A stretch of DNA of 64,000 bases from Tubiluchus corallicola (Eukaryota > Priapulida > Priapulimorpha > Priapulimorphida > Tubiluchidae), in assembly GCA_030141605.1 (NCBI GenBank), contig JAQGDQ010002402.1, positions 19,194 to 83,193 on the forward strand, given 5' to 3'. This document shows positions 1-64,000 of this stretch, piece by piece. Each line of letters begins with the position of its first letter. Position 1 is the stretch's first letter. The notes under the pieces were generated by a model. That model worked only from the letters and a program-made list of their open reading frames with translations. It did no database searches and had not been told where the DNA came from. A program made the position numbers and the translations under genes.

Positions 1-36
1 GCTTTAATATAGTTTTCGAATATTTGGGTATCTTAG

Positions 37-378
37 TTATTTACTTAACTTTTTATTTTTCATATGCCTTTTTGCATCTCGTTGCGTCTTCTTTTGCATA
101 TTTTCAATAAAAGCCTTTGACAGGTCTACTCCTGTTTGATTAGCAATACACGCCAACACCCAAAACACATCTGCTAACTCGTCAGATAGGTCTGATATTT
201 TTTCTCCCTCCTTCAATGACTGTTCGCCGTGTACTCGCCCTATAATACGGGCAACTTCTCCCACTTCTTCCATCAACATTGCCAGATTAGTCTTTATATC
301 AAAATACCTTACCCCATACTTTTTAATCCAGCCATCCACACTCTTTTGCACTTCTTTTAAAGTTATGTTATCATTCAT
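37..378 (-). CDS. MazG-like nucleotide pyrophosphohydrolase
   Basis: 113-aa all-alpha protein of the MazG/dUTPase-like superfamily, which hydrolyses (d)NTPs to monophosphates and pyrophosphate and so cleans the nucleotide pool. The metal-binding signature is visible: E38-x2-E41 in LMEEVGE and E67-x2-D70 in DELADV. Length fits the single-domain MazG-like (YpjD/RS21-C6) group rather than the two-domain E. coli MazG. It is on the minus strand just downstream of fabI and separated from it by about 75 nt, so co-transcription is possible. The exact substrate cannot be read from the sequence. Confidence 0.85.
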   Translation of the reverse strand: MNDNITLKEVQKSVDGWIKKYGVRYFDIKTNLAMLMEEVGEVARIIGRVHGEQSLKEGEKISDLSDELADVFWVLACIANQTGVDLSKAFIENMQKKTQRDAKRHMKNKKLSK

Positions 379-451
379 ATATTACTTAAAGTTAAAAAGG
401 AGTGCAAAATTATTACAAAACAAAAATAAGGTAACTACATTAATTGTAATA

Positions 452-1267
452 CTACTCTTTGCTATATTGCTCCATTGCTTCAGCACTGATACCCATACTT
501 GAAAAGCCTCCGTCACTGAACAAATTTTGCATTGTAATTTTTTTAGTAAGGTCAGAGAAAAGTGATATACAGTAGTCAGCACAGTCTTCCGCAGTAGCAT
601 TGCCTAATGGCGATACTTTCTCTGCAAAATCTACAAGTGAGTCGAAACCACTAATACCTCCTCCTGCTGTAGTTACAGTAGGTGATTGTGATACAGTATT
701 TATTCTCACCTTTTTGTCTCTCCCATAAGAGTAACCAAAACTACGTGCGATAGATTCTAATAAGGCTTTGGCATCTGCCATATCATTGTATCCGCAGAAT
801 ATACGTTGTGCCCCAATGTAGGAAAGTGCAATAACTGAGGCATACTCGTTGAGAGCATCTAATTTTTTAGCTGTTTGCAATACCTTGTGGAACGAAATAG
901 CAGAAATATCTAAAGTCTTGTTATAGTAGGCATAATTAAGTTCATCATATTCTTTGCCTTTTCTTACATTAGGGGACATCCCTATGGAATGTAAAACAAA
1001 ATCTAACTTACCTCCAAGAGCATCTATAGATTTTGTAAAAAGTACTTCTAACTCTTCTACATTAGTAGCATCAGCAGATATTACTTGCGTTTTACACTGC
1101 TCTGCCAGTTTACCCACCTCCCCCATTCTTAATGCCATTGGAGTGTTGGTAAGCGTAAAGGTAGCTCCTTCTTCATAGGCTCGCTCTGCTACTTTCCAAG
1201 CAATGGATTTATTGTTCAAAGCCCCAAAAATAATGCCTCTTTTTCCTTTTAATAAATTATATGCCAT
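452..1267 (-). CDS. fabI: enoyl-[acyl-carrier-protein] reductase (FabI family)
   Basis: 271 aa. Catalyses the last, NAD(P)H-dependent reduction of each fatty-acid elongation cycle in the cytoplasm. It is an atypical short-chain dehydrogenase: the N-terminal nucleotide loop is GALNNKSIAW (residues 15-24), and the FabI catalytic set is visible as Y150, Y160 and K167 (Y-x6-K). The length matches the family. An in-frame ATG with a TAnnTTTG promoter element about 35 nt upstream supports the start. No other fatty-acid genes are adjacent. Identification is secure. Confidence 0.95.
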   Translation of the reverse strand: MAYNLLKGKRGIIFGALNNKSIAWKVAERAYEEGATFTLTNTPMALRMGEVGKLAEQCKTQVISADATNVEELEVLFTKSIDALGGKLDFVLHSIGMSPNVRKGKEYDELNYAYYNKTLDISAISFHKVLQTAKKLDALNEYASVIALSYIGAQRIFCGYNDMADAKALLESIARSFGYSYGRDKKVRINTVSQSPTVTTAGGGISGFDSLVDFAEKVSPLGNATAEDCADYCISLFSDLTKKITMQNLFSDGGFSSMGISAEAMEQYSKE

Positions 1268-1300
1268 AGTTTATTTTTTGTTTTTTTTATTATCCACTGA

Positions 1301-1308
1301 CAAAGATA
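1301..1308 (-). promoter_or_regulatory. TAnnTTTG -7 element upstream of fabI
   Basis: Minus-strand TATCTTTG, matching the Bacteroidota primary-sigma -7 consensus TAnnTTTG, 33 nt ahead of the fabI ATG. No clear -33 TTTG was found at the usual spacing. Confidence 0.55.
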
Positions 1309-1438
1309 TAACATTTTTTTAATGGCAATTATATATAATTTTAGACTACTATAATTACCAAGCGGCAAATCTTTGTTATTTTTTGCAATAAAGAAAATTA
1401 TACTATAAACAGGTGAATGCAAAATTGCATATAACAAC

Positions 1439-1600
1439 CTTAGTTAATCATTGTAAGAATAATATTACTCTTGAATAGAATACAACAGCTTTGATAATGT
1501 TGTAAAAGCTTATAATTTAGAAATTACAAACTTGCTCTTCATTAATTAGAGAAAAAGTAATATCCTGTTTTATAGGAACAAACAAACCATCAGTTTTCAT
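1439..1600 (-). pseudogene. possible remnant of the ABC-transporter ATPase gene (fecE/btuD-like)
   Basis: The FecCD permease is normally followed by its ATPase, but the next gene here is fabI. A minus-strand ATG overlaps the permease stop codon and opens a 27-codon frame containing QDITFSLINEEQVC. That resembles the strand before Walker A in FecE-type ATPases (typically D-I-S-F-S-L then G-E-L-V-C-L-L-G). Further on, another stretch reads FTTLSKLLYSIQE, similar to the K-T-T-L-L-K segment after Walker A. Stops and a frame change separate them, and nothing ATPase-like follows. The resemblance is by eye and short; unrelated junk is the alternative. Confidence 0.35.
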
Positions 1601-2621
1601 TCATATATTTTTTATTTCTACTCTTCATTATTACCCAAATTACTACTGTACCTCCTATAATGGCGGTAATGGAATTAAGGGGCAATATAGTAACGTTGCT
1701 AGGTAGTTGCGACACAATATCGCAAAGCAACATTATAATAATACCCATAAGTATGGTAGCAGGCAGTAAGGTTTTGTGCGTAGCTGTTCTCATTACAAGA
1801 CGAGCAATATGTGGTGTAGCGATGCCAATAAAAGCAATAGGACCTGTAAAAGCTGTAATGCTTCCTGATAGAAGAGCAGTAGAAACAATAATCCAAATAC
1901 GTATTCTCTTAATATCAACACCCAACAACTTTGCATAATCACTACCCAGTAGCAAAGCATCCAAAGACTTAATAAGCAATGCTGAAATAAGTATCCCTAC
2001 CAGAACAAAAATGGTCATTATTTGCAATTCGTCCCAACTTACTCCACCAAGATTGCCAAATGTCCAAACTATGAATTTTTGAGTTTGCAAGGGGGTGCTA
2101 AGCTGATGCAATATATTTACAATAGACCCCACAATACTTCCCAGCATAATACCTATGATAAGTAGCGATACATTATTTTTAAGGTATATAGAAATAATAA
2201 ATATAATGATAAATATAAACAAAGCCCCTACCATTGCTGCTACAATTAACCCCCAATTGGCAGGAGTAATAGATAAATTGAAAAAACTACCCACCCAAGA
2301 AGTAGTAAGTATAAACAGTGCCACACCAAGGTTAGCTCCACTATTTATGCCCAGCACATAAGGTCCCGCCAACGGATTACGAAAAAGAGTTTGCATTATT
2401 AGCCCTGCTACCGACAACCCACTACCAACAAGTACAGCCGTAAAGGCTTTGGGCAAACGAAAGTGTAAAATAATATAACTTAATGTTTCATCACTTAAAT
2501 TGCCCAGTAAAATATTAAAAGTTTTATTGAAGGGTATCGCTACACTACCCAGCATAATATCTAATAAAAAAAGAACAATGAATAATACTAGTAAAATGGC
2601 AAACGTTATCTTATTTTTCAC
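1590..2621 (-). CDS. FecCD-family ABC transporter permease (iron-siderophore/cobalamin)
   Basis: 343-aa integral membrane protein of the FecCD/BtuC type, with about ten hydrophobic helices that form the inner-membrane channel of a metal-chelate or vitamin B12 importer. Family signatures include the N-terminal RLPKAFTAVLVGSGLSVAG and the C-terminal GPIAFIGIATPHIAR that docks on the ATPase. The start is GTG directly abutting the stop codon of the upstream binding-protein gene (TAA|GTG), indicating translational coupling. The partner ATPase gene is missing from its usual place downstream, so the permease must use an ATPase encoded elsewhere or be non-functional. Confidence 0.88.
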   Translation of the reverse strand: MKNKITFAILLVLFIVLFLLDIMLGSVAIPFNKTFNILLGNLSDETLSYIILHFRLPKAFTAVLVGSGLSVAGLIMQTLFRNPLAGPYVLGINSGANLGVALFILTTSWVGSFFNLSITPANWGLIVAAMVGALFIFIIIFIISIYLKNNVSLLIIGIMLGSIVGSIVNILHQLSTPLQTQKFIVWTFGNLGGVSWDELQIMTIFVLVGILISALLIKSLDALLLGSDYAKLLGVDIKRIRIWIIVSTALLSGSITAFTGPIAFIGIATPHIARLVMRTATHKTLLPATILMGIIIMLLCDIVSQLPSNVTILPLNSITAIIGGTVVIWVIMKSRNKKYMNEN

Positions 2622-3761
2622 TTATTGTAACTTTTTATAGAAATATAATGTATCATTAGGCAATAATTGAGGATGTAGTATTTTTATAATATCTCTTAAA
2701 ATTAAATCAGGTCTTACAACTCCAATTTCCCAAAAATCATTTGCAAATGCCCCTCTTGTCTTTTTACTACTGGTATATATATTCTTTGTTTTATAGGATT
2801 CCAGTAACGCATATCGGGGATCTTTGTTAAAAACATCTTGTAAGGTTTGACAGTCGCTAGGTCCCAGCCATATATTTGCCTTGTGTTGATGTGCAAATAT
2901 CTCTTCAAAACTAAGAGCCGTACTACCTGCTTTTAATGTATTTATATCATCCCACAACTGCGTAGATTGAGCATCGTTGAGTAATTGAAAAAAGTAATTA
3001 CTTTTATTAGGCACATACCATATACCTCTATAATACGAGCCAGTAAGTAATGTAGGTTTATGACTTATTGTCTCTGCTATTCGCTTCAAATCATTGTAGT
3101 TTTCTTCTACCATACTAAATATACTATCAGCCCGCCTCTCTGTATGAGTAAGAACAGCAAAAAACTTGATCCATTCTGCTCTGCCAAGAGGAGTTGTTTC
3201 GAGCCATTCCGTAGTATACAAAGCATTAGGCAAATGCTTCTGGATATTTGAACTATTGTCGTACTGGGTAATGGTGATGATATCAGGCAATAGTTGAATG
3301 AGCTTTTCCATATTGAGAGTGGTATTGGGGTCTCCCACTTCATTGAGTTTTCTACGATATATCGTACTATCGTAAATATATTTTTTGTGAGATGTTGCAA
3401 TGAGTTTATCCTGCTGGTTGAGAGCTCTCAATATGCCTATGTGGGTATTGGAAAGAGAAGCGATAGTCTGTACGGGAGTGTAAATAATACGTGCATTGGA
3501 AGGAGTTTGTATACTGTCCTTCAAATGACGAGGTATAAGATGGTAGTGTGCAAGTGTTTGAGTACTATCCCACGGATTGTTAAGAGTAAGTATGGTATGA
3601 GAAAATGTGTGGGTTATAGTAAAATTTTTTGCATATGAAACCGTTATATGTTGTAAGTTGTGAGTTGTAAGGGGAGCGTTATTTAACTTTGCATAATGGT
3701 GAGTAGTATTTGATGTACATCCATATAAAATAAATAGTATGACAAGAAGAAAATATTTCAT
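2622..3761 (-). CDS. ABC transporter substrate-binding lipoprotein (BtuF/FepB-like)
   Basis: 379 aa from the preferred start at 3761, chosen because MKYFLLVILFILYGC gives a clean lipoprotein signal (Cys15) and a TAnnTTTG motif lies just upstream. A longer open frame to 3890 would bury the signal. The body is a TroA-type helical-backbone metal receptor: GILRALNQQDKLIATS and LLPDIITITQYD are typical of BtuF/FhuD-like proteins that deliver chelated iron or B12 to a FecCD permease. It forms an operon with the next gene (zero spacing). The ligand cannot be decided from sequence. Confidence 0.82.
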   Translation of the reverse strand: MKYFLLVILFILYGCTSNTTHHYAKLNNAPLTTHNLQHITVSYAKNFTITHTFSHTILTLNNPWDSTQTLAHYHLIPRHLKDSIQTPSNARIIYTPVQTIASLSNTHIGILRALNQQDKLIATSHKKYIYDSTIYRRKLNEVGDPNTTLNMEKLIQLLPDIITITQYDNSSNIQKHLPNALYTTEWLETTPLGRAEWIKFFAVLTHTERRADSIFSMVEENYNDLKRIAETISHKPTLLTGSYYRGIWYVPNKSNYFFQLLNDAQSTQLWDDINTLKAGSTALSFEEIFAHQHKANIWLGPSDCQTLQDVFNKDPRYALLESYKTKNIYTSSKKTRGAFANDFWEIGVVRPDLILRDIIKILHPQLLPNDTLYFYKKLQ

Positions 3762-3781
3762 TGCATAGAAGTGCTTAATTA

Positions 3782-3789
3782 CAAAGGTA
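3782..3789 (-). promoter_or_regulatory. TAnnTTTG -7 element for the binding-protein/permease operon
   Basis: Minus-strand TACCTTTG about 20 nt before the ATG at 3761. It supports the shorter start of the binding protein. Confidence 0.5.
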
Positions 3790-3949
3790 TAAATATTTCT
3801 TTTGTTATAGTCTTTTGCTATAGAAGCAAAATATAAAAGAACAAGTTTATATTTGCCATTTACAAATAAAAAAGAACAGTAACTTTTCATCTCTCAATTG
3901 TCAAATTTTTAATTATATTTAATACTCAATAAGAAAAAATAATAACCAA

Positions 3950-4531
3950 GTGCAACAAAAGATACTATATCTCATCATAATTCTCCTCGTCATAATCGCA
4001 CAAAATAGCATTCCACAAAAAATAGCCAAAGCCAAAATAATAGAAGGAGATACACTTATAATGATAGAGCTATCTTCAGTACCTGTATTCGCTAATCCTC
4101 GAACTGCTAAACGCTACTGGAATAAGCATACAAGGCTTGTACGATACGTAAAAAAGATGTACCCCATAGCCAAAACAGCGAAAGAGAAATATTATGAAGT
4201 AACAAAGCACCTTTCTGACTTTGAAAAAAGGTCGCAACAAAGAAAATATATACGAAGTGTTAGCAAGGAAATAAAAAACCAATACGAAGAGGAAATAAGA
4301 AATATGACTATCACACAAGGAAAAATACTATTAAAACTGATGCATAGAGAAATAGGTATTACCTCTTATGATATATTGGAAGAACTAAAAGGCTCATTTT
4401 CGGCTATTATGTGGCAATCCATTGCTAGAATATTTGGAACAAACCTAAAAGCTACTTACAACCCTGCCAAAAATAAAGAAGATGCTATGATAGAATATGT
4501 AGTGCAAGCCATAGAACAAGGAAAACTGTAA
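3950..4531 (+). CDS. DUF4294 family protein, secreted or membrane-anchored
   Basis: 193 aa, GTG start, with an N-terminal hydrophobic stretch (about residues 4-18) that looks like a signal peptide or anchor. The core matches the Bacteroidota-specific DUF4294 family: RLVRYVKKMYPIAK near residues 62-75, ITQGKILLKLMHREIG, TSYDILEELKGSFSA, and a C-terminal FGTNLKATYNP. The family has no known function to my knowledge. It stands alone, divergent from the ABC operon and convergent with the first GLUG gene. Confidence 0.8.
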   Translation: MQQKILYLIIILLVIIAQNSIPQKIAKAKIIEGDTLIMIELSSVPVFANPRTAKRYWNKHTRLVRYVKKMYPIAKTAKEKYYEVTKHLSDFEKRSQQRKYIRSVSKEIKNQYEEEIRNMTITQGKILLKLMHREIGITSYDILEELKGSFSAIMWQSIARIFGTNLKATYNPAKNKEDAMIEYVVQAIEQGKL

Positions 4532-4574
4532 AAACACTCCTAAAAACAAGTTCTACCATTCTATAAACTATAAG

Positions 4575-6824
4575 CTATGGAGTGCTTAGGTAAAGAACAG
4601 GCCAAGAACCATTGCCTAACCATTGCCAGGGAGTGGTTTCATCTCCTCCAAAAAGCCAGCCTTCAAAAACTTCCTTGTCCTCATTGCCCGAATCTATATA
4701 AATACCTCCATCCTCTTGCAAATTAGACCCCGAGGAAACTCCTGTGCCCCCTGAGGAAGTCTCTTGCAAGGTTTGTGATATATCCCAATAACAAGAAGTA
4801 ATTGCAGAACTGTTATTTTTGTTATTCCCTACCAAACCGCCTAGACCTGCGCCACAGTTATCTGCCACAGGGCCTGAGGCATAACTATTAAGAATACTCC
4901 CATTTGCACTATTCTCGCCTACTAAACCGCCAATGCGATAATTACCAAAAACATACAGGCTTATAACTTGACCAGTGGTATAAGTATTACTTATTGCTCC
5001 AGCGTTTTCTCCCACCAAGCCTCCTAGTTTATCTCTACCTGATACCTTTCCTGTAGAATAACTATTATTTATTGTCCCTTCTCCTTCGTTACGATGGTTC
5101 TTTCCCACCAAGCCCCCAACACTTACATCCCCCGTTACAGAACCCGTAGAATAGCTCTCAGCGATAGAGCCTCCCCAATTCATCCCCACCAAGCCTCCAA
5201 CAAATTCATTCCCCTTTACAGAACTCGTAGAATAGCTACTATCTATTGTCCCGTTCCTGTTTACCTCTGAATAGATATTTATCCCCACCAAGCCTCCAAC
5301 TTCAGTATCCCCCTCCACAGAACCCGTAGAATAGCTCTCAGCGATAAAGCCGTCAGTAATGAATCCCACCAAGCCTCCAACATAAGCCTCTCCCGTTACA
5401 GAACCCGTAAAGGAACTACCAACAATAGAGCCCCACCAATATGCTCCCACCAAGCCTCCAACACCCTTATTACCCTTTACAGAACCTGTAGAATAACTAT
5501 TAACAACAGATGATCCCTCAATCCGCCCCACCAAGCCTCCAACAAAATCATTCCCCTTTACAGAGCCCGTAAAGGAACTACCAGCAATAGAGCCCCACCA
5601 ATCCCATCCCACCAAGCCTCCAGTATAGGTAAAACTCGTTCCCGTTCCCGTTACAGAACCCGTAAAGGAACTACCAACAATAGAGCCTTCCTGATTATGT
5701 CCCACCAAGCCTCCAGCAACACCCAAGCTTCCAGCACCTATAGTCCCCGTTACAGAACCCGTAAAGGAACTACCAACAATAGAGCCTCCCTGATTATGTC
5801 CCACCAAGCCTCCAGTAAATCTTCCTCCTCTTACATCACCATCTAATATGGTTAGATCCTTTACTTTTCCTTGTCCTTTTAGTACACCAAACAAACCCAC
5901 ATGGGACGTATTTGCCCCTCTATTAATGTAAAAATTATGTATGGTATGGCCTTGTCCATCTAATGAGCCTGTAAAACTACCAACAGGAGAAAAACCCGAC
6001 AAAGGAAATGACGTAGGAAAACTTCCGCCATCAACAGGGGAGGGGAAAGAAATATCGCCTTCCAAATGATAATCGCCCTCTAAATCATACTTCATACCTT
6101 GTAAATCCTGCCAACTCCTTATCTTATATTGCTCCTTCAAAACTGAATGATCTATTGACAACACACCTTCTGGCAAAGAAAATGAGACTGATATGACTAT
6201 TTCACCATCCGAAATAGCTTTCCAACTATCCAAAGGTAAAGAACTACCTAAAAAACAGCGGCCACCAGCTATATCAACTGTGCCTGAACCAGCCGACTCT
6301 CCTGATATCTCCAAGGTGTAATCGCTAACAACATCCGCTACGCCTACAAAAGAAACTTCAAATAAGCTGTCATTCTCAAAATCTCCTGAGCCTATCCTAT
6401 CAGCTATGCCAGAGTAACTCGAAACACGTAGGCTAAGCTCTTGTTTCTTTACCCTTACTTCATAGCGACGTTCAACGCCGCCCGTTGAGCTTACTACATA
6501 ATCTACAGGGGAAGAATAGTCCCGAAAAACAAACGGTGAGGGGGAAATAACTGAACCTTCTGGTATCTCTGCTTTCGCTTTCAATCTTGATACTTCTAAC
6601 CTTGGGGGACACAAGTACTCTATAATGTATTTGCCCGATGCACTCGGAGAATCTCCTATTGTGGCTTCGTCCCAATCCTCGCCTAATTGAAAGCTAAATG
6701 AAATTATGGAATTGAGAATAGATGGAGAGTCTTCTTCTAACAAATCTCCTTCTTTATGGCATCCAAATAAAAGAAATAGCATAGAAAAAACAATTATACT
6801 ATGCTTTAACAATCTTAACAGCAT
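4575..6824 (-). CDS. GLUG-repeat lipoprotein, copy 1
   Basis: 749 aa. Lipoprotein signal ending FLLFGC (Cys22), so probably outer-membrane or surface anchored. Residues ~30-260 form an N-terminal region almost identical in all three tandem copies, followed by SLDGQGHTIHNFYI and more than a dozen GLUG motifs (G-G-L-V-G then about 20 residues with S-T-G-S-V). Such motifs build beta-helical stalks in surface proteins and adhesins. The C-terminus contains CYWDISQT and WPVLYLSTP. This copy has more GLUG units than copy 2. Function is unknown; a surface or adhesion role is inference from the architecture. Confidence 0.85.
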   Translation of the reverse strand: MLLRLLKHSIIVFSMLFLLFGCHKEGDLLEEDSPSILNSIISFSFQLGEDWDEATIGDSPSASGKYIIEYLCPPRLEVSRLKAKAEIPEGSVISPSPFVFRDYSSPVDYVVSSTGGVERRYEVRVKKQELSLRVSSYSGIADRIGSGDFENDSLFEVSFVGVADVVSDYTLEISGESAGSGTVDIAGGRCFLGSSLPLDSWKAISDGEIVISVSFSLPEGVLSIDHSVLKEQYKIRSWQDLQGMKYDLEGDYHLEGDISFPSPVDGGSFPTSFPLSGFSPVGSFTGSLDGQGHTIHNFYINRGANTSHVGLFGVLKGQGKVKDLTILDGDVRGGRFTGGLVGHNQGGSIVGSSFTGSVTGTIGAGSLGVAGGLVGHNQEGSIVGSSFTGSVTGTGTSFTYTGGLVGWDWWGSIAGSSFTGSVKGNDFVGGLVGRIEGSSVVNSYSTGSVKGNKGVGGLVGAYWWGSIVGSSFTGSVTGEAYVGGLVGFITDGFIAESYSTGSVEGDTEVGGLVGINIYSEVNRNGTIDSSYSTSSVKGNEFVGGLVGMNWGGSIAESYSTGSVTGDVSVGGLVGKNHRNEGEGTINNSYSTGKVSGRDKLGGLVGENAGAISNTYTTGQVISLYVFGNYRIGGLVGENSANGSILNSYASGPVADNCGAGLGGLVGNNKNNSSAITSCYWDISQTLQETSSGGTGVSSGSNLQEDGGIYIDSGNEDKEVFEGWLFGGDETTPWQWLGNGSWPVLYLSTP

Positions 6825-6885
6825 TTTATTAGTGTATTTACTTTACTACTAGTTTATAGTAATCAAAATAATTAGTCAATACTTA

Positions 6886-6893
6886 CAAAGATA
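6886..6893 (-). promoter_or_regulatory. TAnnTTTG -7 element, GLUG copy 1
   Basis: Minus-strand TATCTTTG about 60 nt upstream of the start; the same element recurs upstream of copies 2 and 3, so each copy carries its own promoter. Confidence 0.5.
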
Positions 6894-6991
6894 AGGAATA
6901 GTGGGTGAAAATACAAGTAGAAAATATTCAGTAACATATTCTTTGATTTAATAGTAGAAAAATGAAAAAAGACTGTTGTTTTGCTAACAAA

Positions 6992-9007
6992 CTATGGAGT
7001 GTTTAGGTAAAGAACAGGCCAAGAACCATTGCCTAACCAGTGCCAGGGAGTGGTTTCATCTCCTCCAAAAAGCCAGCCTTCAAAAACTTCTTTGTCCTCA
7101 TTGCCCGAATCTATATAAATACCTCCATCCTCTTGCAAATTAGACCCCGAGGAAACTCCTGTGCCCCCTGAGGAAGTCTCTTGCAAGGTTTGTGATATAT
7201 CCCAATAACAAGAAGTAATTGCAGAACTGTTATTTTTGTTATTCCCTACCAAACCGCCTAGACCTGCGCCACAGTTATCTGCCACAGGGCCTGAGGCATA
7301 ACTATTAAGAATACTCCCATTTGCACTATTCTCGCCTACTAAACCGCCAATACGATAATTACCAAAAACATACAGGCTTATAACTTGACTAGTGGTGTAA
7401 GTATTACTTATTGCTCCATCGTTTTCTCCCACCAAGCCTCCTAGTTTATCTCTACCTGATACCTTTCCTGTAGAATAACTATTATTTATTGTTCCATCAT
7501 TTTCTCCCGCCAAGCCTCCTAGTTTATCCATACCTGATACCTTTCCTGTAGAATAACTATTATTTATTGCTCCATCGTTTTCTCCCACCAAGCCTCCTAG
7601 TTTATCTCTACCTGATACCTTTCCTGTAGAATAACTACCAACAATAGATGAGCTATCAACCCACCCCGCCAAGCCTCCAACAAAGTCACCACCTGTTACA
7701 GAACCCGTAGAATAACTACCAACAATAGATGAGCTATCAACCCACCCCACCAAGCCTCCAACACCCTTATTACCCTTTACAGAACCTGTAGAATAACTAT
7801 TAACAACAGATGATCCCTCAATCCGCCCCACCAAGCCTCCAACAAAATCATTCCCCTTTACAGAACCCGCAAAGGAACTACCAGCAATAGAGCCCCACCA
7901 ATCCAACCCCACCAAGCCTCCAACATGATCCGTTCCCGTTACAGACCCCGTAAAGGAACTACCAGCAATAGAGCCTCTGTCATTCATCCCCACCAAGCCT
8001 CCAGTAAATTTTCCTCCTCTTACATCACCATCTAATATGGTTAGATCCTTTACTTCTCCTCCTCTTAGTATACTAAACAAACCCACATAGTTTTTATTAC
8101 CCCTATTAATGTAAAAATTATGTATGGTATGGCCTTGTCCATCTAATGAGCCTGTAAAACTACCAACAGGAGAAAAACCCGACAAAGGAAATGACGTAGG
8201 AAAACTTCCGCCATCAACAGGGGAGGGGAAAGAAATATCGCCTTCCAAATGATAATCGCCCTCTAAATCATACTTCATACCTTGTAAATCCTGCCAACTC
8301 CTTATCTTATATTGCTCCTTCAAAACTGAATGATCTATTGACAACACACCTTCTGGCAAAGAAAATGAGACTGATATGACTATTTCACCATCCGAAATAG
8401 CTTTCCAACTATCCAAAGGTAAAGAACTACCTAAAAAACAGCGGCCACCAGCTATATCAACTGTGCCTGAACCAGCCGACTCTCCTGATATCTCCAAGGT
8501 GTAATCGCTAACAACATCCGCTACGCCTACAAAAGAAACTTCAAATAAGCTGTCATTCTCAAAATCTCCTGAGCCTATCCTATCAGCTATGCCAGAGTAA
8601 CTCGAAACACGTAGGCTAAGCTCTTGTTTCTTTACCCTTACTTCATAGCGACGTTCAACGCCGCCCGTTGAGCTTACTACATAATCTACAGGGGAAGAAT
8701 AGTCCCGAAAAACAAACGGTGAGGGGGAAATAACTGAACCTTCTGGTATCTCTGCTTTCGCTTTCAATCCTGATACCTCTAACGTTGGGGGACACAAGTA
8801 CTCTATAATGTATTTGCCCGATGCACTCGGAGAATCTCCTATTGTGGCTTCGTCCCAATCCTCGCCTAATTGAAAGCTAAATGAAATTATGGAATTGAGA
8901 ATAGATGGAGAGTCTTCTTCTAACAAATCTCCTTCTTTATGGCATCCAAATAAAAGAAATAGCATAGAAAAAACAATTATACTATGCTTTAACAATCTTA
9001 ACGGCAT
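6992..9007 (-). CDS. GLUG-repeat lipoprotein, copy 2
   Basis: 671 aa, tandem paralogue of copy 1. The signal peptide (Cys22) and first ~300 residues differ from copy 1 at only a few positions (for example TLEVSGL against RLEVSRL), and the last ~130 residues are nearly the same. The central GLUG cassettes differ in number and order: several GRDKLGGLVGENDG units are repeated here but single in copy 1. Identical flanks around a shuffled centre suggest unequal recombination between neighbours. Gaps between copies (about 150-170 nt) are themselves near-identical, so each unit carries its own promoter. Confidence 0.85.
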   Translation of the reverse strand: MPLRLLKHSIIVFSMLFLLFGCHKEGDLLEEDSPSILNSIISFSFQLGEDWDEATIGDSPSASGKYIIEYLCPPTLEVSGLKAKAEIPEGSVISPSPFVFRDYSSPVDYVVSSTGGVERRYEVRVKKQELSLRVSSYSGIADRIGSGDFENDSLFEVSFVGVADVVSDYTLEISGESAGSGTVDIAGGRCFLGSSLPLDSWKAISDGEIVISVSFSLPEGVLSIDHSVLKEQYKIRSWQDLQGMKYDLEGDYHLEGDISFPSPVDGGSFPTSFPLSGFSPVGSFTGSLDGQGHTIHNFYINRGNKNYVGLFSILRGGEVKDLTILDGDVRGGKFTGGLVGMNDRGSIAGSSFTGSVTGTDHVGGLVGLDWWGSIAGSSFAGSVKGNDFVGGLVGRIEGSSVVNSYSTGSVKGNKGVGGLVGWVDSSSIVGSYSTGSVTGGDFVGGLAGWVDSSSIVGSYSTGKVSGRDKLGGLVGENDGAINNSYSTGKVSGMDKLGGLAGENDGTINNSYSTGKVSGRDKLGGLVGENDGAISNTYTTSQVISLYVFGNYRIGGLVGENSANGSILNSYASGPVADNCGAGLGGLVGNNKNNSSAITSCYWDISQTLQETSSGGTGVSSGSNLQEDGGIYIDSGNEDKEVFEGWLFGGDETTPWHWLGNGSWPVLYLNTP

Positions 9008-9054
9008 TTTATTAGTATATTAGTTTATACAAAAAAATAACTATGCAATACTTA

Positions 9055-9062
9055 CAAAGATA
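9055..9062 (-). promoter_or_regulatory. TAnnTTTG -7 element, GLUG copy 2
   Basis: Minus-strand TATCTTTG upstream of copy 2, in a stretch shared with the other copies. Confidence 0.5.
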
Positions 9063-9160
9063 AGGAATAGTGGGTGAAAATACAAGTAGAAAATATTCAG
9101 TAACATATTCTTTGATTTAATAGTAGAAAAATGAAAAAAGACTGTTGTTTTGCTAACAAA

Positions 9161-11205
9161 CTATGGAGTGTTTAGGTAAAGAACAGGCCAAGAACCATTG
9201 CCTATCCAGTGCCATGGAGCGGTCTCGTCTCCGCCAAAAAGCCAGCCTTCAAAAACTTCTTTGTCCTCATTGCCCGAATCTATATAAATACCTCCATCCT
9301 CTTGCAAATTAGACCCCGAGGAAACTCCTGTGCCCCCTGAGGAAGTCTCTTGCAAGGTTTGTGATATATCCCAATAACAAGAAGTAATTGCAGAACTGTT
9401 ATTTTTGTTATTCCCTACCAAACCGCCTAGACCTGCGCCACAGTTATCTGCCACAGGGCCTGAGGCATAACTATTAAGAATACTCCCATTTGCACTATTC
9501 TCGCCTACTAAACCGCCAATACGATAATTACCAAAAACATACAGGCTTATAACTTGACTAGTGGTGTAAGTATTACTTATTGCTCCAGCGTTTTCTCCCA
9601 CCAAGCCTCCTAGTTTATCTCTACCTGATACCTTTCCTGTAGAATAACTATTATTTATTGTCCCTTCTCCTTCGTTACGATGGTTCTTTCCCACCAAGCC
9701 CCCAACACTTACATCCCCCGTTACAGAACCCGTAGAATAACTATTATTTATTGCTCCATCGTTTTCTCCCACCAAGCCTCCAACTTTATCCCCCTCCACA
9801 GAACCCGTAGAATAGCTCTCAGCGATAAAGCCTCAGTAATGAATCCCACCAAGCCTCCAACATAAGCCTCCCCCGTTACAGAACCCGTAAAGGAACTACC
9901 AACAATAGAGCCCCACCAATACACCCCACCAAGCCTCCAACACCCTTATTACCCTTTACAGAACCTGTAGAATAACTATTAACAACAGATGATCCCTCAA
10001 TCCGCCCCACCAAGCCTCCAACAAAATCATTCCCCTTTACAGAGCCCGTAAAGGAACTACCAGCAATAGAGCCCCACCAATCCCATCCCACCAAGCCTCC
10101 AGTATAGGTAAAACTCGTTCCCGTTCCCGTTACAGAACCCGTAAAGGAACTACCAGCAATAGAGCCTCTGTGTTGGTTCATTCATCCCCACCAAGCCTCC
10201 AGTAAATTTTCCTCCTCTTACATCACCATCTAATATGGTTAGATCCTTTACTTCTCCTCCTCTTAGTATACTAAACAAACCCACATAGTTTTTATTACCC
10301 CTATTAATGTAAAAATTATGTATGGTATGGCCTTGTCCATCTAATGAGCCTGTAAAACTACCAACAGGAGAAAAACCCGACAAAGGAAATGACGTAGGAA
10401 AACTTCCGCCATCAACAGGGGAGGGGAAAGAAATATCGCCTTCCAAATGATAATCGCCCTCTAAATCATACTTCATACCTTGTAAATCCTGCCAACTCCT
10501 TATCTTATATTGCTCCTTCAAAACTGAATGATCTATTGACAACACACCTTCTGGCAAAGAAAATGAGACTGATATGACTATTTCACCATCCGAAATAGCT
10601 TTCCAACTATCCAAAGGTAAAGAACTACCTAAAAAACAGCGGCCACCAGCTATATCAACTGTGCCTGAACCAGCCGACTCTCCTGATATCTCCAAGGTGT
10701 AATCGCTAACAACATCCGCTACGCCTACAAAAGAAACTTCAAATAAGCTGTCATTCTCAAAATCTCCTGAGCCTATCCTATCAGCTATGCCAGAGTAACT
10801 CGAAACACGTAGGCTAAGCTCTTGTTTCTTTACCCTTACTTCATAGCGACGTTCAACGCCGCCCGTTGAGCTTACTACATAATCTACAGGGGAAGAATAG
10901 TCCCGAAAAACAAACGGTGAGGGGGAAATAACTGAACCTTCTGGTATCTCTGCTTTCGCTTTCAATCCTGATACCTCTAACGTTGGGGGACACAAGTACT
11001 CTATAATGTATTTGCCCGATGCACTCGGAGAATCTCCTATTGTGGCTTCGTCCCAATCCTCGCCTAATTGAAAGCTAAATGAAATTATGGAATTGAGAAT
11101 AGATGGAGAGTCTTCTTCTAACAAATCTCCTTCTTTATGGCATCCAAATAAAAGAAATAGCATAGAAAAAACAATTATACTATGCTTTAACAATCTTAAC
11201 GGCAT
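9161..11205 (-). pseudogene. GLUG-repeat lipoprotein, copy 3, broken by three frameshifts
   Basis: The N-terminal half is open from 11205 and identical in kind to copies 1 and 2, with the same lipoprotein signal. Base-by-base comparison with the intact copies shows three lesions. About 7 extra bases lie near 10171-10177 (copy 2 lacks the gttggtt). One base is missing near 9920 (accaatacacc against accaatatgctc in copy 1). One base is missing near 9832 (aaagcctc against aaagccgtc). After the last lesion the frame is open again to the normal C-terminus at 9161. The lesions do not sum to a multiple of three, so the full protein cannot be made; a truncated lipoprotein of about 351 aa could be. 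Confidence 0.8.
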
Positions 11206-11495
11206 TTTATTAGTATATTAGTTTATACAAAAAAATAACTATGCAATACTACAAAGATAAGAAATAGCGAGTGAAAACACAAGTAAAAAATATCTAATGG
11301 CATAGTCAGCAAAGAGAACTATTTTCTTTCAGCACGAACGGAATATTTTATCATAATGAAAAATCAGGCTTGTAAATGATTTTCTGCTACGCAGAGTTTT
11401 AACTTTTATTCTCTTTAACCGTAGTTGTACCAAGACAACCAAGCAGAACGAGCTCACTCATACCCTTGAAAATAAAATACATTGTTATTTATAAA
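11206..11495. other. intergenic, promoter of GLUG copy 3
   Basis: About 290 nt. It holds a minus-strand TATCTTTG (11252-11259), the -7 element for GLUG copy 3. I see no gene or clear hairpin in the rest. Confidence 0.45.
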
Positions 11496-11786
11496 CTACT
11501 TCACCACAATATTCTTAATTACTTCTCTCCCCACTGCACTATTCAGCTGCTCTATTAAAGTAGTTTTTAACATCAATAGCTCTCCCCTTACAATAGATGA
11601 CTGAATAGACACAAACAGTATTTCATTTTTTATGAACAAATTAGTTGTTCTGCTCGCCACAGTTTTTCCCACCACCTTACTCCAAGCAGCCATCAATCTT
11701 TGTTCATTGATCTTTCTATCAATTTTTGCTTCCCTAAGAAAACGACTAATAACTGTTGCTATATTTTCAGTATTTTTGCGTCTCAT
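11496..11786 (-). CDS. DUF721/DciA-like protein
   Basis: 96 aa, matching the DUF721 family. Long actinobacterial/proteobacterial members (DciA) help load the replicative helicase; the short Bacteroidota forms consist of the core domain only. Seen here: LMAAWSKVVGKTVASRT, then an alternating-strand segment with LFVSIQSSIVRGELLML. It lies directly downstream of recF on the same strand (55 nt apart), the arrangement commonly seen in this phylum. Whether it acts in helicase loading here is inference from the family. Confidence 0.8.
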   Translation of the reverse strand: MRRKNTENIATVISRFLREAKIDRKINEQRLMAAWSKVVGKTVASRTTNLFIKNEILFVSIQSSIVRGELLMLKTTLIEQLNSAVGREVIKNIVVK

Positions 11787-11841
11787 AAGTCTTGTTTTCC
11801 TTTAAAAAAATAAGGCTACAAATTATAGGAGGTATTCAAAC

Positions 11842-12948
11842 CTACTGTTCATCTTTAATATCTCCTCCTTCCACCAGCATTAACTTATATCCCTCCCCTA
11901 TCTTCTTCAATATCTTATCCATCCGTTCGCGGTTGGTATCCGTTACAAAAATTTGCTTAAAACTATTTTCTGCCACCAGTTTTACCACCTGTTCCACTCT
12001 GGTAGCATCCAACATATCAAAAATATCATCCAACAACAAAATAGGTTTAAACTTATTGATATTTTTGATAAAATCAAATTGTGCCAACTTCAAGGCAATA
12101 AGAAAAGTCTTACGCTGCCCTTGTGAACCAAACCTCTTAATAGCATTGTTACCCAACGAAAAAACAACATCGTCCTTATGCACTCCCACTGTCGTATATT
12201 GTATCATCCTATCCTTTTCCATTGCTTCTGTTAATAAAGTCCTAAAATCAGTATTATGCAGTTTAGAATCATACATTAACCCAACTTTCTCTTTCCCACC
12301 AGAGATATACCTATAATATTTCTCAAAAATAGGAATCAGCTGTTCTATAAAAGCCATCCTCTTTTTATAAATGAATTTTCCTTTTTCAACCAGCTGTTCA
12401 TCCCATAAGGAGAGGCTCTCTTCATCAAAATATCTTTTCCGAGCAAAATCCTTTAACAATACATTCCTATGTTGTAGTGCTTTATTATATTTTACTAAGG
12501 CTTCTAAATAAGATTTGTCGTACTGGCAAATAACACTATCCACAAAGCGTCTACGCTCTTCACTTCCTTCTATTATCAACTTAATATCGCTAGGAGATAC
12601 AATCACCAACGGTATCAAGCCCAAATGCTCAGACAAGCGTTCATATTTTTTTTTATTACGTCTAAATTGTTTTTTCTGCCCCTTTTTCACCCCACAATGT
12701 ATTATCTCCTCTTTACCTTTCATATCAAACATACCCTGTACATACATAAAACTCTCTCCTTCCTTAATATTTTGGCTGTCAACAGGGTTCAAAAAACTTT
12801 TACAAAAGGACAAAAGATAAATACCATCTAAAATATTCGTCTTCCCCACACCATTATCACCCACAAAGCAATTTATCTTTGGGTGAAATTCAACGTCCAA
12901 CTCCACAATATTTTTAAAATTCAATAATGACAATTTCTTCAAAAACAT
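11842..12948 (-). CDS. recF: DNA replication/repair protein RecF
   Basis: 368 aa from the ATG at 12948; a longer frame to 13005 adds 19 residues not expected in RecF. SMC-like ATPase that helps load RecA at gapped DNA. Visible features: the N-terminal LSLLNFKNI strand, Walker A GDNGVGKT (residues 30-37), the signature-like FGSQGQRKTFLIALKLAQ, and Walker B LLLDDIFDMLD. Length is typical. It is transcribed with the DUF721 gene and divergent from the TPR gene. Confidence 0.95.
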   Translation of the reverse strand: MFLKKLSLLNFKNIVELDVEFHPKINCFVGDNGVGKTNILDGIYLLSFCKSFLNPVDSQNIKEGESFMYVQGMFDMKGKEEIIHCGVKKGQKKQFRRNKKKYERLSEHLGLIPLVIVSPSDIKLIIEGSEERRRFVDSVICQYDKSYLEALVKYNKALQHRNVLLKDFARKRYFDEESLSLWDEQLVEKGKFIYKKRMAFIEQLIPIFEKYYRYISGGKEKVGLMYDSKLHNTDFRTLLTEAMEKDRMIQYTTVGVHKDDVVFSLGNNAIKRFGSQGQRKTFLIALKLAQFDFIKNINKFKPILLLDDIFDMLDATRVEQVVKLVAENSFKQIFVTDTNRERMDKILKKIGEGYKLMLVEGGDIKDEQ

Positions 12949-13010
12949 ACCCCAGTATTTAAACACACAAAAATAAGAAAATAAACACTTCGTAATACCA
13001 AACAAAATAT

Positions 13011-13018
13011 TATATTTG
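13011..13018 (+). promoter_or_regulatory. TAnnTTTG -7 element for the TPR-ribH pair
   Basis: Plus-strand TATATTTG about 80 nt before the TPR start codon. No convincing -33 element. Confidence 0.45.
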
Positions 13019-13099
13019 CATCACAATTTTTTTAAGACTTCTACCAAGTTACAGCTAAAAAGAAGTTTTTTTTACAAAAGATAAATTAATATTTTATTT

Positions 13100-13774
13100 A
13101 TGGCAGAGCAAAATACGCACAACCCTGAGCAAAAAAATGTCATACTCTCAAAAGCAGAAGAATTTCTTAACAAAAACAATAGAATATCTTATATTATACT
13201 TGGAATTATATTAATATTTTCAGCCTATTACGCCTATCAGCACTATTATATAACCCCATTAGAGAAAGAAGCACAAATACAGATATACCCAGTCCAAACC
13301 TATTTTGCACAAGACTCATTCGAGCTTGTACTAAATGGCGATGGAAATAATCTTGGAGCATTAGACATTATCAGCGAATATGGTGGCACAAAAGTAGCCA
13401 ATCTTTCTCAATATTATGCAGGTATTTCCTATTTGAATATGGGAGAATATGAAAATGCAATCAATTACCTTAACAAGTTTTCAACAAGCGACTATTTGCT
13501 AAAATCTATTTCAATAGGAGCTATTGGAGATGCTTATATGAATCTCGACGAACCAGAAAAAGCTCTCAAAAATTTCAAAAAAGCAATACAAACAAATCCT
13601 AATGAACTAACTACCCCCATATATTTATTAAAAGCAGGCAATGCCAGCGAAGAAGTAGGTAATTACAAGCAAGCCTTAGAGTATTATCAACAACTAAAAA
13701 ACAACTACCAAAATTCAATACAAGCACGAGAAATAGAAAAAGACATAGCCAGAGTAGAACAATATACCAACTAA
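13100..13774 (+). CDS. membrane-anchored tetratricopeptide-repeat protein
   Basis: 224 aa. A cytoplasmic N-terminus is followed by one membrane helix (about residues 30-48) and then TPR-like helical pairs. The clearest are YYAGISYLNMGEYENAINYL, IGDAYMNLDEPEKALKNF and ASEEVGNYKQALEYY. The layout resembles YfgM-type periplasmic TPR proteins. It ends two bases before ribH, so the two are co-transcribed; this recF/TPR/ribH neighbourhood is common in Bacteroidota. Specific partners are unknown. Confidence 0.8.
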   Translation: MAEQNTHNPEQKNVILSKAEEFLNKNNRISYIILGIILIFSAYYAYQHYYITPLEKEAQIQIYPVQTYFAQDSFELVLNGDGNNLGALDIISEYGGTKVANLSQYYAGISYLNMGEYENAINYLNKFSTSDYLLKSISIGAIGDAYMNLDEPEKALKNFKKAIQTNPNELTTPIYLLKAGNASEEVGNYKQALEYYQQLKNNYQNSIQAREIEKDIARVEQYTN

Positions 13775-13776
13775 AA

Positions 13777-14283
13777 ATGGCATCTGAATTAAAAAACCTA
13801 TCAGATAATAAAACTGAAAAGCCCACTTCTGCTAAAGATTACAAAATAGGTATAGTAGTGTCTGAGTGGAACACAGAAATAACACAAGCACTGTACCAAG
13901 CTGCATACAATACTCTAACAAAACACCAAGTAAGCCCTGAAAATATTATTACCCACCACGTACCGGGTACTTTTGAACTCACACTTGGGTCGCAACTCCT
14001 ATTGCAAAATACTAATGCTGATGCTGTCATAGCACTTGGGTGTGTTGTACAGGGTGAAACTAAACATTTCGACTACATCTGTCAAAGTGTAACACAAGGT
14101 ATTACACAACTCAACATCAAATATAAAACACCTACCATTTTTGGAATACTCACCACCAACAACCTACAACAAGCTAAAGACCGAGCAGGAGGAAAATACG
14201 GCAACAAAGGAGATGAAGCTGCTATTACTGCTCTAAAAATGATACAACTCAAAAGAACACTCTGCCCACCTATTTCATTCTAA
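13777..14283 (+). CDS. ribH: 6,7-dimethyl-8-ribityllumazine synthase
   Basis: 168 aa. Penultimate step of riboflavin synthesis: condenses a ribityl-aminouracil with dihydroxybutanone phosphate inside an icosahedral or pentameric capsid-like assembly. Family motifs: IGIVVSEWN at the start of the fold, VPGTFELTLGSQ, IALGCVVQGETKHFDYIC with the catalytic His after GETKHF, and FGILTTNN near the end. Start two bases after the TPR stop. No other rib genes are nearby. Confidence 0.95.
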   Translation: MASELKNLSDNKTEKPTSAKDYKIGIVVSEWNTEITQALYQAAYNTLTKHQVSPENIITHHVPGTFELTLGSQLLLQNTNADAVIALGCVVQGETKHFDYICQSVTQGITQLNIKYKTPTIFGILTTNNLQQAKDRAGGKYGNKGDEAAITALKMIQLKRTLCPPISF

Positions 14284-14344
14284 AAACAAGACACATAAAG
14301 AAACTACGAACTACATAGTACAAAAAAGATAAACCAAAACCTAC

Positions 14345-14472
14345 ATATGAGCAGACAACAAAAATATAGCTACGAAAATAAATAGAAATAATGTTTAAAT
14401 GCCAGTTAAACATTGTTTAAATACTATTTAAATATACCTTGATGTTGTTTCCTCGTTTTGTCCTTCATTTGT
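14345..14472 (+). repeat. intergenic repeat R, copy 1
   Basis: About 128 nt, closely matched in direct orientation at 18342-18469. It contains a 12-codon open frame (ATG at 14347, MSRQQKYSYENK then stop) that is conserved in copy 2 with two substitutions, followed by AT-rich palindromic sequence around gtttaaa. Function unknown; the peptide might be chance or the relic of a longer gene. Confidence 0.7.
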
Positions 14473-14547
14473 TTTCGACGGTAGAATTATTAGGCTTTAT
14501 TCTTTAAATTAAAATTCTACATAGCAGAATACAAGCGCTTTTAATAA

Positions 14548-14834
14548 GATAAAAGATAAAAACTAAAAGATAAAAACTAAAAGATAAAAACTAAAAGATA
14601 AAAACTAAAAGATAAAAACTAAAAACTAAAAACTAAAAGATAAAAACTAAAAACTAAAAACTAAAAACTAAAAACTAAAAACTAAAAACTAAAAACTAAA
14701 AACTAAAAACTAAAAACTAAAAACTAAAAACTAAAAACTAAAAACTAAAAACTAAAAACTAAAAACTAAAAACTAAAAACTAAAAGATAAAAGATAAAAG
14801 ATAAAAACTAAAAGATAAAAACTAAAAGATAAAA
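14548..14834 (+). repeat. 41-unit heptamer minisatellite (ACTAAAA/GATAAAA)
   Basis: 287 nt made of 41 in-phase 7-bp units, each either GATAAAA or ACTAAAA; the middle is an uninterrupted run of ACTAAAA. Short four-unit versions of the same tract sit before the matching hairpins at 16451-16478 and 18211-18238, so this is an expanded copy. It lies outside genes, upstream of a terminator-like hairpin. Confidence 0.95.
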
Positions 14835-14868
14835 AAGTCGTGTTGCGTTGTGTGGCACGGCTTTTTTT
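14831..14868 (+). terminator. terminator-like hairpin, copy 1
   Basis: Stem AAGTCGTG...CACGGCTT with a short GC-containing loop, flanked by A-rich sequence and a T run, so it could stop transcription in either direction. Near-identical hairpins follow both LRR genes and recur at 18236-18272. Confidence 0.75.
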
Positions 14869-14897
14869 GCTTACATTTAAAAAATCATCAAATAAAA

Positions 14898-14928
14898 TTT
14901 GCGATTTACTATTTTCACATTACTTTTG
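14898..14928 (+). promoter_or_regulatory. promoter of LRR gene 1
   Basis: TTTG (14898-14901), 19-nt spacer, then TACTTTTG (14921-14928): a full Bacteroidota-type -33/-7 pair 50 nt ahead of the ATG. It supports the start at 14978 instead of the upstream ATG at 14840. Confidence 0.75.
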
Positions 14929-14977
14929 CTATCTTATAATTATTTTTTTTATCAACATTTTCAAATCATTTATCCTT

Positions 14978-16447
14978 ATGAAAAAAATACATTTATTTAA
15001 ACAATTAAGCATCGTTATGTTCTTAGCTGCTATGCTACTGACACATTGCTCTAAGGAAACAGAAAAAATAGAGACAGGGAATGCAAACTCGCAATTGAAA
15101 AATACTTGGCAGGGAGATATTAGTTTGTCTAGCCAAGCTGCGATTGATAGCATTGCTGCATTTGGTATCACTACGATAACAGGAGAGTTGCTCATAGGTA
15201 TGAAAAATGATGGATTTTCTAATATTACCGACCTTACGCCTTTGAGTACTATTACTCACGTAGGAAGCTTGAATATAAGAAGGAATAATAAATTGCGAAC
15301 TTTAGAGGGCTTAAGCATAGAGCGTTCCGATGATTTTGTTGCTGTGGCAGTGAATATTGGCTTAACTAATATGAACGGATTAAATAGTTTAACAACCATA
15401 AAGGGGCGTTTTTCTATTAATAACAACAATGGCTTACGAAATTTAGATGGCTTAGAAAACATAAGCTCTGTAGGGGGGAATTTAAACATTACCAACAATA
15501 GCATATTGGACAAGCATGGTTATTGTGGTATACAACCACTATTAGCAGATGGCCAAGTAGTAGGTGCAATAGACATATCGGGCAATAAAGACAACCCAGC
15601 AGTAGAAGAGATATTAGCTATGGACTGTGGCTCTAACCTTTTCTGGGTGCCTGATGATAATTTTAGGACTCAACTAAAATGGATAGTACCTAATGCTTTC
15701 ACACCCAACGATAGCCTGATAACTGACCACCCTGATGTGTTGGCTGCTACGGATATGGATTTGAAATTCAACGCTAATATTTCTTCTTTGGAGGGTGTGC
15801 AGTTCTTTACGGCTTTAAAGCTTTTGAATTGCTCTAGCAACAATATAGATAGTTTGGATATTAGTAGTAATACGGCTTTAATTACTTTGAGATGCAGTAG
15901 CAACCAACTCCAGAGTTTGGATGTGACTAACAATACGGCTTTAACTTATTTGAATTGCTCTAACAACAACCTCACGAGTTTGGATGTGAGTAGTAATACG
16001 GCTCTAGATCATTTGGATTGCTCTAACAACAATCTCACGAGTTTGGATGTGAGTCAGGATACGGCTTTAATTCTGTTGTATTGCTATGACAACCAACTCA
16101 CCAGTTTGGATGTGAGTAACAATACGGCTTTAATTACTTTGACCTGCGGTAGCAACCAACTCACGAGTTTGGATGTGAGTAACAATACAGTTTTAAGTTG
16201 GTTGTTTTGCAGTTTCAACCAACTTACAAGTTTGAATATGAGCGGGGCTACGGCTTTAACGGACTTGTATTGCTATGACAATAACCTTGATAGTTTGGAT
16301 GTGAGTAACAATACGGCTCTAACGGAGTTGTGGGTAGATCAAACTATAAAATGTGAGCCTTCTATTGTGAGTGTGAATCCGCCTTATTGTTTCTATTGGG
16401 ATGGGAATAGTAGTACTCGTTATTACCCTGCTACGGACTGCCCTTAG
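14978..16447 (+). CDS. leucine-rich-repeat lipoprotein 1
   Basis: 489 aa from the ATG at 14978. Lipoprotein signal ending MLLTHC (Cys24). Residues ~60-200 carry an irregular L-domain-like repeat region (ITDLTPLSTITHVGSL and following). From about residue 285 come regular 21-residue LRRs of the pattern N-x2-T-A-L-x2-L-x-C-x3-N-x-L-x-S-L-D-V-S, about nine of them, then a short cap with YPATDCP. Bacteroidota surface LRRs of this kind usually bind proteins or glycans; no ligand can be named. It is a tandem duplicate of the next gene, identical for most of the first ~280 residues. Confidence 0.85.
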   Translation: MKKIHLFKQLSIVMFLAAMLLTHCSKETEKIETGNANSQLKNTWQGDISLSSQAAIDSIAAFGITTITGELLIGMKNDGFSNITDLTPLSTITHVGSLNIRRNNKLRTLEGLSIERSDDFVAVAVNIGLTNMNGLNSLTTIKGRFSINNNNGLRNLDGLENISSVGGNLNITNNSILDKHGYCGIQPLLADGQVVGAIDISGNKDNPAVEEILAMDCGSNLFWVPDDNFRTQLKWIVPNAFTPNDSLITDHPDVLAATDMDLKFNANISSLEGVQFFTALKLLNCSSNNIDSLDISSNTALITLRCSSNQLQSLDVTNNTALTYLNCSNNNLTSLDVSSNTALDHLDCSNNNLTSLDVSQDTALILLYCYDNQLTSLDVSNNTALITLTCGSNQLTSLDVSNNTVLSWLFCSFNQLTSLNMSGATALTDLYCYDNNLDSLDVSNNTALTELWVDQTIKCEPSIVSVNPPYCFYWDGNSSTRYYPATDCP

Positions 16448-16450
16448 TAA

Positions 16451-16512
16451 GATAAAAGATAAAAACTAAAAGATAAAAAAAGTCGTGTTGCGTTGTGTGG
16501 CACGGCTTTTTT
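16451..16512 (+). terminator. four heptamers plus terminator hairpin after LRR gene 1
   Basis: Four GATAAAA/ACTAAAA units (16451-16478), then stem AGTCGTG...CACGGCT and a T run. Same arrangement as at 14831 and 18236. Confidence 0.75.
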
Positions 16513-16541
16513 TGCTTACATTTAAAAAATCCTCAATTAAA

Positions 16542-16572
16542 CTTGTAATATACTATTTTCACATTACTTTTG
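16542..16572 (+). promoter_or_regulatory. promoter of LRR gene 2
   Basis: CTTG (16542-16545), 19-nt spacer, TACTTTTG (16565-16572), copied from the LRR gene 1 promoter apart from the -33 change TTTG to CTTG. Confidence 0.65.
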
Positions 16573-16621
16573 CTATCTTATAATTATTTTTTTTATCAAC
16601 ATTTTCAAATCATTTATCCTT

Positions 16622-18091
16622 ATGAAAAAAATACATTTATTTAAACAATTAAGCATCGTTATGTTCTTAGCTGCTATGCTACTGACACATTGCTCTAAGG
16701 AAACAGAAAAAATAGAGACAGGGAATGCAAACTCGCAATTGAAAAATACTTGGCAGGGAGATATTAGTTTGTCTAGCCAAGCTGCGATTGATAGCATTGC
16801 TGCATTTGGTATCACTACGATAACAGGAGAGTTGCTCATAGGTATGAAAGATGATGGATTTTCTAATATTACCGACCTTACGCCTTTGAGTACTATTACT
16901 CACGTAGGAAGCTTGAATATAAGAAGGAATAATAAATTGCGAACTTTAGAGGGCTTAAGCATAGAGCGTTCCGATGATTTTGTTGCTGTGGCAGTGAATA
17001 TTGGCTTAACTAATATGAACGGATTAAATAGTTTAACAACCATAAAGGGGCGTTTTTCTATTAATAACAACAATGGCTTACGAAATTTAGATGGCTTAGA
17101 AAACATAAGCTCTGTAGGGGGGAATTTAAACATTACCAACAATAGCATATTGGACAAGCATGGTTATTGTGGTATACAACCACTATTAGCAGATGGCCAA
17201 GTAGTAGGTGCAATAGACATATCGGGCAATAAAGACAACCCAGCAGTAGAAGAGATATTAGCTATGGACTGTGGCTCTAACCTTTTCTGGGTGCCTGATG
17301 ATAATTTTAGGACTCAACTAAAATGGATAGTACCTAATGCTTTCACACCCAACGATAGCCTGATAACTGACCACCCTGATGTGTTGGCTGCTACGGATAT
17401 GGATTTGAAATTCAACGCTAATATTTCTTCTTTGGAGGGTGTGCAGTTCTTTACGGCTTTAAAGTGGTTGAATTGCTCTTACACCAATATAGATAGTTTG
17501 GATATTAGTAGTAATACGGCTTTAATTACTTTGAGATGCAGTAGCAACCAACTCCAGAGTTTGGATGTGACTAACAATACGGCTTTAGAGTATTTGAGTT
17601 GCTGTTCCAACAATCTCACGAGTTTGGATGTGACTAACAATACGGCTTTAAATCGTTTGAGTTGCTATTACAACAATCTCACGAGTTTGGATGTGAGTCA
17701 GAATACGGCTCTAGATTATTTGATGTGCCATGACAACCAACTCACCAGTTTGGATGTGAGTAACAATACGGCTTTAAATGTTTTGGGTTGCCGTTCCAAC
17801 AATCTCACGAGTTTGGATGTGAGTAACAATACGGCTTTAAATATTTTGGGCTGCCATTCCAACAATCTCACGAGTTTGGATGTGAGTAAGAATAGAACTT
17901 TAACTGGGTTGGAGTGCTATGAGAACTATCTCACGAGCTTGGATGTGAGTAACAATACGTATTTAGCGTTATTGAAGGTAGATGAGGCTAGAAAATGTGA
18001 GCCTTCTATTGTGAGTGTGAATCCAAATAATTGTGAGTATTGGAATGGAAGTGAACTCATTAGCTATAACCCTGCTACGGACTGCCCATAG
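16622..18091 (+). CDS. leucine-rich-repeat lipoprotein 2
   Basis: 489 aa, tandem paralogue of LRR gene 1 at a 1644-bp offset. The signal peptide (Cys24) and N-terminal half differ by a single residue (D for N in GMKDDGF). The 21-residue LRR units diverge strongly at their variable positions (for example YLSCCSNNLTSLDV, VLGCRSNNLTSLDV), while the scaffold residues stay fixed. The cap is similar (CEPSIVSVNP, YNPATDCP). Conserved scaffold with changed surface positions is what recombination or selection on a binding face would give. Confidence 0.85.
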   Translation: MKKIHLFKQLSIVMFLAAMLLTHCSKETEKIETGNANSQLKNTWQGDISLSSQAAIDSIAAFGITTITGELLIGMKDDGFSNITDLTPLSTITHVGSLNIRRNNKLRTLEGLSIERSDDFVAVAVNIGLTNMNGLNSLTTIKGRFSINNNNGLRNLDGLENISSVGGNLNITNNSILDKHGYCGIQPLLADGQVVGAIDISGNKDNPAVEEILAMDCGSNLFWVPDDNFRTQLKWIVPNAFTPNDSLITDHPDVLAATDMDLKFNANISSLEGVQFFTALKWLNCSYTNIDSLDISSNTALITLRCSSNQLQSLDVTNNTALEYLSCCSNNLTSLDVTNNTALNRLSCYYNNLTSLDVSQNTALDYLMCHDNQLTSLDVSNNTALNVLGCRSNNLTSLDVSNNTALNILGCHSNNLTSLDVSKNRTLTGLECYENYLTSLDVSNNTYLALLKVDEARKCEPSIVSVNPNNCEYWNGSELISYNPATDCP

Positions 18092-18341
18092 TAAGAGAAA
18101 AGATAAGAGAACTAAGAACTAAAAAAGCCGTGTTGCGTTGTGCAGCGCGGCTTTTTTAGTATTTCAGTAATTACCAGTTCTGTGCAGCAGAATACAAGCG
18201 CTTTTAATAAGATAAAAGATAAAAACTAAAAGATAAAAAAAGTCGTGTTGCGTTGTGCGGCATGGCTTTTTTTAGTTTTTCTTTGTAGGTAGCAAAGGGT
18301 ATTCTTTGGTTGGCTTGTATAAGGGGTAAAACAAAATGTAT

Positions 18342-18469
18342 ATATGAGCAAACAACAAAAATATAGCTACGAAAGTAAATAGAAATAATGTTTAAATGCC
18401 AGTTAAACATTGTTTAAACAATGTTTAAATATACCCTGATATTGTTTCCACGTTTTGCCCTTCATTTGT
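18342..18469 (+). repeat. intergenic repeat R, copy 2
   Basis: Direct copy of 14345-14472. Includes the 12-codon frame MSKQQKYSYESK and a perfect 22-bp palindrome at 18405-18426 (AAACATTGTTT and its mirror), which is only partial in copy 1. Confidence 0.7.
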
Positions 18470-18518
18470 ATTGACAGTAGTACATAAATGACAAGCAAAC
18501 AACAGCCTACACAGGGGG

Positions 18519-18674
18519 TTTAAACTCTCTAAAAACGACATAAAAAACACAAAAAAGACTTCAAGAGCCGTATTTTCCTATAAATACCTATATATTAGCA
18601 GCTTATGCTTTTCTCGTAATATAAAAACAAAAAGAATGTAGAAAAAATATGTACATTTTGTTTTGCGGATTATA
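18519..18674 (-). repeat. degenerate, split copy of repeat family F
   Basis: In reverse orientation, 18627-18674 and 18519-18558 match the two halves of the repeat found on both sides of the CRISPR locus (starting ..ccgcaaaa.., then ctacattctttttg, then tatgtcgttttta). About 68 nt of unrelated sequence separates the halves here. Confidence 0.55.
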
Positions 18675-18689
18675 ATAGAATCATAACTC

Positions 18690-19154
18690 TTAGGCTTTAT
18701 CCTTAGCAGCGTACAAGGGCAGCTCTTTTACAAACAAATACTTCCTATTATCATAGTCCAAATAACAATAAAAATGCTCCAAGCCATTGGTAAGCACCAT
18801 ATATTTGCATTTTAGCTCGAAGCAATACTCCGTTACTTGTTGAAACGATTTTTCATCAATCTTCACACTTGGCGACTTACATTCCACTATTACATTGGGC
18901 TGTAATTTTTTATTAAAACATACAATATCGCAACGAAACATTTTTTTTGACGAAGCCACCCTAAAACCTCGCTCCACAGCCATTAAAGATAAAGGGTAAG
19001 CTCTTTCCTCCATTAAAAAACGTATAAAATTCTGTCGTACCCACTCTTCTGGCGTTAAAGCTACATAGCGTTTTCTTACTACATCGAATATAAAATAGCT
19101 TTCTCCATCAACTTTCACCCTAAAATTATAATTTGGCAAATTTAATTTAAGCAT
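18690..19154 (-). CDS. HsdR N-terminal-domain (PD-(D/E)xK nuclease-like) protein
   Basis: 154 aa from the ATG at 19154, preferred because a longer frame overlaps the divergent AMP nucleosidase start. It matches the free-standing HSDR_N_2 family: FDVVRKRYVALTPEEWVRQ near the N-terminus, then a nuclease-fold core with MFRCDIVCFN (Asp) and NVIVECKSP (E-x-K). Despite the name it is not part of a restriction system here: no hsdM or hsdS is nearby, and in Bacteroidota this gene commonly sits beside holA, as it does in this window. Role unknown. Confidence 0.78.
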   Translation of the reverse strand: MLKLNLPNYNFRVKVDGESYFIFDVVRKRYVALTPEEWVRQNFIRFLMEERAYPLSLMAVERGFRVASSKKMFRCDIVCFNKKLQPNVIVECKSPSVKIDEKSFQQVTEYCFELKCKYMVLTNGLEHFYCYLDYDNRKYLFVKELPLYAAKDKA

Positions 19155-19194
19155 AAAAAATAGTAAATTAGCTCCAAAATTAAACAACACACCA

Positions 19195-19962
19195 ATGAAA
19201 ACAAAACAAGACATTGCAAAAGATTGGCTACCACGCTACACAGGTAGAGAAATAGAGGATTTTACACCTTACATCCTGCTCTCTAACTTCAATCAATACG
19301 TAGACCTATTTGCCAAAAAGTTCAATGTTCAAGCCATTAAAAATGTTAATATGCCCAATGCATCAGCGGAAGGCATCACCATCATTAACTTTGGAATGGG
19401 AAGTCCCAACGCTGCTACTGTGATGGATTTGCTTTCCATTGTACAACCCAAAGCTGTTCTTTTTCTTGGCAAATGTGGAGGTTTAAAAGACAAATACAAA
19501 GTAGGCAGCCTACTACTACCCACCGCAGCCATTCGCAACGAGGGAACATCCAATGCCTACCTCCCACCCGAAATACCAGCCCTGCCTGCATTTAGCTTGC
19601 AAAAAGCAGCATCGCATACTATACGTAAAAACGGACAAGATTACTGGACTGGCACTGTATTTACTACCAATAAAAGAGTGTGGGAATACGATGAAAGCCT
19701 AAAACAATACCTTGTCACCACGCGTACCACAGCCATAGATATGGAAACTGCTACTATCTTTACCGTAGGCTTCCATAATAATATACCTTCAGGCTCACTA
19801 TTACTCATATCAGACCAACCTATGATTTCTTCAGGAATAAAAACGAGCCAAAGCGACCAAGAAGTTAATCAAAATTATGTAAATTTGCACCTTAAAATAG
19901 GAATAGAATCTCTCCTTGAAATAAAAAACAACGGAACACCTGTAAAACACTTGAAATATTAA
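19195..19962 (+). CDS. amn: AMP nucleosidase
   Basis: 255 aa. Splits AMP into adenine and ribose-5-phosphate and belongs to the nucleoside phosphorylase (PNP/UDP) fold. Seen: INFGMGSPNAATVMDLLSI, FLGKCGGLKDKYKVG for the phosphate/ribose region, and DMETATIF, the purine-binding Met-Glu typical of the family. This is the short Bacteroidota form lacking the N-terminal regulatory domain of E. coli Amn. Divergent from the HsdR_N gene. Confidence 0.88.
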   Translation: MKTKQDIAKDWLPRYTGREIEDFTPYILLSNFNQYVDLFAKKFNVQAIKNVNMPNASAEGITIINFGMGSPNAATVMDLLSIVQPKAVLFLGKCGGLKDKYKVGSLLLPTAAIRNEGTSNAYLPPEIPALPAFSLQKAASHTIRKNGQDYWTGTVFTTNKRVWEYDESLKQYLVTTRTTAIDMETATIFTVGFHNNIPSGSLLLISDQPMISSGIKTSQSDQEVNQNYVNLHLKIGIESLLEIKNNGTPVKHLKY

Positions 19963-20044
19963 ACATCGACATTGAGAAAAAAATAAAAGGAAAAATTTCT
20001 GCCTCTTAACTTTTATTATTTAGTTCTTAGTTTTTTTTAATAAT

Positions 20045-21064
20045 ATGGCAACATACGAACAAATACTTAAAGACCTCCAAAACAACATATACAAACCTAT
20101 TTATTTACTTGCAGGAGAAGAGTCCTATTACATTGACCATATTACCAACTACATTGCAAATAACATTCTCAAAGAAGAAGAAAAACAACTCAACCAAACT
20201 ACTCTTTATGGAAAGGATACCAATATAGATGAAATTATTACATTGGCTCGAAAATTTCCGATGATGACTCAACAGCAAGTCATTATCATCAAAGAAGCAC
20301 AGTACATACAAAACATAGAAAAATTACTGCACTACGCCAAAGCACCCCAACCTTCGACTATGCTAGTCATCAACTATAAAAATAAAACCTTAGACAAAAG
20401 AAAAAAAGAAACAAAAGAACTGATACAAATTATAGAAAAACAAGGAGCTTTTCTCGAAACCAGAAAACTCTACGACAATAAGATACCAAATTGGATAAAC
20501 AAACACCTCAAAGAGAAGGGCTATGATATAGAGCAAAAAGCCACCATCCTACTTGCCGAACATCTGGGCAACGACCTTAATAAAATAGAACAGGAACTAC
20601 GAAAACTCACCATTACATTATCTCAAAATCAAACGACCATCACACCCCAACACATAGAAGAAAATATAGGCATCAGCAAAGATTTTAACACCTTTGAACT
20701 ACAAAAAGCCCTTGGACAAAGAGACATTTACAAAGCCAACCAAATCATAAAATTCTTTGCTAAAAACGAAAAAAAACATCCTACCACTCTTATTATAGCT
20801 TCGCTTTACAACTATTTTAGCAAGCTATTTACTCTCTATTTCATTAAAAACAAAAACGATAAACGCAACGTAGCAGCTACTTTAAGAGTCAGTCCTTATT
20901 TTATTGACGAATACTACAATGCTTCGCGCAATTACCTACCCAAAAAAGTTGCTGACATCATCACCTACTTGCGTCAATACGATATGAAATCGAAAGGTGT
21001 TGGGGGAGGCAACATTTCTTACTATGATATACTCAAAGAAATGGTATATAAAATACTTCACTAA
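20045..21064 (+). CDS. holA: DNA polymerase III delta subunit
   Basis: 339 aa. Clamp-loader subunit that opens the beta ring. The N-terminal domain begins with IYLLAGEESYYIDHI, the family's vestigial P-loop region, followed by PMMTQQQVIIIKEAQ and, in the middle, LAEHLGNDLNKIEQELRKL, characteristic of HolA. Length is normal. Its stop overlaps the menC start (TAATG), so the two are translationally coupled. Confidence 0.9.
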   Translation: MATYEQILKDLQNNIYKPIYLLAGEESYYIDHITNYIANNILKEEEKQLNQTTLYGKDTNIDEIITLARKFPMMTQQQVIIIKEAQYIQNIEKLLHYAKAPQPSTMLVINYKNKTLDKRKKETKELIQIIEKQGAFLETRKLYDNKIPNWINKHLKEKGYDIEQKATILLAEHLGNDLNKIEQELRKLTITLSQNQTTITPQHIEENIGISKDFNTFELQKALGQRDIYKANQIIKFFAKNEKKHPTTLIIASLYNYFSKLFTLYFIKNKNDKRNVAATLRVSPYFIDEYYNASRNYLPKKVADIITYLRQYDMKSKGVGGGNISYYDILKEMVYKILH

Positions 21065-22113
21065 TGTTAAAAGCACATTACAAAAAACACACACTACATT
21101 TCAAACAGCCCAGCCAAACCTCGCGCGACACCCTATATACGAAAGACACTTATTACCTATTTATTCATCGTACCGACAACCCAGAAGTTGTAGGCATAGG
21201 AGAATGTTCGACCATAGTTGGTTTAAGCCCAGACCCTATACACAACTACACACAAACATTACACACTCTTTGTAAAAACATCAACAAGCATTTAGAACAA
21301 CATCAGCAAAACTTACAGCAATATCCCTCTATCCTTTTTGGACTTGAAACTGCATTACAAGACCTACAAAAAGGGGGCGAAAGAATACTTTACCCTTCTG
21401 CTTTTACAGATGGGAAAGACTGCATCAGAACAAATGGACTAGTATGGATGGGAGATCATCGCTTTATGCTCAAACAAATACAACAAAAAATAGAACAAAA
21501 CTACCATTGTATCAAAATAAAGATAGGGGGCATAAATTTTGATGAAGAACTCCATCTCATCCGAACCATTAGAAATAAGCACCCAAAAATAGAAATAAGA
21601 CTAGATGCCAATGGAGCATACACCCCACAGAACATACAAAAGATATTGCAACAACTTGCTCCTTACAACATCCATTCCATAGAGCAACCTATCAAGCAAG
21701 GACAAGTAAGAGAAATGGCTGACTTGTGCAAAAATATGCCTATACCCATAGCACTGGACGAAGAACTTATCAGCATAAATACCACACAGCAAAAAACACA
21801 GCTACTACAAACCATACAGCCCCAATACATCATATTAAAACCATCGTTGCTTGGAGGAATTGCACATACACAAGAATGGATTAATTTAGCTAAAAAAAGC
21901 AATATAGGATGGTGGATTACCTCCGCCCTTGAAAGCAATATAGGACTAAACGCCATAGCACAGTACACCTATTGCCTCGCTCCTACCCTCCCACAAGGAC
22001 TTGGCACAGGACAGCTCTACACCAACAATATAGCCTCGCCCCTATATTTAAAAAATGACAACCTATACTACAATAAAGAAAAACAATGGAACATTAGCCT
22101 TCTTAAAACCTAA
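21064..22113 (+). CDS. menC: o-succinylbenzoate synthase
   Basis: 349 aa, enolase superfamily. Dehydrates SHCHC to o-succinylbenzoate in menaquinone synthesis. Catalytic elements are visible in order: the K-x-K pair in CIKIKIGG (about residues 150-153), metal ligands in RLDANGAY (Asp), SIEQPI (Glu) and ALDEEL (Asp), and the late Lys in ILKPSL. The start codon overlaps holA by one base, and menE follows 26 nt later. Confidence 0.92.
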   Translation: MLKAHYKKHTLHFKQPSQTSRDTLYTKDTYYLFIHRTDNPEVVGIGECSTIVGLSPDPIHNYTQTLHTLCKNINKHLEQHQQNLQQYPSILFGLETALQDLQKGGERILYPSAFTDGKDCIRTNGLVWMGDHRFMLKQIQQKIEQNYHCIKIKIGGINFDEELHLIRTIRNKHPKIEIRLDANGAYTPQNIQKILQQLAPYNIHSIEQPIKQGQVREMADLCKNMPIPIALDEELISINTTQQKTQLLQTIQPQYIILKPSLLGGIAHTQEWINLAKKSNIGWWITSALESNIGLNAIAQYTYCLAPTLPQGLGTGQLYTNNIASPLYLKNDNLYYNKEKQWNISLLKT

Positions 22114-22139
22114 ATTATTCTTAATACAGCAAGCAAACA

Positions 22140-23213
22140 ATGCACCTTACTATTAATAACCGCACATACACATCACAACAATTACAACACCTTGCAAAAG
22201 ACAAACTTAGCACCCCCACTACACTACAATGGGAGAAACACATCTACACCTTTATCCTGCAATGGTTAGATGATACCCCTCATATAGAAACTCAAACATC
22301 AGGCAGCACAGGAACACCCAAAACCATACAACTTGCCAAACAACAAATGACCCTCTCTGCACAACGCACCTCCGCACACCTCAAACTAAAAACAGGCGAT
22401 ACAACCCTACTTTGCCTCCCTGCCAACTACATAGCAGGAAGGATGATGATAGTCAGAGCTATTACACAACAATTTAACCTCATCATCATACCCCCAAGCA
22501 GCGACCCATTACAACACATCCATCAAAAGATAGATTTTGCTGCAATGATACCGCTACAACTCATCAACACACTTAAACATCCCCAGCACCTCAATTGCAT
22601 TAAAAAACTCATTGTTGGAGGAGGCTCACTACCTCCAAATTTTCTACCACAATTACAAAACCTACAAACCAAAATATACGAAACTTATGGAATGACGGAA
22701 ACCGCTACACACATAGCCATAAAACCTATTAATGGAGAAAACCCACAACCTTTCTTCACCACCTTACAAGGTATAAACATTGATACAGATAATAACAATC
22801 AACTTATTATCAAAGACACGCAAACCAAGCAAATTCACCACACCAACGACATTGTAAAAACACGCTCCCATACCACCTTTATATGGTTAGGAAGAAGCGA
22901 TAACATTATCAACACAGCTAGCATTAAACTCAATCCCGAAATTATAGAACAGCCAATAGCATATCTTATCAATCAGCCTTATGCCATAAGTAGTATACCT
23001 CACCCACACCTTGGAGAAGAAGTTGTACTCGTTGTACAAGACCTGCAATGGAACAAAGCCCAAATACAAGCCATTCAAGAAAAACTAAAACAAACCCTAC
23101 ACAAACATCAGGTTCCAAAACGCATTTTATTTGTAAAAAAACTACCCCAAACATCCAATCACAAAATAGACAGAAAAACTCTCAAACAAAAACTTAATAA
23201 AATTTACAGATAA
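22140..23213 (+). CDS. menE: o-succinylbenzoate-CoA ligase (MenE-like AMP-forming enzyme)
   Basis: 357 aa, shorter than the usual 450-500 aa acyl-CoA synthetases but typical of Bacteroidota MenE. The ATP-binding loop TSGSTGTPK is at residues 53-61, the second motif is YETYGMTETATH, and the C-terminal catalytic Lys region ends NHKIDRKTLKQKL. It follows menC directly, which supports the menaquinone assignment over other AMP-binding ligases. Confidence 0.9.
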   Translation: MHLTINNRTYTSQQLQHLAKDKLSTPTTLQWEKHIYTFILQWLDDTPHIETQTSGSTGTPKTIQLAKQQMTLSAQRTSAHLKLKTGDTTLLCLPANYIAGRMMIVRAITQQFNLIIIPPSSDPLQHIHQKIDFAAMIPLQLINTLKHPQHLNCIKKLIVGGGSLPPNFLPQLQNLQTKIYETYGMTETATHIAIKPINGENPQPFFTTLQGINIDTDNNNQLIIKDTQTKQIHHTNDIVKTRSHTTFIWLGRSDNIINTASIKLNPEIIEQPIAYLINQPYAISSIPHPHLGEEVVLVVQDLQWNKAQIQAIQEKLKQTLHKHQVPKRILFVKKLPQTSNHKIDRKTLKQKLNKIYR

Positions 23214-23305
23214 TTAGTAACTTTGCAGTGTCAATTTGACAGTATAAACACCTTGGCAAGAAAATTGTAAAAGTAGAACTATACAACTCATAAAACAAAG
23301 TGCAA

Positions 23306-23842
23306 ATGACAAAAGAAACAAAAACAAAAAAAGACACTACAAAAAGTAAAAAGACAAGCACCCAAAAACAATCTAAAAGCAATGAACTAAAAAAAGAGGT
23401 GCAAGAACTGCAACAAAAACTTAATGATACCATTGACAGGTACACCCGCCTTAGTGCAGAATTTGACAACTACCGAAAACGAACCCTCAAAGAAAAAATA
23501 GAGCTTACAAAAAATGCAGGTGAAGAAATATATACCAACCTGCTACCTATTTCCGATGACTTTGACCGTGCCATAAAAGCACTGCAAGAAAGTAAAGACA
23601 TAGATGCAGTAAAAGAAGGGATGCATCTTATATACGACAAATTTACAGAATTTCTTACCAAAAACGGCATCAAAGAAATAGAAACTATAGGAAAAGAATT
23701 CGACACCGACCTGCACGAAGCCATCACCAAAATACCAGCTCCTACTGCTGAACAAAAAGGCAAAATAATAGATGTAACAGAAAAAGGCTATTATCTCAAC
23801 GACAAAGTGATAAGGTTTGCAAAAGTAGTCATAGGCGAATAA
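23306..23842 (+). CDS. grpE: nucleotide exchange factor GrpE
   Basis: 178 aa from the ATG at 23306 (a GTG two codons earlier is possible). It releases ADP from DnaK. Lys/Thr-rich disordered N-terminus, a long coiled coil (KKEVQELQQKLNDTIDRYTR), then the head domain with LLPISDDFDRAIKAL and a C-terminal IDVTEKGYYLNDKVIRFAKV. It is followed 25 nt later by dnaJ; dnaK is not in the window. Confidence 0.95.
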   Translation: MTKETKTKKDTTKSKKTSTQKQSKSNELKKEVQELQQKLNDTIDRYTRLSAEFDNYRKRTLKEKIELTKNAGEEIYTNLLPISDDFDRAIKALQESKDIDAVKEGMHLIYDKFTEFLTKNGIKEIETIGKEFDTDLHEAITKIPAPTAEQKGKIIDVTEKGYYLNDKVIRFAKVVIGE

Positions 23843-23867
23843 CTTCTACAACTAACAAAGTAAAACA

Positions 23868-25001
23868 ATGGCAAAAAGAGATTATTACGAAATATTAGGA
23901 GTATCCAAAAGCGCATCAGCAGATGAGATAAAAAAAGCCTATCGAAAAAAAGCTATACAATATCACCCTGATAGAAACCCTGACAACAAACAAGCTGAGG
24001 AAAACTTTAAAGAAGCTGCAGAGGCCTACGAAGTACTTAGCAACTCCCAAAAGAAAAGCCGCTACGACCAATTTGGACACGCAGGAGTAGGAAACGATGC
24101 TGGATTTGGTGGTCAAGGAATGAATATGGACGATATATTCTCACACTTTGGCGACATATTTGGCGATGCTTTTGGAAGAGGAGGTTTTAGTGGTTTTAGT
24201 GGTTTTGGTTCAAGAGGACGAGGTCAAAGACGCTCCAAAGGCTCAAGTCTAAGAGTAAAAGTAAAACTTACCTTAGAAGAAATAGAAAAAGGAGCAGAGA
24301 AAAAAATAAAAGTCAACAAATACATTGCTTGTAAAAGTTGTAGCGGTAGTGGAGCAGAAAGCAATTCGGGATATTCTACTTGTAGCACCTGCGGAGGCAC
24401 AGGACAAGTAACCCGAGTAATGAACACAATGTTAGGACAGATGCAAAGTACCACCACTTGCAATGCTTGTGGCGGAGAAGGAAAAACCATATCCAAAAAA
24501 TGTAAAACCTGCTATGGAGAAGGCATAGTAAAAGGCGAAGAAGTTATCAGCTTGAAAATACCCGCTGGCGTAATGGAAGGTATGCAACTTTCTGTAAGTG
24601 GTAAGGGAAATGCTGCACGCCGAGGTGGTGTTAATGGCGATCTTATTGTTCTCATACAAGAAATAGAACATCCAGAGCTCATACGTGACGAAAACGACCT
24701 TATATACAATGCTGGAATAAGTATTGCAGATGCTATACTTGGTGTACCTCTTGAAATACCTACTCTTAAAAATAAAGTAAAAGTAAAAGTGGAAGCAGGC
24801 ACACAAAGTGGAAAAATACTGCGACTAAGAGGAAAGGGACTACCAAGTATCAACAGCTATGGTAGAGGCGACCTACTTGTGCAAATAAATGTATGGATAC
24901 CCAAGAAACTAAGTAAAGAAGAAAAGAACTTGATAAAAAAACTACAAGACTCACCCAACTTACAACCGCAAAGAACTAGCAAAAACTTTCACAGAACCTA
25001 G
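23868..25001 (+). CDS. dnaJ: chaperone DnaJ
   Basis: 377 aa, complete type I Hsp40. J domain with the HPD motif at residues 33-35, then a Gly/Phe-rich linker (about 75-125). Four zinc-binding CxxCxGxG-type motifs follow ([32 protein letters not shown]), then two client-binding beta domains. It stimulates DnaK ATPase and hands over unfolded proteins. Operon with grpE and probably the next gene (24-nt gap). Confidence 0.96.
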
Positions 25002-25025
25002 GAAGTACATTATTAAACACATAGT

Positions 25026-26351
25026 ATGACTTACGTATACAAAACCCTATTGTTTGTTTTATTCCTCCTTGTTAACAATAACATAGCCAAGTCGCAAAAT
25101 CAAGACGATGAGGTAGTTAAAATACAAATAGGTACAACTTCTAAACCCACTGATGCAGAAGTAAGTCTTAGGCTTAGTGCAAGATTTCAACATTACAACC
25201 CTAAGCCAGATGCTACACAAAAAGACTTTTACGACCGTAATATCTTCTCGCCTAAATCGGCTCTTGTATTAAACAACAAGCTATACATCAATTCACTAGA
25301 AGGCTACAAAACAGTTGTTTACGACCTTGCAACTCTGAAACGAGAAGCAGTTATTAAACACGAATTCAAGGAAAAAGATTCCTCCCTATTTAAAAACACT
25401 TACTTTCTAGACTACAAATTCCAAAGCAGGAAAAAAAACCTTAATATATTTAAAGGAAAACCCGTAGAAATGACTACCTCACACAATGGGAAATACCTAT
25501 GGGTAACCTACTACCGCAGAAATTATGACAACAATGCAATAGACCCCTCTGCTGTAGCCATCATTAGTACTGAAACGAACAAAATAGTAAGGGTGATGCC
25601 CACTGCCCCACTACCTAAAATGATAGCCTCCTCACCTAACAACAAGTATATAGCTATCACCAACTGGGGCGATAATACTGCACATATTATAGACATTAGT
25701 AGCAACAACTTCAACAATTTTAAATATACAGACCATATCATAGTAGGAAAAAAACTAAGCTATGAGCCCTCCGAAGAAAAAGTAAATAGAGACAGTAACT
25801 GCGGCTATTGCCTTAGAGGAACTACCTTTACTCCAAATAGTAAATATCTATTGATAAGCAGAATGGGGGGCAGTGGAGGTATTACGGTGTATGACATAGA
25901 AAAAAGAAAAATTGCCAAAACCGTAATGGGTATGAAATCAAATGTAAGACATCTGACCATTAACAACAAACATCTATACCTTAGTAGCAACGCCACTGGC
26001 TATGTGCAAAAAACAAATTTAAACAACTTTATTTCATTTGTAGAAAATCCAGAACTTAAAACAAAAAATTATTTCAACTGGGAAAGCACTTATGTGGGCA
26101 AGGGAGCAAGAACTATTGTAACAAGCAATGATGGAAAATACACCTTTGCCACCTCCAACAACGATAGTAGAATATCAGTAATTAAAAATGAAACAATGAG
26201 AGTTATTGCCTCCATAGAAGCAGACTCCTATCCGGTAGGAATGGCAATTAACAACGACGACACAAAGCTAATAGTAACCTCACAAGGGAAAGGAGGCGAG
26301 GGAGGCAACTCTGTAATGATTTTTGATATTCGCAAAAAACAACCTGAATAA
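25026..26351 (+). CDS. secreted beta-propeller protein (YncE/YVTN-like)
   Basis: 441 aa with an N-terminal signal peptide (hydrophobic residues ~6-20, ending near AKSQ). The body shows repeated propeller blades: ATLKREAVIKHEF, NKIVRVMPTAPLPKMIASSPNNKYIAITNWG, RISVIKNETMRVIASIEADSYPVGMAINNDD. Such blades match YncE/surface-antigen-type seven-bladed propellers that act as binding platforms in the periplasm or on the surface. Closely follows dnaJ; no ligand can be inferred. Confidence 0.75.
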   Translation: MTYVYKTLLFVLFLLVNNNIAKSQNQDDEVVKIQIGTTSKPTDAEVSLRLSARFQHYNPKPDATQKDFYDRNIFSPKSALVLNNKLYINSLEGYKTVVYDLATLKREAVIKHEFKEKDSSLFKNTYFLDYKFQSRKKNLNIFKGKPVEMTTSHNGKYLWVTYYRRNYDNNAIDPSAVAIISTETNKIVRVMPTAPLPKMIASSPNNKYIAITNWGDNTAHIIDISSNNFNNFKYTDHIIVGKKLSYEPSEEKVNRDSNCGYCLRGTTFTPNSKYLLISRMGGSGGITVYDIEKRKIAKTVMGMKSNVRHLTINNKHLYLSSNATGYVQKTNLNNFISFVENPELKTKNYFNWESTYVGKGARTIVTSNDGKYTFATSNNDSRISVIKNETMRVIASIEADSYPVGMAINNDDTKLIVTSQGKGGEGGNSVMIFDIRKKQPE

Positions 26352-26385
26352 AGAAAACTTAAAAACCTTATCAGCACCCTATAAC

Positions 26386-26488
26386 AGTATAACCCGCAAA
26401 ATGAAATGTAGACACCTTTTCTACATCCTTTTTGTGTTTCTTATGTCGTTTTCAAGAGGTTTAAAGCTCATTTTTCTTTAAATGTATA
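26386..26488 (+). repeat. repeat family F, left copy (flanks the CRISPR-Cas13 locus)
   Basis: About 100 nt starting agtataacccgcaaaa and ending ..ttaaatgta. Matches 30001-30103 in the same orientation with about a dozen differences and two small indels. Confidence 0.75.
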
Positions 26489-26645
26489 ATCGTCAAAAAG
26501 AAATGTGCAAAAAAATAAGAAGAATTGTACAGTTTCTTCGTCATTTTTGTTTTTTGGGTTACACTTTCTTTATTTTTTCCCCGTTCTTGTTGGCTTTTTT
26601 CTATTTCTATGATTCCACTTTTTTATCTCTAACATCTAAAAGTTA
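26489..26645. other. gene-free interval left of the CRISPR array
   Basis: AT-rich (many T runs), no ORF and no clear promoter facing the array. If the array is transcribed on the minus strand, this is its trailer side; the T-rich stretch could help stop that transcript. Confidence 0.4.
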
Positions 26646-27077
26646 GGTGTATTTACCTTACAAATTAAGGTGGGTAACACCAGGTTTTTGAAAGTGAAGA
26701 ATATGTTGTAAGGTGTATTTACCTTACAAATTAAGGTGGGTAACACCCAGAAGTTTAACGAGGCGTTGAAAGATAACGGTGTATTTACCTTACAAATTAA
26801 GGTGGGTAACACCTAAAATTTTAGATTTACAGCCTCATTTGTCGGTGTATTTACCTTGCAAATTAAGGTGGGTAACACCTTTAGAGGATGTCTCTGCGTT
26901 TAGTCCATTGGTGTATTTACCTTACAAATTAAGGTGGGTAACACCAAGTGCCATTAATGGGAGCAACCCTGCACAGGTGTATTTACCTTACAAATTAAGG
27001 TGGGTAACACCTTATGAAACCAGAAACATTCAACCAACTTAGGTGTATTTACCTTACAAATTAAGGTGGGTAACACC
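26646..27077 (-). CRISPR. type VI-B CRISPR array, 7 repeats and 6 spacers
   Basis: Repeats of 36 nt at 26646, 26712, 26778, 26844, 26910, 26976 and 27042; all six spacers are exactly 30 nt. Six repeats are identical and the one at 26844 has one A-to-G change. Read on the minus strand, the repeat begins GGTGTTACCCACC and ends TTTGTAAGGTAAATACACC. GGTGT pairs with ACACC and ACCTT with AAGGT. This order, with TTTG in the loop and a GGTAAnnACAnC end, matches what I recall of published Cas13b repeats. Thirty-nt spacers also fit type VI-B. The strand call is inference. Confidence 0.95.
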
Positions 27078-27082
27078 TAATG

Positions 27083-27090
27083 CAAATATA
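27083..27090 (-). promoter_or_regulatory. candidate promoter element for the CRISPR array
   Basis: Minus-strand TATATTTG (TAnnTTTG) ends 6 nt outside the last repeat, so transcription would begin at or just inside the array, reading leftward with the same polarity as cas13b. No good -33 element was seen. Confidence 0.45.
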
Positions 27091-27141
27091 ATACTTATTT
27101 TTAAAAGTGTTTCAGTCTTTTTTGCTGTATAAAAAATGACA

Positions 27142-29769
27142 TTATTTTGAGGGTAATAGCTGTTTCGCTTTGTTTTCTAGCTTTTTTTCTATTCTTTGGC
27201 GCATTTCTTTTATGATATCTTTTTGTGTTTTAAAGTCTCCAATATTGTAGTTTTCTAAATGAAAAGCAGCGTTTCTTGCTTTTATTAGTGGTTCTATGTT
27301 TATATTTTCAATAATGTATTTGTACTGCGAGTTGGCGTTTAGTTCGTTTATAAGTATGTTGAAGTTTATATATTCTGCTTCTTGGTCTGTATACTTTATT
27401 TTTTCTTTTTTAAACGTATCTTGTTTTAATTTCTTTTTCTCGTCAGACGAAAGTTGTTGACATATTTCTTTTTCAAAGTTCAGTATTTCTTGTATAAAGT
27501 CTTGGTGTATGGGATTAAATTCTCTCAGTTTGTTTTTTATTTCATAAGCGCGGATTTGTTCTTGTTTTTTTTCAAAAGAAGTTTTGAGCAGATTTTCTAT
27601 ATTTTTCAATTCTAGAATGTATGCCAAACGGTCGTAGTTTTGGTGCGAAAACACAATAGTTCTTCCACCTAAATGAAAGTTTAACTCTTTAAAAAAAGAG
27701 GTAAAGGGTATTTTTTTCTTGGAGGTTTGTTTTACTTCCATTTTTTCGTCATAATATTTTTGGGCAAAGAGCAGCATTAGTTCAGTTTCTATACGCAGCC
27801 TGTATAGGCTAATGGGGTATTGCTCTTTGTTGTTGTTTTTCTTTTTAAATTTTTGTTTGTCTTCTTCTGTAAAGTAAGGTAGGTTGTACTCTATGAGAGG
27901 TTGTACGTCTTTATAGTCTATTTTTTGGGTTTTGGTAAGATTTTCTTGGGGTATGGTTATGCTTTGGTATAGATGTTTGAGTAGGTATGGTAAGTTTTCG
28001 CAAAAGTGTTCTCCTATAGGAACTTTCATTTTTAGAGCTATTTTTTTTATAGTTTTCGTATCGCTTTCTGCAAGTTTTTTTTGAAATTTTTCCAGTTCGT
28101 TTATGTATTGGGCTATCAGTTTATTGAGTAATCGATTTCTTTCGGGGAGTTCCTCTAATTTTAATTTTTCAAGGTTTGGCACAAGTTTTTTCTTCTTGTT
28201 TTTTAAATAGCTCCAAAAATTGGAGGGTTTATGGTTGTAGCCTAGTAAGTGCTGTTTTAGTTCTTCGTATTGATTGTGTAGTGTTTTGTTTTCTTTGTCG
28301 TATGTTCTGTTAAGTTTTCCTTGATAGTTGTCTCCTGCTTCCAAAAAATAGTTGAGCAGGTACATTATTTTGTTTATAATTTCTTCTAGTTTTATTTTTG
28401 AGTTTCTATAATTTGAGTTGGTTTTGTGTTCTTTGACTTTTTGATTTTTATAGTTTAATCTGGCTTTTAATTTTCTGTATTCTATTAATTGTTCTCTTAC
28501 CGTTTTTTTTACGTTATCTTTCAGTTCTTCTATCCATTCTTGCTCATTGGGTTGGTAGTTGTTTTTTTTGTAGAATATGTGTTTTTTCAGGGCTAAGGGT
28601 AGTGTGTTGGCTATGTCTTTTTCAAATATTATGTTTTTTACAACAAGTTTGTTTTCTGATGCTGCTGTGCTATCTATTTTTTCTCCTTGTAGGGTGGTAG
28701 CTTCTTTTACATTAAAAAAGTATTCGTCCCAATCTTTGTTGTCTATAGCTAATAGTAATTTTTGATAATTTTTTATATATTTTATTATATGTTTGGTGGT
28801 AAATTTTTCTTTAAAAAAGTCATATAGCATCAAGTAATGCAGATATTTGCTAATACGTATTCTGGGGGTTGCTTTTAGGTTGTTGCTAAGAAACAGGTCT
28901 TCTTTTTGATACTCTAAAAGTAAGTGGTTGTTATGGAGTTTTACTATGGGTTCTAAGGTTTCTTTTTTCAATTGCACTTTTAAGGTTTGGGGACTCTGAT
29001 AGGTGTATGGTAGGGTTTTTTCCCATTGTGGTGTGTTTTTTTCTGGCTTTTGGTAGTTTTTGTTTTTGGAATATATAAAGAAGTCTTGCAGCTGGTCGTT
29101 TTCTATAAGTTGATGTGAGGTAAGATGAAAAAACCAGTTTTGTCTTTCGGGGAGTTTGTCTTCTTCATTTTCCTTCAATTCGTTTTGATAGTAGGTTGTG
29201 TAGTTGTTAAAAACTTCGGAGGGTATTCTGTTTAGATATGTTAGGGTTCGGTAAAATATATTGTGTGTAAAAAGATTCGGATTTTCTTCGCGTAGACATA
29301 AGGCTGTTAAAACGTTGCGTTTGTATCTGAAAAATTCTGTTTGAGTACCTTTGGTTCCTGTGGCAGTGGATAGTAGTAGGTGAGCAACGGCTTTTGAAAG
29401 AAAAGGCGATACAAGAAGTTTTAGCCCATCAGGTGTTAAAGGGATTTCTTCTGTTTCTTCATTTTTCAAGTTTTTTTCATTAGGAAAGAGTCTAAATTTT
29501 ATGCGTTTTCTTTGGGGTAGAACAATACCTTTTTGGGCTTTGGATAGAAGGGTGTTGAGTGTTTTTTTAAAATCTTCTTCTATTGTAATTTGGAAGTTGC
29601 TTTCTCCGTGAGAAAAGTAGTTTCTAAGATATTTAATTTTTGAGGTTACAAGTTCTATTTCTGTTTTGCTGAATAGGTCGGGTCTTAGTTTTTCTTTTTG
29701 TTCTAGTTTTTTGATATATTCGTAAGCTAGGTTATAGGCTGCAGCGTATTGGTTTTTCAGAAAAGGCAT
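27142..29769 (-). CDS. cas13b: Cas13b-like RNA-guided RNA nuclease, compact
   Basis: 875 aa. Two HEPN ribonuclease motifs RxxxxH sit at opposite ends, RNYFSH (R49-H54) and RNAAFH (about R832-H837), the domain layout that distinguishes Cas13b from Cas13a, c and d. The body is Lys/Glu-rich with no membrane segments. Characterised Cas13b proteins are usually about 1,100-1,200 aa; the small Cas13b-t/Cas13X forms are about 775-805. The first motif is about 65 residues closer to the N-terminus than in well-studied Cas13b, yet an in-frame stop 8 codons upstream of the ATG excludes a longer protein. Expected role: crRNA-guided cutting of target RNA plus collateral RNA cleavage. No Csx27/Csx28 or adaptation genes nearby. 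Confidence 0.9.
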   Translation of the reverse strand: MPFLKNQYAAAYNLAYEYIKKLEQKEKLRPDLFSKTEIELVTSKIKYLRNYFSHGESNFQITIEEDFKKTLNTLLSKAQKGIVLPQRKRIKFRLFPNEKNLKNEETEEIPLTPDGLKLLVSPFLSKAVAHLLLSTATGTKGTQTEFFRYKRNVLTALCLREENPNLFTHNIFYRTLTYLNRIPSEVFNNYTTYYQNELKENEEDKLPERQNWFFHLTSHQLIENDQLQDFFIYSKNKNYQKPEKNTPQWEKTLPYTYQSPQTLKVQLKKETLEPIVKLHNNHLLLEYQKEDLFLSNNLKATPRIRISKYLHYLMLYDFFKEKFTTKHIIKYIKNYQKLLLAIDNKDWDEYFFNVKEATTLQGEKIDSTAASENKLVVKNIIFEKDIANTLPLALKKHIFYKKNNYQPNEQEWIEELKDNVKKTVREQLIEYRKLKARLNYKNQKVKEHKTNSNYRNSKIKLEEIINKIMYLLNYFLEAGDNYQGKLNRTYDKENKTLHNQYEELKQHLLGYNHKPSNFWSYLKNKKKKLVPNLEKLKLEELPERNRLLNKLIAQYINELEKFQKKLAESDTKTIKKIALKMKVPIGEHFCENLPYLLKHLYQSITIPQENLTKTQKIDYKDVQPLIEYNLPYFTEEDKQKFKKKNNNKEQYPISLYRLRIETELMLLFAQKYYDEKMEVKQTSKKKIPFTSFFKELNFHLGGRTIVFSHQNYDRLAYILELKNIENLLKTSFEKKQEQIRAYEIKNKLREFNPIHQDFIQEILNFEKEICQQLSSDEKKKLKQDTFKKEKIKYTDQEAEYINFNILINELNANSQYKYIIENINIEPLIKARNAAFHLENYNIGDFKTQKDIIKEMRQRIEKKLENKAKQLLPSK

Positions 29770-29815
29770 AGTTCTATTTTCTTTAAATGGTTAATGGTTT
29801 ATTAAAAAGATAGTA

Positions 29816-29823
29816 CAAATATA
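29816..29823 (-). promoter_or_regulatory. TAnnTTTG -7 element for cas13b
   Basis: Minus-strand TATATTTG about 47 nt upstream of the cas13b ATG. Confidence 0.5.
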
Positions 29824-29897
29824 GTTCTTTTTCTTAAAACAATATTGTAACCAAAAAAAGGATGTAAAAACTGTATAATTCGCCTTGTGAGTTACAA

Positions 29898-30002
29898 TTA
29901 GGTCATTTGTATGCTTTAAATTAGCATATAAGGTGATTTTTGTTACATATCTGCTTTAAAAATTAGCGTAGTTTTATAACTTGCTTTACAAAAAACTCTT
30001 AG
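29898..30002 (+). repeat. repeat family G, copy 1
   Basis: About 105 nt starting ttaggtcatttgtatgcttt and ending ttgctttacaaaaaactcttag; matches 30239-30364 directly. It abuts the start of repeat F right copy. Confidence 0.75.
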
Positions 30003-30103
30003 TATAACCCGCAAAACGAAATATAAGTATCTTTTCTACATTCTTTTTGTGTTTCTTATGTCGTTTTCAAGGGATTTAAAACTTTCTTTTTGTCTTAAAT
30101 GTA
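30001..30103 (+). repeat. repeat family F, right copy
   Basis: Same orientation and about 85% identity (by eye) to 26386-26488; shared core ctttttgtgtttcttatgtcg. Together the two copies bracket the array and cas13b. Confidence 0.75.
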
Positions 30104-30238
30104 AGTCCAACTGACACCCCAACTATTTTTCGTTGTTTTTTTGCACAAAAAAAAGGAGGCTTTTAGCCCCCCTGTAGATTGTTATTTGTCTGTATTTTGT
30201 GTGTTTATATTGCTTTTATGGCTCGCTTTCAGTGTTTA
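30104..30238. other. spacer between repeats, with a short hairpin
   Basis: No ORF. Around 30153-30175 an aaaaaaaaggaggc...gcccccctg segment can form a short imperfect stem next to an A run; it may be a weak terminator for the minus-strand leu operon. Otherwise nothing recognised. Confidence 0.3.
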
Positions 30239-30364
30239 TTAGGCTATTTGTATACTTTAAATTAGCATATAAGGCGGTTTTGTTACATATCTGCTTTAAA
30301 AATTAGCGTTAAATTAGCGTAAATTAGCATAAACTTACTAACTTGCTTTACAAAGTGCTCTTAG
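30239..30364 (+). repeat. repeat family G, copy 2
   Basis: About 126 nt, a direct copy of 29898-30002 with a small internal expansion (ttagcgttaaattagcgtaa). It lies immediately downstream of leuD. Confidence 0.75.
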
Positions 30365-30375
30365 GTAGATAAATT

Positions 30376-30984
30376 TTATCTTTGATAAAAATTTTTATCC
30401 GAAGCTTCATAAGACTTTATCTGATCTTGTTGGCTTAATAAGAAATCAACATCATCAAAACCATTTAACAAGCATTTCTTCTTGTAAAAGCTAATCTCAA
30501 ATTCCTCTGATTCTCTAGTTCCCACTATAGTAATGGTTTGTTTTTCCAGATCTACACTGAGTTTGGCTTTATTGTTATCTTTCACCTCTGCAAAAATCTT
30601 TTGAAGAAATTCTTCTGATACCTGCACGGGCAACAAACCATTATTCAACGAGTTGTTCTTAAATATGTCGGCAAAGAAACTAGACACTACTACTTTAAAA
30701 CCATAATCGTAAATAGCCCACACAGCATGTTCTCTACTCGAACCACAGCCAAAATTTTTGCCTGCTACTAGTATGTTTCCACTATATTTTGTGTCGTTAA
30801 GTATAAAATCCTCCTTAGGAGTATCGTCATCATTAAACCTCCAATCTCTAAAAAGTGTTTCACCAAACCCTTCTCTTGATGTTTTTTTCAAAAAACGAGC
30901 AGGTATTATTTGGTCTGTATCTATATTTTCAAGCATTATAGGAACAACAGTAGATGTTGTTTCTGTAAATTTTTCTATTGCCAT
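30376..30984 (-). CDS. leuD: 3-isopropylmalate dehydratase small subunit
   Basis: 202 aa. The swivel domain of isopropylmalate isomerase in leucine synthesis, working with LeuC. Diagnostic elements: the N-terminal [14 protein letters not shown] and the substrate loop [16 protein letters not shown]. It is the last gene of the minus-strand leuA-leuC-leuD operon (42-nt gap from leuC). leuB, which often accompanies these genes, is absent; repeat families G and F and the CRISPR locus lie where the operon might continue. Confidence 0.95.
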
Positions 30985-31026
30985 ATTTTACTGAGTTATT
31001 GAGTTATCAATTTTTCAACTATAAAC

Positions 31027-32427
31027 TTATAGGAATTCTCGCGGGTCAACTACTTCTCCTGCAATAGCTGCAGCAGCTGCTGTAAGAGGGCTAGCAAGCA
31101 TTGTACGAGAACCTGGACCTTGCCTTCCTTCAAAATTTCTATTAGAAGTAGAAACTGCATATTTCCCTTCTGGCACTTTATCCTCGTTCATCGCAAGGCA
31201 AGCAGAACAACCAGGTTGTCTTATTTCAAAGCCTGCATCTTCTAATATTTCAGATACTCCTTCTTCTTTTATTTGTTGCTCTACAAGTTTTGAACCCGGC
31301 ACTAACCAAGCTACAATATTTTTATGTTTCTTTTTACCTTTCACAAAATTGGCAAACTCTTTAAAATCTTCTATACGACCATTAGTACAACTACCCAAAA
31401 ATACATAATCTACCTTTTTGCCTAATAGTTTTTGTCCAGCCTCAAAGTCAAAATAAGCCAACGACTTCTTGAAAGAATCTAGCTCTTCGGGCTTTATAGT
31501 ATCCAAAGCAGGGATAGATTGAGTAATGCCTATTCCCATACCCGGGCTTGAACCATAGGTTATCATAGGTTCTACGTCTCCAGCTTTAATATTTAACTCT
31601 CTATCGAACCTTGCATCATCATCTGTTTTCAAGGTCTTCCAGTATTTCAAATGCTCTTCAAAATCCTCTCCCTTAGGTGCTCTTTCTCTGCCTTTAATAT
31701 ATTCAAAAGTCTTTTCATCAGGAGCTATCAGGCCACCCCTTGCTCCCATTTCTATACTCATATTACAAACTGTCATTCGCTCTTCCATCGACAAATTGCT
31801 AATGGTTGAACCTGCAAACTCTACAAAATAACCTGTTCCTCCTCCTGCCCCAAGTTGTGCTATGATATATAGTATAATATCTTTAGCCGTTACACCTTTT
31901 GCAAGTTCTCCATCTATGGAAATTCGCATTCTCTTAGGTTTCACTTGAAGGAGTGTTTGAGTAGCAAGCACCATTTCCACTTCTGAGGTACCTATTCCAA
32001 AAGCAATACATCCAAAAGCCCCGTGGGTAGAAGTATGACTATCGCCACATACTATGGTTTTTCCCGGTAAAGTAATGCCTAATTCAGGTCCTATTACATG
32101 TATTATTCCATTTTTAGGATGATTGTAGCCAAAAAATTCCACACCGTGATTAGCTGTATTTTCTCCTAATTTTTTTACTTGCAAACGAGATAATTCCTCC
32201 TTTATTGGTAGATGTTGGTCTTTCGTAGGGATGTTATGATCTACAGCAGCAAATGTTTGCTTAGGCTTTCTGACCTTTATACCTCGTTGGTCTAAACCTG
32301 CATAGGCCTGAGCACTAGTAACCTCGTGAGTAAAATGGGTATCTATGTAAAAGATAGTAGGGCCGCTAGGCACATTGGCAACAACATGGGCATTCCATAT
32401 CTTATCAAATAATGTTTTTCCACTCAT
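31027..32427 (-). CDS. leuC: 3-isopropylmalate dehydratase large subunit
   Basis: 466 aa, aconitase family. Carries the 4Fe-4S cluster of isopropylmalate isomerase. The cluster cysteines sit in LGSCTNGR and [10 protein letters not shown]. Other signatures: [17 protein letters not shown] and ETA-type [14 protein letters not shown] near the C-terminus. Normal length, 98 nt downstream of leuA. Confidence 0.96.
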
Positions 32428-32525
32428 AACTAATTTATTATTATATAGTATTTTGGTAGTATAGTAAAAGCTGTATTATTCCTTTAATAAAAGTACAAAT
32501 ATAAGTTTTTAGATGTAATTATTGT

Positions 32526-34040
32526 TTAAAGTATCTTTGAAATGGCATCTAAAAACGCTTTTACTGATGCTGTAATAATATTGGTATCTGATGCAAAACC
32601 GTGATATACATTACCTTTACTTTCTATTTTGACGTGTATTTTTCCTTCGCCATCGCTACCACCTGATATGGCTTGTATAAGTAGTTCTTCAAGCCTTACT
32701 TTATTTGGTATTACCTTTTTAATAGCAGTAAAAGCAGCGTCCAAAGGGCCATTCCCTTTTGCTGAGGCTATCTTTTTTTCCCCATAATAATCTATTTCTA
32801 CATCTGCTTGCGAGTGGTCTGTTAAATAACTTTCCACATTCAATTGACTTAACTCTATACTTCTTTTGCCTCTTTTTATTTCTTTTCCTGTGGTAACATA
32901 GCTCATTAGCTCTACAAGATGCTCTTCACTTATATTTTTGTTTTTATCTGCTATTTGCAAGAACTTTTCATATATTTTTTCAAGTTCTGTTTTTTTCACA
33001 TCATAACCTATCCTTTTAAGGTGATGATTGAGCGCAGCCTTGCCACTTCGTGCAGTCAATATTATTTCAGAATTTTGTGCTCCTACCTCTTTGGGGTTCA
33101 TAATTTCATAAGTCTCTCTATTTTTAAGAACTCCATCCTGATGTATACCTGACGAATGAGCAAAAGCATTACGCCCTACAATAGCTTTGTTGGGTTGTAT
33201 AGGCATATTCATCAGTACAGATACGAGATGACTTGTTTTAGTAATAAGTTTAGAGTTTATATTACTTTCTACTGGCATATCTTTATGGCTTTTTATGATC
33301 ATAGCCACTTCTTCCAACGATGTATTACCAGCTCTTTCACCTATTCCGTTGATAGTTACTTCTACCTGCCTTGCACCATTCACTACTCCTGATATAGTGT
33401 TGGCTGTTGCCATACCAAGGTCGTTATGACAATGGGTAGAAAGAATAGCCTTATCTATATTAGACACATTGTCTGCAAGGTATTTTATTTTTCGTCCATA
33501 ATCTTCTGGCAAACAATAGCCTGTAGTATCAGGAACATTGATAACAGTGGCACCAGCTTTTATTACTGCTTCTACTACTTGGGCAAGATATTCATTCTCT
33601 GTCCGTCCTGCATCTTCAGCATAAAACTCTACATCTTCTACATATTTTTTAGCGTATTTAACAGCTTCTACTGCTCTTTCTATTATTTCTTCAGAATTGG
33701 AGTTAAATTTACCTTTGATATGATAAGGTGATGTGCCTATACCTGTATGTATTCTTCCTTTTTTAGCGTATTGCAATGCTTCAGCTGCTATTTCTATATC
33801 TTTTCTCACAGCACGAGTTAATGCACAAACAGTAGGTTTTTTTACTGCTTTAGATATAGCAACTACTGACTGAAAATCTCCGGGGCTAGAAATAGGAAAG
33901 CCCGCCTCTATTACATCTACACCAAGAGCTTCAAGCTGTTGGGCTACTTTTATTTTTTCTTCTTTATTAAGCTGACAACCGGGTACTTGTTCTCCATCTC
34001 TAAGGGTAGTGTCAAAAAAATATACTCTGTCCTTTTCCAT
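32526..34040 (-). CDS. leuA: 2-isopropylmalate synthase
   Basis: 504 aa. First committed step of leucine synthesis, condensing acetyl-CoA with 2-oxoisovalerate. The DRE-TIM barrel shows [14 protein letters not shown] at the N-terminus and the metal-binding [11 protein letters not shown]. The C-terminal LeuA dimer domain, which normally gives leucine feedback inhibition, is present ([16 protein letters not shown]). No leader peptide rich in Leu codons was found, so attenuation is not evident. Confidence 0.95.
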
Positions 34041-34102
34041 AATAGATTGATACTCTTAATTTAATGTCCTTCTGCTCAAATAATAAGCAATGTATTTAAC
34101 AG

Positions 34103-34110
34103 CAAAGTTA
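34103..34110 (-). promoter_or_regulatory. TAnnTTTG -7 element for the leu operon
   Basis: Minus-strand TAACTTTG about 63 nt upstream of leuA. Confidence 0.5.
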
Positions 34111-34300
34111 AAAATTATTGTTCTAATATGAGTTATATATAACAGTAAAATTTTCTTTCTGATATCGTAGAGGTTGTAAATCTAAGTTTTAGGGGTATCA
34201 TTTTCTATCAGAAATAAGACATTGCTTATAGCTATTGTTGGTTTTCCTATATCTTAAACCAAATGAAATATTTTATAGGAATATTTCCCTTTTTTTTATC

Positions 34301-34308
34301 TATTTTTG
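34301..34308 (+). promoter_or_regulatory. TAnnTTTG -7 element for pheS
   Basis: TATTTTTG 25 nt before the pheS ATG, in the 293-nt divergent region shared with leuA. Confidence 0.5.
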
Positions 34309-34333
34309 TGATTGATAAATTTTAGAAGATAAT

Positions 34334-35353
34334 ATGTTAGAAAAGATAGGCACTTTATTAAAAGAATTAGAAGTTTTTAAAGCTAAGACAACCGAAGAAG
34401 TAGAACAATTTAGAATAAAACAACTGGGCAAAAAGGGAACAATTTCACAGTTGTTTGATGAATTTAAGGCTTTACCTTCAGAGAAAAAACGAGAGATAGG
34501 AAAGCCTTTGAATGAGCTAAAGAATAAGACTTTAAAAAAAATAAATGACTTAAAGGAAAAACTAAACAACAATATACAAAAAGTAAATAATGTTGATTTA
34601 ACAATGCCTGCGGCACCTTATTTGTTAGGTAGTAGACATCCTATTTCTATAATGCGAAACAAAATTTTGGATATCTTCATCCGTATGGGTTTTGTAATAT
34701 CAGAAGGTCCTGAAATAGATGATAACTGGCATGTATTTTCTGCTCTCAATTTTCCAGAGGAGCATCCTGCAAGGGATATGCAAGATACATTCTTTATAAA
34801 ACGCAATCCTGATATTATTCTTCGGACACATACTTCCTCTGTTCAAATTCACGAAATGGAAGAAACACAACCACCTATCAGAACAGTAACACCAGGTAGG
34901 GTTTTTAGGAATGAAGCTATTTCTGCAAGGGCTCATTGTATTTTTCATCAAGTGGAAGCTTTGTTCATTGACAAGGGGGTATCGTTTGCCGATTTACGAC
35001 AGACCTTAGATTTTTTTGCCAAAGAACTCTTTGGAAGTACCATTAAGACAAGGCTACGTCCTTCTTACTTTCCTTTTACTGAACCCTCGGCCGAGATGGA
35101 CATTTCTTGCTCCCTTTGCGGAGGGAAAGGCTGCAATGTGTGCAAATATACAGGATGGCTAGAAATTCTGGGATGTGGTATGGTAGATGTAAGCGTACTA
35201 GAAAATACAAATATTGATAGCAAAAAATATTCAGGATTTGCTCTGGGGATGGGTATTGAACGTATTGCTATGTTGAAATATGGGATTAAGGATTTGAGAC
35301 TGTTTTTTGAAAATGATATAAGATTTCTCAATCAATTCCAATCTTGTTTGTAG
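34334..35353 (+). CDS. pheS: phenylalanyl-tRNA synthetase alpha subunit
   Basis: 339 aa. Charges tRNA-Phe as an alpha2-beta2 enzyme; this subunit holds the class II catalytic core. N-terminal coiled coil (residues ~1-85), then motif 2 around PGRVFRNEAISARAHCIFHQ and motif 3 GFALGMGIERIAML. A cysteine-rich insertion (CSLCGGKGCNVCKYTGW), common in PheS of this phylum, is present. pheT is not adjacent. Confidence 0.96.
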   Translation: MLEKIGTLLKELEVFKAKTTEEVEQFRIKQLGKKGTISQLFDEFKALPSEKKREIGKPLNELKNKTLKKINDLKEKLNNNIQKVNNVDLTMPAAPYLLGSRHPISIMRNKILDIFIRMGFVISEGPEIDDNWHVFSALNFPEEHPARDMQDTFFIKRNPDIILRTHTSSVQIHEMEETQPPIRTVTPGRVFRNEAISARAHCIFHQVEALFIDKGVSFADLRQTLDFFAKELFGSTIKTRLRPSYFPFTEPSAEMDISCSLCGGKGCNVCKYTGWLEILGCGMVDVSVLENTNIDSKKYSGFALGMGIERIAMLKYGIKDLRLFFENDIRFLNQFQSCL

Positions 35354-35445
35354 AGCAACAATAGATTGGTAGAGGCAAAACAATGTCTTTTCCCTACAAC
35401 TAAGAACTAATATATAAAATATAATATCTTATAATACTTTTTACT

Positions 35446-35898
35446 ATGAAACTAAAATTTAACTGGGGAACGGGTGTCTTACTTTTTATAATAGTATACC
35501 TTATTGCAATGGGAACTTTTGTCTATAATAGTTTTCAACAAAAAGTCAATTTAGTACACCAAGACTACTATCCCGAAGGGATGAACTACCAGAAACATAT
35601 TGATAAACTGAGAAACACTAGGGAGGATAATGCTTATATTACTTTTAAACTTGCAAATAATTATTCGCACATTACTTTTCCTGCTTTGGTAAAAAATAAT
35701 GATGATGTGAGTGGAACAATTGTATTATATAGGCCTTCAGATGATAAGCTGGATTACAGTGTTCCCATTAACATAGAAAATAATGCAACTCAAAGCATAG
35801 ATATAAGGAGTTTGCAGAAGGGATTGTATGTACTGAAAATTGATTGGCAATATGGCAGTAAGAAATACTATTTTGAGAGAAAAATTAGTATAAAGTAA
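35446..35898 (+). CDS. FixH/CcoH family protein
   Basis: 150 aa with one N-terminal membrane helix (about residues 8-28) and a periplasmic domain starting QKVNLVHQDYYPEGMNYQ, the FixH signature. FixH/CcoH helps assemble cbb3 cytochrome oxidase. The SafE-like gene follows two bases later, as in many cco clusters, but the oxidase structural genes (ccoN/O/P) and ccoG are not in the window. It may be a split cluster. Confidence 0.8.
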   Translation: MKLKFNWGTGVLLFIIVYLIAMGTFVYNSFQQKVNLVHQDYYPEGMNYQKHIDKLRNTREDNAYITFKLANNYSHITFPALVKNNDDVSGTIVLYRPSDDKLDYSVPINIENNATQSIDIRSLQKGLYVLKIDWQYGSKKYYFERKISIK

Positions 35899-35900
35899 CT

Positions 35901-36611
35901 ATGAACTTAGGAGCTGCTATTATTTTAGGTTTATTGGGGAGTTTTCACTGTGTAGGTATGTGTGGAGCCATTGTACTGGCATTGCCTTCGGGAGTGTCTT
36001 CTTTTTTTCACAAACTTGTATATGGTTTTTTGTATAACATAGGTAGGGTAATTACTTATGGTTTTATGGGGCTGTTGTTTGGGGTATTTGGTGAAGGGAT
36101 CAACCTCGCCAACTTACAACAGGTGGCATCTGTTGTGATAGGGGCTATTATGATTGTTTCGGTGTTTTTACCTTCTGTTTTTACAGGTTTGAAAAAAATT
36201 GTAATCGCACCTCAATTTAATTATATCAATAAGTTGAAACAAAGTATGGGGCGTTTGTTGGCTCAGCAGTCATTATCTTCTATGTTATTCATTGGCATTT
36301 TAAATGGTTTCTTACCCTGTGGGTTAGTATACATTGCTATTGCCTCTGCTGTTGCAATAGGCGACTTGTGGAATGGTTTTTTATTTATGACCGCCTTTGG
36401 ACTTGCTACTGTGCCTATTCTCTTAGGTCTGTATCTTTCAAAAAGTATGATAAGTATACAACTAAAACGTATTGTCAATAAGATTATTCCTATATTTATT
36501 GTGATATTAGGTCTATTATTTATACTAAGAGGGTTAAACTTAGGTATCCCCTATCTTAGTCCTACCGACAGTGGATTGCAAGTAGGTAGCACACAAAGCA
36601 GTTGCCACTAA
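35901..36611 (+). CDS. SafE/DsbD-like membrane protein (TauE/SafE family)
   Basis: 236 aa with about six membrane helices. Paired cysteines in FHCVGMCGA (residues ~16-20) and NGFLPCGLVYIA (second half) are typical of the Cys-containing SafE-type proteins linked to cbb3 oxidase biogenesis and copper or thiol handling. The stop is preceded by a Cys-His tail (SSCH), a possible metal ligand. Translationally close to fixH. Sulfite export, suggested by the family name, is unlikely. Confidence 0.75.
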   Translation: MNLGAAIILGLLGSFHCVGMCGAIVLALPSGVSSFFHKLVYGFLYNIGRVITYGFMGLLFGVFGEGINLANLQQVASVVIGAIMIVSVFLPSVFTGLKKIVIAPQFNYINKLKQSMGRLLAQQSLSSMLFIGILNGFLPCGLVYIAIASAVAIGDLWNGFLFMTAFGLATVPILLGLYLSKSMISIQLKRIVNKIIPIFIVILGLLFILRGLNLGIPYLSPTDSGLQVGSTQSSCH

Positions 36612-36702
36612 ACATATGAAGGAATAGGTCAATTCTCACGAAAAACATATTTCTATTTCTTACTTCCTCAAAGTTTAAGTATAGGTAATAAAAATACTGC
36701 CC

Positions 36703-37449
36703 TTATTTGTACAATCCAAGTTTTAAATTATGCACCTCTTTGGAGGTGAGAAAACGCCACTTTCCCCTAGAGAGGTTCTTTTTGGTTAGCCCTGCATAAT
36801 ATACCCTATCCAATTTTTTGACTTTATATTGTAGGTATTCAAATATTCTTCTAACAATTCTATTTCTTCCCGAATGTATTTCTATGCCCACCTGTGTCTT
36901 ATCCATTTCCTCTATATAACTTATCTCATCAACCTTGATATGTCCATCCTCTAAATTGACCCCCTCTTTTATCTTTTTGAAATCCTCAAAATGCAAAGGC
37001 TTATCCAAAAACACATAATATACCTTTTTCTTTTCATACTTAGGATGAGTTAATTTTTTTGCCACCTCCCCATCATTGGTAAAAAGCAACAAGCCCAGCG
37101 TTGACCTATCTAGCCTCCCTACTGGATATATCCTTTCAGAGCAAGCACTCTTTACAAGGTCCATTACCGTTTTATTATGTTTAGGGTCGTAAGTAGTAGT
37201 TACAAAGTCCTTAGGCTTATTAAGAAGCACATACACCTTCCTTTCATTAGTCAATACCCTTTCCTTAAAAGTTACCTTATCCTCAACCCCTACCTTTGTT
37301 CCAAGCTCCTTAATCACAACCCCATTCACCTTTATTAACCCCTTCTGTATGTACTTATCTGCCTCTCTACGTGAACAAAGCCCAGAATTAGCAATACACT
37401 TATTCAACCTTATAACTTTCTTTCCTTTACTTTCCTCTTTCGATAGCAT
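36703..37449 (-). CDS. RsuA/RluB-family rRNA pseudouridine synthase
   Basis: 248 aa. An N-terminal S4 RNA-binding domain (IRLNKCIANSGLCSRREADK) is followed by the pseudouridine synthase fold with catalytic D114 in GRLDRSTLGLLL. Members modify one uridine in 23S rRNA (RluB/E/F) or 16S rRNA (RsuA); Bacteroidota copies are usually called RluB-like, but the target cannot be fixed from sequence. Confidence 0.9.
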   Translation of the reverse strand: MLSKEESKGKKVIRLNKCIANSGLCSRREADKYIQKGLIKVNGVVIKELGTKVGVEDKVTFKERVLTNERKVYVLLNKPKDFVTTTYDPKHNKTVMDLVKSACSERIYPVGRLDRSTLGLLLFTNDGEVAKKLTHPKYEKKKVYYVFLDKPLHFEDFKKIKEGVNLEDGHIKVDEISYIEEMDKTQVGIEIHSGRNRIVRRIFEYLQYKVKKLDRVYYAGLTKKNLSRGKWRFLTSKEVHNLKLGLYK

Positions 37450-37460
37450 TGTGCTTTACT

Positions 37461-37862
37461 TTAAGGTGTTATTGTCCCTATTTTTTCCACCTGCACATCA
37501 TCTGCAACAGCCATATAACTAAGTTGCAACAAAGCAAGTATTGCTATTACAACAACGAGGCCAGTCATAGACTTAGCCGCTTTATGCTTTTTATACCTAA
37601 GAAGCAAAGTAACAAACGATATAATAGACAAAACAAGAGCGATAGAATTGATAAAATTAGCCGCATCTATAAAAATAGCATCAGGCGAAGGAAACTGCGT
37701 AGTAAAATTATAAGTAGCAATAAAAGTAAAAAACGGCAACAAAGAAAAAAACATCAAACCAGTATAAACAAGTTTTTTTCTCTTCAAAAACATTCCAACA
37801 ATAATAAAAACAGCACCAATAAAAAGTAGTAATATGGTGCTGTTTAATATCAATGAAAACAT
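37461..37862 (-). CDS. small four-helix membrane protein, unknown
   Basis: 133 aa, four predicted membrane helices (about 5-25, 33-50, 68-90, 97-118) with a KKHKAAK loop before the last. I do not recognise a family. The stop is 11 nt before the pseudouridine synthase start, on the same strand, so they may be co-transcribed. Confidence 0.6.
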   Translation of the reverse strand: MFSLILNSTILLLFIGAVFIIVGMFLKRKKLVYTGLMFFSLLPFFTFIATYNFTTQFPSPDAIFIDAANFINSIALVLSIISFVTLLLRYKKHKAAKSMTGLVVVIAILALLQLSYMAVADDVQVEKIGTITP

Positions 37863-37890
37863 TAGTTGTTGTTAAATATTATAAGTACTT

Positions 37891-38139
37891 TCATTCTGGA
37901 TATATATCGTCTTCTGCTATTCTTATAGCTCTATGCAAGTATCTTCCTGAAGAAAAACTCACATCCCAAACAACATTCTTTGTATCATAATCTACCTCTA
38001 TAATCCTTTTATCAGCATTATGACCAGGTACAAACATCATATTTTCAGAACCTTCTAAATAATCAGCACCACCACAGCAAAAAGAATAAGTGTCTTCTCC
38101 ATTCTCCTTACCATAGGTCCATACCTGCTGCACCGTCAT
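37891..38139 (-). pseudogene. C-terminal fragment of an arylsulfate sulfotransferase (AssT-like)
   Basis: 82 aa resembling only the end of AssT-type enzymes (TVQQVWTYGKENGEDTYS, then IIEVDYDTKNVVWDV and LHRAIRI). AssT proteins are about 550-600 aa periplasmic propellers that move sulfate between phenols; everything upstream, including the catalytic His region and signal peptide, is missing. The 115 nt before it show no coding remains. Most likely a decaying gene end. Confidence 0.65.
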
Positions 38140-38254
38140 AACGCTATTAATAAAATAACGAGAGTAAAATTAAAATGTTTCATAAAATTCGCAATCATCA
38201 AGAAGCAAGATCTTGCTTTCTCGTATAATTTTCAATTATTTCACTATTCATTGC

Positions 38255-40390
38255 TTACTTATTATCTTTAGAAGGACGAGGCAATAATGCTTTTCTTGAT
38301 AGTTTCATCTTTTTAGTTCTAGGGTCTATACCCACAAGTTTTACCTCTATTTCCTTACCTTCTTTCAAGTAATCCTCTACTTTTTCCACTCTTGCCCAAT
38401 CTATTTCTGATATATGCAGCAAGCCCTCTGTATTAGGCAGTATTTCTACAAATGCTCCAAAATCGGTAATAGTTTTTACTATTCCAGAATACACCTTACC
38501 TTCTTCAGGTTTTTCTATTGTTTTTTCTATAAAAGTTTTAGCTTTCACAAGCCCCTCTCTGTTGTTGGACGATATTTCTACAATACCTACATTGTCTATC
38601 TCTTCTATTATAATAGTTGTTTGAGTGTCTTCCTGTAATTTCTGAATATTCTTTCCACCAGGACCTATAATAGCACCTATCATATCTTTGGGTACTTCTA
38701 AAGTCTCTATTCTTGGAGTATGTGGCTTCAACTCTTCCCTTGGTTCTTGTATTGTTTCTTCTAGCTTATTAAGAATATGAAGTCTGCCCTCTTTAGCTTG
38801 CATAAGAGCCTCTTTTAATATTTCATACGACAAGCCATCTACTTTAATATCCATCTGCGTAGCAGTAATACCATCAGCCGTACCTGTTACCTTAAAATCC
38901 ATATCCCCAAGGTGATCCTCATCCCCAAGTATATCCGACAAAATAGCATACTTATCAGATTTCGTATCAGAAATAAGTCCCATTGCAATACCCGAAACAG
39001 GTTTTTTGATTTGAATACCTGCATCCATAAGTGCAAGTGTTCCTGCACAAACAGTAGCCATAGAAGAAGAGCCATTTGATTCTAATATATCCGATACTAC
39101 CCTCACAGTATAAGGGTTTTTCTCAGGCATCACTTTTTTCAAAGCTCTATGTGCAAGATTACCGTGTCCTACTTCTCTACGGCTAACGCCTCGCACTGGG
39201 CGTGCGTCTCCTGTTGAAAAAGGAGGAAAATTATAGTGCAAGGTAAATTTCTCCTTGTAGTTTTGTAGTGCATCATCTATCATCTTCTCATCCATCTTGC
39301 TTCCAAGAGTAACCGTGGTGAGCGACTGTGTCTCTCCTCGCGTGAATATTGCAGAGCCGTGTGTGCTGGGCAGGTAATTTATTTCCGACCAAATGGGACG
39401 TATTTCGGTAGTTTTTCTACCATCCAACCTTACTTTTTTATCAAGCACTGCATCTCTGATAGCTTCTTTTTCTACATCGTGAAAGTATTTATTGATAAGT
39501 ACAGAATTAGCTTCTTCCAATTCCTCTTCGCTATATTGTTTTTGCAAGAACTCTTCTTTTACTTCATCTATTTTTTCTTTTCTTTTATGCTTGTCTGCTG
39601 TACCTAACAATGCAATGTCATACAGTTTTTTATACGTTTTTTCTTTGATAGTTTCTTTGAGTTGTTCATCTTTTTCTTCGTGTTCATACTCTCTTTTTAC
39701 AGTACTACCCAACTCTTCGGCAAGTTCTATTTGTGCTTTACATTGTTTTTTGATAGCTTCGTGAGCATATTTTATTGCTTCTATAAGGTCTTCTTCCGAC
39801 ACCTCGTTCATTTCTCCTTCCACCATCATTACATTTTCGTAAGTAGCACCCACCATTATGTCCAACTCTGCATTTTCTATTTCACTTTTTGTTGGATTGG
39901 TTATAAGCTGTCCGTCTATTTTGGCTACTCTTACCTCTGAGATAGGTCCACCAAATGGTACATCTGATACAGCAAGAGCTGCTGATGCTGCAAGACCTGC
40001 AAGTGCATCTGGCATTATATCTTCCTCTGCTGAAATAAGGTTGATAGTTACAAATGTTTCAGCGTGATAATCATCTGGAAATAAAGGCCGCAAAGCCCTA
40101 TCTACTAAGCGAGAAATAAGTATCTCATTATCAGATGGCCTTCCCTCCCTTTTAAGAAAACCGCCCGGAAATCTACCAACGGCCGAAAACTTTTCTTTAT
40201 ATTCTACCGACAAAGGCATAAAGTCTAAACCGGGCTTATGCTCTCTGGCAGACACCACTGTGGCAAGAAGCATTGTGTTGCCCGTTCTAACCACTACACT
40301 ACCATCAGCCTGCTTGGCCAATTTGCCTGTTTCTATGGTTATTTCTCTATTGTTATCTAAGTTTATGACCTTTTTAATTACTTTTTGCAT
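38255..40390 (-). CDS. pnp: polyribonucleotide nucleotidyltransferase (PNPase)
   Basis: 711 aa. Phosphorolytic 3'-5' exoribonuclease of RNA turnover. Two RNase PH-like domains separated by an alpha-helical linker, then a KH domain with [12 protein letters not shown] and a C-terminal S1 domain ([20 protein letters not shown]). Normal size. It follows rpsO by 87 nt on the same strand, the classic rpsO-pnp order. Confidence 0.97.
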
Positions 40391-40477
40391 TTCAATGTTT
40401 TTAGAAGATACTATTTTATATAATAAAGAAGAGGTAACTATATAAAAGCTACCTCTTAAAGTAAATTTTTCGCTATA

Positions 40478-40747
40478 TTATTTTCTTAACTTGAGTGCTT
40501 TTATAAGCAAACGGTATTGCTCTATATCTTTATTTTTAAGATAAGTTAGCAACTTCCTTCTTTTACCTACCAATTTTACTAAAGCTCTTTGTGTGCTAAA
40601 GTCCTTTTTGTTTTTTTTAAGATGTTTGTTGAGGTGATTTACACGATAAGTAAATAGAGCTACTTGGCTTTTCACAGAACCTGTGTTAGTTTCACTTCCA
40701 CTATGTTTTTTAAATAATTCTGCTTTTTTTTCTATTGTTAAATACAT
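40478..40747 (-). CDS. rpsO: 30S ribosomal protein S15
   Basis: 89 aa. Binds 16S rRNA early in small-subunit assembly. Characteristic stretches: HSGSETNTGSVKSQVAL, LNKHLKKNKKDFSTQRAL and the C-terminal YLKNKDIEQYRLLIKAL. First gene of the rpsO-pnp unit. Confidence 0.97.
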   Translation of the reverse strand: MYLTIEKKAELFKKHSGSETNTGSVKSQVALFTYRVNHLNKHLKKNKKDFSTQRALVKLVGKRRKLLTYLKNKDIEQYRLLIKALKLRK

Positions 40748-40781
40748 TATCCTCCTATACTTTTTAAATTTCTTAATTCTG

Positions 40782-40789
40782 CAAAGGTA
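40782..40789 (-). promoter_or_regulatory. TAnnTTTG -7 element for rpsO-pnp
   Basis: Minus-strand TACCTTTG 35 nt upstream of rpsO. The remaining ~380 nt up to 41167 are AT-rich with no gene seen. Confidence 0.55.
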
Positions 40790-41167
40790 ATCATTTATTT
40801 TTTATCTTCTTGTTTTTTTTTATCTAAATTTTTGGGAATAATATATTTATTCAACTTATTTCCTACAAAGACATTCTATTATGTATTTCTTATAGCACAT
40901 AAATAGGAATAAGCTGTAATTTGTTAGCATTACAAAAAAATCTTACAATAATTTTTATTTTTCAATACACCTTTTAGCGATACTCTTGAAAATATGAGCT
41001 AGTTACTGAGCCAATACAAAACAAATAGTCATCAAAATAAAACTATATCTAATCAAATATGTAGTTATGTGTACATTATTTTAATATTTATTATTTTTTA
41101 TTTTAAGAAATATCAACCTCTATATTTCAATTATCTATTTCCTAAATAGATAATTAGATATTTTTAC

Positions 41168-41175
41168 TATTTTTG
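41168..41175 (+). promoter_or_regulatory. TAnnTTTG -7 element for the E1 gene
   Basis: TATTTTTG 70 nt before the ATG of the 2-oxoacid dehydrogenase gene. Confidence 0.5.
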
Positions 41176-41244
41176 CCTACCTTATTACAAGGGAAACTTT
41201 TATGCTAAGAGAGTTACGATATTCAAACTTAAAGATAAAAAAGT

Positions 41245-43632
41245 ATGAGCGATATAGCATTTGATGCAAAAGAAGTATTGGCAGATTACCGTTTGGCTTT
41301 TATGAGTCGCAAGTTAAGTAAAATGGGGCGTAAAGAAGTTTTGACTGGTAAAGCTAAGTTTGGTATTTTTAGCGATGGAAAAGAAGTGGCTCAAATAGCT
41401 ATGGCTAAACAATTTCTAAAAGGTGATTGGCGGTCAGGATATTATCGCGACCAAACATTTATGTTAGCTGCAAATTTACTTTCTATTGATGAATTTTTCT
41501 CTCAACTTTATGGCGACACTAATGTAGAGTACAACCCACAAAGTGGGGGACGTATGATGAATAGTCATTATGCCACACAAAGTATTAATAAAGACGGTAG
41601 TTGGCGTGATTTAATGAAGCAAAAAAACACATCAGCAGATGTATCTCCCACTGCAGGGCAGATGCCTCGCTTAGTAGGTTTAGCTTATGCTTCAAAATTA
41701 TATAGGAATAATCCCGAACTTAAAGACTTAAAACATTTTTCTGCTGGAGGTAATGAGGTAGCTTTTGGAACAATAGGAGATGCAAGTAGTGCCGAAGGGC
41801 ATTTTTGGGAGACAATAAACGCAGCAGGTGTGTTGCAAGTGCCAATGGCATTGTCTATTTGGGACGATGGCTGGGGTATTTCTGTACCTAAAAGCCTGCA
41901 ACTAACTAATGATAATATCTATCAAATGTTAGAAGGGTTTAAAAAGAATGAACAAGGAAAGGGTATTTTAGTTTACAATGTAAAGGGCTGGGACTATGAA
42001 GCTCTGTGCAAGACTTACAAAGAAGGCATAGAAAAATGCAGAAAGGAACACGTACCTGTGGTATTTCATATTGAGGAATTAACCCAACCTTTAGGACATT
42101 CTACCTCAGGTTCTCACGAAAGGTACAAAAGCAAAGAACGCTTGGAATGGGAAGCAGAATACGATGCGTTAAAAAAAATGCGGGACTGGATTTTATCCTC
42201 AAAAATAGCAGATGAAAAGACACTAAAAGACATAGAGCAGGAAGAACTAACAAAAATTAAAACAATCCATAAAGAGACGTGGAGAAGATACATTGGGCCT
42301 ATCAAAAAAGAAAGAACTGACTTAACCAACTTACTAAAAAAGGAAAGCGAGGGTGCAAAACAACAAGTAAAAAAAACCATAGACAGTTTAGTAGAAAAAC
42401 TTAACAAAATAATAAACCCTTTTAAAAGCGATACTATTAGTACAGCAAGAAAGATATTGCATATTGCAAGCATAGAAGGCGAACTGAGCTTAAAGGACAA
42501 GATATTTAAATGGTTGAAAGAAAGAGAAGAAAAAGAAAAGATAATTTACAATACTCATTTGTACAGTGAAACAAAAGAGGCTGCTATTAACGTAAAGGGT
42601 GTTTTGCCTCAATACGATACAAATGCAAAAGTTTTAACAGGCAGGGAGATACTACGCGAAAATTTTGATTGTCTATTTAAGCACAACCCACGTTTAGTTA
42701 CATTTGGGGAGGACACTGGCAAACTGGGAGGAGTGAATCAGAGCTTGGAAGGACTTCAAGCAAAATATAGTGATTTGCGAATTACAGACACTGGTATCAG
42801 GGAGGCAACTATTATAGGACAAGGCTTAGGTTTAGCACTAAGAGGACTACGTCCCATTGCAGAAATACAGTATTTTGATTACATAATGTATGCTTTACAG
42901 ACCATTAACGATGATTTAGCTTCTACTAGATATAGGACAAACGGTCGGCAGAAATCTCCCTTAATAATTCGCACACGTGGCCACAGATTGGAGGGGGTGT
43001 GGCATTCGGGATCTCCTTTGGGAACAATGTTAAGTGCTATGCGAGGAGTATACATTTGTGTACCTCGTAATATGACACAGGCAGCAGGATTTTACAACAC
43101 CCTGTTAGAAGGAGACGACCCCGCATTAGTTATAGAACCCCTAAATGCTTACCGTTTGAAAGAGAAATTGCCTTCTAATTTGGGCAGGTTTAGAACACCA
43201 TTGGGTGTACCCGAAGTTATTGTAGAAGGAAATGATATTACAATAGTTACCTATGGAACGTGTGTACGTATTGCAGGGAGTGCTGCAGATGAATTGGAAA
43301 AATTAGGTATATCAGCAGAGGTAATTGACGTACAAACACTATTGCCTTTTGATACAAACAGAGTTGTATTAAAGTCTATAAAAAAAACAAACAAAGTATT
43401 ATTTTTAGATGAAGATGTAAAGGGAGGGGCAACAGCTTATATGATGCAACAGGTATTGGAAAGGCAAGGTGCTTTCGATTATTTAGAAGTGGCTCCAAAA
43501 ACTTTATCAGCTCAAGACCATCGCCCTGCATATAGCACAGATGGAGACTATTTCTCCAAGCCTAATGTGGACGATGTGGTGAAAGATATATACAAAATAA
43601 TGAGCGAAATAAAACCTTCTAAGTTTATCTAA
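41245..43632 (+). CDS. 2-oxoacid dehydrogenase E1, fused alpha and beta subunits
   Basis: 795 aa. Thiamine-diphosphate enzyme that decarboxylates a 2-oxoacid (branched-chain oxoacids are likely; pyruvate is possible) and transfers the acyl group to an E2 lipoyl protein. The alpha part (about 1-330) has GDASSAEGHFWETIN, the TPP/Mg motif, and GGRMMNSHYATQS. A helical linker (about 330-450) joins it to the beta part, with VTFGEDTGKLGGVNQSLEG and IAEIQYFDYIMYALQTIND. The fusion is common in Bacteroidota. E2 and E3 genes are not adjacent. Confidence 0.88.
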   Translation: MSDIAFDAKEVLADYRLAFMSRKLSKMGRKEVLTGKAKFGIFSDGKEVAQIAMAKQFLKGDWRSGYYRDQTFMLAANLLSIDEFFSQLYGDTNVEYNPQSGGRMMNSHYATQSINKDGSWRDLMKQKNTSADVSPTAGQMPRLVGLAYASKLYRNNPELKDLKHFSAGGNEVAFGTIGDASSAEGHFWETINAAGVLQVPMALSIWDDGWGISVPKSLQLTNDNIYQMLEGFKKNEQGKGILVYNVKGWDYEALCKTYKEGIEKCRKEHVPVVFHIEELTQPLGHSTSGSHERYKSKERLEWEAEYDALKKMRDWILSSKIADEKTLKDIEQEELTKIKTIHKETWRRYIGPIKKERTDLTNLLKKESEGAKQQVKKTIDSLVEKLNKIINPFKSDTISTARKILHIASIEGELSLKDKIFKWLKEREEKEKIIYNTHLYSETKEAAINVKGVLPQYDTNAKVLTGREILRENFDCLFKHNPRLVTFGEDTGKLGGVNQSLEGLQAKYSDLRITDTGIREATIIGQGLGLALRGLRPIAEIQYFDYIMYALQTINDDLASTRYRTNGRQKSPLIIRTRGHRLEGVWHSGSPLGTMLSAMRGVYICVPRNMTQAAGFYNTLLEGDDPALVIEPLNAYRLKEKLPSNLGRFRTPLGVPEVIVEGNDITIVTYGTCVRIAGSAADELEKLGISAEVIDVQTLLPFDTNRVVLKSIKKTNKVLFLDEDVKGGATAYMMQQVLERQGAFDYLEVAPKTLSAQDHRPAYSTDGDYFSKPNVDDVVKDIYKIMSEIKPSKFI

Positions 43633-43855
43633 ATAACCAAAATCATAAAAATAGAAAAGAAATATACAATACATAATAGGGGCAGATTGGTAATTCACCT
43701 CTATACAAATAAAAAATAAAAATACAGAAAGTTTGTATAAAAAATATGAGAAAATACTAAAATCGCCTATAAGTAGTACCAAAATATTAAAAAAAGAACT
43801 AAAAGTTATTTCATCTTTAGCTATTAGTTTTTAAATAAATTAGAAATTAATTATT

Positions 43856-44803
43856 ATGGACAGCAAAGTTTTTAACATAGAGACAATTGACCCAATTGAA
43901 ATATTTGGGGTGAACAACAAAAGGCTTGAGGCTTTAGCTGGTGAGTTCCCTAAGTTAAGTATTGTAGGTAGGGGTAATGAAATTAAAGTATCGGGCGAAG
44001 AAAGTGAGATTGTAAGATTTAGAAAGAAATTTAAACTACTGTTAGAGAACTATCGTGAATTTAACTTTATTAGTGACGATGCCTTTAATCATATTGTAAA
44101 AGGACGGTACGAAAATGTGATGAGCGAGGCAGATAAGGATGTAATTTTATACGGGGTAAATGGGAAACCAGTAAGAGCTTTGACCCACAATCAAAAGAAA
44201 CTTGAACGGTTATACCCCAAAAATGATATTATTTTTGCAGTAGGGCCTGCGGGTACTGGTAAAACTTATACTGCTATTGCCTTGGCAGTACGAGCATTGA
44301 AAAACAGAGAAGTACGGCGTATTATCCTGTGTCGCCCTGCAGTGGAGGCAGGTGAAAGCCTTGGTTTCTTACCGGGCGATTTGTTGGAAAAAATTACACC
44401 TTATCTTCAACCTTTGTACGATGCACTGGCAGATATGATTCCAAAAGGAAGATTAAAAGAGTACTTGGATGATGATGTAATTCAGATTTCACCTTTGGCA
44501 TATATGCGAGGACGAACATTGTCTGATGCAGTGGTAATACTGGATGAGGCTCAAAATGCTACAAACAAGCAGTTGAAAATGTTTTTAACACGTATGGGCA
44601 AAAACTCACATATGATTGTTACTGGCGATATTACACAAATTGACTTACCTCGTAGGAGTGATTCGGGACTGGTGTCGGCAGTAAATATTTTAAAAGAGAT
44701 TAAAGGTATTGAAACAATTATGTTCGACAAAGAAGATGTGGTGCGACATAGGTTGGTAAAGGATATTATTGAAGCATATGAAAAAGAAGAATTAAAAAAA
44801 TAA
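43856..44803 (+). CDS. phoH: PhoH-family ATPase
   Basis: 315 aa. An N-terminal KH-like segment (about 1-85) precedes the PhoH ATPase domain: Walker A GPAGTGKTYTA, RPAVEAGESLGFLPGDL, Walker B VVILDEAQNAT, and VTGDITQIDLPRRSDSGL. PhoH-like proteins are cytoplasmic ATPases tied to RNA metabolism. Followed 23 nt later by purC; 223 nt upstream are gene-free. Confidence 0.92.
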   Translation: MDSKVFNIETIDPIEIFGVNNKRLEALAGEFPKLSIVGRGNEIKVSGEESEIVRFRKKFKLLLENYREFNFISDDAFNHIVKGRYENVMSEADKDVILYGVNGKPVRALTHNQKKLERLYPKNDIIFAVGPAGTGKTYTAIALAVRALKNREVRRIILCRPAVEAGESLGFLPGDLLEKITPYLQPLYDALADMIPKGRLKEYLDDDVIQISPLAYMRGRTLSDAVVILDEAQNATNKQLKMFLTRMGKNSHMIVTGDITQIDLPRRSDSGLVSAVNILKEIKGIETIMFDKEDVVRHRLVKDIIEAYEKEELKK

Positions 44804-44825
44804 GAATTAAAGTTTAGAAATTGTT

Positions 44826-45767
44826 ATGAATAATGCAGTAATTGAAACTAATTTTAAATTCCCAAATCAAAAAAGTTTTTACAAGGGAAAAGTGAGAGAT
44901 GTGTATAACATTGATGATAAGTATTTAGTAATGGTAGTAAGCGACAGGATTTCTGCATTTGATGTAGTGTTACCTGAAGGAATTCCTTACAAAGGGCAAG
45001 TGTTGAACCAAATTGCAGTAAGGTTTTTAGATGCAACAGCTGATATTGTGCCTAATTGGATGTTGTCGTCCCCCCATCCAATGGTTACTGTGGGGCATTT
45101 GACAAAACCTTTTAAGGTAGAGATGGTGATTAGAGGCTATCTTACAGGACACGCGTGGAGAGAGTATAAAGCAGGTAAAAGGGAACTATGTGGTGTACCA
45201 TTGCCTGATGGAATGGTAGAAAATCAAAAATTTGAAAAGCCTATTATTACCCCCACTACAAAAGAGGACGTAGGACACGATGAAGATATTTCGCGTGAGG
45301 CAATTATTAGTAATGGCTTAGTATCAGAAAAGGACTACAAGATGTTAGAAGACTACACGTACAAGTTATTTGAACGTGGAACGAAAATAGCAGCTGAAAA
45401 AGGGCTTATCTTGGTGGATACAAAATATGAGTTTGGGAAAAAGGAAAATGAAATTTACTTGATAGACGAGATACACACACCTGACTCGTCGCGTTATTTT
45501 TATGCTGATAAGTACGAAGAACGTTTAAATAAAGGAGAGGCTCAAAAACAACTGTCCAAAGAGTTTGTACGTGAGTGGTTGATGGAGAAAGGATTTCAAG
45601 GCAAGGAGGGAGAAACTGTTCCTGAAATGAATGAGGAGTTTGTAAAAAGCGTATCAAAAAGATACATAGAACTGTATGAATCTATTACGGGTGAAAAGTT
45701 TGAAAAACATAAAGGAATTGAAAATATAGAAAAAACAGTTTTAGACGAACTAATATCTAAAAATTAA
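44826..45767 (+). CDS. purC: phosphoribosylaminoimidazole-succinocarboxamide synthase
   Basis: 313 aa, the longer (yeast-like) SAICAR synthase form found in Bacteroidota. Joins aspartate to CAIR in purine synthesis using ATP. Seen: [28 protein letters not shown] at the N-terminus (ATP site), [16 protein letters not shown], and [13 protein letters not shown]. Follows phoH closely. Confidence 0.95.
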
Positions 45768-45983
45768 GGTAATGTATTATCAATTTGGCAGAAAATAATA
45801 TACAATCTTAGTGCCATTCCTGATATATTACGAAGATTAAAAACTACAATTGATAAGAATACAGCGAGTGGATAGATGTTTCTTTCACTGGTTTGCCAGA
45901 TGAAGAAATACATAAGATGGCAAAAATATCTTTTTAACAAAGATGACACATTTTTTATATTTTAATTGTTATACTTTATAAAA
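45768..45983. other. short intergenic with possible coding debris
   Basis: 216 nt. One plus-strand frame around 45868-45940 reads WIDVSFTGLPDEEIHKMAK then stops, which looks protein-like but matches no family I recognise and has no start. It may be the end of a degraded gene. Confidence 0.3.
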
Positions 45984-46688
45984 ATGCATCTTTTTTATGT
46001 TCCACATATTAGTACCAACACTCAGGTATATACATTGAGTAAGGAAGAGTCGCGCCATATAGTAAAGGTATTACGCTCAAAAAAGGGAGATGCTATTACA
46101 CTTACTGATGGGCAAGGCAATATCTATTCTGCAAAGGTTTTGGAGGCTCATCCCAAACAATGCAAATTGCAAGTAATCGAACAAAAAAACGTACCACCAC
46201 GCTCCTATCGTTTGCATATGGCTATTGCTCCTACTAAGAACATTTTTCGTTTTGAGTGGTTTTTAGAAAAGGCTACGGAGATAGGTATAGAAGAAATAAC
46301 ACCTATTATTACTACTCGTTCCGAAAGAAAAATTTTGAAGGAAGAGAGGGCTAACAGTATTATTATTTCTGCTATGAAACAATCAAATAAGGCATATTGT
46401 CCTAAACTCAATCCCTTGACTTCTTTCAAAGAGTTAGTGGCTCAATATTTTGAGGGACAGAAATATATTGCCCACTGCCAGACTGCTGATTTACCATACC
46501 TCAAAAACAAAATAAAGCCAAATGAAAACACCTTGATACTTATAGGTCCTGAAGGTGATTTTTCGAACGAAGAGGTGGATATAGCTGTACAGAGTGGGTA
46601 TAACGAAGTGAGTTTAAGTCCTTACAGACTAAGAACAGAGACAGCAGGTATAGTAGCTTGTCATACCATTAATCTTATCAACACCTGA
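45984..46688 (+). CDS. rsmE: 16S rRNA (uracil-1498-N3)-methyltransferase
   Basis: 234 aa from the ATG at 45984 (MHLFYVP..., the usual RsmE start); an ATG six codons upstream is less likely. SPOUT-class enzyme that methylates U1498 of 16S rRNA with SAM. N-terminal PUA-like domain (SRHIVKVLRSKKGD), then WFLEKATEIGIEEITPI and the knotted SAM site LILIGPEGDFSNEEVD and LRTETAGI. Confidence 0.93.
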   Translation: MHLFYVPHISTNTQVYTLSKEESRHIVKVLRSKKGDAITLTDGQGNIYSAKVLEAHPKQCKLQVIEQKNVPPRSYRLHMAIAPTKNIFRFEWFLEKATEIGIEEITPIITTRSERKILKEERANSIIISAMKQSNKAYCPKLNPLTSFKELVAQYFEGQKYIAHCQTADLPYLKNKIKPNENTLILIGPEGDFSNEEVDIAVQSGYNEVSLSPYRLRTETAGIVACHTINLINT

Positions 46689-46693
46689 AAGAA

Positions 46694-47344
46694 ATGAAAA
46701 GAGCAATATTTTTTGTCCTATTACTTGTAATTACTTGTCAATTGAAAGGACAAGTTCTAAAAATTGCCTTAATCAAATATAATGGAGGAGGCGACTGGTA
46801 TGCCAATCCTACTTCGTTAACCAACCTCATTGCCTTTTGCAATGAAAACCTTAATACTAACATACACCCCGAATACGCAACTGTAGATATAGGCAGTTCA
46901 CAAATTTTCAATTATCCCTATACACATATTACAGGACACGGCAATATTATATTTAGTACGCAAGAGGCAAAAAATCTTCGAAAATACTTGCTGGCAGGAG
47001 GCTTTCTACATATAGACGATAATTACGGCTTAGATGCTTATGTACGTAGAGAATTGAAGAAAGTATTTCCCGAAAGCAACCTTATAGAATTACCTCATAG
47101 CCACCCTATCTACCATCAAAAATACACATTTAGCAATGGGCTGCCTAAAATACACCAACACGATGATAAACCACCGCAAGGTTTTGGTTTGTTTTACAAA
47201 GGACGGTTAGTAGTGTTTTATACTTACGAAACAGACCTTGGCGATGGATGGGAAGACCAAGAGGTGCATAACAACAGCCAAGAGAGAAGACTGGAGGCAC
47301 TAAAAATGGGAGCTAATATTATTGCTTATTGCTTTGGCAATTAA
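46694..47344 (+). CDS. DUF4159 domain protein, exported
   Basis: 216 aa with a signal peptide (about residues 1-19, ending KGQ). The rest is a DUF4159 domain (GGGDWYANPTSLTNLIAFCN, then LLAGGFLHIDDNYGLD and HPIYHQKYTF), a family with a glutamine-amidotransferase-like fold and no established activity. Begins 5 nt after rsmE, so co-transcribed. Confidence 0.85.
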   Translation: MKRAIFFVLLLVITCQLKGQVLKIALIKYNGGGDWYANPTSLTNLIAFCNENLNTNIHPEYATVDIGSSQIFNYPYTHITGHGNIIFSTQEAKNLRKYLLAGGFLHIDDNYGLDAYVRRELKKVFPESNLIELPHSHPIYHQKYTFSNGLPKIHQHDDKPPQGFGLFYKGRLVVFYTYETDLGDGWEDQEVHNNSQERRLEALKMGANIIAYCFGN

Positions 47345-47561
47345 CGTAGAAAATATGAAAAAATACCAGTAATAAAGATTTTTTAAAAAAAAGTACAAAA
47401 AATTTTTATTTGTCATTTTTCTTATTATCTTTACTACGTGTTTTCTTTATTCTTTTAATCGCAAAAAGAATTTGACAAAATTTTTTTTCAACACACATAA
47501 TATACTATACCTTTATAATTTTTAATAACAAAACTTATTTCAAATACAATAAATTAGCCCT

Positions 47562-49484
47562 ATGAAAAAAAAACCTACATACGAAGAATTAGAGCACAAG
47601 CTAAAAATAATGCGTAAGCAACATCTGGAAACGCAAAAAAGGCTAGATGCTATATTAAACAATTCTCTTTTTGGCATATTCGAAGCAAATGAACAAGGCG
47701 AACTGACTTATGTAAATCAAGTTGCTGCTGAACTTGGTGGTTGTGAAACCCCAGAGGAAATGCTTTCTGTCCCCACATCTACATTTTATCAGAATAAAAA
47801 AGACGAAGACCTTTTTATTAATACATTAAAAAATAAACGCAAATTAGACTTTTACGAAGTAGAAGTGATAACAAAAAAAGGTGAAAAGAAAGTCGTTGGT
47901 TTTAGTGCTGTCCAAGAAAAAGAAAGATTATTAGGAATAGCATTAGACATTACAAAACAGATTGAAGCAGTACAAAATCTAAAAATTATAACAGATAATT
48001 CCTTGGTTGGTATTATTAGAACTCACCTTAATGGAGATGTTATTTATTTAAACAAAGTAGCACTTAAAATGGTTGAGCACGAATTAACAGAAAAAGTGGG
48101 AAAATTAAATGCTGCTAGTTTCTACAAATATCCCAAAGAAAGAGATAGGTATATAGAACTATTGCGAAAAAACGGTAGAGTAGATAGTATAGAGATGAGT
48201 TTTATTACTAAAAAAGGAAATACCAAGAGCATTACTATAAGTGCTTCGCTATCAGGGAATGAAATAGTTGCAGTAGCATTGGATACTACAAAAAGAAAAG
48301 AATATGAACAACAACTAAAAGAAGCTAAAATAAAAGCAGAACAAGCTTCTGATACTAAGGCAGCATTCTTATCAACAATGAGCCACGAGATAAGAACACC
48401 AATGAATGCCATTATAGGACTAAGCAATTTACTGTTAGAAAATTCGCCACAGAGACATCAGCTTGGTCATCTTAATGTATTAAAATTTAGTGCAGAAAAT
48501 CTACTACTACTTATTAATGATATATTAGATTACAGCAAAATAGAAGCACACAAAGTTAAATTTGAAGAAAAAAGCTTCAATATCTATGAACTATTAAAGA
48601 ATATTAGACAATCACAACAGCATAAAACTTCAGAAAAGAACATAGCTTTCAATCTAAATATAGACCCCACTACCCCAAAAGACATTAAAGGAGATAAACT
48701 AAGACTATCACAAATACTTACTAACTTAGTCAACAACGCCATCAAATTTACAGAACAAGGAAGCATTACCATTAATGCTATAACACAAAAGAAAAAAGAC
48801 GGAACATTTAACATTAAGTTTCAAGTAAAAGATACAGGTATAGGAATATCTCCAGATAGAATCAAAAAAATATTTAACGAATTTGAACAAGAAAGAGCAA
48901 GTACCACTCGAAAATATGGAGGAACAGGGCTGGGACTATCAATATCCAAAAAACTAATAAAACTACAAGGAGGCACAATAACTGTAGAAAGTGAAATAGA
49001 TAAAGGTTCTATATTCCAATTTATCCTTAATTTTAAAAAAGGAAGCCCTCGCTCTCGCATAAAACGAGAAGACTTAAACATAGAAGAAGAAAGCTTAGAT
49101 GGACTTAATATTCTGCTCGTAGAAGATAATCCTGTAAATGTAATGGTAGCACAAAGCTTTTTGAAAAAATGGAATATCTCTACAGACACAGCAGAAAATG
49201 GAAAAATAGCCACAGAAAAAGTAGACCAAAATGACTACGACCTAATACTTATGGACATACAAATGCCTGTAATGGATGGGCTACAAGCAACAAAACATAT
49301 AAGAAAACACCCTAACAATACAAAAGCTAAGACCCCTATCATAGCACTTACAGCATCAGTAATAAGTACAGAGCTAAAAAAGATAAAAGCAGCAGGGCTT
49401 GATGATATTATATTAAAACCCTTCGACCCTAAAAAATTGTATGCCAAACTAAACACATATAGAAGTGAAAAAATATTATCGTGA
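47562..49484 (+). CDS. hybrid sensor histidine kinase (PAS-PAS-HisKA-HATPase-REC)
   Basis: 640 aa, cytoplasmic: no membrane helix. Two PAS sensor domains (about 20-130 and 135-245), a coiled coil, and HisKA with the phospho-acceptor H275 in TMSHEIRTPMNAI. The HATPase_c domain has N, G1 and G2 boxes (LTNLVNNAIKF, DTGIGIS, GGTGLGLSI). A C-terminal receiver has the phospho-acceptor Asp near 565 (LILMDIQMP) and the conserved Lys in ILKPFD. Signal unknown; as a hybrid kinase it needs a further phosphotransfer partner, not seen nearby. Confidence 0.93.
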   Translation: MKKKPTYEELEHKLKIMRKQHLETQKRLDAILNNSLFGIFEANEQGELTYVNQVAAELGGCETPEEMLSVPTSTFYQNKKDEDLFINTLKNKRKLDFYEVEVITKKGEKKVVGFSAVQEKERLLGIALDITKQIEAVQNLKIITDNSLVGIIRTHLNGDVIYLNKVALKMVEHELTEKVGKLNAASFYKYPKERDRYIELLRKNGRVDSIEMSFITKKGNTKSITISASLSGNEIVAVALDTTKRKEYEQQLKEAKIKAEQASDTKAAFLSTMSHEIRTPMNAIIGLSNLLLENSPQRHQLGHLNVLKFSAENLLLLINDILDYSKIEAHKVKFEEKSFNIYELLKNIRQSQQHKTSEKNIAFNLNIDPTTPKDIKGDKLRLSQILTNLVNNAIKFTEQGSITINAITQKKKDGTFNIKFQVKDTGIGISPDRIKKIFNEFEQERASTTRKYGGTGLGLSISKKLIKLQGGTITVESEIDKGSIFQFILNFKKGSPRSRIKREDLNIEEESLDGLNILLVEDNPVNVMVAQSFLKKWNISTDTAENGKIATEKVDQNDYDLILMDIQMPVMDGLQATKHIRKHPNNTKAKTPIIALTASVISTELKKIKAAGLDDIILKPFDPKKLYAKLNTYRSEKILS

Positions 49485-49513
49485 CCTACTATAATTTAAG
49501 AAAACACAATTAA

Positions 49514-50782
49514 TCACGTTTTTGTTTTTTTAATGTTATTAAGTCTTTCTTGAGCATTGTTTTCTTGAGGATTATTTTGAGCGTGATAAAATTGTGTCTT
49601 TTTTAGTTTTTCTGGCAAATAAGCTTGCTCCACATAATTGCTTTCATAGTCGTAAGCATACTTATAGTCCTTTCCATACCCAAGGTCTTTCATCAATTTT
49701 GTAGGAGCATTACGTAAATGCAGAGGAACAGATAAATTACCTGTTTCTTTTACAGTACTTTGTGCATTTTTAATAGCTTGATAAGCAGAGTTGCTTTTAG
49801 GCGACATAGCAAGATATATGGTAATTTCAGCAAGAGGTATACGCCCTTCAGGCATTCCTATATTAGCAATTGCTTGAAAACAACTATTAGCAAGAAGCAA
49901 AGCATTAGGATTGGCTAAGCCAATGTCCTCTGCAGCTGATATAATAAGGCGTCGAGCAATAAACTTAGGGTCTTCTCCCCCCTCTATCATACGTGCCAGC
50001 CAGTAGATAGCTGCATCAGGGTCAGAGCCTCTTATAGACTTTATAAAAGCAGATATAATATCATAGTGCAATTCGCCGTTCTTATCATATTGAGCAATAT
50101 TTTGCTGTATGACTTGTGTTACCTTTCGGTTAGTAATGATTATTTTATTATCCTTTTCAGTACCAACAATGAGTTCTATGATATTAAGTAATTTTCGTGC
50201 ATCGCCTCCACTATGCTTTAGTAAAGTATCTTTTTCTTTGAAAATTATTTTCTTGTTTTTTAACTCTGAGTCCTTTTTCACAGTCTTATCAATAAGCTGC
50301 TGAAGACCTTCTCTATCCAAAGGGTTTAAAACATAAGTTTGACAACGCGAAAGTAAAGGAGAAATAACCTCGAAAGAAGGATTTTCGGTAGTAGCACCTA
50401 TCAAAGTAATAGTACCTTGCTCTACAGCTTGTAGTAATGAATCTTGTTGCGACTTAGAAAAACGATGAATCTCATCTATAAAAAGTATTGGATTGGGAGT
50501 ATTAAGATACTGTTGTTTTTTAGCCCTCTCTATAGTTTCTCTTATATCCTTCACACCCGAATTGATAGCACTAAGAGTGTAGAAAGAGCGTTTCAATTGT
50601 AAAGCTATAATATTTGCAAGAGTTGTTTTACCCACACCAGGAGGTCCCCACAATATGATAGAACTAAGAGAGTTACCTTCTATCATCTGGCGTAAAGGAG
50701 CATTTTTACCTACAAGATGCTGCTGTCCAATATAGTCATCTAAGGTAGTAGGTCGCATTCGCTCTGCAAGGGGCGTGTTCAT
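49514..50782 (-). CDS. rarA: replication-associated recombination protein A (MgsA/RarA/WRNIP1 family)
   Basis: 422 aa AAA+ ATPase related to clamp loaders, acting at stalled forks. Walker A GPPGVGKTTLA, Walker B ILFIDEIHRFSKSQQD, sensor 1 IGATTENPSFEV, and the C-terminal tetramerisation region (MPEGRIPLAEITIYLAMSPK). Last gene of the DUF3109-ung-rarA run. Confidence 0.95.
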   Translation of the reverse strand: MNTPLAERMRPTTLDDYIGQQHLVGKNAPLRQMIEGNSLSSIILWGPPGVGKTTLANIIALQLKRSFYTLSAINSGVKDIRETIERAKKQQYLNTPNPILFIDEIHRFSKSQQDSLLQAVEQGTITLIGATTENPSFEVISPLLSRCQTYVLNPLDREGLQQLIDKTVKKDSELKNKKIIFKEKDTLLKHSGGDARKLLNIIELIVGTEKDNKIIITNRKVTQVIQQNIAQYDKNGELHYDIISAFIKSIRGSDPDAAIYWLARMIEGGEDPKFIARRLIISAAEDIGLANPNALLLANSCFQAIANIGMPEGRIPLAEITIYLAMSPKSNSAYQAIKNAQSTVKETGNLSVPLHLRNAPTKLMKDLGYGKDYKYAYDYESNYVEQAYLPEKLKKTQFYHAQNNPQENNAQERLNNIKKTKT

Positions 50783-50820
50783 CTATATACAAGTTATTTT
50801 TCCCATTCACAATTATTAAT

Positions 50821-51483
50821 TTACCAGCTGATAGTTTGCAATTTCTTTTCTTTAAGATAATTATTTGTTTTACTAAAATGCTTGTTCCCAAAAAATCCTC
50901 TATCTGCAGAGAAAGGCGATGGGTGGGCTGATGTAAGCACAAGGTGTTTATCTGTATCTATCAAATCAGTTTTCTTTTGAGCATACGCACCCCAAAAAAT
51001 AAATACTATGTTTTCTTTCTCCTTAGAAATAAGCTGAATAACAGCATCTGTAAACTGCTCCCATCCTTTGTTTTGGTGCGATCCTGCACTGCCAGCTCTC
51101 ACCGTAAGAGTAGCATTGAGCAACAAAATACCTTGATTTGCCCAACGTTCAAGGTTTCCAGAATCTGGCACAGGAATATTTAAGTCGCTTTCTATTTCTT
51201 TGAAAATATTCTGTAAAGAAGGAGGTTTTCTAACACTGTCAGGCACAGAAAAACACAAACCGTGAGCCTGTCCATAGCCATGGTAAGGATCTTGACCAAG
51301 TATAACCACTCTAACATCGTTAAAAGGACATTTGTCAAAGGCCTTGAAAATATCTTTCCCCTTAGGATAAATAGTATTACTTTTTCGTTCCTCCTTTATG
51401 AAATTTACTAAATCTTCAAAGTATTGTTTCTCAAATTCAGGTTGTAGGATTTTTTTCCAAGAATTTTCTATTGCTACATTCAT
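50821..51483 (-). CDS. ung: uracil-DNA glycosylase (family 1)
   Basis: 220 aa. Removes uracil from DNA to start base-excision repair. Catalytic water-activating D65 in LGQDPYHG, uracil pocket in GLCFSVP, LLLNATLTVR, and the DNA-intercalation loop HPSPFSADRGFFG starting at H187. Starts 3 nt after the DUF3109 gene ends. Confidence 0.97.
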   Translation of the reverse strand: MNVAIENSWKKILQPEFEKQYFEDLVNFIKEERKSNTIYPKGKDIFKAFDKCPFNDVRVVILGQDPYHGYGQAHGLCFSVPDSVRKPPSLQNIFKEIESDLNIPVPDSGNLERWANQGILLLNATLTVRAGSAGSHQNKGWEQFTDAVIQLISKEKENIVFIFWGAYAQKKTDLIDTDKHLVLTSAHPSPFSADRGFFGNKHFSKTNNYLKEKKLQTISW

Positions 51484-51486
51484 TGT

Positions 51487-52071
51487 TCAAGTGTTAAGTT
51501 TATCTTTTTCAATTAAATTTATAGCCTCCAGAAGATCATTATACCAAGCCTCCCCATACTCTCGAATAAGAGCCTCCCTACAAAACTTATAAATAGGTTT
51601 GTTGAGTTTCTCACCCAACAAGCAAGCGTCAACGCAAATACTCCATTCATCATAATTCAAAGCATCGTACTTTTCGTATCTGTTAATCCTAATGGGATAT
51701 AAATGACAAGAAATAGGCTTTTCAAAATCTATTTCATTATTGTTATAGGCTTTTTCTATAGCACATTCTATTATATCCTGCCCATTTTTCACAACATAAA
51801 CACATTCCTTGTTGTTGATAAGTGGAGTGGTAAGTTCTCCTTCAAAATCTATCATAGAAGTACCTTGTTTCTTTATCGCCTCTACAGCTTGCAAGGATAA
51901 GTACTTTTTTACCTTTGGGAATATTTCTTCCAATACTACCTTTTCAGTTTCCTTTACAGGAGCTCCTGAATCACCTTCCACACAACAAATACCCTTGCAC
52001 TTGCTAATATTACAAATAAAGTTCTTCTCTATAAGGTCTCTGCTTATTATAGTATTGCCTATTTGTATCAT
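51487..52071 (-). CDS. DUF3109 family protein
   Basis: 194 aa with a spread set of cysteines (CNISKCKGICC, CVYVV, CHLYPIR, CVDACLL) that suggests an Fe-S or zinc site; the family resembles the YkgJ-type Cys-rich proteins. Function unknown. First in a three-gene minus-strand unit with ung and rarA. Confidence 0.82.
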   Translation of the reverse strand: MIQIGNTIISRDLIEKNFICNISKCKGICCVEGDSGAPVKETEKVVLEEIFPKVKKYLSLQAVEAIKKQGTSMIDFEGELTTPLINNKECVYVVKNGQDIIECAIEKAYNNNEIDFEKPISCHLYPIRINRYEKYDALNYDEWSICVDACLLGEKLNKPIYKFCREALIREYGEAWYNDLLEAINLIEKDKLNT

Positions 52072-52146
52072 TTATTTTTTTTGAATAATGAAGTAAAAAT
52101 AATGAAAATTTTCTCCCTGACAAAAAACTATATTTCATTATTCTTT

Positions 52147-52178
52147 TTTGTAAAGTTTCGATTTATTCATTACTTTTG
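52147..52178 (+). promoter_or_regulatory. promoter of tRNA-Arg
   Basis: TTTG (52147-52150), 20-nt spacer, TACTTTTG (52171-52178), ending 15 nt before the tRNA. Confidence 0.75.
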
Positions 52179-52193
52179 TGACTCTCTAAAAAA

Positions 52194-52266
52194 GGACTCG
52201 TAGCTTAATGGATAGAGCATCTGACTACGGATCAGAAGGTTGGGGGTTCGACTCCCTCCGAGTTCA
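52194..52266 (+). tRNA. tRNA-Arg (ACG)
   Basis: Complete cloverleaf: acceptor GGACTCG/CGAGTTC, D arm GCTT...GAGC, anticodon arm TCTGA-CTACGGA-TCAGA with anticodon ACG, T arm GGGGG-TTCGACT-CCCTC. CCA is not encoded. Confidence 0.95.
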
Positions 52267-52511
52267 CTTTGTTTAAAAAAACATCCTTTTTATTAAAGGT
52301 TTTAGAAGTGCCTTTAATTTTTACGGTTGTATTTACAGCCTTTTTAATGTGAGAAATTTTTTCTAAATAAAAGAGACTTCACCTAAGAAAACAATACAAA
52401 CATAATAATTAACTTATTAAAATCTTACATTTGATAGAGAGCGATTTTGGTTAAGAAATTATTTGTTTGCATACTTGTGTAGAAGATAATTATTAGTTAT
52501 AAATGTTTTGG

Positions 52512-52542
52512 AAGGGAGTAGCCTGTTGCTACTCCCTTTTTT
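52512..52542 (+). terminator. rho-independent terminator
   Basis: Perfect 11-bp stem AAGGGAGTAGC / GCTACTCCCTT, 5-nt loop, followed by TTTTTT. It lies 246 nt after tRNA-Arg with no ORF between, and converges on the DASS gene end. The interval 52267-52511 shows no gene. Confidence 0.85.
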
Positions 52543-52592
52543 GTTTTACACAGTAAGAATAAATTAAGATGCAACACAAAACACATCAAGCA

Positions 52593-54101
52593 TTATCCCA
52601 AAGCCCAACCAGCTAACACACTTCCAATAAGAGTTAACAGCATTAATGCTGTTGGGTCAAGAATAACCCCGGCTCTTATCATATTACTTATCCGTAGCTC
52701 GCCACTAGCAAAAATAATTGCATTTGGTGGAGTACCCATAGGCAAGGAAAATACACAACTAGTTGCTACTATCATTGGTGCTGCAAATATCACAGGGTCA
52801 TAGCCAAAGGATACACCAATACCCACAATTACAGGTAGAAAAATTGTTGCTAAGGCCGTGTTGCTCATAAACTCAGTAAATAACAGCATAATTCCCATCA
52901 GAACAAAAGTCAACATTTTTATAGACAATTCTTTATTACTGCTTATAAAATCGCCAAAAACAGTCAATACACCCGTGCTGCTCAATGCAGAAGCAATGCT
53001 TAAACCTCCACCAAAGAGGAGCAATACACCCCACGGTAGTTTATGAGTATCTTTCCATTCGAGCAGCCGCTCTCCTGAGGCATAAGAAGTGGGAACAACA
53101 AAGAAAAGAACACTTACAAATACAGCAATAGAGGTGTCACTGATAGTTGTTCCTAACAAATAGTTCAATCCACTTCGTGTAACCCACAAAAATGCTGCAG
53201 AAATAAATATAATAAACGTTGCTCTTTCTTCCATCCCCATCCTTCCCAAGCCCTTTATTTCATTATGTAGTATTTCTTTAAAACCATCAATAGTTCCTAT
53301 TTTATTTGGATATACTATTCTTGTTAAAACTATATACATTATAAATATCATCAGTACAACAACAGGCATTGTAAATACCATCCAGTCTAAAAAACTAATC
53401 TCTAAATTATAAATATCATTCATATATCCTGCAAATATTGCATTTGGAGGCGAACCAATTAAAGTTCCCATTCCTCCAATACTAGCACCATATGCAACAC
53501 CAAGTAACATTGCTATTCTCAAATTTTTCACCTTCTGAGAATTAACATCCATATTTTTGGAAATCATACCCACTACAGAAAGTATAATTGGAAGCATCAT
53601 AACAGCAGTAGCTGTATTTGAAATCCACATACTTAAAAAAGCACTTGCAATAATAAAACCCAAAATAATAAAATTGGCTCTCGAACCCATTACCTTTAAT
53701 ATTACTAAAGCTATTCGTTTGTGCAAGTTCCATTTTTCTAATGCTAAAGCAATAATAAAACCACCTAAAAAAAGAAAAATAACAGAACTACTATATGGTG
53801 CTACTACTTCGCCCACAGTCATTATGCCCAACGATGGAAAAATAACAATAGGCAATAAAGAAGTGGCAGCAAGAGGAATAAACTCCGTAATCCACCAGAT
53901 AAGCATCCACAACGCAAGTGCCATTATTTGATGAGTTCGCACATCAAGCACATCAAATACTATAAAGTAGTGCGACAAAATGAATAAACCAGGGCCTATC
54001 GCATTTATTCCCCATTTTAAAAGAGTGCCAATAGTTACTTTTGTTCCTTTTTGCTTATGTCGATTTCTATCCGTTTTCCAAGAAGATTCTATTATATTCA
54101 T
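52593..54101 (-). CDS. DASS/SLC13-family anion:sodium symporter
   Basis: 502 aa, about 12 membrane helices. The family imports dicarboxylates, citrate or sulfate with Na+. Two SNT motifs that bind sodium and substrate carboxylate are visible (MWISNTATAVMM and FMSNTALATIFLP), the arrangement of VcINDY-type transporters. The substrate cannot be assigned. Divergent from folC. Confidence 0.88.
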   Translation of the reverse strand: MNIIESSWKTDRNRHKQKGTKVTIGTLLKWGINAIGPGLFILSHYFIVFDVLDVRTHQIMALALWMLIWWITEFIPLAATSLLPIVIFPSLGIMTVGEVVAPYSSSVIFLFLGGFIIALALEKWNLHKRIALVILKVMGSRANFIILGFIIASAFLSMWISNTATAVMMLPIILSVVGMISKNMDVNSQKVKNLRIAMLLGVAYGASIGGMGTLIGSPPNAIFAGYMNDIYNLEISFLDWMVFTMPVVVLMIFIMYIVLTRIVYPNKIGTIDGFKEILHNEIKGLGRMGMEERATFIIFISAAFLWVTRSGLNYLLGTTISDTSIAVFVSVLFFVVPTSYASGERLLEWKDTHKLPWGVLLLFGGGLSIASALSSTGVLTVFGDFISSNKELSIKMLTFVLMGIMLLFTEFMSNTALATIFLPVIVGIGVSFGYDPVIFAAPMIVATSCVFSLPMGTPPNAIIFASGELRISNMIRAGVILDPTALMLLTLIGSVLAGWALG

Positions 54102-54208
54102 TGTATTTCTGTTTAAATAATACGAAAATACATTATAATTTCAAATATAGATATATAAAACAAATACTTTCAGTATTTTCTAAATTTATTTATTTGAAAA
54201 TAAACCTT

Positions 54209-54216
54209 TATTTTTG
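54209..54216 (+). promoter_or_regulatory. TAnnTTTG -7 element for folC
   Basis: TATTTTTG 20 nt before the ATG at 54237; a start at the GTG at 54216 would overlap it, so the ATG is preferred. Confidence 0.55.
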
Positions 54217-54236
54217 TGCAAAAAGAAACATCGCGA

Positions 54237-55526
54237 ATGAACTACCAAGAGGTTTTACAATATTTATACACACAACTTCCTGTTTTTCAAAACATCGGCA
54301 ATAAAGCTCTTAATCTTGGGTTGGACAATATGTTGAAATTAGACCAGCATCTTAACCATCCACACCATAGTTTTAGAACTATCCATATAGGAGGAACAAA
54401 TGGCAAAGGAAGTGTTGCCCATATATTAGCTTCTATTTTACAAAAAGCAGGCTTCAGAGTTGGGCTTTATACCTCTCCGCACATATCTGATTTTAGAGAA
54501 CGAATAAAAATAAATGGAACAACAATTTCTAAAAAAGATGTAATCGCATTTGTAAAAAACAATACTTCAATTATTAAAAAAGAAAAACCCTCATTTTTTG
54601 AACTTACCGTAGCAATGGCTTTTCATTACTTTAAAAGTAAGAAAATAGACATCGCAGTTATTGAAGTAGGACTGGGAGGGCGGTTAGACTCAACCAATAT
54701 TATTACTCCTACCCTATCCGTCATCACCAACATTAGCAAAGACCATACACAAATTCTCGGCAACACACTACAAGCCATTGCCCAAGAAAAAGCAGGCATC
54801 ATCAAAAAAGAAATACCAGTAGTAATAGGCGAAAGCAATGAAATCACAAACAATATTTTTGTAGAAGCAGCTCGTAAGCAAAATGCACCTATCTTTTTTG
54901 CAGATAAAACCTATACCATTACTGATAAAACATTGCCTAACAAAGAAAAACAACATTTGAATATTAGTAAAAAAGGTAAGATGTGCTACAAAAACTTAAC
55001 TTTAAACCTACTGGGTAGGTTTCAGCAAAAAAATATAGTATCTGTTTTACAGTCTATTGATATTCTTAATCAGCAAAACTTCAATATTTCTACAGAAAAT
55101 ATTTATCAGGGATGTGAAAATGTAACAAAAAATACTGCTTTCAAAGGACGCTGGCAAGTCATTAGCAAAAAACCTCTCACCATTTGCGATATGGCTCACA
55201 ACGAACAGGGGATAAAAAACAGTATAGAACAATTATCTATGGTATCTCACGAAAATTTACATATAATAATAGGAATGGTAAAAGAAAAAACAATAGACAA
55301 CATATTGCAACTACTACCTTCGAAGGCAAACTACTATTTTGCAAAACCTGACATATTTCGTGCATTAGACGAATACCAGCTATATAGCTCTGCTAAAAAG
55401 TATAGTTTACAAGGGAAAACTTATAAGTCGATAAAAACGGCACTGGGAATAGCCAAACAAAAAGCAAATGATAAGGATCTTATTTTCATTGTAGGAAGTA
55501 CTTTTAATTTAAAAAAAATAATTTAG
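54237..55526 (+). CDS. folC: folylpolyglutamate synthase/dihydrofolate synthase
   Basis: 429 aa from the ATG at 54237. Mur-ligase-type enzyme adding glutamate to dihydropteroate or folates. P-loop GGTNGKGSVAH, folate-binding YTSPHISDFRERI, DIAVIEVGLGGRLDSTN, and the C-terminal substrate domain with GRWQVI and CDMAHNEQG. Identification is secure. Confidence 0.94.
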   Translation: MNYQEVLQYLYTQLPVFQNIGNKALNLGLDNMLKLDQHLNHPHHSFRTIHIGGTNGKGSVAHILASILQKAGFRVGLYTSPHISDFRERIKINGTTISKKDVIAFVKNNTSIIKKEKPSFFELTVAMAFHYFKSKKIDIAVIEVGLGGRLDSTNIITPTLSVITNISKDHTQILGNTLQAIAQEKAGIIKKEIPVVIGESNEITNNIFVEAARKQNAPIFFADKTYTITDKTLPNKEKQHLNISKKGKMCYKNLTLNLLGRFQQKNIVSVLQSIDILNQQNFNISTENIYQGCENVTKNTAFKGRWQVISKKPLTICDMAHNEQGIKNSIEQLSMVSHENLHIIIGMVKEKTIDNILQLLPSKANYYFAKPDIFRALDEYQLYSSAKKYSLQGKTYKSIKTALGIAKQKANDKDLIFIVGSTFNLKKII

Positions 55527-55534
55527 CATTTTTG

Positions 55535-55565
55535 TTTGATTATACAAAATAAGATTTTACCTTTG
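55535..55565 (+). promoter_or_regulatory. promoter of tRNA-Val
   Basis: TTTG (55535-55538), 19-nt spacer, TACCTTTG (55558-55565), 36 nt before the tRNA. Confidence 0.75.
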
Positions 55566-55601
55566 CACTGATTTTATAACTATATTATTTTTTGGTTATA
55601 G

Positions 55602-55679
55602 GGGCGATTAGCTCAGTTGGTTCAGAGCACCTGCCTTACAAGCAGGGGGTCGTAGGTTCGAATCCTACATCGCCCACCA
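55602..55679 (+). tRNA. tRNA-Val (TAC)
   Basis: Acceptor GGGCGAT/ATCGCCC, D arm GCTC...GAGC, anticodon arm CCTGC-CTTACAA-GCAGG with anticodon TAC, T arm GTAGG-TTCGAAT-CCTAC, discriminator A and encoded CCA. Confidence 0.95.
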
Positions 55680-55690
55680 CTGATTATAAA

Positions 55691-55725
55691 GGAGTTACAT
55701 AGGTTTATGTAGCTCCTTCTTTTTG
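55691..55725 (+). terminator. terminator after tRNA-Val
   Basis: Stem GGAGTTACATA / TATGTAGCTCC (one G-T pair), loop GGTT, then a T-rich run. Confidence 0.85.
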
Positions 55726-55738
55726 GCACTTACCCAAC

Positions 55739-55761
55739 AAATTACCCAACAATTGAAAAGA
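55739..55761 (+). repeat. 23-bp direct repeat, left copy (possible element end)
   Basis: aaattacccaac then aattgaaaaga, identical at 61829-61851. Preceded by a partial tandem copy (ttacccaacaa). It lies 60 nt beyond tRNA-Val, where integrated elements often end. Confidence 0.6.
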
Positions 55762-55791
55762 TATTTTTTATTTAAAGGATAGTAATACATA

Positions 55792-56202
55792 TTATTCAAA
55801 TTGTTTCTTTAGTTTTTCAATTCTCTTAATATGTGCCTCCATTTCTGTAGGGTCGGGGTATTCTAATTTTATCTCTATAGGTTTCTCTTCATTTATTTGA
55901 TGGTTTGAGGGTTTCTCCCCGCTGGTATCTCTTATTGCCTCAAATGCCTTTAAACTTGCATTTGCATTGCCTCCCATTGCTAAGTCCATTAGTTTTAATA
56001 GTATAGCCTCATCTGTAGGTAGGGTAGGATATAAATATTTGTTGTCTTGTTTTTGTAGTTGAGAAATGGGAACTTTTAAAACTCCGTTGTTTTGCCTTAA
56101 CTCATTTAATTTTTTTCTAAAAGACGGAGGTTGTCCCTTCTTATTTATGTTTTGTGGGTTCTTATCAAAACCTTTGCCTATTATGTTTTGAGGGTTTGGC
56201 AT
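55792..56202 (-). CDS. phage/mobile-element-type protein (DUF5681-like N-terminus)
   Basis: 136 aa. The N-terminus NIIGKGFDKNPQNINKKGQP is typical of Bacteroidota phage or prophage proteins with a DUF5681-like start (often listed near small terminases). The middle has SFRKKLNEL and PTDEAILLKLMDLAMGGN, and the end is a charged helix. It is the last gene of a minus-strand series that runs toward tRNA-Val. No terminase large subunit or integrase is visible, so this is likely a remnant of a larger element. Confidence 0.6.
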   Translation of the reverse strand: MPNPQNIIGKGFDKNPQNINKKGQPPSFRKKLNELRQNNGVLKVPISQLQKQDNKYLYPTLPTDEAILLKLMDLAMGGNANASLKAFEAIRDTSGEKPSNHQINEEKPIEIKLEYPDPTEMEAHIKRIEKLKKQFE

Positions 56203-56360
56203 TTTCTACATTGTATTTACGTTGCAAATGGGTATGTAGGTATAAAGATACTAAAATTACTTATATGGTATTATAGTAGGTTATTTAGGGTAAAAATAGC
56301 AATGTTCTTTATTCCTCCTCCGTTTGCCAAAGGCTATTTACTTTTGTAGTTGTTTATAAT
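56203..56360. other. intergenic with a short repeated motif
   Basis: No gene. The motif cctccgtttgccaaaggcta at about 56318-56337 recurs at about 56605-56624; each copy lies just beyond the 3' end of a minus-strand gene and can form a small hairpin, so it may be a processing or termination signal. Confidence 0.4.
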
Positions 56361-56528
56361 CTATTCCTTTTTTTTGAACTCTCCTTTTATTTCCTCCAAT
56401 AATGATATGATTTTCTCTTGATTTTTAACTCTAATATTAATTTTATAATACCAAAGAATAACATTTCTCAAAATAATAAATAAAAGTAATGCTACACATA
56501 CAATAATTGCAATTGCTAAAATATCCAT
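56361..56528 (-). CDS. small single-helix membrane protein, unknown
   Basis: 55 aa: N-terminal membrane helix (MDILAIAIIVCVALLLFIIL), then a charged amphipathic tail (KINIRVKNQEKIISLLEEIK). No family recognised. Same strand as its neighbours in the island and probably part of that transcript. Confidence 0.5.
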   Translation of the reverse strand: MDILAIAIIVCVALLLFIILRNVILWYYKINIRVKNQEKIISLLEEIKGEFKKKE

Positions 56529-56626
56529 AATAATAATTTAAAATTTAAATTGATTAATAAATAGAATTATAACTAAAAGAGTAAATAATACTTCTCTACC
56601 CTTCCTCCGTTTGCCAAAGGCTATTT

Positions 56627-57172
56627 TTACCAATCGTTATTAGTCTCTTGTTTTTTAATCATATAACTTTCAATATTTGAAGTTAAACTATTTATATTTC
56701 CCTCCGTTTGTTTTTTCATATCGTCCCAGTTATCTTTAACAAAATTCTTACCACCTTTACAATGCTCGCAAGTCTCAGCATCTGTAATTAATCCAAAATT
56801 ATATCTATCTCCATAAGTAATTGTATTTCCTTCGTGTATAAAATTATTAAGTTCATATTTAAACCTACCTTCTTTTACCATTATTTTAATATTATAGTAA
56901 ATAACACCTTTTACAGCATCTCCACCTACAAACCTATTAGGGTTAAATTGAAATAATGCTCTACCTGAAATTACTCCCTCTTCTTTATCTTCATACTGTA
57001 TAACTTCTTTACTATTCTTATAGATTTCTGCAAACCACATTTTAGCATTGCTAAAAAGTTTATCTTTTGATAAATTTTCTACTTCTATCACTTTTTCATA
57101 AGTTATAGGCTCTTGTGCAAAAAGAGAAATAGAAATACTTAGAATAAAGAAAATTGATAATAGTTTTTTCAT
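56627..57172 (-). CDS. DUF4468-domain exported protein
   Basis: 181 aa. Signal peptide (about residues 1-19, ending LFAQ), then the domain: YEKVIEVENLSKDKLFSNAKMWFAE near the start, GVISGRALFQF, and IKIMVKEGRFKYEL. DUF4468 has a TBP-like fold and is widespread in Bacteroidota and their mobile elements; function unknown. A CEHC motif (residues ~138-141) is an extra. Confidence 0.75.
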   Translation of the reverse strand: MKKLLSIFFILSISISLFAQEPITYEKVIEVENLSKDKLFSNAKMWFAEIYKNSKEVIQYEDKEEGVISGRALFQFNPNRFVGGDAVKGVIYYNIKIMVKEGRFKYELNNFIHEGNTITYGDRYNFGLITDAETCEHCKGGKNFVKDNWDDMKKQTEGNINSLTSNIESYMIKKQETNNDW

Positions 57173-57244
57173 AATAAATAAGTTTTGTTTATAAAGATTA
57201 GAAATATTTTTAGTGATGCAATATTACAAAATTTAGATAACTTT

Positions 57245-57466
57245 TTATTCCTTTTTTACCCTTTTGTATAGTTGTAATAGGTATTGAATATCAGGGGTAA
57301 AAAGTTGTGTTACTTCCTCCGTGTTTAAGTGGTAGTTTTTTATTAAATAAGCCATTATAAGACCTTGTAATGGCTGGGTAGATATACAATGTTCCTGTAG
57401 TTTCAATACAAGTTCTAAACTATCTACAATAGTATCTATACGGTTTACTTCTTTATTTAGGTTCAT
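57245..57466 (-). CDS. hypothetical protein (73 aa)
   Basis: Helical, acidic-basic, no membrane segment or motif recognised (MNLNKEVNRIDTIVDSLELV start). It sits 21 nt downstream of the 85-aa gene on the same strand, consistent with a short operon inside the accessory island. Confidence 0.5.
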   Translation of the reverse strand: MNLNKEVNRIDTIVDSLELVLKLQEHCISTQPLQGLIMAYLIKNYHLNTEEVTQLFTPDIQYLLQLYKRVKKE

Positions 57467-57487
57467 AACTAATTAAGATTTTAGGGT

Positions 57488-57745
57488 TTATTGTTTCTTT
57501 TTGTTTGCTTCTATATCTTTTAAGATTTGTTTTGTAAGAAGGGTAGCAAGGTTGTCTATATGTAGTTTGTAAATATCTTTGAGTTGGTTAAGGTATTTTT
57601 GTGTATTAGCATCTTGGGAGAGGTTAATACAGTGGTTAAGCTCTTCAATCTGCACATATAGAAATTTAATGAAAGGGTGAGCGGGTGGGGTATGTTCTTT
57701 TTTCATAAGTAGAGTATGTTTTAATTTACTCTCCCCCAGTTCCAA
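57488..57745 (-). CDS. hypothetical protein (85 aa or 72 aa)
   Basis: Predominantly helical; starts either at 57745 or at an internal ATG at 57706 (MKKEHTPPAHP). No family recognised. Lies directly downstream (minus strand) of the structured element at 57782-57958. Confidence 0.45.
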   Translation of the reverse strand: MELGESKLKHTLLMKKEHTPPAHPFIKFLYVQIEELNHCINLSQDANTQKYLNQLKDIYKLHIDNLATLLTKQILKDIEANKKKQ

Positions 57746-57781
57746 AGAAGGTAATTAATATCTAAAATCTAATAACGAATA

Positions 57782-57958
57782 TCTAAAAGTTTTTAGACAA
57801 AAAATAAGCAAGGAACTGTAACTTATCCGTTTGTAAGGTACTGGTATACCCGTGAACAAAATAAGTACAGCCCTTGCCATACTTAAATATTCTTTGTTCA
57901 CTTCAAATTACCAGTTTTTACAAACAAGAATATAAGCTATTGCTTATTATGTTATTTT
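57782..57958 (-). ncRNA. highly structured intergenic element, possible RNA or DNA recognition site
   Basis: Two long imperfect inverted repeats cross each other. A = 57808-57826 pairs with A' = 57861-57877 (about 16 bp: GCAAGG, CTGTA, CTTAT and their complements). B = 57829-57860 pairs with B' = 57893-57925 (about 24 bp: GTTTGTAA, ACTGGTA, GTGAACAAA). Order A-B-A'-B' means a pseudoknot or two alternative folds. An outer 8-bp pair (57803-57810 with 57941-57948) and a terminal hairpin (57782-57797) flank it. No ORF. Strand and function are unknown. Confidence 0.5.
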
Positions 57959-58115
57959 AAATGATGTTAATAGTGTTGTGTTAATTCATATAGTTAGTTT
58001 TAAGTTGTGTTGTTTGTTTAGTTTTCTTATTTGGCTTCTTTTATAATCTTACTATGTAATAGCAATTAAATTGTAACTACGGAGGGAGAATATAATACTC
58101 TAAAAGTATAGAATA

Positions 58116-58238
58116 TTAATGTTTTGATTGTATATGTTTAGGGCTATTTTGTGTTTTTAAATAATTATAGGCAATACCTATAATAACTCCAAAAAATGCT
58201 ATACACATTATAATTAACCCTATTGATTTTGCATCCAT
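58116..58238 (-). CDS. small membrane protein, 40 aa (pair member 2, unit 1)
   Basis: One membrane helix (SIGLIIMCIAFFGVIIGIAY) and a short charged tail ending PKHIQSKH. The start overlaps the end of the 73-aa gene by 19 nt, implying coupling. A paralogue with the same tail lies at 58475-58600. Confidence 0.55.
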   Translation of the reverse strand: MDAKSIGLIIMCIAFFGVIIGIAYNYLKTQNSPKHIQSKH

Positions 58239-58441
58239 AACTTAAATAGTTTTGCAGAATTTATAAATAAAAATATACTAAAAATTAAAAATAACGAAGT
58301 CCCTGCCCAAAAAGATATGTTATAAAATAAACCTTGCTTACTATAAATAGTCATCAAACCACCACAAATACCCATTAAAAGAATTATCAAAAGACTAAGG
58401 GTAGTAGTTAAAACCTTTACTTTATTATCTTCTGTTGCCAT
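58220..58441 (-). CDS. small two-helix membrane protein, 73 aa (pair member 1, unit 1)
   Basis: Charged N-terminus (MATEDNKVKV), helix 1 (LSLLIILLMGICGGLMTIY), helix 2 (FWAGTSLFLIFSIFLFI), then KLFKLWMQNQ. No family recognised. Overlaps the 40-aa gene; the pair is duplicated upstream. Confidence 0.55.
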   Translation of the reverse strand: MATEDNKVKVLTTTLSLLIILLMGICGGLMTIYSKQGLFYNISFWAGTSLFLIFSIFLFINSAKLFKLWMQNQ

Positions 58442-58474
58442 AAATAAATATCTTAATTCAAGATACTACAAATA

Positions 58475-58600
58475 TTAGTGTTTTGATTGTATATGTTTAG
58501 GGCTATTTTGTGTTTTTAAATAATTGTAGGCAATAGTCACAAGTATGCTAAGAAATGCTATACTCATTATAATTAACCCTATAAACTTGATGTTTTCCAT
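58475..58600 (-). CDS. small membrane protein, 41 aa (pair member 2, unit 2)
   Basis: Paralogue of the 40-aa protein: MENIKFIGLIIMSIAFLSIL then the same C-terminal 20 residues. Overlaps its partner's end by 22 nt, as in unit 1. Confidence 0.5.
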   Translation of the reverse strand: MENIKFIGLIIMSIAFLSILVTIAYNYLKTQNSPKHIQSKH

Positions 58601-58801
58601 AGTTTAAACAATTTTATAACAGTTATTATTATAAATATACAAATACCAAAGAATATTAAGAAACCTACAATAAAAGAATAGTTATAAAATATATCTTCTT
58701 TTTCATAAATTGTCATCAAACCACCACAAAGGGCAATTAACAGAATAGTATATAATTGTAGATAGGTGTTGAGGTTCTTTTATTTTGTCTTTGGCATTCA
58801 T
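58579..58801 (-). pseudogene. small two-helix membrane protein, frameshifted (pair member 1, unit 2)
   Basis: Begins ATG at 58801 (MNAKDKIKEPQH), but that frame stops at 58703. The homologous region (LLIALCGGLMTIY, then IKLFKLW) continues in another frame to 58579. The same frame break is present in the inverted copy at the window end. It could be a real lesion or, less likely, programmed frameshifting. Confidence 0.5.
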
Positions 58802-58838
58802 AATACAAATATAATCAATTTACAGTTAAATATAACTA

Positions 58839-59339
58839 TTAAAATAATCTAAGATGATGAGTTAAGTCTCCTACCCTCCGTTTTCTATTGTTGAGTTTGT
58901 TGAAATACTGGTTACGTATATTGTGGGCTATTTCTAACATTTGAATATCTAAGGGTTTTGTTCTCCAATGTGGTTTTAGGTAGTTTCTCTCTAAATGTTT
59001 GTAGGCGTGTCTATCTTGTTTGTATAGTTGTTTGAGTGTGGTTACATAAACAAAACTACTCCCCTCTTTTTGGTGTGAAATATCTATACCAGTAACTTGG
59101 CAATACTTCACCTGTTTTAACTCTATATATAAGGGGTTAATTTGGGTGAAGTTGTTATTTTCAAACTTGGTTAATTCGGGTGAAGTTTGGGTATCGTTTT
59201 TAAGTAATTCATTACATTTTTTTTCTATCAAAGAGAATGTTTTTGTATGGTAGGTATTTTGATTGTATTTGTCTCTTAGTTCTTTAAATCTTAATTGTTG
59301 CAATTTGTTGCAATTTGTTGCAACAAATAAAAGGAACAA
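58839..59339 (-). CDS. mobile-element-type hypothetical protein (166 aa), inverted-repeat copy 1
   Basis: The maximal frame starts with TTG, and there is no ATG until late, so the true start is uncertain. C-terminal half has KYCQVTGIDISHQKEGSS, then DRHAYKHLERNYLKPHW and EIAHNIRNQYFN, a pattern I associate with uncharacterised Bacteroidota phage or plasmid proteins, though I cannot name the family. Its N-terminal codons lie in a tandem array of the motif aacaaattgc. An almost identical copy is at 63327-63827. Confidence 0.5.
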   Translation of the reverse strand: MFLLFVATNCNKLQQLRFKELRDKYNQNTYHTKTFSLIEKKCNELLKNDTQTSPELTKFENNNFTQINPLYIELKQVKYCQVTGIDISHQKEGSSFVYVTTLKQLYKQDRHAYKHLERNYLKPHWRTKPLDIQMLEIAHNIRNQYFNKLNNRKRRVGDLTHHLRLF

Positions 59340-59343
59340 AAAA

Positions 59344-59375
59344 TTTGTAAATAATAAGTTCTGTAATTACATTTG
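59344..59375 (+). promoter_or_regulatory. promoter for the receptor gene, inside the inverted repeat
   Basis: TTTG (59344-59347), 20-nt spacer, TACATTTG (59368-59375), 36 nt before the ATG. The mirror copy in the right arm (minus-strand TACATTTG at 63292-63299) points into the LacI-type gene from behind. Confidence 0.7.
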
Positions 59376-59410
59376 GAACTTTTAAATCTCTAAGGTCTAT
59401 CTAATATCCT

Positions 59411-61798
59411 ATGAACTATTCTCTGCTATGCCTACTACTATTCTTTTTATGTATAATAACTGTTCAAGGACAAAACTTTAAGGTAGAAGGCACAATATTA
59501 GATAATGAGAGCAATGTTTTGCCTTATGCCAATTTGCAAATACTAACCACTGATAGTGTTGCTTTCAAAGAAGGGATTTCAGGAGACAATGGAGTGTTCC
59601 TTTTTGAAGACATTCCTGCAGGCGAGTATTTGTTTTATGCCTATTATTTGGGGTGTGAACAATATGTAAGTAATATTACTATATCCTCAGATACCCAATT
59701 AGATAATATTAGGTTACAACAGCAATCTACAGCCATAGAAGAGGTAGTAGTAAAGGCATTAAGACCTACAGTAAAGCGTGAGATAGATAGGTATGTAGTA
59801 TCGCTTGAGAATACTTATGTAGGGGGAAGAACTATTTTAGATTTACTGCAATTTGCACCAGGAGTAATAGTAGATTTTGATGGCAATATCTCACTCAATA
59901 GACAAGGAGTTACAGTTTTTGTGAATGACAGGCAACTAAGGTTGAGCGGCGAGCAATTGCAAAGTTACTTGCTAAGTCTCAATAGTGAGGATATAGAGAG
60001 CATAGAGGTACTACCCAGCCCCAAAGCAGATATGGATGCAGAAGGTTCAGGAGGCATTATAATGATAAACCTAAAGAAAGGTGCTAAAAGAGGCACTAAT
60101 GGTTATGTCAATACAGGATACAGTAAAGGTATAGCACCAGCAGCTGATGGTAATATAGGCTTGAACTATAATAAGAACAACCTCACACTATATGGTAGCT
60201 ATATATATAACCATAATGAGAATTATAGATACAGCAAAAACTACAATACCTATGAAAATAGCGAGACAAACTTTATTGATTATTCTAAAAGTCATTACAG
60301 AAACGATTCTCATACTTTGCGAGGAGGTTTGGACTATGTTATCAAAGAGAAACACATTATAGGAATAGAGGTAGATGGCAATACTTCAAAAGGTGATACC
60401 AAAGAGGCTTATACCAATACTGAGATCTATACAGGTGAGGTTTTAGACACACTTATAGAAGGAAATTTTCCAAGAGAAAGCACTTCAAATAATACAGGAG
60501 TAAATTTTAACTATATATGGAATATAGATGACAAGGGCAGGAAGTTTAAATTGATTGCAGATTATTATACTTACTCCCAAGAAGTAGAAGATGAATACAA
60601 TAGTGATTATTACAGTAGTGATAATCCAGATGAAATAACAAGTGTAAACAGGCAGAGTATTAACGACAATACAATAGGCATTTACACAGCTCGTATAGAC
60701 TATATTCACCCGTTTAGTGATGATACTAAATTAGAAACAGGCTTTAAGTTTAGTGATGTAGCTTCTACCAACGACAGTAGGTTCTTTTTGTTAGAAGAGG
60801 ATATTTGGGTGGTAGATACTGACAGAACAGATAGGTTTAGCTATACAGAAAATATTTATTCAGGTTATGTGAGTTTCAACTCCAAATTAAAGAAATTAGA
60901 ATATTCACTCGGGCTTCGTGTAGAGCATACCCAGTTTGACACCTATTCTCATTCCTTAGATTCTGCCACAAATAGAGATTACACAGAACCTTTCCCTACT
61001 ATATTCTTGTTATATCCTGTGTCTGAAGAAGACAAGCTAATGCTTTATTATGGAAGAAGAATAGAACGCCCCCCATATAGAATAATGAATCCTTTTGAAT
61101 ATTTTCTAAGCGAATATACTGTAAGCAAAGGAAATTCTAACCTCATTCCTTCTTATTCTCAAAACTTAGAACTTACTTATGCCCTCAAAGACAAACATTA
61201 TTTTGCATTAAGATATAGATATGAAGATGATGAAATAGGAGAGTTTTTTTATAGAGACCCTGAAACTAATATTACTACAAGTACTTATAATAACTTAGCT
61301 CAATCACAAAGCTATGCTTTCACTATATTTAGTCCCTTTGAAATATGTAAATGGTGGAAAACAGATAATTTTCTGGACTTAAGCTACTATATTTATAAAG
61401 AAGAAGATTTTATAAATAAAGCTCCTTTTTTTTATGTTTCTTCTAATAATTATTTTCTTTTACCCAAAGATTTTAGAGTTGAAATGAACATAGAGTTTCG
61501 TTCTAAGTCAGCATATATATATCTTAATTATGAAGCTTGTACTTTTAATTTAAGTCTATCTATTCAAAAGAATTTTTGGAACAATAAGGCTAATTTAAGG
61601 ATATTTGCCAACGATATTTTTTATAGGAATGGCAGGTTTGAGGCGTCTAGTGACTATCAAGGGCAATATATTTATTCTTATATAGAGAAGGATACACAGC
61701 GAGTAGGTGTCTCCTTTAGGTATAATTTTGATTGGGGAAAAAGTTTTGCAGTGAAAGACAATGAAAAAAGTAACCAAGACGAATTACAAAGGAAGTAA
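59411..61798 (+). CDS. TonB-dependent-type outer-membrane receptor with carboxypeptidase-like domain
   Basis: 795 aa. Signal peptide (about 1-20, ending VQGQ). A carboxypeptidase regulatory-like domain (22-110: VEGTILDNESNVLPYANLQI) precedes a plug domain (VVVKALRPTVKREIDRYVV, LLQFAPGVIV, SIEVLPSPKADMDAEGSGG). The rest is a large beta-barrel of the OMP_b-brl_3 type (GLRVEHTQFDTY, YYGRRIERPPYRIMNPF). These resemble SusC-like importers but lack a SusD partner here, and no TonB box is obvious. The first ~40 bp are shared with the inverted repeat. A LacI-type regulator follows. Confidence 0.85.
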   Translation: MNYSLLCLLLFFLCIITVQGQNFKVEGTILDNESNVLPYANLQILTTDSVAFKEGISGDNGVFLFEDIPAGEYLFYAYYLGCEQYVSNITISSDTQLDNIRLQQQSTAIEEVVVKALRPTVKREIDRYVVSLENTYVGGRTILDLLQFAPGVIVDFDGNISLNRQGVTVFVNDRQLRLSGEQLQSYLLSLNSEDIESIEVLPSPKADMDAEGSGGIIMINLKKGAKRGTNGYVNTGYSKGIAPAADGNIGLNYNKNNLTLYGSYIYNHNENYRYSKNYNTYENSETNFIDYSKSHYRNDSHTLRGGLDYVIKEKHIIGIEVDGNTSKGDTKEAYTNTEIYTGEVLDTLIEGNFPRESTSNNTGVNFNYIWNIDDKGRKFKLIADYYTYSQEVEDEYNSDYYSSDNPDEITSVNRQSINDNTIGIYTARIDYIHPFSDDTKLETGFKFSDVASTNDSRFFLLEEDIWVVDTDRTDRFSYTENIYSGYVSFNSKLKKLEYSLGLRVEHTQFDTYSHSLDSATNRDYTEPFPTIFLLYPVSEEDKLMLYYGRRIERPPYRIMNPFEYFLSEYTVSKGNSNLIPSYSQNLELTYALKDKHYFALRYRYEDDEIGEFFYRDPETNITTSTYNNLAQSQSYAFTIFSPFEICKWWKTDNFLDLSYYIYKEEDFINKAPFFYVSSNNYFLLPKDFRVEMNIEFRSKSAYIYLNYEACTFNLSLSIQKNFWNNKANLRIFANDIFYRNGRFEASSDYQGQYIYSYIEKDTQRVGVSFRYNFDWGKSFAVKDNEKSNQDELQRK

Positions 61799-62188
61799 TG
61801 ACAAACTTATATATACAAATGAATAAAAAAATTACCCAACAATTGAAAAGACATTATTCTTTTTTATCCTTTGCTTACCTTTACTAAATTGTTTTCTAAT
61901 TTTTAATTAGCAATAATACATTTGTTTTCTCTCTCATTTTTATTTTTGTTTCAACTTAGAGTTTTAAGTAGAGACAAGATAATGCTCTTACAACCACAGT
62001 CTTTTAGCAGCTTCTATTTTTCTAACCATTATCATAATTTAGAGCTTATCGTTTGCTTTTTTTCCTTTTGCAACTGTGGAGTCGTAAGCTAAATAGAAAA
62101 TGAAAACCACAAGCGTTTAAAATCTATCAGTTTTTATATTAAAAGCTAAACATTAGTGTATTGTTATTTAATTTTTAATTAAAAGAAC
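61799..62188. other. gene-free interval with direct-repeat right copy
   Basis: Contains the right copy of the 23-bp repeat (61829-61851). The rest is AT-rich with no ORF or clear terminator. Confidence 0.4.
61829..61851 (+). repeat. 23-bp direct repeat, right copy
   Basis: Identical to 55739-61761's left partner at 55739-55761; 6.1 kb apart. Could mark the ends of an inserted element or a past att site. Confidence 0.6.
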
Positions 62189-62196
62189 TACCTTTG
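62189..62196 (+). promoter_or_regulatory. TAnnTTTG -7 element for the LacI-type gene
   Basis: TACCTTTG 60 nt before the ATG at 62256. Confidence 0.55.
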
Positions 62197-62255
62197 CAAC
62201 ATTTAAATGTTCAACTTCTATTTAAAAATCTTTTTTTATTCATAAAAAAGCTAAT

Positions 62256-63257
62256 ATGAACAAAAAAGCAAGCATTAAAGATATTGAAAAAGAAACAGGC
62301 ATTTCAAAAGGCACAATCCATAGAGTATTACACAAAAAAGGCTATGTAGCAGACGAAACTAAAAAAAAGGTGCTACAAGCAGTAAAAAAATTAAATTACA
62401 AACCAAACTTACTTGCAAGCACATTAGCTTACAATAAAAAACGAACTTTTGCTACCTTAATTCCAGATCCAGCAGAAATTTCTTTTTGGAAAGATGTAGA
62501 CAAAGGTTGTAAAAAAGCCATCAAAGAACTTTCTTACTTTAATATAGATGTACAACGTTTCTATTTTAGTCTAAAAGACAATAACTTTGAAGAGCAAAGC
62601 CAAAATATTTTATCCATAAAAGATCTATCAGGAGTTGTATTTGTTCCTACGTTTAAAGAAGTATCTTACAAATTTTCTTCACAATTGGAACGCCAGAGAG
62701 TTCCATTTGTGAATATAAATGTACACGACAAAAACCTCCCCTATATCGCCTATCTTGGACAAGATGCTTATGGAATAGGACAACAAGGAGCTTTTTTAAC
62801 AAACTCTGTTGTTCCCAAAGGAAAAACTTTAATAACCAATTTATATTCACAAAATAAACACTCTATTTACGGAGAACAAAGAATAAAAGGATTCTCTGAT
62901 TTTTATGACAAAATAGACAGAAAAAATGACATTATATTATTTGAAACCTCTACTAACAATGAAAAAAACTTAGCGAAATTATTAAAAAAAGTGTTTGCTA
63001 AGCATACGATTAGTTCCATATTTATTAATAACTCGCGAGGATATTTAATTGGTAATTTTTTGAAACAGCACAATTATAAAGGTATATACTTTGTTGGAAT
63101 GGATTTAATAAAGGAAAATATCTCATTGATGCAAGAAGGTTATATTGATTTTCTTATCTCACAAAAGCCTGAAAAACAAGGAAAACAAGGACTACTGCTC
63201 TTGTTTGATGTACTAATAAAAAGAATAGTATTAGGCATAGCAGAGAATAGTTCATAG
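62256..63257 (+). CDS. LacI-family transcriptional regulator
   Basis: 333 aa. The helix-turn-helix at the N-terminus (SIKDIEKETGISKGTIHRVL, residues 4-23) and hinge (KLNYKPNLLASTLAYNKK) are typical. The rest is a periplasmic-binding-protein-like sensor (LIPDPAEISFWKDVDKGCKKA, VPFVNINV). Probably controls the adjacent receptor gene, judging from position only. Its last ~40 bp lie in the right arm of the inverted repeat and are the reverse complement of the receptor's 5' end, giving the C-terminus VLGIAENSS. Confidence 0.88.
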   Translation: MNKKASIKDIEKETGISKGTIHRVLHKKGYVADETKKKVLQAVKKLNYKPNLLASTLAYNKKRTFATLIPDPAEISFWKDVDKGCKKAIKELSYFNIDVQRFYFSLKDNNFEEQSQNILSIKDLSGVVFVPTFKEVSYKFSSQLERQRVPFVNINVHDKNLPYIAYLGQDAYGIGQQGAFLTNSVVPKGKTLITNLYSQNKHSIYGEQRIKGFSDFYDKIDRKNDIILFETSTNNEKNLAKLLKKVFAKHTISSIFINNSRGYLIGNFLKQHNYKGIYFVGMDLIKENISLMQEGYIDFLISQKPEKQGKQGLLLLFDVLIKRIVLGIAENSS

Positions 63258-63326
63258 GATATTAGATAGACCTTGAAGATTTAAAAGTTCCAAATGTAAT
63301 TACAGAACTTATTATTTACAAATTTT

Positions 63327-63827
63327 TTGTTCCTTTTATTTGTTGCAACAAATTGTAACAAATTGCAACAATTAAGATTTAAAGAACTAAGAGACAAATA
63401 CAATCAAAATACCTACCATACAAAAACATTCTCTTTGATAGAAAAAAAATGTAATGAATTACTTAAAAACGATACCCAAACTTCACCCGAATTAACCAAG
63501 TTTGAAAATAACAACTTCACCCAAATTAACCCCTTATATATAGAGTTAAAACAGGTGAAGTATTGCCAAGTTACTAACATAGATATTTCACACCAAAAAG
63601 AGGGGAGTAGTTTTGTTTATGTAACCACACTCAAACAACTATACAAACAAGATAGACACGCCTACAAACATTTAGAGAGAAACTACCTAAAACCACATTG
63701 GAGAACAAAACCCTTAGATATTCAAATGTTAGAAATAGCCCACAATATACGTAACCAGTATTTCAACAAAAGAAACAACAAAAAACGGAGGGTAGGAGAC
63801 TTAACTCATCACCTTAGATTATTTTAA
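63327..63827 (+). CDS. mobile-element-type hypothetical protein (166 aa), inverted-repeat copy 2
   Basis: Near-identical to 58839-59339; differences include VTNIDIS for VTGIDIS and NKRNNKKRR for NKLNNRKRR. TTG is the only start codon near the beginning of the frame, so the N-terminus is uncertain. The high conservation implies recent duplication or ongoing gene conversion. Confidence 0.5.
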   Translation: MFLLFVATNCNKLQQLRFKELRDKYNQNTYHTKTFSLIEKKCNELLKNDTQTSPELTKFENNNFTQINPLYIELKQVKYCQVTNIDISHQKEGSSFVYVTTLKQLYKQDRHAYKHLERNYLKPHWRTKPLDIQMLEIAHNIRNQYFNKRNNKKRRVGDLTHHLRLF

Positions 63828-63852
63828 TAGTTATATTTAACTGTAAATTGAT

Positions 63853-63860
63853 TATATTTG
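63853..63860 (+). promoter_or_regulatory. TAnnTTTG -7 element before the small membrane gene
   Basis: TATATTTG ends 4 nt before an ATG at 63865, so the transcript would be almost leaderless. Mirrored in the left arm. Confidence 0.4.
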
Positions 63861-63864
63861 TATT

Positions 63865-64000
63865 ATGAATGCCAAAGACAAAATAAAAGAACCTCAACAC
63901 CTATCTACAATTATATACTATTCTGTTAATTGCCCTTTGTGGTGGTTTGATGACAATTTATGAAAAAGAAGATATATTTTATAACTATTCTTTTATTGTA
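63865..64000 (+). pseudogene. frameshifted small membrane protein gene, partial (window edge)
   Basis: Same start (MNAKDKIKEPQH) and same early stop as the copy at 58579-58801; the homologous continuation in another frame runs off the window. Confidence 0.5.

Follow-up and report, generated by a model that had tools for sequence, protein, structure and literature searches.

A compact, highly divergent Cas13b-like effector beside a CRISPR array in a bacterial-looking contig

Among described Cas13b effectors, BzCas13b (PDB 6AAY) has 1224 aa and the compact Cas13bt3/Cas13X.1 (PDB 7VTI, 7VTN, 8FTI) has 775 aa. According to the available part of PMC9554183, Cas13Bt-A, Cas13Bt-B and Cas13e are about 800 aa long and Cas13f to Cas13i about 1100 aa, and the available part of PMC12669027 names the smallest Cas13b group VI-B3 without setting a size limit for it. 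Cas13bt3 leaves its own pre-crRNA unprocessed, and PbuCas13b processes its own (PMC7613696). No group of Cas13b proteins of 870-880 aa was found described in the open-licence literature searched. The 875-aa effector analysed here is about 350 aa smaller than BzCas13b, about 240 aa smaller than the Cas13b proteins (1112-1120 aa) of loci L098, L100 and L089, from genomes in the same order as a Bacteroidales MAG, and 100 aa larger than Cas13bt3. With Cas13an, as far as the accessible text of PMC12165695 describes it, it has in common two HEPN domains and a presumed spacer-before-repeat crRNA; Cas13an proteins, however, have 429-577 aa and are without a canonical REC lobe, whereas the present protein has a REC-like middle.

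The effector gene and its Cas13b affinity

The gene lies on the minus strand at 27142..29769 of the window, the 64,000-nucleotide stretch of DNA that was analysed. The initial annotation had given these coordinates exactly without stating the strand, which is now added; the plus strand of 27142-29769 is full of stops. An in-frame stop stands 8 codons ahead of the ATG without any other start codon in between, so the start of the 875-aa frame is right, as had been argued. All three frames were read and no continuation was found in the other two, ruling out a missed start or an upstream frameshift. Codon usage is inside the range of 16 neighbouring genes, and G+C is slightly lower than in these. 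The gene is an intact cas13b-like one by its open reading frame, family profiles, alignment and structural matches, and the earlier interpretation of the product as a compact Cas13b-like effector is supported.

The RxxxxH motif occurs exactly twice in the protein, as RNYFSH (R49-H54, at 29608..29625, minus strand) in a helix predicted for residues 35-54, and as RNAAFH (R832-H837, at 27259..27276, minus strand) in a helix predicted for residues 826-837. Two or more RxxxxH motifs are common by chance (272 of 2000 shuffles of the effector), but two or more RNxxxH motifs arose in 32 of 20,000 shuffles. In an alignment of 27 rows both motifs match the catalytic motifs of Cas13b, with HEPN1 N-terminal, HEPN2 C-terminal and one RxxxxH in each, which is the terminal placement that had been proposed. 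Retained in the same alignment are YxxxYNLA near the N-terminus, LRNYFSH, GLxxLxxxFLSK, RIPSE, E766 and RNAAFH.

The Cas13b models of NCBIfam and PADLOC match the first ~200 residues of the effector, with E values of 3.5e-11 and 2.2e-12, respectively. Its score of 41.8 bits is far below the curated NCBI equivalog cut-off of 150 bits, which L098, L100 and L089 far exceed and which five other Cas13-like loci (L094, L117, L118, L119 and L120) likewise miss. Since 150 bits is a naming threshold that these five do not reach either, we claim homology and a presumably VI-B-like way of working, not inclusion in the NCBI equivalog family. Against a profile built from 25 further Cas13b rows, residues 1-230 score 56.8 bits (best of 200 shuffles 7.9), residues 641-875 score 8.2 bits (best shuffle 3.4) and residues 231-640 score -2.3 bits (best shuffle -7.6); a full-length search with this profile returned the three pieces in order, with a positive score for the first only. 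By contrast, a profile of 115 Bz-like Cas13b proteins gave -35.9 bits at full length. Searches of Pfam and of PDB sequences with the effector returned no match. Identity to the 26 Cas13b rows is 14-20% overall and does not exceed 25% across the N-terminal 230 residues, and the best short local stretch is one of 34% over 85 residues with L089; overall identity is 17-18% with the protein P0001, which shares 95% of its residues with BzCas13b. With Cas13bt3, identity is ~18-24%. At the structural level, the HEPN1 model superposes on BzCas13b over 156 residues at 3.0 A, and Cas13b structures can be aligned with the middle of the model as far as residue 580. At HEPN2 the C-terminal model gave weak matches to HEPN proteins. 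Cas13 chains were absent from the list of structural matches to the C-terminal model, a second look at 87 chains that excludes nothing.

The initial annotation had also reported a shortfall of about 65 residues before HEPN1, and its size is right: only 36 residues separate the NLA of the N-terminal motif from R49, the shortest such stretch among the 27 rows (81-148 residues in 24 of the 26 others, 72 in L117 and 52 in Cas13bt3). Because the YxxxYNLA motif is retained, this shortfall is an internal deletion. The effector keeps every landmark that can be aligned, yet its pre-HEPN1 stretch is shorter than in 26 of 26 other rows. Relative to the Cas13b proteins of L098 and L100 it has 60-67 aa fewer before HEPN1 and has lost 33-57 residues from F213 to S307, 40-48 from S307 to Q623, 35 from Q623 to V706 and 23-24 from V706 to E766, and has gained 12-15 from E766 to R832, the mid-protein landmarks resting on weak alignment. 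The compactness is therefore spread across the whole protein, and on the sequence comparison the small size most likely goes back to internal deletions from an ancestral Cas13b of full size rather than to loss of an end or of a domain. The difference in size from Cas13bt3 falls mostly between S307 and Q623 (237 residues in Cas13bt3 vs 316 here).

The CRISPR array and its surroundings

A CRISPR array, absent from the initial annotation, occupies 26646..27077 and consists of seven 36-nt repeats and six 30-nt spacers with a period of 66. Six of the repeats are identical and one carries a single base change; the array search gave 7 repeat matches vs none in 100 shuffles. The locus thereby has the VI-B arrangement of a single large effector beside an array of 36-nt repeats and 30-nt spacers. 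The 64-bp stretch between effector and array (27078..27141, minus strand) is a possible leader, and 5 bp ahead of the first repeat it contains a TAnnTTTG element (27083..27090, minus strand), the consensus -7 element of Bacteroidota promoters; such sites occur about once per kb on each strand of the window, which makes the element weak promoter evidence.

Read on the strand of the gene, the repeat is GGTGTTACCCACCTTAATTTGTAAGGTAAATACACC. Among the four locus repeats compared (those of L118, L098, L099 and L100, without L094 and L101), it is closest to L098 and L100, with 26 and 25 of 36 positions shared, followed by L099 with 23 and L118 with 20; the form of the L098 repeat that was compared occurs once there, and the gene-proximal copies start with A, which would cost one match. 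With the repeats of BzCas13b and PspCas13b it shares 22 and 17 of 36 positions. The opposite strand shares 16-18 positions with the four locus repeats, and 16 and 14 with the repeats of BzCas13b and PspCas13b. Minus-strand transcription of the array is preferred over plus-strand transcription on this similarity; repeat folding, at -15.0 kcal/mol for the plus strand and -10.4 for the minus strand, speaks against it. From the repeats we infer that the crRNA strand is the minus strand, with which the -7-like element and the antisense spacer 6 agree. The second pair of the usual terminal stem, GTTGT/ACAAC, is altered on both sides to G-C (G2-C35). The gene-then-array layout is common to this locus, L098 and L100, and the array lies upstream in L099 and L118.

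When the array, with all six spacers, was used as a query against 50,697 phage records, 7 records were matched, the best being that of Microvirus MT135434 to the gene-proximal spacer 6 (27012..27041, minus strand) with an E value of 0.04; the other matches listed for the six spacers in phages and plasmids have E values from 0.4 to 5. The match covers 27 of 30 bases and spans the start codon of a small conserved gene, an ORF of 65 aa, whose relatives at E <= 1 fall in 15 records, its own among them, each bearing the name Microviridae or Microvirus. In all four that were examined of the 14 other records, the best match of spacer 6 is at the same start codon (21-23 of 30), and the other spacers reach at most 18 of 30 in each of these five microvirus loci. 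The plus strand of spacer 6 corresponds to the mRNA, so a crRNA from the minus strand would be antisense, which Cas13 requires. The bases flanking the protospacer (5' U, 3' UCA) would satisfy the BzCas13b preference, as would about one third of random sites. In viral_contigs, scanned with exact or degenerate patterns of spacers 6, 5 and 2, there was no match, and no relatives of the microvirus gene were found in that set.

Of the neighbouring genes, named by eye, leuD, leuC and leuA lie on one side, and the opposite side carries dnaJ and a gene for a beta-propeller-like protein. No cas1, cas2, csx27 or csx28 was recognised by eye among ORFs of at least 80 aa nearby and at least 130 aa elsewhere. 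The module is flanked by two copies of a dispersed intergenic repeat, at 26386..26486 on the left and 30001..30103 on the right, in direct orientation and 84% identical; such direct repeats could help in the gain or loss of the cas13b-array module by recombination. Further copies lie at 18519-18677 of the window and at L086:4618-4825. A 73-bp direct duplication, 92% identical, is found upstream of cas13b, before leuD (29897-29969 and 30238-30309). Elsewhere in the window are a tandem series of lipoprotein-like genes that closely resemble one another and carry GLVG-type repeats in varying number, some in short frames (4575-11205), a tandem pair of closely similar genes for leucine-rich-repeat proteins (14840-18091), and two near-identical ORFs of 166 aa, oppositely oriented and separated by about 4 kb (58839-59339 and 63327-63827), possibly a mobile element. 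The window forms the final 64,000 bp of a contig of 83,193 bp, in an assembly whose size (343.5 Mb in 2344 contigs) is that of a eukaryote. The ORFs of the contig that were inspected look bacterial by eye, and the best segment of its E1 dehydrogenase has at most 60% identity to proteins from genomes with Bacteroidales in their titles. Most likely the contig is bacterial and comes from an associate or a contaminant within the eukaryote assembly.

Relatives and phylogenetic position

A protein word search (7999 candidates scored, with words from the first 500 residues) found no close relatives of the effector at E <= 1e-3. A two-row alignment of the effector and Cas13bt3 found none at E <= 0.01; this search also recovered no Cas13bt, so its negative is weak. 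No relatives were found in genome_contigs, viral_contigs, plasmids or phages, and in 393 genomes searched in six frames there was one match, to a Cas13b of full-size type cut by the contig end. Cas13b family scans of 395, 393 and 395 partly overlapping genomes gave matches in 6, 21 and 4 genomes, respectively. In the scan of 393, seven of the 21 matching genomes had nothing above the NCBI cut-off, and five of these seven carry an apparent Cas13-type effector; a cut-off based on full-size Cas13b thus overlooks Cas13-like loci.

Among these loci, L117 (5449-8310, in G485) encodes a Cas13b-like protein that is likewise compact, with 953 aa, the motifs RNYFSH and RNDVLH close to its ends, a score of 76 bits against the NCBI model and 17% identity with the effector; no array was found within the 9.6 kb examined. 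Three proteins of 1079-1086 aa, at L094:5161-8397 (G077), L119:2758-6006 (G575) and L120:5355-8612 (G475), form a well supported group far under the NCBI cut-off, and L094 has an adjoining array of about 31 units, mostly with a 66-nt period. In L118 (5710-7896, in G563) a 728-aa Cas13b-like frame with HEPN1 and without HEPN2 lies about 1.1 kb downstream of an array with ten VI-B-like repeats; the frame stops 44 bp from the contig end, and the absence of HEPN2 is either a loss or an assembly edge. Several candidates were set aside by eye: L091, whose HEPN-like C-terminal end adjoins a UmuC-like gene, L113 and L121, which adjoin a response regulator, and the family-scan matches L112, L122 and L093. 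Given L117, L118 and the group of L094, L119 and L120, the effector is one of several deep Cas13b branches, and it is the smallest protein with both motifs among the loci inspected in full.

The effector was set in a Cas13b phylogeny, as the initial annotation had suggested. Without L118, which lacks a C-terminal end, and four partial loci (L096, L105, L107 and L114), the tree included 7 of the 120 listed Bz-like proteins, with Cas13bt3 as the sole Cas13bt row. Eleven rows that we label VI-B1-like, a name coined here, form one group with support of 100/100. The effector, whose branch has a length of 3.6 changes per column, joins Cas13bt3 at 85/91; the join has no star and bears the flag of long branches meeting. 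It remains when L117 is removed (88/88), and when Cas13bt3 is removed the position of the effector is unsupported. Three other placements were not rejected by AU tests: with the VI-B1-like rows (p 0.067), with the other, nine-row group (p 0.126) and with L117 (p-AU 0.124).

Origin and possible role of the locus

Very probably this is a complete minimal locus of VI-B kind in a Bacteroidota bacterium, made up of a single array and a single Cas13b effector that is compact and highly divergent. The sequence itself shows the gene with its two motifs, the array, the homology of the repeat and one antisense phage match. The locus is real, compact, VI-B-like and apparently intact, with a putative function in RNA targeting. 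That the protein could be some other two-HEPN protein, such as a toxin or RNase unrelated to Cas13, lying beside an orphan array by chance, is scarcely credible: the empty Pfam, PDB-sequence and protein-database searches and the resemblance of the C-terminal model to HepT-type proteins and Csm6 would fit it, but the N-terminal Cas13b homology of 56.8 bits, the C-terminal homology in order, and a repeat of Cas13b-associated type 64 bp downstream, in the layout of L098 and L100, argue against it. Somewhat less improbable, although still unlikely, is a decaying full-size Cas13b that is losing segments and is non-functional. Segments are missing at several places, the branch is long, the array holds just six spacers, and L118 offers another compact case without HEPN2; however, the 875-codon frame is uninterrupted with both motifs intact, the repeats are near-identical (one substitution in seven copies), their terminal pair is altered on both sides, and codon usage is host-like.

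A more serious contender, which we nonetheless regard as doubtful, is that the effector is an ordinary, merely longer member of a described compact group (Cas13bt, Cas13X/Y, variant VI-B3). The tree joins it to Cas13bt3, but by long branches meeting, and leaves it unplaced without that row; identity to Cas13bt3 is low; among ten rows compared the best BLASTP scores are those of L098 (46.6 bits) and L089 (44.7 bits), above that of Cas13bt3 (36.6 bits); and 875 aa exceeds the average of ~800 aa of Cas13Bt-A/B given in the available part of PMC9554183. At somewhat short of even chances, the effector represents a separate compact Cas13b lineage that was miniaturised independently of Cas13bt by internal deletions, is accessory-free, and would protect its Bacteroidota host from ssDNA microviruses by cleaving their transcripts. 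In a VI-B locus of this kind, whatever its lineage, the array would be transcribed on the strand of the effector gene to give a crRNA with the spacer followed by a 3' repeat hairpin, which the REC lobe of the effector would presumably load and hold. Pairing with a phage transcript would unite R49/H54 and R832/H837 into a single RNase site, and the assembled HEPN site may then cut both target and bystander RNA. If the separate-lineage reading is true, the family would gain a small, orthogonal enzyme for targeting RNA, with a repeat variant of its own that is marked by the G2-C35 terminal pair.
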